A stretch of 36,781 nt of DNA from Candidatus Poribacteria bacterium (GTDB lineage Bacteria; Poribacteria; WGA-4E; WGA-3G), in assembly GCA_009845545.1 (NCBI GenBank), contig VXZK01000371.1, positions 1-36,781 on the forward strand. The letters run 5' to 3'. A program made the position numbers and the translations under genes. Numbering within the stretch: position 1 is the first letter of the stretch; each line of letters begins with the position of its first letter. A model generated the notes under the pieces. The model was not told the DNA's origin. It did no database searches and saw nothing but the letters and a program-made list of their open reading frames with translations. Shown one piece after another: positions 1 through 36,781 of the stretch.

Positions 1-84
1 TGTGATTTATTTACTCAAATCCATACGAGAAAAATTCATTTTTTCATATAGATTTTGTCGATCTGTAATATGCTCTTTAAAAAT

Positions 85-1209
85 TCAGAGCCATTTTTTA
101 AGCTTGAAAAAGATAAACATCCCGATGCTCATGCTTAACATGACTAATAGAACAATCGGGTACCCCCATTTTGTTTCGAGTTCAGGCATGAACTTGAAAT
201 TCATGCCATAAATACCGGCGATGAACGTTAAAGGAATAAAGAACGTAGCAACGATAGTCAATACCTTCATGACTTCATTCATCCTATGGCTAACTGCCGA
301 GGTATAGACATCAAATAGCCCTGAAACAGCGGAGCGGATCATCTCTAACATCTGAATCACCTGAATGAGATGATCGTAAACATCGCGGAAGTATCGATGT
401 GTATTTTCGCCAAGTAATGGTATTTCATCCTCCAAAATTTCAATGAGAACGTCCCGTAACGGGAGAATCGGTCTACGGAGCAGCAGCTGCTCCGCTCTTA
501 AAACATTGACTTTTGTGAGAACTTCTGGTGAAGGGTCCATCATGATTTCTTCTTCCAATGCTTGAATCCGTTCATTGATTTCATCAAGGACTATGAAATA
601 GTGGTCAACAATAATATCTATCAATGCATAAGCGAGGTAACCCGATTGCATCCGCCGAATCCTGCCCTGTGCATTTCGGAGTCTATTTTGGATAGTTGTG
701 AAAATTTCGCTATGGTTTTCTTGGAGAGATAGCACAAAATTGGGACCAATCACAAAACTGATTTGTTCTCTGGAGACCGTTGCGGCTGCAGCGTTATAAT
801 CGAGGCTTTTGAGAATGATAAAAACATAGTCTTCATAGACCTCTATCTTAGGAAGTTGGGTTGGACTTAGCATATCCTCAAGTAAGAGCGGATCGACACC
901 AAAGCATTCCCCAATCTCCTCAATGATAGGTATCTCATGAATTCCCTCGATCTGGATCCATGTTACGGTTTCAGGGTCTATGAAAGGCACGCATACCGCA
1001 ACTGTTTGAGCTTCCTCTTCCTGAAGGCGTGTTTCATCGTAATCAATGATAGTAATCCGAACAGGTTCTGTTGGCTCTTCACCGAAATAAACAAGGGTTC
1101 CGGGGGGCTGCCCCACCTTTTGCGTATATTTTTTAAATAGGTTTAATAATGGAATTTTCAACTCAGCACCATCGAATAAGTTATATTGACAACGTAATCC
1201 AAGAAACAA
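85..1209 (-). CDS. corA: CorA family magnesium/cobalt transporter
   Basis: 374 aa; C-terminal TM region with the diagnostic GMN motif (FIAGIYGMNFKFMPEL) and a long helical CorA-like N-terminal domain (LLLEDMLSPTQLPKIEVYEDYVFIILK). Confidence 0.95.
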   Translation of the reverse strand: MFLGLRCQYNLFDGAELKIPLLNLFKKYTQKVGQPPGTLVYFGEEPTEPVRITIIDYDETRLQEEEAQTVAVCVPFIDPETVTWIQIEGIHEIPIIEEIGECFGVDPLLLEDMLSPTQLPKIEVYEDYVFIILKSLDYNAAAATVSREQISFVIGPNFVLSLQENHSEIFTTIQNRLRNAQGRIRRMQSGYLAYALIDIIVDHYFIVLDEINERIQALEEEIMMDPSPEVLTKVNVLRAEQLLLRRPILPLRDVLIEILEDEIPLLGENTHRYFRDVYDHLIQVIQMLEMIRSAVSGLFDVYTSAVSHRMNEVMKVLTIVATFFIPLTFIAGIYGMNFKFMPELETKWGYPIVLLVMLSMSIGMFIFFKLKKWL

Positions 1210-1442
1210 AATACTCCAGAGTAAACAACGGGTATATATTATACAATAGAAACCATTTTGTCAAGTTAAATCAGAAATGCTGCAATGCCCTTTCCGACCT
1301 TTAGTGGTGTATAGCAGATCAGATAAACCTCTTGTGTTAGCATACAACTGATATCCAAAAAAAGTGCTTTAATTTGCTAAAAAAACAGATATATGATATT
1401 GTAACGCGACAGATTCAAACGCTTACCAAGAAGGGGAAAATC

Positions 1443-2630
1443 ATGGCAGTTCAAGTTGCAATTATCGGATGCGGTGGGATGGCGAATGGACATCTCAACG
1501 CTTATCTTACAATACATCAAACAGAGCCAGGGAAAGTGGAACTTGTCGCGATGTGCGACGAAGTCAAGGATCGGGCAAATCAATTCGCCGAGCGAGTTAA
1601 AGAGGTAACAGGCAAAAAACCTGCAGTATTTGATGACACCGATACTATGCTTGCAACCGCAGACTTGGACGGGGCAGACATTTGCACTTCGCATGCGCAT
1701 CACCACATCAACGCGATAAAATGTCTCAATAACGGTGTCAACGTCATGGTAGAGAAACCGATGGGCGTTACCGTCAAAGCGAGCCATGCGATTATTAACG
1801 CCGCAAAAGCGAATAATAAAATCGCTGCAACTGCTGAAAATATCCGACGGATGCCGAGTCGGCGCACCGCAGAATGGTTGATGAATGAGAAACAGCTGCT
1901 CGGTGATTTAAGGACATTTTCCGCACAGCACGCCAGTTATCGGGTACCGGACCCACAAAGCAACTGGCACTGGCGACTTGATCTGACACTCGGCGGTGGT
2001 GGCATGGTAATGGATTCTGGCGCACACTACTGTGATACAATACGCTATCTTTTTGGTGACCCGAGTACTGTCTATGCGCGCGTCTGCCAATTTGAGGATT
2101 TACGCGTCACCAAGGCTGGTAAAATTGTCAAGAACGAACAAGAAGACACATGGATAGCGACCATCAACTTCAAAAGTGGAGTCATCGGACTTTGGACGTG
2201 TACATGGGCAGCGATTGGACACGATTTGCATCACGTTGTCTACTACGGTAGCGAAGGTTGTCTGCTTGATGATGGCGATATTTTCCACGGTCCCTTTGAT
2301 GGTGCGGAAGTCATCCTCAAAGATGGGAGCCGCCATAGCATGGAAAGTCTTATCGCTGATTACATGGCGAGCCTCTCCGATGAAGAAAAATCAAGACTTT
2401 TCCCCCACAATTTCACTGACGGTGTCGTACTGGAGTGCTACGATTTTGTGGACGCAATAGCGCACAACCGTCCTCCTGAACTCGATGCCGAAGTAGGACT
2501 TCGCGCAAAATCGATATGTGAAGCAATTTACGAATCTAATGCATGCGGCCAAGCAGTAGACTATGAGGCGGTAGTGGCAGGAGACATTGAAGTCTACCAG
2601 AAACCGATCAATGAGAGATGGGGTCTGTAA
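1443..2630 (+). CDS. Gfo/Idh/MocA family oxidoreductase
   Basis: VAIIGCGGMANGHLNAY Rossmann start, EKPMGVT motif, GGGGMVMDSGAHYCDTIRYLFG. ATG at 1443 (MAVQVAIIGCGG) preferred over the longer ORF start at 1374. Confidence 0.92.
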   Translation: MAVQVAIIGCGGMANGHLNAYLTIHQTEPGKVELVAMCDEVKDRANQFAERVKEVTGKKPAVFDDTDTMLATADLDGADICTSHAHHHINAIKCLNNGVNVMVEKPMGVTVKASHAIINAAKANNKIAATAENIRRMPSRRTAEWLMNEKQLLGDLRTFSAQHASYRVPDPQSNWHWRLDLTLGGGGMVMDSGAHYCDTIRYLFGDPSTVYARVCQFEDLRVTKAGKIVKNEQEDTWIATINFKSGVIGLWTCTWAAIGHDLHHVVYYGSEGCLLDDGDIFHGPFDGAEVILKDGSRHSMESLIADYMASLSDEEKSRLFPHNFTDGVVLECYDFVDAIAHNRPPELDAEVGLRAKSICEAIYESNACGQAVDYEAVVAGDIEVYQKPINERWGL

Positions 2631-3198
2631 TTGTCTAAGCAGGAACGCACGCCAATTAAGTCTGCGGTAGATCAACAGCGAGAAATCAATGAACCGACCG
2701 ATTATACTGGAAAATCGGTCAGCTATTTTGAACTCCTCCGACAGAACCCCAACTTCCGTTGGCTTTGGGGTGGACAGGTTGTTAGCCTACTTGGGGATTG
2801 GTTTAACCTTATCGCTTCAGCAATATTAATTACTGAGTTGACGGGTTCGGGACTTGCGTTAGGTATTCTGTTTACAATCCGTAAGTATTAGTTTCGGTTA
2901 TGTAATTGCAGCGATTGGATTAGCGATCATGGCACCTGTCTCCACTTTCGGAACTGTGATCTTTGGTGGGCTTGTCCGAAGCGTTGGCGGCGGAATTACA
3001 TGGGTGTTTTCAACGCAATTGCTGCTGCAGCGCGCCCCGAATGAGATTCGCGGACGTATCTTCGGCACTGAGTTCGCGCTTTTTACACTCATGGGGGGTG
3101 CCAGTTCACTCATCACTGGCGCGCTAATGGATCGGTTTCAACTGCAGGTTATTTTGTGGGGGATGGGTGCACTCACGCTTATTCCAGCACTACTCTGA
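2631..3198 (+). pseudogene. MFS transporter remnant (N-terminal and C-terminal fragments only)
   Basis: ORF 2631-2891 (NPNFRWLWGGQVVSLLGDWFNLIASAILITELTGSGLALGILF) is a typical MFS N-terminus. ORF 2929-3198, with its frame open from about 2887 (FSTQLLLQRAPNEIRGRIFGTEFALFTLMGGASSLITGALMDRF), is a typical MFS C-terminal half. They are in different frames and the middle of the protein is missing. Confidence 0.85.
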
Positions 3199-3244
3199 TG
3201 GTTCTGGCAAAGACATCACACCCGAGTAAAGGTAAATTAAAAAA

Positions 3245-3835
3245 CTATTCCTTCCATCGCTGGATCAGTTTTGTATCTATCCCAAACTGATCAAGGATTT
3301 TGGTTACAACAAAGTTGAGCAGGTCATCTACATCTTTTGGAAAGTGATAGAATCCCGGCATCGCAGGTAACACGCAGACCCCCATACGCGACAACTTAAG
3401 CATATTTTCTAAATGAATTGAACTTAACGGGGTCTCGCGCGGCACAAGCACAAGTTTACGTCGCTCCTTGATACAGACATCCGCCGCGCGTTGGATAAGG
3501 TTACGTGAGATACCGCCGGCAATAGAAGCGAGGCTTCCCATGCTGCACGGCACCACAATCATCCCCTCTGTACGGAAAGAACCGCTGGCAATCGGTGCGG
3601 CGATGTCCGATTCATGATGGTAAATAACTCGCGGTGAGGAGACTCCGATTAGCGATGCCAACTCGAAATTATCAAGGTCTACTTCAATCTGAAGTTCTTC
3701 CGACAGTGCACGCGCACCCGATGCAGAAATCGTCAAATGTACCTCTATATCCTCATGTTCCGTGAGTACCTCAAGCAGGCGGATACCGTAGATCCCAGCA
3801 CTCGCCCCTGTTATCCCAACAATCAATCGTTTCAA
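3245..3835 (-). CDS. ubiX: UbiX family flavin prenyltransferase
   Basis: MKRLIVGITGASAGIYGIRLLEVL; VVPCSMGSLASIAGGISRNLIQRAADVCIKERRKLVLVPRETPLSSIHLENML is diagnostic of UbiX/Pad1. Confidence 0.95.
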   Translation of the reverse strand: MKRLIVGITGASAGIYGIRLLEVLTEHEDIEVHLTISASGARALSEELQIEVDLDNFELASLIGVSSPRVIYHHESDIAAPIASGSFRTEGMIVVPCSMGSLASIAGGISRNLIQRAADVCIKERRKLVLVPRETPLSSIHLENMLKLSRMGVCVLPAMPGFYHFPKDVDDLLNFVVTKILDQFGIDTKLIQRWKE

Positions 3836-3949
3836 TGATTACGTGCTCCTTTGCGGAAATTCCGAACAATCGCTTAACAGTAAATGTGCTCCTAAGCATT
3901 TCTATTATATCTGGTTACGAGAAAAGGTCAAGGAAAAACTGCTGTGGCA

Positions 3950-4114
3950 CAGGGGCATTCAATTTTAATAAATTGTTGGATTGGACATCTTTTTTCCAGG
4001 ATTCGCTGCGAAATGCTGCGAAAATTTCTGCGGTTTTTCTTAAAACATAACATATATTAAGTATTAACACCTGCGAAAAGGACAACATCAAAAACCTACA
4101 ATTGAATGACCGGG
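3950..4114. mobile_element. Decayed copy of a MITE-like element
   Basis: Left end CAGGGGCATTCAATTTT (3950-3966) and following ~35 bp resemble the left end of the 17888-18017 element; right end ACAATTGAATGACCGGG (4098-4114) is an imperfect inverted repeat (13/17). Flanks GCTGTGGC / GCTATGGC could be a decayed target duplication. Confidence 0.4.
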
Positions 4115-4213
4115 CTATGGCCGGAGTTACTTGACAGAAAAATGCTCAACGGGTAAATTAAAGGCAATCTATTTGACTTAGCGTATCGCTTGTAAACGCA
4201 TTGCGAGGAAACT

Positions 4214-5257
4214 ATGAACACTGCTGCCTTAGACACACCAACGCTCGCGGCGGATCTGGATGTACTTGAACGAAACATAGATGGAATGGCACAGCACTGT
4301 CAGCAACTCGGCATTCCGCTCCGTGTCCATACCAAAACGCATAAGGTACCAGAAATTGCTAAACTGCAAATCGCTGCTGGTTCCGAAGGTATCACCTGTC
4401 AGAAATTAGGTGAAGCAGAGGTGATGGTGGATGTCGGCGTTGACAACATCCTTATCCCGTATAACATCGTCGGGAAACCGAAGTTGAAACGGTTGACTGC
4501 ACTCGTCCAACGCGCGCGAATTACCGTCGCATTCGATTCAGAGGAGACCGCAATCGGTATCTCTCAACAAGCGATCGCTGACAGTTGTGTTGTGCCTGTT
4601 ATTGTGGAACTCGATACCGGAAGTGGACGCTGCGGTGTGCAATCACCGCAAGCGGCACAACGCCTCGCACAACAGATTATGAAAATGCAAGGCATTGATT
4701 TCCAAGGTATCATGACGTATCCGAGCAACGTGCGTGCGAAGCCGTTTATTGACGAAACGCTTGATCTACTCTCAAGCGACGGGATTCCTGTGAACATCAT
4801 CAGTGGTGGCGGCACCGGTTCGGAAGCGGCATCAAAAGAGATCGGCTGTACAGAGACCCGTAGCGGATCTTACGTCTATGAAGGCATGACCCGCATCGGT
4901 AATTCAGAGATGCTGACCCCTGAAAGGTGTGTCCTACGCGTTATCGTAACCGTTGTCAGTACGCCAACACCTGATCGGATTATTATTGATGGTGGGATGA
5001 AGACTTTCGCCAGTTACCCACCAACGCCGTATGGACATATCATAGAACATCCAGACGCGAAGATCTACGGCATGTCGGTCGAACACGGGCATGTCGATGT
5101 CAGCGAGTGTTCACACCGATTTAAGGTCGGTGAGCAGCTCTCGGTTATCCCGCTACATCAAGGGATGACGAGCAATCTTCACGACAAACTTGTAGGTATA
5201 CGCGGCGATCAAGTTGAAGCCGTCTGGCAAATCGCCGGTAGGGGCAAAGTTTTTTAA
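4214..5257 (+). CDS. DSD1/D-threonine aldolase family PLP-dependent enzyme (alanine racemase-type fold)
   Basis: DTPTLAADLDVLERNIDGMA, RVHTKTHKVPEIAKLQI (PLP lysine region), ISGGGTGSEAA, TELR-like TRSGSYVYEGM, VSTPTPDRIIIDGGMKTF, EHGHVDVSE. Confidence 0.88.
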   Translation: MNTAALDTPTLAADLDVLERNIDGMAQHCQQLGIPLRVHTKTHKVPEIAKLQIAAGSEGITCQKLGEAEVMVDVGVDNILIPYNIVGKPKLKRLTALVQRARITVAFDSEETAIGISQQAIADSCVVPVIVELDTGSGRCGVQSPQAAQRLAQQIMKMQGIDFQGIMTYPSNVRAKPFIDETLDLLSSDGIPVNIISGGGTGSEAASKEIGCTETRSGSYVYEGMTRIGNSEMLTPERCVLRVIVTVVSTPTPDRIIIDGGMKTFASYPPTPYGHIIEHPDAKIYGMSVEHGHVDVSECSHRFKVGEQLSVIPLHQGMTSNLHDKLVGIRGDQVEAVWQIAGRGKVF

Positions 5258-5304
5258 CGCAGCGCAAGTCTATAACGACAGTTTTTCCAACCAAGAGGAA
5301 AATC

Positions 5305-6021
5305 ATGATTCTACCGACACCGGAACAAAAAGCACAATGGGAAGAAAAAGGGTATCTCGTCTTTGAAAACGCAATTCAAGGGGAGGATCTCAAACGACTC
5401 CAAACCGCTTTCGACTATTGGGCAGACGCATGCAAAGCGGAATGGCTGGATAGAGTCGAAGCAGGGGAATCCGTCGCCACTTTCTATGACATCCCAAACC
5501 CGCTTGAGAAAGATCCGATTTTCATTGATATTATCGATTATCCGAGTTACTATGGCGCATTGATGGCGTTCACTGATCATGACCTGATTTTATTAGGACC
5601 ACAGGTTCGGACGGTGGCACCGTGGCCCGTGAGTTATACCGGATGGCACCCTGATGTTGGACAGAGCAATCCGCTCCATATCAAGGTGCAAATCTACGTT
5701 AACGATGTCGAACCGGGGTCTGGGGAATTCGGCTTTGTACCGGGCAGCCATAAACCGGATGCGGGTCCGTATACGCGTCCGATGCGGCAAGAGAGTATGC
5801 CAGGGCATAAAACTTTCCCCGGTAAAGCAGGCACAGCGATTATGTTCAATTCCTGCGGATGGCACGTTTCGATGGACAATCACTCCGATACACCGCGTAA
5901 ATCGATTATCCTGATCTATGAGAAACGAACACCCGGACGCATTGGACCGGGGCAGTTTGCTTCCATTTCAGACTATTGCCAGACACCAGAACGTCGTAAA
6001 TTGTTTAGCTTAGACGGTTAA
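5305..6021 (+). CDS. Phytanoyl-CoA dioxygenase (PhyH) family protein
   Basis: GYLVFENAIQGEDLKRLQTAFD, WHPDVGQSNPLHIKVQIYVNDVEPGSGEFGFVPGSHK, and a distal WHVSMDNHS: Fe(II)/2OG dioxygenase HxD...H pattern. Confidence 0.9.
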   Translation: MILPTPEQKAQWEEKGYLVFENAIQGEDLKRLQTAFDYWADACKAEWLDRVEAGESVATFYDIPNPLEKDPIFIDIIDYPSYYGALMAFTDHDLILLGPQVRTVAPWPVSYTGWHPDVGQSNPLHIKVQIYVNDVEPGSGEFGFVPGSHKPDAGPYTRPMRQESMPGHKTFPGKAGTAIMFNSCGWHVSMDNHSDTPRKSIILIYEKRTPGRIGPGQFASISDYCQTPERRKLFSLDG

Positions 6022-6040
6022 TCACAAGAGGGATATCATA

Positions 6041-6934
6041 ATGCCACGAATTGACGCGCATCTGCACGTATTCACGAAAGCCTCCGCTGAGTTTCCGAGG
6101 GAGATATCAGACGTTTGGCCCGCAGACCGAGAAGAACCTGTCGAAAAACTGTTAGGCGAGATGGAAAAACATCAAATTGATCAGGCAGTTCTTGTCCAGA
6201 TGGCAGGCGCGAGCATAGCAAACCATCGTTACTTACTGCAATGCCTCAGAGAGTATCCAAACCGGTTTTTAGGGATTGGATTGGTTCCAGAGGGGCATCC
6301 GAACCCTGCTGACCACATGGCGGAACTCACAGATAACACTGGAATTATCGGGTTCCGATTTTCTACATTTGGGGGACCGCGTGATATTTTTGCGAAGATG
6401 GATGTCCGCGAGTTCTCGGCATATCCGATTTGGAAGTGTGCTGCCGAGCGCGATTATGTTTTGTGGCTTTATCCGAACGCTATCAATGCACATCTCCTGC
6501 CATACCTGATTCAAGCATTCCCACAGGTACGGATTGTGCTAAATCATCTCGCCGTGTGCCCAGGAAATGGTAAATTCAGCTGGGACGCATTCGGGAGACC
6601 TCAGGTACAGGTGACAGGTTACAACCTCTTTATGCACACCACCTACCGACTCGCGCGCTTTGAAAATGTTAATGTACATCTCTCCGGTCAGTATGCTTTT
6701 AGCGGGGAAGAATTCCCTTATAAAGATTTGGCGGGATGGCACCATGGACTTTTGAGCGGCTTTGGCGCAAAGCGATTGATGTGGGCAACCGATTTTCCGT
6801 GGATTTTGGAAGAGCCCGGATACGGTAAACTTACTACAGTTATAGAAGAATTACTACCAAATCTATCTGAGGCGGAGTTAGCAGATATTATGGGTGGGAA
6901 TGCGAAACGGATTTTACGTTTTCCTGCCCTATAA
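6041..6934 (+). CDS. Amidohydrolase family protein (amidohydrolase_2, TIM-barrel)
   Basis: MPRIDAHLHVFTKAS (DxHxH), NHLAVCPGNG, LMWATDFPWILEEPGYGK. Confidence 0.88.
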   Translation: MPRIDAHLHVFTKASAEFPREISDVWPADREEPVEKLLGEMEKHQIDQAVLVQMAGASIANHRYLLQCLREYPNRFLGIGLVPEGHPNPADHMAELTDNTGIIGFRFSTFGGPRDIFAKMDVREFSAYPIWKCAAERDYVLWLYPNAINAHLLPYLIQAFPQVRIVLNHLAVCPGNGKFSWDAFGRPQVQVTGYNLFMHTTYRLARFENVNVHLSGQYAFSGEEFPYKDLAGWHHGLLSGFGAKRLMWATDFPWILEEPGYGKLTTVIEELLPNLSEAELADIMGGNAKRILRFPAL

Positions 6935-6960
6935 AGGTATTGAAGCTGACGAAAGGCAGT

Positions 6961-7347
6961 TCAGAATCTACTTTTGGTTTGAAAGTCAAACGCGCTCTCA
7001 ATCTGTTCAAGCTTTAACAACTCAAACTCCGGAGACAGATGAATCGCTATCACATCAAAACGACAGGGCGTGTCAAAAAGATTCTTGGCTTGTAGGTATG
7101 CCAAAGCGACTTTGGAAATCTGTTGCTGTTTTTGGGTTGTTACAGCCGTTTGTGGTAACCCGAATTTGAGACTGCGTCGCGTCTTAACTTCCACAAAAAC
7201 GATAAACTCACCATCTTGTGCGATAAGATCAATCTCACCGCGGAGGGCTCGGTAATTCCGTTCAAGGATATCATAGCCGCGCGCTTTGAGATGCGCAACC
7301 GCCAACGACTCACCCGTTTTTGCGATGTCCAAGCGTGAATACGCCAT
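6961..7347 (-). CDS. yraN: YraN family protein (UPF0102, putative endonuclease)
   Basis: GESLAVAHLKARGYDILERNYRALRGEIDLIAQDGEFIVFVEVKTR is the YraN signature; start taken at the internal Met MAYSRLDIAKTG. Confidence 0.9.
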   Translation of the reverse strand: MAYSRLDIAKTGESLAVAHLKARGYDILERNYRALRGEIDLIAQDGEFIVFVEVKTRRSLKFGLPQTAVTTQKQQQISKVALAYLQAKNLFDTPCRFDVIAIHLSPEFELLKLEQIESAFDFQTKSRF

Positions 7348-7401
7348 TTGCACTTTTCCTTTCCAAGCCGTGTGTGTTAAAACACGCAAGCACCTTCATT
7401 A

Positions 7402-7644
7402 CTAATCATCTATTTTCGGGCAGGGGACCCAATCCTCGTAGGTTTGGGAGGAACGCCCGTTCCTGTAGTTAAAGTTAAGGCGTGTGAGCAGTCTAAAATC
7501 GTTGCGTTTCGCACCTGTTGTCAAGCGTTTCCCTTCGAGCGTATAGATGGAGAATAAACCTTTGGCATTCACACCCGCAAGGCGTGTGAGACCGTATTTG
7601 ACGTGCTTTATCAAAGTGTTTTTGACGAGTCCGTCTCCTAACAC
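7402..7644 (-). CDS. Short hypothetical ORF, possibly a C-terminal fragment of a larger protein
   Basis: 80 aa open frame ending near a C-terminal-looking RLNFNYRNGRSS stretch; no confident family. Confidence 0.2.
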   Translation of the reverse strand: MLGDGLVKNTLIKHVKYGLTRLAGVNAKGLFSIYTLEGKRLTTGAKRNDFRLLTRLNFNYRNGRSSQTYEDWVPCPKIDD

Positions 7645-7772
7645 AGTGCCACCATATCTATTTCGCTGCCTGCCTTTTGATCTTGTTCTCTTGTGTAGAC
7701 ACCTGTGTTTGATGGGTATAGGGGCTATACAGAATATATCGGTATTCTTGGGTATACGCTTCTCACAGGTTT

Positions 7773-7792
7773 CCCAAGTCTTTAGACTTGGG
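7773..7792. repeat. Short perfect palindrome CCCAAGTCTTTAGACTTGGG
   Basis: CCCAAGTCT / AGACTTGGG arms with TT centre, intergenic. Confidence 0.6.
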
Positions 7793-7849
7793 TAGTTGAC
7801 CTATTTTAAGACCATAAAGTAGCCCGTTAACCGCTGAAGAAGACCTGCT

Positions 7850-8218
7850 TCAAGAATAAAGAAGTATAGTTCCGCCAATCCACAGTCGAATTCTCTTTAT
7901 CCAGTCAATATCGGTAGTCGCCTTTGTTAATGTGACTGCCAGCGTTTTTAGATGCTCGTCAAGTTTATCAAGGCGAATCTCAAGCCTGTCGAAACGATCC
8001 TCAAATTTACCCAAACGGTCCTCCTGGGTATCAACTCGAAATTCAAGTTTGTCGAAGCAACCCTCAAGGGTATCGAAGCGGCCTTCAGGATTATTGAACC
8101 TTTTATCGAAGTTCTCCTCAATTTCATTGAATCTTTGGGTGACCCCTTCAAAGCCCTGTTTCATGGTTTCAAGTATAATCTTTTGGTCTTCAGTCATTTT
8201 ATGTTCCTTTGGGGGCAA
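7850..8218 (-). CDS. Small coiled-coil protein with heptad repeats and C-terminal hydrophobic segment
   Basis: Tandem FDxRFDxLE-type heptads (FDKRFNNPEGRFDTLEGCFDKLEFRVDTQEDRLGKFEDRFDRLEIRLDKLDEHL) followed by IRLWIGGTILLYS. Confidence 0.7.
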   Translation of the reverse strand: MPPKEHKMTEDQKIILETMKQGFEGVTQRFNEIEENFDKRFNNPEGRFDTLEGCFDKLEFRVDTQEDRLGKFEDRFDRLEIRLDKLDEHLKTLAVTLTKATTDIDWIKRIRLWIGGTILLYS

Positions 8219-8281
8219 TTGTTCCAGATTAACAATAGCACACTAAAGCCTTGGCTAAAAGTCAAGCAATATTTTAAGCCT

Positions 8282-9412
8282 TTAAGCATATTCAGTTCTC
8301 AGGAGATTCGCCTTGATATAGTCCTCATCAGGTATAACGCCGAGTCCAGGTCCATCTGGCACCGTCACAACATGATCGTGTATTTCGATGCCGCTCACTG
8401 CCATCGTTTCCAAAAAGGCAGGGGCATTGAGCTCCGCGGGAAGCACAAGATCCAAAGTCGAGAAGAGATGTACACTGGCAATGAATCCGATACCGGCTTC
8501 CGTCAACCCGCTACCGAGGAGTTCTAACGCATTGGCTTCGGCGACATGAACACTCTTGAGACACTCCGCTAAGCCTCCTGATTTACACACCTTCAAAACA
8601 ACGGCATCGGCACAGCCCAAGCGTGCTATTTTCGCCAAGTCGAAGTAGGTGAAACAGCCTTCATCAATAGCGATCGGGACCGGTGCGTCCTCTCGAACCC
8701 GTTTCATGCCGAACCAGTCTTGGCTCGCCACGGGTTGCTCCATGCAGTAGATTTCCCGGATGTCTCCGACGCGCTTTAGCAACTCAAGGGCATTCGATGG
8801 CGTATAGGACTGATTCGCATCGATCCAAAGCTTCGCACTTGGGATCGCCTCATGCACGGCGCGCAGGCGTTCTTCATCCGCTGCGGGGTGCCCCGCAACT
8901 TTGACTTTAAAACAGGAACAGGGTGCCAAGGCTTTCGCTTTCAGTCCCATGATTTCGGGTGTATCAATACTCAATGCATAACAGAGCGGGAGTGTATTGT
9001 GGCGTTTTCCACCAAAAAGGGTATGTATTGGCACATCAAGGATACGTCCACACAGGTCGTGCAAAGCGATGTCCACTGCTGCTTTGGCAAAAGGGTGTCC
9101 GTTGCTGACAGCGGGTTTCAAAGCGTCATAGATAACACGGTAGATGACATTGAGATTCAGCGGATCTTGTCCGAGAAGTAACGGGGCGATATGATGTCGA
9201 ATCGTTGTTGTGATGGATTCAGTCGTCTCGTAGCTCCACGACGGGAGGGCGCGTTGTTCGCCCCAACCGGCATAGCCATCGTCTGTTGTGATTTTGACGA
9301 AGACATGGTCGCCTGCGGATCCGGTGTCTCCGACGAAGCCGGTGCCGATATTAAAGACATCTTTCATCCCGACGGCAGTCGGATAAACATCTACGTGTGC
9401 TATTTTTGACAT
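8282..9412 (-). CDS. Mandelate racemase/muconate lactonizing enzyme family protein (enolase superfamily)
   Basis: CFKVKVAGHPAADEERLRAVHEAIPSAKLWIDANQSYTPSNAL, EQPVASQDW, IAIDEGCFTYFDL, DAVVLKVCKSGGL: MR/MLE metal ligands and Lys motifs. Confidence 0.92.
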   Translation of the reverse strand: MSKIAHVDVYPTAVGMKDVFNIGTGFVGDTGSAGDHVFVKITTDDGYAGWGEQRALPSWSYETTESITTTIRHHIAPLLLGQDPLNLNVIYRVIYDALKPAVSNGHPFAKAAVDIALHDLCGRILDVPIHTLFGGKRHNTLPLCYALSIDTPEIMGLKAKALAPCSCFKVKVAGHPAADEERLRAVHEAIPSAKLWIDANQSYTPSNALELLKRVGDIREIYCMEQPVASQDWFGMKRVREDAPVPIAIDEGCFTYFDLAKIARLGCADAVVLKVCKSGGLAECLKSVHVAEANALELLGSGLTEAGIGFIASVHLFSTLDLVLPAELNAPAFLETMAVSGIEIHDHVVTVPDGPGLGVIPDEDYIKANLLRTEYA

Positions 9413-9604
9413 TTTTTTAAGTTTCCTTGCGGTTGCGTGGCGGTTTTGGATTTGACGTGTGTTTGGAACACCAACAGCCGACTTCTTAATACCGTTCTAC
9501 CGAATCGCCACGCTGCCCATATTTTACCACAACCGCCACGAATAAATCAAAACAATTTCCGTTGACATCTTCGGGGTTATCAACTATAGTAATAGGCATT
9601 ATAG

Positions 9605-9901
9605 TTGCTGTACGTCTTTATGAGGAAGCACACAATGTTATTTGCTATTTTTGTAATTTTTACACCTATCGTCGTCTGGTTGATTCTGCATTTCACGTCT
9701 CGGCAGAAAAAGGGTGATGAAACGGATGCGCCCAAAGACCCCATAGAAATTTGCGCGGTCTGCCAAGAAGAGTTCCCGATGAACCAACTGCTTGAAAAAG
9801 AGATCGGCGGATACGGTAGGGTCTACTGTTTCTGTGGACAGTGTATTGAAAACCTTTATCACGAATACCAGAACACAACAGACATCAAAACAGGAGAATA
9901 A
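9605..9901 (+). CDS. Small single-TM protein with C-terminal Cys-rich (zinc ribbon-like) motif
   Basis: Hydrophobic N-terminus MLFAIFVIFTPIVVWLILHF then ICAVCQEEF...VYCFCGQC (CxxC...CxCxxC). Confidence 0.55.
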   Translation: MLYVFMRKHTMLFAIFVIFTPIVVWLILHFTSRQKKGDETDAPKDPIEICAVCQEEFPMNQLLEKEIGGYGRVYCFCGQCIENLYHEYQNTTDIKTGE

Positions 9902-9906
9902 ACGAT

Positions 9907-10950
9907 ATGTATGATTTAGTCACGTTTGGAGAAGCGATGATTCGTCTCACCTCACCGGAGTTTATGCGGCTTGAGAACGCGACATCGCTGTCAATCACGG
10001 CTGGCGGTGCGGAGATGAACGTCGCTGTTAATGCTGCACAACTCGGATTGCAGACAGCATGGGTATCACGGCTCGTGGATAACTGGTCGGGGCGCTATAT
10101 CCGTAACAAGGGACGCGAACTCGGTGTGGACATGTCTAACATCGTCTGGGTGGACTTTGACGGCGTCGGCTTTGAGCGGAACGGGTTTTATCACCTCGAA
10201 ATGGGAGCGGGCCCGAGGGCAAGTAGTGTCACTTATGACCGCGGATACTCGGCAATCTCGAAAGTGCAACCCGGTGAAATTGATTGGGCATCTATTTTTA
10301 GCAATGCGCGGTGGTTCCATCTGAGTGGGATTACACCGGCGTTGTCAGAATCCGCAGCTGCGGTCTCGGCAGAAGCACTTCAAGCCGCGCGGGCAGCAGG
10401 TGTTAAAACCAGTTATGATCTCAACTTCCGTTCCAAGTTGTGGAGTGCAGAGGAAGCACAGGCAGCGAACAGCCCTATGATGGAGCATGTCTCTGTTCTC
10501 ATCGGGAACGAGGAAGACTTTGAGAAATCACTCGGTTTCGCAGCGGAAGGCGCAACCGAATCCTATAGCAAACTTGAACCGGAGAGTTACAAAGCGGTTG
10601 CGCAGCGCGTCAAAGATACCTTTCCGAATATAGAGATGATCGGTACAACGTTACGCGATGCGAAAACCGGTTGGCTCAACGATTGGCGGACACTGCTGTT
10701 TGATGGCTCAGAATTTTATCTGTCACGTATCTATGAAAACTTAGAACTCGTTGACCGTGTCGGTGGTGGTGATAGCTTCTCGTCAGGGTTGATTTATAGT
10801 CTATTGAACGGCAAATCGCCGCAAGAGGCTGTCGATTTCGCTGGCGGGTATTCCGCCTTGGCGCATACCTTCCCGGGCGACTTCAATTGGGCAACGGCAG
10901 AAGAGGCAGAGAAAGCGATGGCAGCGGGAGGCGTGCGTATCAGCCGCTAA
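9907..10950 (+). CDS. PfkB family carbohydrate kinase (KdgK-like sugar kinase)
   Basis: YDLVTFGEAMIRLTSPE, GGAEMNVAVNAAQLG, TSYDLNFRSKLW, VDRVGGGDSFSSGLIYSLL (PfkB signature 2). Confidence 0.92.
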   Translation: MYDLVTFGEAMIRLTSPEFMRLENATSLSITAGGAEMNVAVNAAQLGLQTAWVSRLVDNWSGRYIRNKGRELGVDMSNIVWVDFDGVGFERNGFYHLEMGAGPRASSVTYDRGYSAISKVQPGEIDWASIFSNARWFHLSGITPALSESAAAVSAEALQAARAAGVKTSYDLNFRSKLWSAEEAQAANSPMMEHVSVLIGNEEDFEKSLGFAAEGATESYSKLEPESYKAVAQRVKDTFPNIEMIGTTLRDAKTGWLNDWRTLLFDGSEFYLSRIYENLELVDRVGGGDSFSSGLIYSLLNGKSPQEAVDFAGGYSALAHTFPGDFNWATAEEAEKAMAAGGVRISR

Positions 10951-10962
10951 TCACATAAACCT

Positions 10963-11973
10963 ATGGAAACCAAAATTTTACTATCTCCTATTTTTGAAAA
11001 TACTGAGTTCGATACTGCGGAACGCCGGGCGGCGTTGGCAGATTTGCAGAAACTTGGCGAGTTGAGTATCCATCCACCGGAACTGACAGCGGAACATGCC
11101 GATGGTGTTGTTGGCGTGATCGCAGGCGGAGTGCCCTTTCATGAAAGCTTCTATCAAGCAGCGACATCGCTCCGAATCATTGCGCGGTGGGGTGTCGGCT
11201 ATGAAACCGTTAATGTTGATTTGGCGACTGAGTCCGGTGTCATTGTCACAATTGCTCCTGAACACATGGTAACCGTCGCTGAATATGCGATTGCACAGTG
11301 GTTCGCTACTCTGAAGCGTGTCTATACGCTCAATAGAGCCTCTCACAGTGGCAATTTCGGACTCATCAAGACCCATGAGGTGATGGGTTCTACGCTCGGT
11401 TTGTACGGCTTTGGTCGGATTGGGCAAGAGGTTGCTCGCCGTGCGCGACCGCTTCTCGGTGAGGAAGGGCGGCTCTTGGTTTATGACATCCGTCCGGATA
11501 TCGCTGAGCTTGCCGCGGAATTTGGTGCTGAGGCTGTCGATACACCGCTGACCCTCTTTAAGGAGAGCGATACTGTATCTCTCCATCTATCGGGTGCGGA
11601 TACTGTTGTCGGCTATGAGGAACTCTGCGCTATGAAACCGCATGCCTCGCTCATTAATCCGTCGCGTGGAAACCTCGTTGACGATGCAGCAGCAAACCGT
11701 GCAGTCAGCGAAAATCAGTTATGGTATTACGTTGTAGATGATCCAGTTAACGGACCCCGAGCGATTCATAAAGACCACCCGCGCATTATCTCTACGAATC
11801 ATAACGCGGGCATGACTGTTGAATCTGGGATTCGGTTGGATCTTCGGACAATTGAGCAGGTTACAGACGCGATTCAAGGACGTGCCCCGGCATATATTCT
11901 GAATCCAGAAGTGCTGGAGCATCCGAGAGTTAAAGCATTTTGCAAGGATATTTCACAGCCGCTGAAACTGTGA
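10963..11973 (+). CDS. D-isomer-specific 2-hydroxyacid dehydrogenase (phosphoglycerate dehydrogenase-like)
   Basis: RWGVGYETVNVDLATESGVIVT, GSTLGLYGFGRIGQEVARRARP (NAD-binding), KPHASLINPSRGNLVDDAA. Confidence 0.9.
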   Translation: METKILLSPIFENTEFDTAERRAALADLQKLGELSIHPPELTAEHADGVVGVIAGGVPFHESFYQAATSLRIIARWGVGYETVNVDLATESGVIVTIAPEHMVTVAEYAIAQWFATLKRVYTLNRASHSGNFGLIKTHEVMGSTLGLYGFGRIGQEVARRARPLLGEEGRLLVYDIRPDIAELAAEFGAEAVDTPLTLFKESDTVSLHLSGADTVVGYEELCAMKPHASLINPSRGNLVDDAAANRAVSENQLWYYVVDDPVNGPRAIHKDHPRIISTNHNAGMTVESGIRLDLRTIEQVTDAIQGRAPAYILNPEVLEHPRVKAFCKDISQPLKL

Positions 11974-11975
11974 TT

Positions 11976-13097
11976 TCAATTTTTCTCCAGAAGAAAAAGG
12001 AATTCTCGGTTCGGTTTCTCGGCTGCGTTTATCCATGCATGCGTCCAACTCATACCCGCCATGACGTTTTTCTTATAGTCGAGTTCAAGGACAGTCAGGA
12101 GTTTTCCGTTGTCTTGCATGACTGCGTTCAGCTGCTCTGCAGTCGCGCGCCCCCCGGAACTGTAGGACAGCAGAATCCAACGCGCTTGTGTCTCGCGGAT
12201 TAACGTTGCGATGGCTTCAACAGCGATGAAATGACCGGTGGTGTTCGTTCGGAATTCTTCAAAGACAGATGCGGCGAGCGGGTCAGATGTATCCTCTCGC
12301 CGTTTTGCTTTGCCGAAAAGGGTGGGTTTATCGAAGAGCACAACGCTTTTCCAGAGGTGATAGTAGGCGGCATATCTGACACGGGACGGAGGCATCTTCT
12401 CGTTGTTTGAACCGTAGGGTGGATCGAAGTATGCAAGGTCTACGGAGACACGCGGCACGAGTTCAAAGATGTCGCTTTGGTGAACCTGATGCTCTTCCTC
12501 TGATGTGAAAACTTCTGGTACTTCAAGCACTAAATTTTTATAAGCACGGGGTGCCCATTCTTTGAGATACGCGGAAAAGTGACCGAGGCTGTTGTCAACG
12601 CGGTCAAGTGCCAGCATCAGGCTTGTAAGAGCCACCGCTTTATCGACCGAATCAAGATTCAAGTCCTCGATCTCCTGACGTATTGCATCCAGTTTACGGG
12701 TATTGTGGAGTTGCCACGGTTTTTTGAGCCCGTCTGCTTGGATGGCGTTGCCACCGTTAGCGTGTCCGCCGTAGTGTTCTGTGAACCAGCTGTCAACAGG
12801 TGGCACGGCGTTGAGGTGATCAATGAGGGGTTGATACACTTCTTTCGGTTTCGCGTTGAGAAGATAGCACGTGCCGAAGACTTCTGACCATGGCGCAACA
12901 TCGTTGCAGATAACGGTATATCCGAGTTTGGCGAGTGCTTGTGAGACGCGGGTTGTGCCTGCAAAGCCGTCAAGGATTGTTTTGGCGTTAACTTTCTTGA
13001 CGAGTTCCAGCACTTGTGGAATAAGTTTTAGTTTGGAACCGATGTATTTTATGCCTTCTGTGGGAGGGGTATGGAGGGATAGGAACGTTTGTTGCAT
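11976..13097 (-). CDS. DNA adenine methylase (D12 class N6-adenine MTase)
   Basis: GIKYIGSKLKLIPQVLELV, TILDGFAGTTRVSQALAKLGY, catalytic DPPYGSNN. Confidence 0.9.
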   Translation of the reverse strand: MQQTFLSLHTPPTEGIKYIGSKLKLIPQVLELVKKVNAKTILDGFAGTTRVSQALAKLGYTVICNDVAPWSEVFGTCYLLNAKPKEVYQPLIDHLNAVPPVDSWFTEHYGGHANGGNAIQADGLKKPWQLHNTRKLDAIRQEIEDLNLDSVDKAVALTSLMLALDRVDNSLGHFSAYLKEWAPRAYKNLVLEVPEVFTSEEEHQVHQSDIFELVPRVSVDLAYFDPPYGSNNEKMPPSRVRYAAYYHLWKSVVLFDKPTLFGKAKRREDTSDPLAASVFEEFRTNTTGHFIAVEAIATLIRETQARWILLSYSSGGRATAEQLNAVMQDNGKLLTVLELDYKKNVMAGMSWTHAWINAAEKPNREFLFLLEKN

Positions 13098-13111
13098 GGA
13101 TTTATGTCAAT

Positions 13112-13160
13112 GGTTTCGTCTGAATGCAGGTCGCATTTGGGCGAGTACGCCGCAAATCGC
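13112..13160. repeat. Dispersed intergenic repeat, copy A
   Basis: GGTTTCGTCTGAATGCAGGTCGCATTTGGGCGAGTACGCCGCAAATCGC resembles 36629-36679 (GGTTCGGTTGCGATGCAGATCGCATCTGGGCGTGTACGCCGCAAAATCGC). Confidence 0.6.
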
Positions 13161-13229
13161 GGATTGACGCGGATTTCACAGATTTCGCGAATTTTGGGCA
13201 CCTTTATGTATTCAAGGACTTAGCATAGC

Positions 13230-13262
13230 GTTGGGTTTCAACTCCGTTTCAACCCAACCTAC
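13230..13262. repeat. Palindromic repeat overlapping the 3' end of the DUF2283 gene
   Basis: GTTGGGTT...AACCCAAC followed by CTAC. Confidence 0.6.
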
Positions 13263-13443
13263 ACGCCATATCTTGGATGAAAGCACTTGCATTGAGAATT
13301 TCAATCCCGATAAGCTCGCCGTCGTCATTCAATTCAACTGTGATATTGAGACTTAACTCTAAACTGTTACTTTCGGGTTCATCGGAAATCACGAGATGTA
13401 ATATATCTTCTTGTTCAAAATAGGTTATTTTTGGCTTATTCAT
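13249..13443 (-). CDS. DUF2283 domain-containing protein
   Basis: KITYFEQEDILHLVISDEPESNSLELSLNITVELNDDGELIGIEILNAS is the DUF2283 pattern; start overlaps upstream stop (TGATG). Confidence 0.8.
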   Translation of the reverse strand: MNKPKITYFEQEDILHLVISDEPESNSLELSLNITVELNDDGELIGIEILNASAFIQDMACRLG

Positions 13444-14405
13444 CAGTTGACCTTGCCATCACTTTTCACCTTGCCATTCTCAGGATCACAAAGCCGGAAT
13501 TTTCCTCTTGATATTCGCCAATACCTATCAGTGCCTTTAGGATAATCACTGCGCGTGGGAAAGTTAACACAATCGGAATAAACTTGGTAGTCAACTCTAC
13601 TGGGAGTGAAATCAGTATACTTCTCTGAAATAAGTCTACGGACTTCTTTGAGTGTAAAAAATTCTTTATCTCCTTGCATTAACGCCTCTACCGTTTCCAA
13701 TATTACCTGATCAAAAGGCTTATCACCCGACCATCTCGTAGGAGGTGAAACATGTTGTTGCTGGACTTTAGGGGAAGCGAAGCCTTCATCTCCAACAACC
13801 GTTTCCGTACTGACGAGTACTTCACCAGATTCTGTTTCAAAGGTGGAAACATCTATGCAGCTAATATCCATATCGTGTGAAGCTCGGAGAAATCGGCAAA
13901 CCCGCGCTACTCGCGATGGAATTTCTTCTGCCACTATAAATAAACGCAAGCCCCGATTAAGTGGAGGCAGTTCGTCAGTTTCAGGTATCTCGAATACTAC
14001 CTTAAAGGCATCATCAAAAGTTTTTCCTTGGAACACACCACGAGTTTCAAAGTAATTTTCAGCTATCTCACGAATCTGGGATTCTGAAAGACCATCTGCC
14101 CATGCCGCATAGTCAAGCAACTGTGCTATGATATCCCGCGGGGTCCGCCCTTTTTTTAGTTCAGCAATAACAAGGTTTCCATTTGAATCAATCCCAATCA
14201 AATCAGAATAAATGGTGCCATCTTCATCTTTGGCACTCGTTTGCCTGCCAATCCAGAGGATGGACTCTTGGGCAAGAGCGAGTGGACTGTTTTCAAGCCA
14301 GTCCTCCAGATAGCGTTCAAGTTCAAGGTCCGTTTCTTGCGCGATGACGAGTTCCGCCTTGGACATGTCGTCTCCATCTAATTTCTCTAATCTGAAAATA
14401 GGCAT
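13443..14405 (-). CDS. PD-(D/E)XK nuclease-domain protein (NucS/DUF91-like N-terminus)
   Basis: LEDWLENSPLALAQESILWIGRQTSAKDEDGTIYSDLIGIDSNGNLVIAELKKGRTPRDIIAQLLDYAAW: D...ExK nuclease core. Confidence 0.75.
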   Translation of the reverse strand: MPIFRLEKLDGDDMSKAELVIAQETDLELERYLEDWLENSPLALAQESILWIGRQTSAKDEDGTIYSDLIGIDSNGNLVIAELKKGRTPRDIIAQLLDYAAWADGLSESQIREIAENYFETRGVFQGKTFDDAFKVVFEIPETDELPPLNRGLRLFIVAEEIPSRVARVCRFLRASHDMDISCIDVSTFETESGEVLVSTETVVGDEGFASPKVQQQHVSPPTRWSGDKPFDQVILETVEALMQGDKEFFTLKEVRRLISEKYTDFTPSRVDYQVYSDCVNFPTRSDYPKGTDRYWRISRGKFRLCDPENGKVKSDGKVN

Positions 14406-14420
14406 TGTTTTCCTTAAAAT

Positions 14421-14987
14421 CTATTCAAAAAGTTGTGCGGCTGGACATGAAAATCCTTCGACAACATCCTCACCTGTCAATATGTCCTCATAGTTCAGCA
14501 CAGTGGAATCGGTCTCGGATCGGTAGACCATTATTGTTTTTGCGACGGGTTCAATCACCCAGACAAGGCGCGTGCCTGCTCTCAAATAGGCGAGTGCTTT
14601 TTCGGTGACATCATAGTGTTTGTCTGATGGCGAGACGACTTCAACCGCCAAATCCGGCGGGATAGGTGATGCCTGCTCTCTATTTTCGGGTAATCGATCT
14701 GTTGAAACAAACGCAATATCTGGCTTTACTGCTCGGTCATCCAATTGAAATGTTGTGCCTGCGATATACAAACGTCCGAGCTGATGTTCAAAGACGTGCA
14801 AGCTCAAATGGAGGCTAACGTTGCTGCTTATCTCACCGTGTTTCATTGACGTGGGAGGCATCGGGACTAATTCTCCTTTTACATATTCATACCCTTCTAA
14901 GTCGTTTTCGAGAAATTCCTCCAGCGTCATCGTATCGGGCACCAGTATTTCTTGGATAGCCTCACGGGTTGTTTGCGTATTAAGCAT
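14421..14987 (-). CDS. Uma2 family endonuclease (DUF820)
   Basis: MTLEEFLENDLEGYEYVKGELVPMPPTSMKHGEISSNV, KPDIAFVS, PPDLAVEVVSPSDKHYDVTEKALAYLRAGTRLVWVIEP. Internal ATG at 14987 has a strong GGAGGAG SD. Confidence 0.92.
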   Translation of the reverse strand: MLNTQTTREAIQEILVPDTMTLEEFLENDLEGYEYVKGELVPMPPTSMKHGEISSNVSLHLSLHVFEHQLGRLYIAGTTFQLDDRAVKPDIAFVSTDRLPENREQASPIPPDLAVEVVSPSDKHYDVTEKALAYLRAGTRLVWVIEPVAKTIMVYRSETDSTVLNYEDILTGEDVVEGFSCPAAQLFE

Positions 14988-15163
14988 CAGTTGTCTCCTC
15001 CCAAATTTGGTATTATAGTAGATTCTATAATTACTTGGACATTCAACATCGGTTCGGTTAGGGGATTTAGTCTGGGAATAGACTAAATCCATTCCTTGTA
15101 TTACATTCCGAACCTACCGGGGGTTGAAAGTGTAAACTTATTTTTCGATTTTACTATAAGTGT

Positions 15164-16402
15164 TTACGTATGCCGAATCGCATCAATAGGAGTCATTTTC
15201 GCGGCTTGGCTGGCGGGGTAATAACCGAAGAAGATGCCGACGGCTGCACCCGCACCGACAGAGATCAGGACGGCTTTCAACGTAATTACAGCGGGCCACG
15301 ATAAATCTTCCAAAAACTTGCCGACTATCCAAGCAAAACCGTTCCCTACCAAAGCACCCAACGTGATACCGAGCAGACTTCCAATCAGACATAACAGCAC
15401 AGATTCCGTCAGGAATTGTAAGCGGATATCGAGACTCTTGGCACCGACTGCTTTCCGCAGTCCAATCTCCGGGATCCGTTCTGTTACGGAAACGAGCATG
15501 ATATTGAGAATCCCGATACCCGCAACAATCAAGGAGACAGACGCGATAACTACCAAAACGGACTCTATGATAAAGATCATTCTTTTCCCGCTTTCAATCC
15601 CTTTCTTTGCGTTCCACGTTCGGAAAAAGGTGTCATCGCCACCGTGATTTCGTGAAATAACGGTTTTGACCTCTTTGAGTGCTTGCTCAACGACATCAAT
15701 ACTTTTGGCGCGTGCCATGATCGCACCGACGCGATTCCGTCCACCAAAACGGGTTTGGGCAGTCGTGATAGGGACAAAGATCATATTGTCATCGCTTCTG
15801 CCGCGTTCCAATCCGTCGCCGCGACTCTCCATGATGCCGATAATGGTAAAACGTCTGTTGTTGATACTGACCTCTTTACCAACCGGATCCTGTCCTTTAA
15901 ACTGTTCTTTCCAGACTTTCGCACCAATCACACAAACTTTATTCCAGAAATCCATATCGGTATCGGCGAGGAACCTGCCGTATTCTGCTTTCCATCTACG
16001 GACGGCTTGGTATTCATTCGTTGTTGCGCGCATGTAGGTCTGTCGATGCTTGCCCTCAACTTCAAAGTTGATGAAATGACTCCTTTCGACAGTGGCGACC
16101 TCAACGGACGGGCAATCCGCCAGAATGTCGTACAGATCTTGCATCTCCAAATAATGTGGACTGGTGTTGCGCTGCCAACGGTTGTTTTTCCGAATATATC
16201 CGGGTCGGTAAACGCCGAACATACTGGGGCCGCCGATATTCTCGAATTCTGACATCATGAGTTTTTCGGCACCTGCGCCAAAAGACATCATGGCGATGAC
16301 CCCTGCAATACCAATAGTAATCCCTAAGAGGGTGAGGACTGTGCGGAGTTTACTTCCGCGGAGGACGGAAAACGCTGAGATTAAATTCTCCAGTATATGC
16401 AC
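15164..16402 (-). CDS. ABC transporter permease (MacB periplasmic core + FtsX domain)
   Basis: MHILENLISAFSVLRGSKLRTVLTLLGITIGIAGVIAMMSFGAGAE and VSLIVAGIGILNIMLVSVTERIPEIGLRKAVGAKS. Confidence 0.93.
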   Translation of the reverse strand: MHILENLISAFSVLRGSKLRTVLTLLGITIGIAGVIAMMSFGAGAEKLMMSEFENIGGPSMFGVYRPGYIRKNNRWQRNTSPHYLEMQDLYDILADCPSVEVATVERSHFINFEVEGKHRQTYMRATTNEYQAVRRWKAEYGRFLADTDMDFWNKVCVIGAKVWKEQFKGQDPVGKEVSINNRRFTIIGIMESRGDGLERGRSDDNMIFVPITTAQTRFGGRNRVGAIMARAKSIDVVEQALKEVKTVISRNHGGDDTFFRTWNAKKGIESGKRMIFIIESVLVVIASVSLIVAGIGILNIMLVSVTERIPEIGLRKAVGAKSLDIRLQFLTESVLLCLIGSLLGITLGALVGNGFAWIVGKFLEDLSWPAVITLKAVLISVGAGAAVGIFFGYYPASQAAKMTPIDAIRHT

Positions 16403-16413
16403 GCTTGGTTTCC

Positions 16414-17664
16414 TTATGTATGGCGGATAGCATCAATGGGAGTCATCTTGGCGGCTTGGCTGGCGGGGTAATAGCCAAAGAAGATGCCGACGGCAGCACC
16501 CGCACCGACAGAGATTAGCACTGCCTCTGGGGTAATCACTGAGGGCCATGCCAGTTCATCTAAAAACTTGCCGACTACCCAAGCAAAGCCTCTCCCGGCG
16601 ATCGCGCCGAAAGCGATCCCGAGTAGGCTGCCAATCAAACATAAGAGGACAGATTCTGTGAGGAACTGGATTCGGATGTTAAAACCCTTGGCACCGACCG
16701 CTTTTCGTAGTCCAATCTCTGGGATCCGCTCCGTTACGGAGACGAGCATGATATTAAGAATCCCGATACCCGCAACAATCAAAGAGACAGACGCAATCAC
16801 GACTAAGACCGTCTCTATAATAAGGATCATTCTTTTCGCGTTTGCGATGCCCTGTTTAGCGGACCATGTTCGGAAAAAAGTGTCGTCGCCACCATGGTTG
16901 TGCGTAATAACGGTCTTGACCTCTTTGAGAGCCTGATCGACCACAAACGGACTTTTGGCACGCACCATGATATGCCCAACGTGATCGTGTCCCCAAAACC
17001 GTTTTTGTGCGGTCGTGATAGGAATGAAGAGCATATTGTCGTCGCTTTTGCCGCGCTCTAAACCGTCGCCGCGGCTCTCCATAATGCCGATGACCGTAAA
17101 GCGTTTGTTGTTCCCAAAGTTATTAATGATAACTTCTTTGCCGATGGGGTCTTGTCCCTTAAACTGCTCTTTCCAGATCTTTGAGCCGATGACACACACT
17201 TTCGTCCACGCATCCATATCGGTATCAGCGAGGAATCTACCATACTCAGTCCGCCATTCGCGAACGGCTTGGTATTCGTTTGTTGTTGCGCGGAGATAGG
17301 TTTTTTGAAATTTGCCATCAATACCGAGATTGATATAGTAGCTGCCTTCGACAGTCGCAACTTCAACAGAGGGGCATTCTACAAGGACATCGCGGAGATC
17401 GTCCATCTCAAGGTGGTGTGGACTGGTGTTGCGTTGCCAGCGCCCATTTTTGCGGATATGTCCGGGGCGGTAAACGCCGAACATACTGGGGCCCCCGATC
17501 TTCTCAAATTCCGCCATGATAAGTTTTTCAGCACCTGCGCCAAAAGACATCATCGCAATGATCCCCGCAATACCAATGGTAATGCCTAAGAGCGTGAGAA
17601 CGGTACGTAACTTGCTCGCCCGAAGAACGGAAAGTGCTGATATGATATTTTCTAAAAGCCTCAT
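16414..17664 (-). CDS. ABC transporter permease (MacB/FtsX), tandem paralog of 15164-16402
   Basis: Near full-length co-linear similarity to the neighbouring ORF with a 4-aa indel (NNFGNNKRF vs NNRRF). Confidence 0.93.
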   Translation of the reverse strand: MRLLENIISALSVLRASKLRTVLTLLGITIGIAGIIAMMSFGAGAEKLIMAEFEKIGGPSMFGVYRPGHIRKNGRWQRNTSPHHLEMDDLRDVLVECPSVEVATVEGSYYINLGIDGKFQKTYLRATTNEYQAVREWRTEYGRFLADTDMDAWTKVCVIGSKIWKEQFKGQDPIGKEVIINNFGNNKRFTVIGIMESRGDGLERGKSDDNMLFIPITTAQKRFWGHDHVGHIMVRAKSPFVVDQALKEVKTVITHNHGGDDTFFRTWSAKQGIANAKRMILIIETVLVVIASVSLIVAGIGILNIMLVSVTERIPEIGLRKAVGAKGFNIRIQFLTESVLLCLIGSLLGIAFGAIAGRGFAWVVGKFLDELAWPSVITPEAVLISVGAGAAVGIFFGYYPASQAAKMTPIDAIRHT

Positions 17665-17887
17665 AGTTATTCCTTTTAGCGTAGTTCGGCAGATGTCAAA
17701 GTCTAATGCGAAGCACCCGGATTACAGTTTGTCGGGCGAGTCAGATAGAAAACTTTTGATTGCATGAATTCCGAAGGTGTGCTAAACTTTTAGTATAAAA
17801 ATCGAAAAGTTACGAACCTGTACATATCTTCAGTATTAAAAGTATATCACAAAGTATTGAACAGTTGCAAATTTTTTGGATAGGAGC

Positions 17888-18017
17888 CAGAGCCATTCAA
17901 TTTTAAGAAATTATTGTATTTTACGTCTTTTTTACCGGTGCCGGTGCGGTTCCAAACCGCACCTACCGGGCCTGGTGGTAAAGATTCGATCGGAAAATGG
18001 AGAATTGAATGGCTCTG
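17888..18017. mobile_element. 130-bp MITE-like non-autonomous element with TIRs and 10-bp TSD
   Basis: TIRs CAGAGCCATTCAATTTT (17888-17904) and AGAATTGAATGGCTCTG (18001-18017), 16/17 complementary; flanked by perfect direct repeat GGATAGGAGC (17878-17887 and 18018-18027). No ORF inside. Confidence 0.8.
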
Positions 18018-18035
18018 GGATAGGAGCTGGTAGTT

Positions 18036-19850
18036 GTGCAGACGGATGCTTTTAGCGCGGGAAGTGTACTATCGTGGCAAAGGACACGAGATGCAGCAGC
18101 ACATCAGGCGGAATTACGACGGAGCAAACACACATGGATTGCGTTGCCGTCCGCCTTATTGCAAACACGCTATCAGTTGAACGCCACAGATTTATCCTTC
18201 GGTAATGCGGAAACAGCGACAACGATCCAATCCTTATTTCGGGACTCCCAATTATCAGGCGGGATAGAATTTAATCAATACTATTTAATAGCGGAACCGC
18301 ACGCGGCTGAGCCGTGTTACAACATCAGCGATTACGTTCAACGCTGTGTGGCAGGTGACCTCACAATTGCAGAACGGCTTCGTGGACGGACAGTGATTAA
18401 CCTCTATCAGACAGAAGGAACAGCAGACGACCTGCTAAGTGACCAAGGGGTATCTCAGTTTATAGAGCGACTGTTGAGAGGCTACTTAAAAACTCACGGC
18501 AAGCAACACCTCATCGGTTTTACCTGTGAACCACCGAAGTTTTTGTCTTTAACGAGCGTCTTAGGAGCTGGGACATCATCAGTGCCGTGGAGTCCTGTCC
18601 TACTGGAGGCAGCGGAAGTGACACTCGCAGCGTACCTGCCGTTGGTGTTCTACGAAACTTACAACTCAGGGGCTGTCAGAAACACTTTTTGGCAAGCATT
18701 GACGACGCGATTCGCGACCTGCTTCCTTCAAGGCTTGCGCGACTTTTGCCATCAAGAAGGACTGCGGTTCGCTTTAAACCTCTCGGCGAGTGCTAAGACA
18801 TTGGAGTTTGAGTTAGGATCCATGCTCGCAGAAGTAGATTTTCCTATTCTGAACACCACCGAAATAGATACACCGAAGCGATTCGTCGTTGCTAAATGGG
18901 CATGCAGCAACACGCAACACGCCGGTATTGCCCGAAAAAAAAGCAACAAAACGGATGCGCGTACACCAACATCGCGACTCCTTGAAGATGCAAGTCTCGG
19001 TTTCAATCTATGGATGAACAGGAACAGTGCCGCTGATAGTGTCCCACAAGGGTTAGCAATCGGCTATCCGAAGCGACCAATCCTGATGATAGCACCGACG
19101 CAGAGCCTCTGGACAAAACCCGATGAGAAATCGTGGAGCGGCATCACAAAAGCGTGGGGGTGGTTGTGCCAAAGTGTATGGGAACTGGGTTACGACTTCA
19201 GAATTGTCTCGGAGCAGGAACTCGGTGCCGCAGAGATTATAGATGCTGCCGTCGCGAGAAAACGGGGTTGTAAAAGGGGGGGACTCTGCTTCCCTAACAA
19301 CGGAACGGACACCAGAGAGATTTATAACGTTGTGTTGCTACCGAGTTGCATATCGCTTCAAGAAGAAACCGTCAAACGCCTAAAGGCATTCACGAAAGCA
19401 AAAGGTAGATTGATCGTAGATGAACCTACGCCGTATCTACTGAACGGTCAGATCGGACTTGAACCGTATCCACTTGAACAACTTATCTTTGGACGACGCA
19501 CAACGATCTTGCGAGGTCCGCCGGACGAGAAAGCAGTGAAACTTGAAAAACGTCTCGGAAAATGGGTGCCTCGTATCGTCTCAGTGTATGTAAAACCGGA
19601 GAACGATCCGACGGATAGCGTCCTCGTACTCCATAGAGAAGCAGAAGCCTCCGAAATTTTCTATCTGTTCAACACCAGCAGTGAACCGATGGAGACCTTG
19701 ATTGAGATACAACGGAAGGCGGCGCGTGTTTCGGAGTTTGATCTGTTTCAATCAAAAAAAGAAAGCATTGCGTTTTGGCACGCTGATGAGAAGACATATC
19801 TAAATAGTGTATTCACACCTAAACAGGGACGACTCTTCGTGGTATCATAG
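18036..19850 (+). CDS. Glycoside hydrolase-like protein (GH106/alpha-L-rhamnosidase-like), tentative
   Basis: 604 aa, GTG start with AGGAG SD at 18022. FTCEPPKF, NTFWQALTTRFATCFLQGLRDFCHQEGLRFALNLSAS, ILMIAPTQSLW resemble GH106-type hydrolases. Confidence 0.5.
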   Translation: MQTDAFSAGSVLSWQRTRDAAAHQAELRRSKHTWIALPSALLQTRYQLNATDLSFGNAETATTIQSLFRDSQLSGGIEFNQYYLIAEPHAAEPCYNISDYVQRCVAGDLTIAERLRGRTVINLYQTEGTADDLLSDQGVSQFIERLLRGYLKTHGKQHLIGFTCEPPKFLSLTSVLGAGTSSVPWSPVLLEAAEVTLAAYLPLVFYETYNSGAVRNTFWQALTTRFATCFLQGLRDFCHQEGLRFALNLSASAKTLEFELGSMLAEVDFPILNTTEIDTPKRFVVAKWACSNTQHAGIARKKSNKTDARTPTSRLLEDASLGFNLWMNRNSAADSVPQGLAIGYPKRPILMIAPTQSLWTKPDEKSWSGITKAWGWLCQSVWELGYDFRIVSEQELGAAEIIDAAVARKRGCKRGGLCFPNNGTDTREIYNVVLLPSCISLQEETVKRLKAFTKAKGRLIVDEPTPYLLNGQIGLEPYPLEQLIFGRRTTILRGPPDEKAVKLEKRLGKWVPRIVSVYVKPENDPTDSVLVLHREAEASEIFYLFNTSSEPMETLIEIQRKAARVSEFDLFQSKKESIAFWHADEKTYLNSVFTPKQGRLFVVS

Positions 19851-19909
19851 AATAGTGGAATTGCGACTAAGACAGTTTCTATCATTTTAAGAATACGAAA
19901 GGAGCAATT

Positions 19910-21469
19910 ATGACAGGTGGCGATATTTTTGTCGAATGTTTGAAAGCACAAGGTGTTAAAGATATTTTTGGCTTACCGGGAAATCATTTAGATACCGTTT
20001 ACGAAGCATTATACAACAACCAAGCCAATATCCAGCACTATGTTACACGACATGAAGGCGGTACGGCGTTTATGGCGGATGGTTATGCGCGTGCTACTGG
20101 CGATGTCGGTGTTTGTATGACTGTGCCGGGTCCTGGATCAAATAATGCCTCTGTCGGTATTGGTGAAGCGAATACTGCTTCGTCACCGGTGCTTTGGATT
20201 ACCGGACAGAACCCATCCTACTTGGCGCAACGGGATCCGAAGAAAAGTTTTCACGGTTTGGATCAGAGAGCCGCTTTCACGCCGATGACGAAACATCTGG
20301 AGATTGTGCATCGCGTCGATCAGATTCCGGGTGCGGTCAATAGAAGTTTTAGTGCGTTACGCTCCGGGAGGCCTGGACCTGTCCTGATTGAACTCGCAAA
20401 AGATGCGTTGGATGCAGAAGCTGATCTCCCGATTCCGCCCTGGAACAACGGCATTCAGACGACAGCAGCTCCCCAAGATATTGATGCTGCCATAGCACTC
20501 CTCAGTAAAGCAGAGCACCCACTGATTATTGCAGGCGGCGGTATCAATCATACGCGCGCGACTGCAGAAATACTTGCGTTCGCGGAGCTGCTGGACGCGC
20601 CCATCGTGATGACGGGTTTTGGAAAAGGTTCAGTGCCGGAAGACTCGCCGCATTCCATCGGTATCTTCCGAGACGGCGTTGCGCAAGCAGCGATGAACGC
20701 CTCCGACCTCATCGTCGCTGTTGGCACCCGATTTAACTACCGCGATACCGGTAACTGGAGCCTCAAGATTCCACAACCGCTGTTGCATATTGAAGCCGAC
20801 CCCGACGAGATTCACAAGGAATATCCCGCGACTGTCGGCATCGGTGCGAATCCGAAACTGGTTTTACGTCAGTTGAACGCCGCACTCAACGATGAGAAAC
20901 GGACAGGCGGTTGGGGTGAAGGTTTACGCGAATTACGCCGCCAATTCACGGCGATTGAACGTCCTCAAATTCTTCAAGAGATGCGCGAGGTGATGCCCCG
21001 TGATGCGATCTTATCAGTTGACGTTAACATCACCGGTTATGGTGCGCTGGCACATTTCCCATGTTATCACCCGGGGAGTTACATCTTCTCCGGTGTCTCT
21101 GTGGCAATGGGCATCGGATTGACGGGTGCTATTGGCGCGCAGGTTGCTTATCCAGAGCGGAAAGTCGTCGCGCTGAGCGGTGATGGTGGGTTCTTAATGA
21201 CGTGTCCGGATCTTGCAACCGCGGTGATGTATAACCTTCCCGTTGTGACACTTGTGATGAACGACAACCAATATACCTCAATTGAGCGCGGACAACTGCG
21301 GCGGTTCGGTAAACGCATCGGTGTTGAATTGGTAAATCCGGATTTTGTGCAATTTGCTGAATCCTTCGGTGCAGTCGGGTTACGCGTTGAAGATCCAAAC
21401 GATTTTAAACCGATGTTTGAAAAGGCACTCGCCTTGGATAAGCCGGTTCTACTTGAAGTTGTTAAGTAG
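19910..21469 (+). CDS. Thiamine pyrophosphate-binding protein (acetolactate synthase-like)
   Basis: GVKDIFGLPGNHLDTVYEAL, RHEGGTAFMADGYARATGDVGVCMTVPGPGSNNA, GDGGFLMTCPDLATAVMYNLPVVTLVMNDNQYTSI (TPP/Mg motif GDG...NDN). Confidence 0.93.
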   Translation: MTGGDIFVECLKAQGVKDIFGLPGNHLDTVYEALYNNQANIQHYVTRHEGGTAFMADGYARATGDVGVCMTVPGPGSNNASVGIGEANTASSPVLWITGQNPSYLAQRDPKKSFHGLDQRAAFTPMTKHLEIVHRVDQIPGAVNRSFSALRSGRPGPVLIELAKDALDAEADLPIPPWNNGIQTTAAPQDIDAAIALLSKAEHPLIIAGGGINHTRATAEILAFAELLDAPIVMTGFGKGSVPEDSPHSIGIFRDGVAQAAMNASDLIVAVGTRFNYRDTGNWSLKIPQPLLHIEADPDEIHKEYPATVGIGANPKLVLRQLNAALNDEKRTGGWGEGLRELRRQFTAIERPQILQEMREVMPRDAILSVDVNITGYGALAHFPCYHPGSYIFSGVSVAMGIGLTGAIGAQVAYPERKVVALSGDGGFLMTCPDLATAVMYNLPVVTLVMNDNQYTSIERGQLRRFGKRIGVELVNPDFVQFAESFGAVGLRVEDPNDFKPMFEKALALDKPVLLEVVK

Positions 21470-21499
21470 TTATTATCTTCTATCATAAAGGAGTTTTAC

Positions 21500-22702
21500 A
21501 TGAAAAAAAAGATTGGTGTTTTAACAGGGGGTGGCGATACGAGTGCGCTCAACGCTACCCTTAAAGGCATCGCACTGAAAGCCGAGGAACTCGGTTTTGA
21601 ACTCATCGGATTCATGGAGGGCTGGCGTGGGGTTTTGAAAGGAGGCCGTTACTTTACGCTGACCCCCGATCTGATTGACGAAAATAGAGGCGGCACGCTT
21701 CTAAAGAGTTCACGCACGAACCTGATTAAAGATAATAAGTTAGATGAGGCAGTAGAGAATCTTAAAAAACTCGACATTAGCGGACTCATTCCAATCGGTG
21801 GAGATGATACCTTAACGGTTGGCACAGCACTGTCTGATCAATTTACAACCACATTCGTGACAAAAACCATTGATAACGATGTCGGTGTTAATCCACCAGA
21901 GGGGGACGCTGTTGACTACTCTAAGATGGTGAACTATTTCTGTCCCGGCTTCCCTTCATCCGCAAATAGCGTTATCAATTACGTCCGAGACTTACGGACA
22001 ACGACCTATTCCCATGACCGTGTGATTGTCGTTGAAGCGATGGGTAGAGATGCGGGTTGGCTAACGTTATCTGCTGCTTACGGGCAAGCTGACCTGATCG
22101 TTGTCCCAGAAATACCGTATCAACCGGATAAACTGGCAGAAGCGATCCGTGAAAAACACACCGAACAAGGCAATGTTATTGTCGTTGTCTCGGAGGGTAT
22201 TCGGAATGATGATGGCGAACTGATGATTACATCGGAAGCCGAGCTAGACGCTTTCGGACATACGAAACCGGGCGGATGCTCAGAGATTATCGTTGAAGCG
22301 ATGAAGAAACGGCTCCCGGATATTTCGGAGTCGGCGTTCCGAGCCTTGATCCTTGGGTACCTCCAGAGGTGCGGTAGCCCGATACCCTTGGATAGAGACA
22401 TCGCTATGAAGGCTGGTGCTATGGCGGTGCAAGCACTCTCAGACGGGATGTTCAACGGTGTCGCAACGATTACGCGGACGGAGGTGGGTATTGAACCTAC
22501 GCTCATGCCATTGGAGCAAGTCTTAAAGCGGGATGCGTCTGGTCACGTTATTCGGAGAAGTCTGGACCTGCGGTTCTACGATGCCGAACGGTATCAGATG
22601 TCGCCAGCAGGTGCAGGATATTTCCGTCCATTGTTCGGGGACTTACCCGGCCCAGAACGGTCCCTGGACGATCGCTTAATTGAGATCGGTGAGATTGAAT
22701 AG
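21500..22702 (+). CDS. 6-phosphofructokinase family protein, probably PPi-dependent
   Basis: KIGVLTGGGDTSALNATLKG, PIGGDDTLTVG, VTKTIDNDVG; GGDD and KTIDND residues are of the PPi-PFK type. Confidence 0.9.
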   Translation: MKKKIGVLTGGGDTSALNATLKGIALKAEELGFELIGFMEGWRGVLKGGRYFTLTPDLIDENRGGTLLKSSRTNLIKDNKLDEAVENLKKLDISGLIPIGGDDTLTVGTALSDQFTTTFVTKTIDNDVGVNPPEGDAVDYSKMVNYFCPGFPSSANSVINYVRDLRTTTYSHDRVIVVEAMGRDAGWLTLSAAYGQADLIVVPEIPYQPDKLAEAIREKHTEQGNVIVVVSEGIRNDDGELMITSEAELDAFGHTKPGGCSEIIVEAMKKRLPDISESAFRALILGYLQRCGSPIPLDRDIAMKAGAMAVQALSDGMFNGVATITRTEVGIEPTLMPLEQVLKRDASGHVIRRSLDLRFYDAERYQMSPAGAGYFRPLFGDLPGPERSLDDRLIEIGEIE

Positions 22703-22728
22703 TCGTTAGGGCACTGGAATAGATCAAG

Positions 22729-22749
22729 GGCGCGGTTTGAAACCGCGCC
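22729..22749. repeat. Intergenic palindrome GGCGCGGTTT-G-AAACCGCGCC
   Basis: 10-bp perfect arms; lies between convergent PFK and hsdR genes; possible bidirectional terminator. Confidence 0.7.
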
Positions 22750-22750
22750 T

Positions 22751-25700
22751 CTAATTTCGGGTATAAATGCTTTTCCCCTCACCGTAGTAAGAGTCGTAGA
22801 TGTGCTGATAAACCGCCTCGGATTTCTGATTAAACAGTTCTGGTGTGTAAGGTTGAGGCAGCCCTTTATCCAGTATATTTCCAACAGCAAGTCTGACTTG
22901 TGCACGCGCTTGTGCATGTTTCCGCCAATCCAAGCCTAAATTTTCTCGTTTGAGTGTCTCAAGCATCTCCTTCACAGTATCTTTCACTTCATTCCGCTCT
23001 GGCACCGTTAAATGAGGTTCGCGTTGTGTTAGAAGATCAAACACTGCCAATTCTTCTTCGGAGAGGTCTTCAGTACTGGCGCGTTGGTCTTCTTCGTTGA
23101 GGTCATTAACGAAATCAAAAAGCTTCTCAAAATAATCCGCAACCCCGATAGTACCCGCGTTGTATTCTGCGATCATTTGCTCAAATTTCTCCTGATAATT
23201 CATACGGTTTCTGTTGAGACGGATCATTGCGCTGAGTTTGCTGTTGATTGCTCCTCTAAGTCTCTCTGCTTCAACGCGTTTGTGCTGTGTATTGAATCGT
23301 TCGCTTAACTGTTCAAAATCAATCTGACTTAGATCTATCGGCTCCGTATCGTATCCCTCAGCCGGTATCTGAATGCGATAGCCTTCAGGTGCAATGGACA
23401 GATCCAACACCTCTTCAACTTCTGTCATGACCTCGGAGATGTCAGCGGGTGGTGTCAAATTTCTGATTTTCTGCGCGATGATATGGATAAGTTGACAGGT
23501 TCTGGTAAATTCATGGGCATCTGGATCAGGTAGAATCGCTTTGTATAGTTTGGTGGCGTTTGTTGCGAGTTGTAGATAGCGTTTTTTGGTTTCATCGTTA
23601 ATCAGGATACGTTCCATTGCGTCATTGATTTGGGCGATGTTTTGAAATGCGTCGTCCGTTTGGGCTTCATCTAAGTCAACACCAATGCCTCGGCAGAATT
23701 CGGTGATTTCGGCGATCACCTCTCGGAGTTTTTCAATCAGTGCTGACTTATCAGCAATCGGTTTCTGGTTTCCTTCCAGATCCGCACCCATAGCATAAAT
23801 CGCCAACGCTTTTTCAAGATCACGGAAAACACCAATGTAGTCAACAATTAAGCCGTTATTTTTATCACCGTAGATACGGTTGGCTCTGGCAATGGTTTGC
23901 ATCAAAGTGTGGTTTCGCTGCGGTTTGTCGAGGTAGATCGTGGAACAGGAAGGGACATCGAAACCGGTTATCCACATCGCACAGACGAAGACAATTCGGA
24001 AGGGGTCCTCGGGGTCTTTGAATTTGGTATCTAAATCCTCTGCGTTCATACGAGTACGGTGCGGTGTGATGTCTACACCTTTTTGCTTGAGTTCGTCAAT
24101 TTCGTTTTGTCCCGGAGAGACCACAACAGCCATGTCGGTTTCTTCCATGTAGCGGATTCTGTCTTGCAAGTGGACCTTTTCACTACCGCGTCGTGTGGCT
24201 GCTTCGGATCTCAGTTGCTTAATAAAACGCTTCCAATATTTCTGCACTTTGTCAAACATTTTGACAGCAGTCGCTTTGTCGATTGAGATAACCATGGCTT
24301 TCCCTTGATAACCTCTACCCATAAAGTGTTTAACGATATCTTTAGCGATGGTTTCCAATCGCTCATCCCGTGTGATAAGATGATACTCTCTGGCGAATTC
24401 GTGTTCAAGCTTTGCCTCTTGTGCTTCGTCGAGTTCGGCATCCTCAAGGACCTGTTCGATGTCTTCGTTGAAGTCCTCATTTATCAATTGTAGCGAAGGC
24501 ACACGGTTTTCATAGTAGAGCGGCACAGTCGCGCGATCCACAATAGATTGGTTGAAATCGTAGACACTCACGTAATCGCCGAATACCGATTTTGTTTTTT
24601 CTTCGCCAACCATGAGCGGTGTACCCGTAAATGCGATGAATGCGGCGTTGGGGAGGGCGGTACGCATGTTCAAGGCGAGTGTATCGTACTGACTCCGATG
24701 TGCTTCATCTGTGATGACGACGATGTCTGACCGCTCAGAGAGCATAGGATGCCTCTCGCCACGTTGTGTCTGGAACTTATGGATAAGCGTGAAGATATAG
24801 CGATGGTCTTCACTAAGGAGTTGGCGGAGATGTTTTATATCTTCTGCATGCACCTCTTGCTGTGTCAGAACACCACTCGTACTGGCGAAGGTCTTGTAGG
24901 TTTGGTTATCCAATTCCTTGCGATCGGTTACGACAACAAAGGTCCATTTTCCCTGCATTTTTCTAAGCACTTTCTGTGCAAAAAGGAGCATTGAGATGCT
25001 TTTCCCGCTACCCTGTGTATGCCAAAAGACCCCGAGTTTGCCGTGGTTATTTTCAATTTGTTTCAGAGATTCAATCGTGTTATTGACACCGAGGTATTGA
25101 TGGTTCTTGGCGAGGATTTTGATCAATCCGCCTTGTACTTCCATGAACAAGATAAAGTTCTCGACAACATCGAGCAATCGTTGCGGTGTGCAAAGGGCGT
25201 GCAGTATCGTCTCTAAAGAAACCTCTGGTGTTTCGTCTTCACTGTGAATGCGTTTCCATTCGGCGAAGTGTTCCCAATCGGCAGTAAGGCTCCCGACTTT
25301 ACTCTCTGTGCCGTTAGAGAGTAGAATAAAGGCGTTATACCAAAATAGGTGTGGGATGGTGTCTTTGTAATCTCGGAGGTTATCGTCATAGGCGGCTTTG
25401 AGATGGACATCAATCCGTTTGAACTCCATCAAGACTAACGGAATTCCGTTGACGAAACAGACTATATCTGGACGTTTTGTGTACATCTCGCCGGTGATCC
25501 AGAATTGGGATGCAGCAAAGAAGTCGTTATTCTCTGGGGTGTCCCAGTCGATGGTCTGCAGCACTTCGACGGTTTCGCTTTCACCGTTTGGATCGCTAAG
25601 GGTAACTTTCACGCCGTCTTTCAGGAGGGTATAGATTTCACGGTTGGCTTCGACAGGACTCATGACTGCGCGGGATTGGGTGAGTTCTTCGACTGCTTTG

Positions 25701-25912
25701 GCAATAGCAGCATCGGTTGCGGTAGGATTGAAGCGTTTTAACGCGGTTTTCAGTCGAGCAGTTAGGACGACTTCGGATTTGGTTTGTCTACCGAGCGGAC
25801 TCTCTTCCGTTTGTTCAAATTCGCTGTAGCAGTTTAGCGTCTCCCATCCGATTTCTTTAAGTAGGTTGATGGCGGGTTGTTCTATGAGTTGGTCTTCGCT
25901 GTATAGATTCAT
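22751..25912 (-). CDS. hsdR: Type I restriction endonuclease subunit R
   Basis: 1053 aa; nuclease-type N-terminus (NDFFAASQFWITGEMYTKRPDIVCFVNGIPLVLMEFKR), TQGSGKSISMLLFAQKVL, ITDEAHRSQYD, FTGTPLM, ARANRIYGDKNNGLIVDYIG. Confidence 0.97.
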   Translation of the reverse strand: MNLYSEDQLIEQPAINLLKEIGWETLNCYSEFEQTEESPLGRQTKSEVVLTARLKTALKRFNPTATDAAIAKAVEELTQSRAVMSPVEANREIYTLLKDGVKVTLSDPNGESETVEVLQTIDWDTPENNDFFAASQFWITGEMYTKRPDIVCFVNGIPLVLMEFKRIDVHLKAAYDDNLRDYKDTIPHLFWYNAFILLSNGTESKVGSLTADWEHFAEWKRIHSEDETPEVSLETILHALCTPQRLLDVVENFILFMEVQGGLIKILAKNHQYLGVNNTIESLKQIENNHGKLGVFWHTQGSGKSISMLLFAQKVLRKMQGKWTFVVVTDRKELDNQTYKTFASTSGVLTQQEVHAEDIKHLRQLLSEDHRYIFTLIHKFQTQRGERHPMLSERSDIVVITDEAHRSQYDTLALNMRTALPNAAFIAFTGTPLMVGEEKTKSVFGDYVSVYDFNQSIVDRATVPLYYENRVPSLQLINEDFNEDIEQVLEDAELDEAQEAKLEHEFAREYHLITRDERLETIAKDIVKHFMGRGYQGKAMVISIDKATAVKMFDKVQKYWKRFIKQLRSEAATRRGSEKVHLQDRIRYMEETDMAVVVSPGQNEIDELKQKGVDITPHRTRMNAEDLDTKFKDPEDPFRIVFVCAMWITGFDVPSCSTIYLDKPQRNHTLMQTIARANRIYGDKNNGLIVDYIGVFRDLEKALAIYAMGADLEGNQKPIADKSALIEKLREVIAEITEFCRGIGVDLDEAQTDDAFQNIAQINDAMERILINDETKKRYLQLATNATKLYKAILPDPDAHEFTRTCQLIHIIAQKIRNLTPPADISEVMTEVEEVLDLSIAPEGYRIQIPAEGYDTEPIDLSQIDFEQLSERFNTQHKRVEAERLRGAINSKLSAMIRLNRNRMNYQEKFEQMIAEYNAGTIGVADYFEKLFDFVNDLNEEDQRASTEDLSEEELAVFDLLTQREPHLTVPERNEVKDTVKEMLETLKRENLGLDWRKHAQARAQVRLAVGNILDKGLPQPYTPELFNQKSEAVYQHIYDSYYGEGKSIYTRN

Positions 25913-26223
25913 TTGTTCGGATTGGATTTGTGAAGGCGTTTGATGGCGGAAATTCGCGCCTTCGATGCTTCTGCTGAATCAACTTCAACGATTTTCCAGA
26001 TACCTCTTGCTGCCAAAGCCTCTTCAAACTCGAAACGGTGAATCCCTGCTAACTCAGCAGCTCTTCCAAGTGTTACTTCATCTTCTTGATAGAGTAGAAT
26101 CGCGGCATCCAACTGTGATGCCTCTTCAAGGGATTTAGGCAGTTGTTCACGTTCAACTTTGGGCAACTTTTGTATCAGTGGTAATAATTTCTCAAGCGTT
26201 ATTGGTTCGGAAATTTGAATCAT
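25909..26223 (-). CDS. UPF0175 family protein (antitoxin-like)
   Basis: LPKSLEEASQLDAAILLYQEDEVTLGRAAELAGIHRFEFEEALAARGI is the UPF0175 helical pattern; ATGA overlap with hsdR start. Confidence 0.85.
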   Translation of the reverse strand: MIQISEPITLEKLLPLIQKLPKVEREQLPKSLEEASQLDAAILLYQEDEVTLGRAAELAGIHRFEFEEALAARGIWKIVEVDSAEASKARISAIKRLHKSNPNK

Positions 26224-26245
26224 TGTAACCTGCTCGATTCAGAAT

Positions 26246-26809
26246 TTATTTGTGAATATCCGCGGCTTCGGCGCGCTCGCGTCTCACCTCTGCAAGTGCT
26301 TCCTCAAAATCGCGTATTACTTCTTCCTCTGGAATATCCGCAAAAATATTGTGGAAGTATGCTACGGTTCTATCCCATTCTTCCCGAAGCCATTTACGCT
26401 CATTTTCAACTTCGGTCCGGAAACATGAAACGATGTGCTGCCACTCTGTTGGTATAACGTCATCACATTCTTGAATATCCGGCATGAAAAAAATTTTATC
26501 AGAAAAATCGCTATCTTTGACGACTCCTCTGGTTTGCTCAACAAGCGATTTTGATTCCAACGGTTCTGGTTGGTCGGGGTGAGTAACGAAAATAATATAG
26601 TCGTCTTGTTTGAGATAATGCTGAATCGCTTTTTTTACACTCTCTTTTAAAGTCGCACCTTTCCTGTGACACTTACCGAGAGCACTTCTCCCCGTTGTTC
26701 GGATAGCGAGATATGCAAGTTGCCTATATCTGAAAAATTCATTTTCCAAAAACTTGACCACTCTTGCATTTCGGTCAGATTCTAAATTCCAGACTCGGAC
26801 GCTTATCAT
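26246..26809 (-). CDS. Degenerate paralog of the downstream-numbered TOPRIM-like protein (26819-27541)
   Basis: MISVRVWNLESDRNARVVKFLENEF...HYLKQDDYIIFVTHPDQ...SLVEQTRGVVKDSDFSDKIFFMPDIQECDD aligns with MASVRIWTLESDNDDKVVKCLANKL...TYLKQEDYVIFVIDNDG...SLVNQIQRIVNNHNFAGKVFFAPAIHELEA. Confidence 0.75.
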   Translation of the reverse strand: MISVRVWNLESDRNARVVKFLENEFFRYRQLAYLAIRTTGRSALGKCHRKGATLKESVKKAIQHYLKQDDYIIFVTHPDQPEPLESKSLVEQTRGVVKDSDFSDKIFFMPDIQECDDVIPTEWQHIVSCFRTEVENERKWLREEWDRTVAYFHNIFADIPEEEVIRDFEEALAEVRRERAEAADIHK

Positions 26810-26818
26810 AATTACCCT

Positions 26819-27541
26819 TCACTCGAATTGGGCTAACACATTTCCTAACTCGCGAAGGGAATTGTTGCGACGCAATGTTTCCCTGTCAATGACTACATGA
26901 TCAGCGACATCAGGAGATATCCTTTCATGATATCGTTTATCACGGATATTCCTTTGTGGCATATTTGGATTGAGTTCAAGCAAAACTCGTTCAGAAAACT
27001 CTTCCAAGTACTCTTTGGGACCGTCGCCACCCGGTACCGTTTCGACGATTTTTTCCGTATCGCCTTTCTGATAATTCTTGACCAATGCTGCAAAAGATTT
27101 GTTTGCTAATACCTTATCACGACAATTGTCCTTGTACAGCGACCGTTTACTGGCAAAATAGCAGGCAATCCCAAGACAATCAATTAACAACCACGCTTCA
27201 AGTTCATGAATAGCCGGAGCAAAAAATACTTTGCCCGCAAAATTGTGATTATTAACGATTCGCTGAATCTGGTTGACAAGCGAATTTGATTGTTGATCTC
27301 GTTGATGTCGCGACATGGGGCCATCATTGTCAATGACGAAAATGACATAATCTTCTTGCTTGAGATAAGTCTGAGTCGCTATCGCTAATCCTTTATCTCC
27401 ACCTTTAGGAACATCTTTTTTACTAGCAGTGCGGACAGATATATTTTCAAGATGTAAATGTTCCGCTAATTTATTTGCCAAACATTTCACAACTTTGTCA
27501 TCATTATCGGATTCCAAAGTCCAAATTCTTACGCTTGCCAT
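26819..27541 (-). CDS. TOPRIM-like (DUF4276/DUF3226-type) protein partnered with the ATPase
   Basis: LESDNDDKVVK (acidic start), DYVIFVIDNDGPM (DxD), HELEAWLLIDCLG; 13-nt overlap with the upstream ATPase gene. Confidence 0.6.
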   Translation of the reverse strand: MASVRIWTLESDNDDKVVKCLANKLAEHLHLENISVRTASKKDVPKGGDKGLAIATQTYLKQEDYVIFVIDNDGPMSRHQRDQQSNSLVNQIQRIVNNHNFAGKVFFAPAIHELEAWLLIDCLGIACYFASKRSLYKDNCRDKVLANKSFAALVKNYQKGDTEKIVETVPGGDGPKEYLEEFSERVLLELNPNMPQRNIRDKRYHERISPDVADHVVIDRETLRRNNSLRELGNVLAQFE

Positions 27542-28743
27542 TCAGATTTCTCCATCAAGTCTTGCAGAAGTTCACTATAGAAAATGGCACTACCGACCCC
27601 AAAATCTATGATCCAACTGTCTAAAGCCTTACGCTCATGCCGAATCTCTTCAATATTAATGACTTCTGTGCCAAGTCCGGTCGGGTTATGTAAGAGTAAA
27701 ACACCAAGCCAATCAGATAAACTTTCAGAACTGAAGGTGTCAAGGAGCTGCGAACTATGGGTTGTGATAATGACTTGTGTTCGTTCCGCAATTCGCTCAA
27801 GCACATAGGCAATTTCCTTTAATACACCGGGATGCAGGTTCCGCTCTGGTTCCTCAATCGCAATAAGAGGCGGTAATTCATACTGATTGAGCAAGATGTA
27901 ATAAGCGATAAGACGCAATGTCCCATCAGATGCTCTTTCCACAGGTATAGGATTTTTATACCTCTCTAAAAGACAGAGTCTGTTAACTCCATTAATAGTG
28001 CGATAGCCTATATTTATATTGGTAGAAGCTGCAAGCGAATTACTAACATTATCAAATAATTCCGGCGCGCTTTTGTGCCAGAACGAGAGTAACTTTGAAT
28101 ATGTCAAACCGTCCTCACTAAGGCTTGGAGATCCGTGAAACCACTGGCGTCCTGCAAAGTCTGGATCTGCACCAAACGGCAACGATTGGAAATACTCCCC
28201 CATGACTTCTGGTTGAAAGTCATAAAAATTCCATTCTTTAATATACTCTGTAAAAGCACTAGTAGCGGAATTGTTCCCATATTTAATAGCATAGCCTAAA
28301 GTGATTTTATCAGGCCTGCATGTGTACATAGTCTGATTTTTACCACTTTCATCGTTAATCTCGCCATGCCCTTCCTGAAGAGATATAATTTTGACATTTT
28401 TAACGAACAACTTTTCCGAAAAGAAACGACGTTCAGTCTCTGATCTAAGTTTCAAATCATACAAAACTGGATTATTTTCTATTTCGGAGTGCAATTGGAA
28501 AGTGACAGGATTTGGTTGACCTGCCCATAAGCAATTTTGAATCACTTTGACTGTAGGCGGTTCTTCAACAATGATCGTTTGTTTCAAAAGACGTAAAGCA
28601 CTCAAAATATTTGACTTCCCACTGGCATTGGGTCCGACGAGCACTGTCAAAGGCTTAAGCGGAAGCGTAACATTCCGCAAACTGAGAAAATTTTTGATAT
28701 GAACTTTTTTTAAAAACGCTTTCTGTTCGGACATGGGTTTCAC
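27529..28743 (-). CDS. AAA family (SMC/RecF/AAA_21-type) ATPase
   Basis: IKNFLSLRNVTLPLKPLTVLVGPNASGKSNILSALRLL (Walker A), PPLIAIEEPERNLHPGVLKEIA (Walker B), QVIITTHSSQLLDTF. Likely ATG at 28734 with AAAGGTG SD. Confidence 0.9.
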   Translation of the reverse strand: MKPMSEQKAFLKKVHIKNFLSLRNVTLPLKPLTVLVGPNASGKSNILSALRLLKQTIIVEEPPTVKVIQNCLWAGQPNPVTFQLHSEIENNPVLYDLKLRSETERRFFSEKLFVKNVKIISLQEGHGEINDESGKNQTMYTCRPDKITLGYAIKYGNNSATSAFTEYIKEWNFYDFQPEVMGEYFQSLPFGADPDFAGRQWFHGSPSLSEDGLTYSKLLSFWHKSAPELFDNVSNSLAASTNINIGYRTINGVNRLCLLERYKNPIPVERASDGTLRLIAYYILLNQYELPPLIAIEEPERNLHPGVLKEIAYVLERIAERTQVIITTHSSQLLDTFSSESLSDWLGVLLLHNPTGLGTEVINIEEIRHERKALDSWIIDFGVGSAIFYSELLQDLMEKSEWQA

Positions 28744-28774
28744 CTTTATATCAGGATTAAACTTTGGGCACAGC

Positions 28775-29731
28775 TTAGTTTTTGAGATTCAAAAGTGCCT
28801 GCGTGAACTCATCAATGTTTGATGCGCGTGCGGCGACACGGTGTAACTGATCCAGACGTTGTAGATCGTCAATGGCACCAAGAAAAGGCTTTAGTTTCTC
28901 TGCGACATCGGTCTGAAATCGGACATCCAACACTGCGAGTATCGCCTCAACGGCATACTGTTTTTTGCCTTGTTCGATGCCTTGTTCGATGCCTTGTTCG
29001 ATGCCTTGTTCGATGCCTTGTTCGATGCCTTTCTCAGTAAAGTATTGGATTATAGAAGATTCTTGCATGGTACCCTCCGATATTGCCTCGCGGATGGTTT
29101 GAGAATCGTAAACCAATCCCCCGAGAATCGCTAAGTCCGCGAGTGCTTCTCTCTTTTGCGATTCGTCTTCTGTACTTGTGTCAATTGTACGCGCACAATG
29201 CGCTATCCATTCCGGTGTCTCCAGAGAATCAGGTGGTTTCATCAAGGCGGCAAACGGGAACAGTCCAGCGCGGTTCGCTTCCAGAAAGGTTTGCCCATCC
29301 ATTTCAGTGAGTCTTAGCACACGGTATTGGATGCCGATATTATACCCCGGTACCTCTTGGACGTAAAGTCCGGGGTCGGTACGTCCAGCGTTTGGATGCA
29401 AGTAAACAACATGAGAATAGATTGGGAGTCTGTAAAACCCTATAGCACTACCGATGTAACCTGCCATTCGGAAGGGCATCGGTGCGTCCCGACTGTCGTG
29501 GGTCTGAAACTCACAATGTACAATGGCTTGCTCGCTCCCGGTGGCAATGCGTATAAAACTATCAGCCAAGTGCGTCTTCATTGAGAGTTGCTCGGTTTCG
29601 ATAACTTCAAACTCGTCTGCTTCTATACCGAGGAGCGTCGTGACGAACCCTTTGGGATCTCTACGGATTCCACGTTTTGTGACGTTATCAAACTGTTTGG
29701 GCAGGACGAGTTTTTGGTCAGGAGCGTTCAC
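28775..29731 (-). CDS. Rpn/YhgA-like PD-(D/E)XK nuclease-family protein
   Basis: LADSFIRIATGSEQAIVHCEFQTHDS (D...ExQ), low-complexity (GIEQ)5 linker typical of Rpn-type proteins. Confidence 0.75.
   Translation of the reverse strand: MNAPDQKLVLPKQFDNVTKRGIRRDPKGFVTTLLGIEADEFEVIETEQLSMKTHLADSFIRIATGSEQAIVHCEFQTHDSRDAPMPFRMAGYIGSAIGFYRLPIYSHVVYLHPNAGRTDPGLYVQEVPGYNIGIQYRVLRLTEMDGQTFLEANRAGLFPFAALMKPPDSLETPEWIAHCARTIDTSTEDESQKREALADLAILGGLVYDSQTIREAISEGTMQESSIIQYFTEKGIEQGIEQGIEQGIEQGIEQGKKQYAVEAILAVLDVRFQTDVAEKLKPFLGAIDDLQRLDQLHRVAARASNIDEFTQALLNLKN
28971..29030. repeat. In-frame 12-bp tandem repeat, 5 copies of TGTTCGATGCCT
   Basis: Five perfect copies, encoding (GIEQ)5 on the minus strand inside the Rpn-like CDS. 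Confidence 0.97.
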
Positions 29732-29824
29732 TTTGGGATCCTGTGTTCGTAATGAGTTTAGATTCGCTGTTAAAGCTTTCTCCCAATTGCCTTGTTGTAA
29801 TTATACACCGTAGTGTTGTATCTG

Positions 29825-29901
29825 TCAATTGCTTTTAGGGGCAGTATCAATATCAAGTTCGGATACGTCGATCTCACCGGAGATGAACTTGGCGGGGGAA
29901 G
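29825..29901 (-). pseudogene. Relic of an hsdS 3' end
   Basis: Minus-strand translation DSSPAKFISGEIDVSELDIDTAPKSN* parallels HsdS RDLLLPKLISGEIDVSEIDIDTNG; 29844-29889 matches 30515-30560 at 40/46 nt. Confidence 0.85.
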
Positions 29902-29906
29902 AATCG

Positions 29907-30275
29907 CTAACTTGGCATAGGTCTCTGTTGGATGTCGTTTTCATTATGAACGACGAAAAAGTTTTCTGTCCAGTCTGATCGACTTTCCACTACATTTGCC
30001 ATAATTTGTGCTACCTCCGATGGTGAACGGTTATCACGTCGGACGCGGAATAGGATAACTCCGAAGGGAGCTTTCTGTTTGTGTCGGAAAATTAGACGCC
30101 CGAAATGTCCTTTGTCGGATGTGAGAAGCACCCTACCTTCAGAAGTAGCACGAGAAAGCACCATTTGGTCATCAATCCCAGGCGTTTCTTCCTCTATCCA
30201 TACGAGATCATGTCCACGAGAACGAAGCATTTCTACTTCTATTCTGTTGAAATTTTCATCTGCTAACAGACGCAC
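29907..30275 (-). CDS. DUF5615 family PIN-like protein (putative toxin)
   Basis: MRLLADENFNRIEVEMLRSRGHDLVWIEEETPGIDDQMVLSRATSEGRVLLTSDKGHFGRLIF: PIN-like acidic positions (D in LLADEN, TSDKGHF). Confidence 0.88.
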   Translation of the reverse strand: MRLLADENFNRIEVEMLRSRGHDLVWIEEETPGIDDQMVLSRATSEGRVLLTSDKGHFGRLIFRHKQKAPFGVILFRVRRDNRSPSEVAQIMANVVESRSDWTENFFVVHNENDIQQRPMPS

Positions 30276-31677
30276 GTGTCACCTTTTCTTGATACGCGTG
30301 ACACGCCTCAATGTCTTCATGTACAACGCTGGGATAATTTTCAACAATATCGTCCTCACTCCACCCTTGTTTCAGTAAGTCAAGGATAAACGCAACAGCC
30401 AAACGCGTCCCTTTGATAACAGGCTTTCCACCGAGGATTTTTCTATCAGAATGCAAACGCGCTGTTAGCGGGTATGGAATGTATGTCCCGCCTTTTGTGG
30501 GCTGCATTCCATTTGTATCAATATCAATTTCGGATACGTCAATCTCGCCTGAGATGAGTTTTGGGAGAAGGAGGTCACGGGTTTGGCGGAGATTGGCGTT
30601 CTGAAAGATTAAGTTATGAATTTTATCAATGACTTCGCAAGTAAAAGTATTGAAGCGTTGGGTGATTTGATCAGGTGGAACTATAACTGGATACTTAACA
30701 AGCACTTTCCAATCGGCTCTTGGCATCTTTGAGCCTTGTGAAGTCGTTGTTGCATACTTGATAAAGTGCTCACTCGAAACGTAGGAAAGGGTTATCGCAA
30801 AGTATTCGTTTATTTTAGGATGTATTACAATCGTGTCTGATGAACAAATTCCATTTAGAGGCGCAACACCTACTTTATGAAAATATGGACGGATCTTACC
30901 GAATAGAATTTCACCTTTTTTAAATCTCAATTTTGCACTGTTAATTGAGGCAACGGAGTCCCAATTTGAAAGGGCAATTGATTTTCGGGGTAGATGTTCT
31001 AAACCGAAATAGGGAGTTTCCTGCTTAACATCTCTCGGCTTCACGTTTCGTCTAATGGATTCTGCCAAGTCCCCGAGTTCACCTACTTTCCATCCTTGTG
31101 GTATGGGTCCTAATGGAGATTCTACCATCGGGACGTTTTCATGTCCGGGGAATCGGAAGTGGACGAACCATTCTTGGTAGAGGGTTTGTGCCATGTCCTC
31201 AAGGATTTTGATGCGGCGGGTGTTGTTTTCGATGAGGTCGTCGTAGGCAGAGAGGATAGCGGCGATTTTGCTTTGGATAGGCATCGGTGGACAAAGGATT
31301 TTGGATGTTTTCAAGTACTTAAAATGCCTTTGGTAACCGAAGTGTTCCAAGGACAAATCTCGTAATGCATAGTAGAGGTAGCGAATGTCAAAATCTTCTG
31401 TAGGACGTATTAGCTGCGTACCGTCTGCCCCGACTGCAAAGGGAAAATCCACGTATTTTAAAGTACATGTGTGGTCACCAAATACAATGACAGGAAGTTT
31501 GCCATCATAAGAGCGTTCTGCATCGTCTATATAACCAGCAATAAAGTCTTGACCTTGGTCAACCACCGGAATAGAACCACTGGATAAATACTCAGACTTT
31601 TTTATTTTGTGCTTTTTCCTGAGAGTTTTAATGTAGTCCCCAATTAGAACTTCGCTGTTTTGTATAGAATTATTCAT
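30256..31677 (-). CDS. hsdS: Type I restriction specificity subunit HsdS fused in frame to a C-terminal DUF433 domain
   Basis: HsdS: PPMPIQSKIAAILSAYDDLIENNTRRIKILEDMAQTLYQEWF and LLLPKLISGEIDVSEIDID. DUF433: RLHSDRKILGGKPVIKGTRLAVAFILDLLKQGWSEDDIVENYPSVVHEDIEACHAY. ATG at 31677 preferred (MNNSIQNSEVLIGDYI). Confidence 0.92.
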   Translation of the reverse strand: MNNSIQNSEVLIGDYIKTLRKKHKIKKSEYLSSGSIPVVDQGQDFIAGYIDDAERSYDGKLPVIVFGDHTCTLKYVDFPFAVGADGTQLIRPTEDFDIRYLYYALRDLSLEHFGYQRHFKYLKTSKILCPPMPIQSKIAAILSAYDDLIENNTRRIKILEDMAQTLYQEWFVHFRFPGHENVPMVESPLGPIPQGWKVGELGDLAESIRRNVKPRDVKQETPYFGLEHLPRKSIALSNWDSVASINSAKLRFKKGEILFGKIRPYFHKVGVAPLNGICSSDTIVIHPKINEYFAITLSYVSSEHFIKYATTTSQGSKMPRADWKVLVKYPVIVPPDQITQRFNTFTCEVIDKIHNLIFQNANLRQTRDLLLPKLISGEIDVSEIDIDTNGMQPTKGGTYIPYPLTARLHSDRKILGGKPVIKGTRLAVAFILDLLKQGWSEDDIVENYPSVVHEDIEACHAYQEKVTRASVSR

Positions 31678-31858
31678 TATCAACCTTAGAATCATCAGAT
31701 TGCGTCTGATCTGTCTCAGATTTTAGGTCTACCTGAATTTCCCCTTCTTGGGTTTCGTCCCAATAATCGGTGAGGTCATGTGTGTCCCAAAATTCGCCGA
31801 TTTCTTCTGGTGTTGCATCGGGAGGGGGCATTGGGTCTCGTTTTTTATCTTCAGGCAT
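31670..31858 (-). CDS. Small acidic antitoxin-like protein (BrnA/CopG-type EFWDTHDLTDYWDET region)
   Basis: PPPDATPEEIGEFWDTHDLTDYWDETQEGEIQVDL resembles N-termini of CopG/BrnA-type antitoxins, but no ribbon-helix-helix follows. Confidence 0.55.
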   Translation of the reverse strand: MPEDKKRDPMPPPDATPEEIGEFWDTHDLTDYWDETQEGEIQVDLKSETDQTQSDDSKVDNE

Positions 31859-31872
31859 ATATCCTTCGCTCC

Positions 31873-32202
31873 TTAAGTTGAAACAACTTGCAGGTGCCCG
31901 ACTTTCTCATCTGAAGGTGTAATACGAATTTCAATATTACGGTTCAACCGCTTTAAGAGTAAAAGCAGCTGTGGCACGGTAAAAAGATGAAAATCTCCCG
32001 CTTGTATTCGAGATACATCATCTGCATCAATTCCAAAATGTGTCTTCGCTTTCGTAGGAGTCAGTTTTAGTTCCTCAAAAAGACTATAAACATGATAGGC
32101 AAGGTACGACCGTAACTGTTCACCTTCAGCCTCCTCTTCAGAAAAGCCCATATCTAAAAACACATTCCCAGAACTCTCCTCAATTTTGATCTCTTCACTC
32201 AT
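31873..32202 (-). CDS. HigA-like XRE family antitoxin
   Basis: NVFLDMGFSEEEAEGEQLRSYLAYHVYSLFEELKLTPTKAKTHFGIDADDVSRIQAGDFHLFTVPQLLLLLKRLNRNIEI: HTH_37/HigA pattern; 8-nt overlap with toxin. Confidence 0.88.
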   Translation of the reverse strand: MSEEIKIEESSGNVFLDMGFSEEEAEGEQLRSYLAYHVYSLFEELKLTPTKAKTHFGIDADDVSRIQAGDFHLFTVPQLLLLLKRLNRNIEIRITPSDEKVGHLQVVST

Positions 32203-32551
32203 TTTTTGCCTCCATTTCTTTTGCCATTCTTAAGCGTTGTTTAATCAAGTCAATTTCTTTTTTCGGTGTACTGATGCCACGAGTGGATTTCTTCTGAAAT
32301 ACGTGCAGCACATAGATATTCTCGCCAATCTTAACAGTATAAACGGCGCGGTAGGTGTTCGTATTGTAACGAGCGGTGATCTCAAATACACCTGAACCGA
32401 CACCTCGAAGTGGTTTTGCCTTCTGATGTTTTTTTCCGAGTTGGGCGAATAGCAGTGCATCACCCACTATTTGTCTTGGAGGTTTGGGGAAACTCTGGAT
32501 TTGCTCATGAGAGTTCCCAACCCATTTCACATCTTTCATCGCTTGATCCAA
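32195..32551 (-). CDS. HigB/phage Gp49-like (DUF891, RelE superfamily) toxin
   Basis: AKPLRGVGSGVFEITARYNTNTYRAVYTVKIGENIYVLHVFQKKSTRGISTPKKEIDLIKQRL. Confidence 0.9.
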   Translation of the reverse strand: MDQAMKDVKWVGNSHEQIQSFPKPPRQIVGDALLFAQLGKKHQKAKPLRGVGSGVFEITARYNTNTYRAVYTVKIGENIYVLHVFQKKSTRGISTPKKEIDLIKQRLRMAKEMEAKNE

Positions 32552-32572
32552 AATCCTAACTCTCTTTTGATA

Positions 32573-34138
32573 TTATACCCCATCTTCCAGAATCTTTGCA
32601 ACATTCTCAGCGATACGTTCCTCAAGTTGATGTGCTTCGGCATTTAGGATGGCTAATTCCTCGTTGAGCTGCGTAAATCGTTCAACAAAGTCAAAATCAT
32701 CGGTTGTCTGTTCATCCACCCCGACATAGCGTCCGGGGTTCAGACTCCAGCCTTGTGTCTCAATCTCGGCAATCGTAGCGACCTTGCAAAGTCCGGGAAC
32801 ATCAATGTATGCTGTATCGGGGAATTTTGAGGCGAGGAAATCTGCGCTGTCGTGTTGATTTTCTGGTGCTTCTCCGCGATAAAGTCTGACGATGTTTGCG
32901 AGGAATTCAAGTTGTAAGGGTGTGAATTCCCGATGTGCGCGGCTCACCTGCTGATAGAGATGGCGTGCGTCAATGAACAAGACTTTATCGTGTCTATCGC
33001 CGTTCCGTTTGGACTTATCGAAAAAATAGAGGGTACAGGGTAAAGTCACAGTATAAAAGAAATTTGAGGCGATGCTGCCGATGACATCGACTGCCCCCGA
33101 TTCAATAATTTGGCGGCGGATGTCGAGTTCAGAGGCGCGGGCATCGGCGGCGGAGTTCGCCATGACGAAACCTGCGCGTCCAGATTCAGAGAGCGACGTG
33201 TAGAACAGTTGTATCCAAAGGTAGTTGGCATTATCAACGCGAGGCATACCGAACGGAAATCGGGGATCGTCTTTGATGCGTTCTCTATCTACGCGATCGA
33301 CATTGAAGGGCGGATTTGCCATCACAAAATCAAACCTACCGAAGCAGTTGTGCGGATCCTCATAGTAGCTATTTGCCTGTTTGATATCGCCTTCAAGCGC
33401 GTGAACGGCGAGATTCATCTTACACAACCTGATAGTTTCGGCGACGCGTTCAACGCCGTAAATGCTGATGTCTCCGGGGTTACCATTTTTCTTGTGGTTA
33501 CTAATGAACGCTGCACTCTGGACGAACATACCACCGGAGCCACACGCAGGATCGAGGATGCGCCCGTGAAAGGGTTGTATAATCTCAACGATGAGTTTGA
33601 CGAGCGAAGTCGGCGTGAAGAACTCCCCGCCGCGTTGCCCTTCGCTCATGGCGAAATTGCCGAGGAAGTACTCATAAACCTTCCCGAAAGCATCTCCTTC
33701 AATGTCCATAGGGATCTGTTCCATGATACGGAGGAGTTCAAGGAGTGTGCTCTTTTCCAGACGATTGTAGGTCTTCGGTAGGACACCATCAACCTGTGAA
33801 TTTTCTGTTTCTATTGCCTTCATAGCGTCTGTGATGGTTTGTCCGATGTTTTCACCTTCTGGCAAATTCAGTAGGTATTGAAAACGTGAATGCTCTGGCA
33901 GATAAAGTACACCGCGGGCTTGACATTCCATTCTCAGGTCGGGCTGCCTGCGGCTGTTTGGATCGACTTCGCTGCTGATTTCTTGTTCAGCCTGTGTAAA
34001 TTTCTGATCGGCGTATCGTAAAAAGATAAGACCGAGGACAGGTGTTGAGTATTCGGAAGCCTTAAGACGTGAATTGGCTCTGAGTTCATCGGCAGCACTC
34101 CAGAGCCTATTTTCAATGTCGGTGAGATTGGTGTTCAT
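32573..34138 (-). CDS. hsdM: Type I restriction-modification DNA methyltransferase subunit M
   Basis: [82 protein letters not shown] (NPPF). Confidence 0.97.
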
Positions 34139-34149
34139 AATGTCTGATA

Positions 34150-34695
34150 TTAACTCCTTGTCTGAAATGGAAATCGTTCCGCAACGACGAACCGGTCATC
34201 TGTTTCAGGCGATCGGTAGATAAGACTGATAGCATCCACCTCACATCGTATCGGTTGCCATTCGGTTTGGAGACGCTGCTGTTGGGTCTGCAAGGCGCGG
34301 TGTTGGAATTGTCCGACGGAAAGGTGTGGGTGGAATCCACCAGCAAATCGCGCGGTATCATCGTAGTCCGGAAGATGCTGCAACAGTATCGTGTGCAATT
34401 GCCCGATTTCGTCTGCTGGTTCGGGAACAAGGAACATTGTGCACGACTTGCGGTGTTTGAAAGCGTCAAAACGTGTAAGTTCAACGGAGATAGGTGACAC
34501 CTGCTGTGCGGCTTTTGCGAGTGCAGGGATCACAGCTGCAAAATCGCGACGTTCTGCGAATGGATAGAGCAGCGTTATGTGGGGCATCCATCGCCTGAAG
34601 TTTCGGTCATGAACGCGACGGATGGCTTGGATAGATGGCTGCACGGTTTCTGGTGGGATGAGGACGACTGCTGTGGTGTGGGTTTTGTTAGACAT
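34150..34695 (-). CDS. 2'-5' RNA ligase-like 2H phosphoesterase family protein
   Basis: Two HxT/S motifs: [10 protein letters not shown] and HPHLSVGQF; size and spacing fit the 2H phosphoesterase fold. Confidence 0.85.
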
Positions 34696-34741
34696 AAAAA
34701 AAAATATAAGCGTTTTGGCAATCGAGGTTCGGGATTAAGAT

Positions 34742-34794
34742 CCGGCGCGGTTACAAACCGCGCCGGCAAGGACATAACGAGGTTACAAACCTCG
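34742..34794. repeat. Two adjacent palindromes (CCGGCGCGGTT-ACA-AACCGCGCCGG and CGAGGTT-ACA-AACCTCG)
   Basis: Perfect arms of 11 and 7 bp, same ACA loop, same following GCCKGCAAGG. Confidence 0.75.
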
Positions 34795-34815
34795 CCTGCA
34801 AGGGTCCGGGAAAAG

Positions 34816-35613
34816 TTAACCGACGGACATGCCCCAACGACCGCCATCAACGTGTATTGTCTGTCCTGTGATATAGGAAGCATCGTCACTGAGGAGGAAA
34901 ATAATCGCGGCGGCGACCTCTTCCGGTTTGGCAAGCCGTTTCATGATACACGAGGAGATCGTTAATTCCTCTAACGCCTTTTTCTGAGCAGCGGGATCCG
35001 ATGCACCACCGAAGTGCATCTCCGTAACGATCCAGCCCGGTGCGACAGCATTAACCCGGATACCGTATTCGACAAACTCATAAGCCATTGTTTTGGTGAG
35101 AGAAACCAATCCGGCTTTAATTGCGTCGTAGATCCATTGCCCGGGTCTGCCGAGGAATCCACCCTCCGATGAGAGATTAACGATAGCGGCCCCCTCCTGT
35201 TTCAATAGCGGTAAGAGATGTTGCGTCATCAGCACCCACCCTCGGAGACCGACAGCGGTTTCGGGTTCCCAATTGGGTATCCATGCCCCGTCTTCAATTT
35301 TACCGGTTCTCAAGATAGCGGCGTTGTTAACGAGGATATGGAGTGCAGAAAACTTTTCGGTGACAGTACGGGCAGCGGCGATAACGCTTTCATCATCAGC
35401 AAGATCGACCTCTATGTAGGTGGCTTTACCACCTGTTTCTTGGATTTCGGAGACTGCTCTGTTCGCCATTTCTGCGTTGTTGTCGGCGATGATGACATGC
35501 GCACCTTCGGCTGCGAGACGGTTCGCGGTCGCTCTGCCGATGCCGGAGGCACCACCTGTTATTAATGCGATTTTATCTGTGAAACGGATTGTTCCCCATG
35601 GGTTTGTTTGCAT
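34816..35613 (-). CDS. SDR family NAD(P)-dependent oxidoreductase
   Basis: ALITGGASGIGRATANRLAAEGA, LVNNAAI, YDAIKAGLVSLTKTMAYE (YxxxK), RVNAVAPGWI. Confidence 0.93.
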   Translation of the reverse strand: MQTNPWGTIRFTDKIALITGGASGIGRATANRLAAEGAHVIIADNNAEMANRAVSEIQETGGKATYIEVDLADDESVIAAARTVTEKFSALHILVNNAAILRTGKIEDGAWIPNWEPETAVGLRGWVLMTQHLLPLLKQEGAAIVNLSSEGGFLGRPGQWIYDAIKAGLVSLTKTMAYEFVEYGIRVNAVAPGWIVTEMHFGGASDPAAQKKALEELTISSCIMKRLAKPEEVAAAIIFLLSDDASYITGQTIHVDGGRWGMSVG

Positions 35614-35633
35614 GTATTTTTTCTCTTGTGGAC

Positions 35634-35650
35634 GGCACGCGGAGCGTGCC
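35634..35650. repeat. Intergenic palindrome GGCACGC-GGA-GCGTGCC
   Basis: 7-bp perfect arms with 3-nt loop, followed by TACTAC. Confidence 0.65.
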
Positions 35651-35658
35651 TACTACTA

Positions 35659-36456
35659 TTAAACGCCTGCGGCGAATCCGCCATCAACGAGAAGGGAAGC
35701 ACCGGTGATCCACTCTGCGTCGTCGGAGGCGAGGAAGACAGCGGCACGTCCGATGTCTCTCGGTAGACCGAAACGCGGCAAAGCGGTCTTTTCCAGTGCC
35801 TCTTCTATCTGTTCTGGCGTGAGGTAGTCTTGGATTGCTGTCTCAATATACCCCGGACAGATAGCGTTGACAGTTATCCCGTCCTGTCCGATTTCCAAAG
35901 CGGTATCCCGAACCATATTGACGACAGCGGCTTTCGCGGGGGCATACGCCGGACCTGCACCACCGCCATAAGCGTGAACAGAGGCGATCTGGATGATTCT
36001 TCCAAATTTTGACTGTTTCAGGTGTGGGATTGCGAGTTTCGTTGCGACGAAAACGCCGCGGAGGTTGACCCCTACAACTTTGTCCCAGTCATCAATAGAG
36101 ATTTCTTGCGCGCCACCGGGGATGTGGATACCAGCGTTGTTGACGAGAACATCAAGTCCGCTGAAGCGGTCAACGGTTTGCTGGATTGCGTGCGAGACTT
36201 GTGATGCGTCAGCGACATCGGTTTGGAGGAATATACCGCGCGCACCAAGTTTTTCAACCTCTGCGACAGTTGGAGTCGTAACATCGGTTTCGTGATATTT
36301 ACCGCGAAGGGGTATCTCTTGCTTATCTACGACCGCGACAGACGCGCCCTCACGGGCGAACTCAAGTGCGATGCCGCGCCCGATGCCTGAACTCCCGCCG
36401 GTTACAATGCAAACACGATCCTTGAGTAGCATTAGCGTCTTTCTCTCCAAAGCCAA
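35659..36456 (-). CDS. SDR family NAD(P)-dependent oxidoreductase
   Basis: CIVTGGSSGIGRGIALEFAREGASV, LVNNAGIH, YAPAKAAVVNMVRDTALE, TVNAICPGYIET. Confidence 0.93.
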   Translation of the reverse strand: MALERKTLMLLKDRVCIVTGGSSGIGRGIALEFAREGASVAVVDKQEIPLRGKYHETDVTTPTVAEVEKLGARGIFLQTDVADASQVSHAIQQTVDRFSGLDVLVNNAGIHIPGGAQEISIDDWDKVVGVNLRGVFVATKLAIPHLKQSKFGRIIQIASVHAYGGGAGPAYAPAKAAVVNMVRDTALEIGQDGITVNAICPGYIETAIQDYLTPEQIEEALEKTALPRFGLPRDIGRAAVFLASDDAEWITGASLLVDGGFAAGV

Positions 36457-36524
36457 CGGACATCGTTAGGTAACAAAAACTCGCCGGTAACTGGCTGTTT
36501 TTGTCTCTATTCAATTTCTTTTCC

Positions 36525-36579
36525 TATTATACCCTATCTTCCAAAATCTTACAATATTTTCAGCAATGCGTTCCTCTAA
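36525..36579 (-). pseudogene. Relic of an hsdM 3' end
   Basis: TATTATACCCTATCTTCCAAAATCTTACAATATTTTCAGCAATGCGTTCCTCTAA is close to hsdM 3' end 32571-32625; minus-strand frame [10 protein letters not shown] then a 1-nt deletion vs Hsd[18 protein letters not shown]. Confidence 0.75.
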
Positions 36580-36628
36580 ACGGGATTCAAGAGGGGTTTG
36601 AAGTTTTCAAGGCTCCTACGGAGTATCC

Positions 36629-36679
36629 GGTTCGGTTGCGATGCAGATCGCATCTGGGCGTGTACGCCGCAAAATCGCA
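36629..36679. repeat. Dispersed intergenic repeat, copy B
   Basis: Similar to 13112-13160. Confidence 0.6.
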
Positions 36680-36738
36680 TCTACCGAGTAGCGTCAAACA
36701 TTAGAAATAATGCAAGTTACCACCTACTTATAGACATA

Positions 36739-36755
36739 GCACCCCTACGGGGTGC
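36739..36755. repeat. Intergenic palindrome GCACCCC-TAC-GGGGTGC
   Basis: 7-bp perfect arms with 3-nt loop. Confidence 0.65.
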
Positions 36756-36781
36756 GGTCGCTTAAATACGCCGTTTCTATA

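Follow-up and report, generated by a model that had tools for sequence, protein, structure and literature searches.

A probable young MITE with ISAs1-type ends and a REP core, inserted at the Shine-Dalgarno sequence of a gene in Candidatus Poribacteria

Candidatus Poribacteria are sponge symbionts. In a 36,781-nucleotide stretch of DNA from a member of this group, referred to below as the window, the sequence holding the Shine-Dalgarno (SD) motif of a 604-aa gene is present twice, and the two copies are separated by 130 bp. This locus raises the question of what the intervening DNA is, from which parts it was assembled and what its arrival did to the gene. The gene (18036-19850, plus strand, GTG start) is conserved in Poribacteria, and its protein gave no sequence match in Pfam, NCBIfam or PDB. 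The two copies of GGATAGGAGC, at 17878-17887 and 18018-18027 on the plus strand, agree at 10 of 10 positions. The downstream copy contains AGGAG at a distance of 9 nt from the GTG (18036), and most orthologs of the gene retain GTGCAGACGG. The intervening element (17888-18017, plus strand) opens with CAGAGCCATTCAATTTT at 17888, closes with AGAATTGAATGGCTCTG at 18017 and has no listed ORF of at least 100 aa. Its left terminal inverted repeat (TIR) is CAGAGCCATTCAATTTT (17888-17904, plus strand) and its right TIR (18001-18017, minus strand) reads CAGAGCCATTCAATTCT; they match at 16 of 17 positions. By taking in one flanking base per side, a repeat finder arrives at 16 bp with 100% identity.

A preliminary description of this DNA had interpreted the structure as a miniature inverted-repeat transposable element (MITE) with 16/17 TIRs and a perfect 10-bp target-site duplication (TSD) that copied the SD sequence and left the spacing to the start at 9 nt. 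Direct reading of the sequence agreed with each of these points. Copies elsewhere also supported the MITE itself. The genome, a draft of 5.57 Mb in 401 contigs, contained 10 further near-full copies with 72-92% identity and many partial ones. Copies were detected in all 35 same-genus relatives searched. Beyond the genus, eight genomes from two other genera were the only ones in the wider order with copies, and none was found in the rest of the class sample. The TIR pattern matched 2-90 sites per genome, and the reversed control pattern matched none. In a set of 51 full copies drawn from several genomes, the flanks agreed at 88% or more over 9-10 bp in 36 and perfectly in 29. When flanks were paired across different copies, none of 2550 pairs reached 80%, so the agreement is far above chance.

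Empty sites were identified as well. The exact pre-insertion sequence AAATTTTTTGGATAGGAGCTGGTAGTTGTGCAGACGG with a single GGATAGGAGC was present in three relatives (OX639973.1, SB0675_bin_22 and G029); upstream of the ortholog in OX639973.1, the sequence runs ...GTTGCAAATTTTTTGGATAGGAGCTGGTAGTTGTGCAGACGG. Most other relatives displayed similar single-copy sites at the orthologous position, and none of the relatives examined carried the insertion there. Therefore, the insertion appears to be young and confined to the lineage of the window as far as sampled. In two relatives, the end of another half-element (...AATGGCTCTG or similar) lies upstream of the 604-aa ortholog, so this intergenic region has been struck more than once.

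The preliminary description had named a fixed intergenic structure without further copies or empty sites as the finding that would speak against a MITE, and the opposite was found on all three counts. A functional RNA leader or attenuator that merely resembles a MITE is therefore extremely improbable. The leader with the insertion does fold strongly in prediction (z = -3.9), as such a structure might, but the element is absent from this position in every relative examined, exact empty sites exist, and its copies are dispersed in unrelated places with TSDs. There was no Rfam match, and no terminator-like site created by the insertion was found.

No transposase for the MITE had been noticed in the window, and this stands: the ISAs1 models PF13808 and NF033564 had no match in the whole draft genome (401 contigs), so that the source of transposase either acted in the past or sits in an assembly gap. 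ISAs1 elements generate duplications of 8-10 bp and tend to have CAGGG ends, and for this reason the ends and TSDs of ISAs1 elements in relatives were tested. ISAs1-family genes (PF13808) were present in 17 of 38 same-genus genomes. Twelve complete ISAs1-family elements of 1334-1346 bp in relatives shared the ends of the MITE (for example, CAGGGTCATTCAATT / AATTGAATGACCCTG), thus providing the transposase with matching ends that the preliminary description had proposed to look for. Perfect TSDs of 9-10 bp flanked nine of the twelve, such as GGATTGAGC, CTGGTTATGC and AGGCTGAGAT. The 392-aa transposase of one complete element, the only one tested, scored 210.7 bits against NF033564 (ISAs1) with a cut-off of 70. 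Apart from the arms of the intermediate form described below, the MITE and the ISAs1 elements are alike only over about 15-22 terminal bp and their interiors are unlike. The common ends and the 9-10-bp TSDs point strongly to an ISAs1-type enzyme as the missing transposase, which would have catalyzed the insertion.

A second relative of the MITE, not mentioned in the preliminary description, was identified in the window at 3950-4114 (165 bp, plus strand). Its left arm is 83% identical to the left arm of the MITE over 46 bp, while its right arm resembles the ISAs1 left end (83-85% identity over about 59 bp). A TTCGCTGCGAAAT tract within it also occurs in the ISAs1 elements, close to their right end. 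The repetitive extragenic palindrome (REP) described in the next paragraph is absent from it. A further copy of this form, 82% identical across its full length, was found at another locus (L013). The flanks of 3950-4114 display only a degraded repeat, CTGTGGCA / CTATGGCC. To judge from its arms, the 165-bp form seems to be an ISAs1 element with an internal deletion, and as a REP-less sister it would connect the MITE to its parent IS.

The center of the MITE has a different source, which the preliminary description had also not mentioned. A REP is defined by a GT(A/G)G head followed by a palindrome with a short unpaired middle (Nunvar et al., 2010; PMC2817692), and the core GTAGGTGCGGTTTGGAACCGCACC (17943-17966, minus strand) has a GTAG head and a 9-bp stem with the loop TGG, a structure that a DNA fold supports. 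A strict REP pattern had 74 matches in the own genome and its reversed form had none. In 117 distinct REP copies the nine stem pairs were 94-100% Watson-Crick; pair 4 was T-A in 60, G-C in 50 and broken in seven. This indicates a stem maintained by paired changes, with the covariation concentrated mainly in one pair and two subfamilies and thus reflecting few independent changes. The REP hairpin flanked all 12 genes of one RAYT group in relatives (11 of them on both sides), three of these loci having been picked for nearby REP matches and nine on transposase score alone. It flanked none of the other 28 Y1 genes, which included other RAYT groups. Three of the twelve genes were tested against the RAYT model NF047646 and scored 121-128 bits (cut-off 80). 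The REP-flanked RAYT genes sit together in a tree that does not settle a single origin. The MITE has a single REP, not the two inverted REPs per unit of a REPIN.

A PF01797 search of the own draft detected no intact RAYT gene; it yielded one broken RAYT and two IS605-type elements. A hairpin next to the broken gene was considered as that gene's repeat and rejected, since it is part of a TA-flanked element that interrupts the gene. This 103-bp element with a REP splits the RAYT-type gene at 1420-1522 of locus L140 (contig C294); another GTAG hairpin, GTAGCAGGCACGCGCCGCGTGCC, forms the tandem repeats that flank the gene itself.

Since the core of the MITE is the REP that flanks RAYT genes, and the same core was found alone and inside other elements, a RAYT (HUH/Y1) transposase might move the MITE through this core, the ISAs1-like ends being incidental. 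We consider this very unlikely. Transposition of the IS200/IS605 type produces no larger target duplication (PMC2817692), whereas the MITE family has 9-10-bp TSDs exactly at its CAG/CTG ends. Complete ISAs1 elements have the same ends and TSD lengths, and the 165-bp form exists without a REP. On the sequence evidence, the MITE is instead a chimera, in which a REP core lies within ISAs1 ends.

The REP was apparently captured once, before the family spread. It occupied one position in one orientation with the same junctions in all 51 aligned copies, including five that fail a simple REP motif test yet align alike, and this constancy favors a single capture. Repeated insertion of REPs into existing MITE copies, or exchange between copies, could account for the differences among close copies in the loop (AGGA, CCA or GCA) and in pair 4 (G-C or T-A), for the same core in other element types, and for the different hairpin cores of TA-flanked elements with related arms. 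Nevertheless, the identical placement in 51 of 51 copies makes repeated capture unlikely.

The surroundings of REPs in the own genome are diverse, and the same core lies within types of element whose ends are unrelated. Of the 74 REPs, 10 were enclosed by two arms of the ISAs1 type; another 17 were in a second type of element, whose ends are TTGACACCTAT, and seven in a third (GATGAAG...CTTCATC); 15 had no recognized arms and the remainder had one arm. None of 2000 random sites had both arms of any type. Loose arm patterns over-called, and therefore this stricter count with its random-site background was relied upon. A survey of 800 kb of OX639973.1 gave only 16 REPs.

In one further type, the TA-flanked elements (TATAGTA...TACTATA), one copy contained the REP of the MITE and further copies had different hairpins. 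At six loci, TA-flanked MITEs with related arms have other hairpins at their center, of at least two kinds (GTAGGGGTTGGGT..ACCCAACCCCTAC and GGCGAGGTT..AACCTCGCC), possibly by core swapping. A remnant in the window at 15107-15157 (CCGAACCTACCGGGG...TTTTACTATA), between genes of Uma2 and MacB type, corresponds to the right half of a REP-bearing element of the TA-flanked type.

ISAs1-type elements of 163-778 bp contain further repeats nested inside the REP loop. They were examined as the autonomous partner of the MITE by walking from half-ends, and were rejected since they carry nested repeats and encode no transposase. At eight loci, the REP loop contained a recurring insert of roughly 31 bp (ATGCAGRTCGCATTTGGGCGTGTACGCCGCA) as well as other repeats, and several of the longer ISAs1-type elements with such inserts retain flank repeats. 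Another element, here called B-type (TGATGAAG...CTTCATCA), lies between REP-like stem arms in six of six copies. At locus L013, from about position 1640, a B-type end joins a broken DDE_3 (IS630-like) transposase to a REP arm; the B-type element is possibly an IS that targets REP loops. Three tandem REPs with 65-bp spacing were located in a repeated tract, GATGCTTTATCCTCTGTTGGATCTGATGG, at 1501-1690 of locus L017 (contig C253), which is perhaps coding.

A broader reading of this diversity is that Poribacterial REP hairpins serve as exchangeable cores for transposon arms of ISAs1, TA-flanked and other types; families with unrelated ends would share one REP or exchange different GTAG hairpins at one position. 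New MITE families would then originate by shuffling of arms and cores, and one element could answer to a DDE transposase at its ends and to an HUH transposase at its core. We offer this as a tentative idea that is at present rather doubtful.

As for the gene, two promoter-like blocks lie upstream of the insertion and both are conserved in orthologs. The first (17760-17788, plus strand), TTGCAT-17-TAAACT with TG before the second hexamer, is conserved throughout the genus and is the putative promoter of the 604-aa gene. The second (17841-17870, minus strand), TTGCAA-18-TATACT with TG, probably serves the divergent MacB-like permease genes, whose products have MacB_PCD/FtsX domains; its first hexamer is 7 bp from the upstream TSD copy. 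The preliminary description had suggested that the insertion replaced the upstream leader or promoter, and this found no support: the whole native upstream region including 17760-17788 is intact and lies 140 bp farther from the start. The insertion lengthens the leader by 140 nt and leaves the SD-to-start spacing the same.

Rewiring of the gene, by loss of its promoter or leader or by a promoter brought in with the MITE, could be imagined from the position of the MITE between the promoter-like block and the SD and near the first hexamer of the divergent promoter, but it is improbable. Apart from the intact upstream block, the only match of sigma-70 type that the region contains lies outside the MITE, on the minus strand, with a count at chance level, and the accessibility of SD and start is predicted to be nearly the same with the insertion. 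Thus, the insertion was probably tolerated, with a modest effect on expression as judged from these predictions.

Overall, a young non-autonomous MITE with ISAs1-type ends and a captured REP core, whose insertion duplicated the SD sequence, is very probably the right explanation of this locus. Its ancestor would have been an internally deleted ISAs1 element, a stage from which the 165-bp form may survive. The center of this ancestor would then have been replaced by the REP that accompanies a Poribacterial RAYT (HUH/Y1) gene, and the REP-cored form would have multiplied as a unit. At the 604-aa gene, an ISAs1-family DDE transposase acting in trans would have recognized the element by its CAGRGYCATTCARTT ends and inserted it at GGATAGGAGC through a staggered 10-bp cut, with repair duplicating those 10 bp. 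The SD of the gene was part of the target, and so the downstream copy still provides an intact SD, whose distance from the GTG is unchanged. A transcript that starts at the conserved upstream promoter would have a 5' UTR lengthened by 140 nt, with a strong stem in it.

The source of the internal sequence of a MITE is rarely traceable. Here, the parent IS, the REP-less intermediate, the MITE with its REP core, the RAYT to which the REP belongs and the empty sites all come from one genus, which makes it possible to trace and test how a chimeric MITE was assembled. The locus is also a clear case in which an insertion in a ribosome-binding site is survivable through its own target duplication, and a REP/RAYT system is documented in Poribacteria. 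In the open-access literature we found no earlier account of an ISAs1 MITE with a REP core and no direct precedent among ISAs1 MITEs; REPs, a REP/RAYT system or MITEs in Poribacteria were likewise not found there.

Compared with known systems, the element resembles ISAs1-family MITEs (type I, mobilized in trans by an IS that shares their ends) in its TIRs, 9-10-bp TSDs, non-coding sequence and length of about 130 bp, and in having matching complete ISAs1-family elements, here in relatives. It differs from them in that its center is a REP and not IS-derived, and in that the partner transposase was not found in the same draft genome. Its core resembles the REPs of REP/REPtron systems (Nunvar et al., 2010, PMC2817692; PMC3733652) in the GTAG head, the 9-bp palindrome and the loop of 3-4 bases, as well as in occurring in tens of copies and flanking RAYT genes; however, the Poribacterial REP is locked in a DDE-type transposon and travels with it. 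The passages of PMC3733652 on REPs in long palindromes describe GTAG-15 of A. variabilis, GTAG-23 of T. roseum and CGTC-1 of H. neapolitanus, which share with our case the regular embedding of a REP in another inverted repeat. Section 7 of that paper presents the outer palindrome without a transposase or TSD, whereas the Poribacterial outer element is identified as ISAs1-type and has TSDs and empty sites. Contact between REP and IS is likewise a feature of IS-in-REP systems such as ISPpu9 (PMC8450116), to which the B-type element between its REP-like stem arms may be compared; there the IS lies within the REP, while in the Poribacterial MITE the REP lies within the mobile element.
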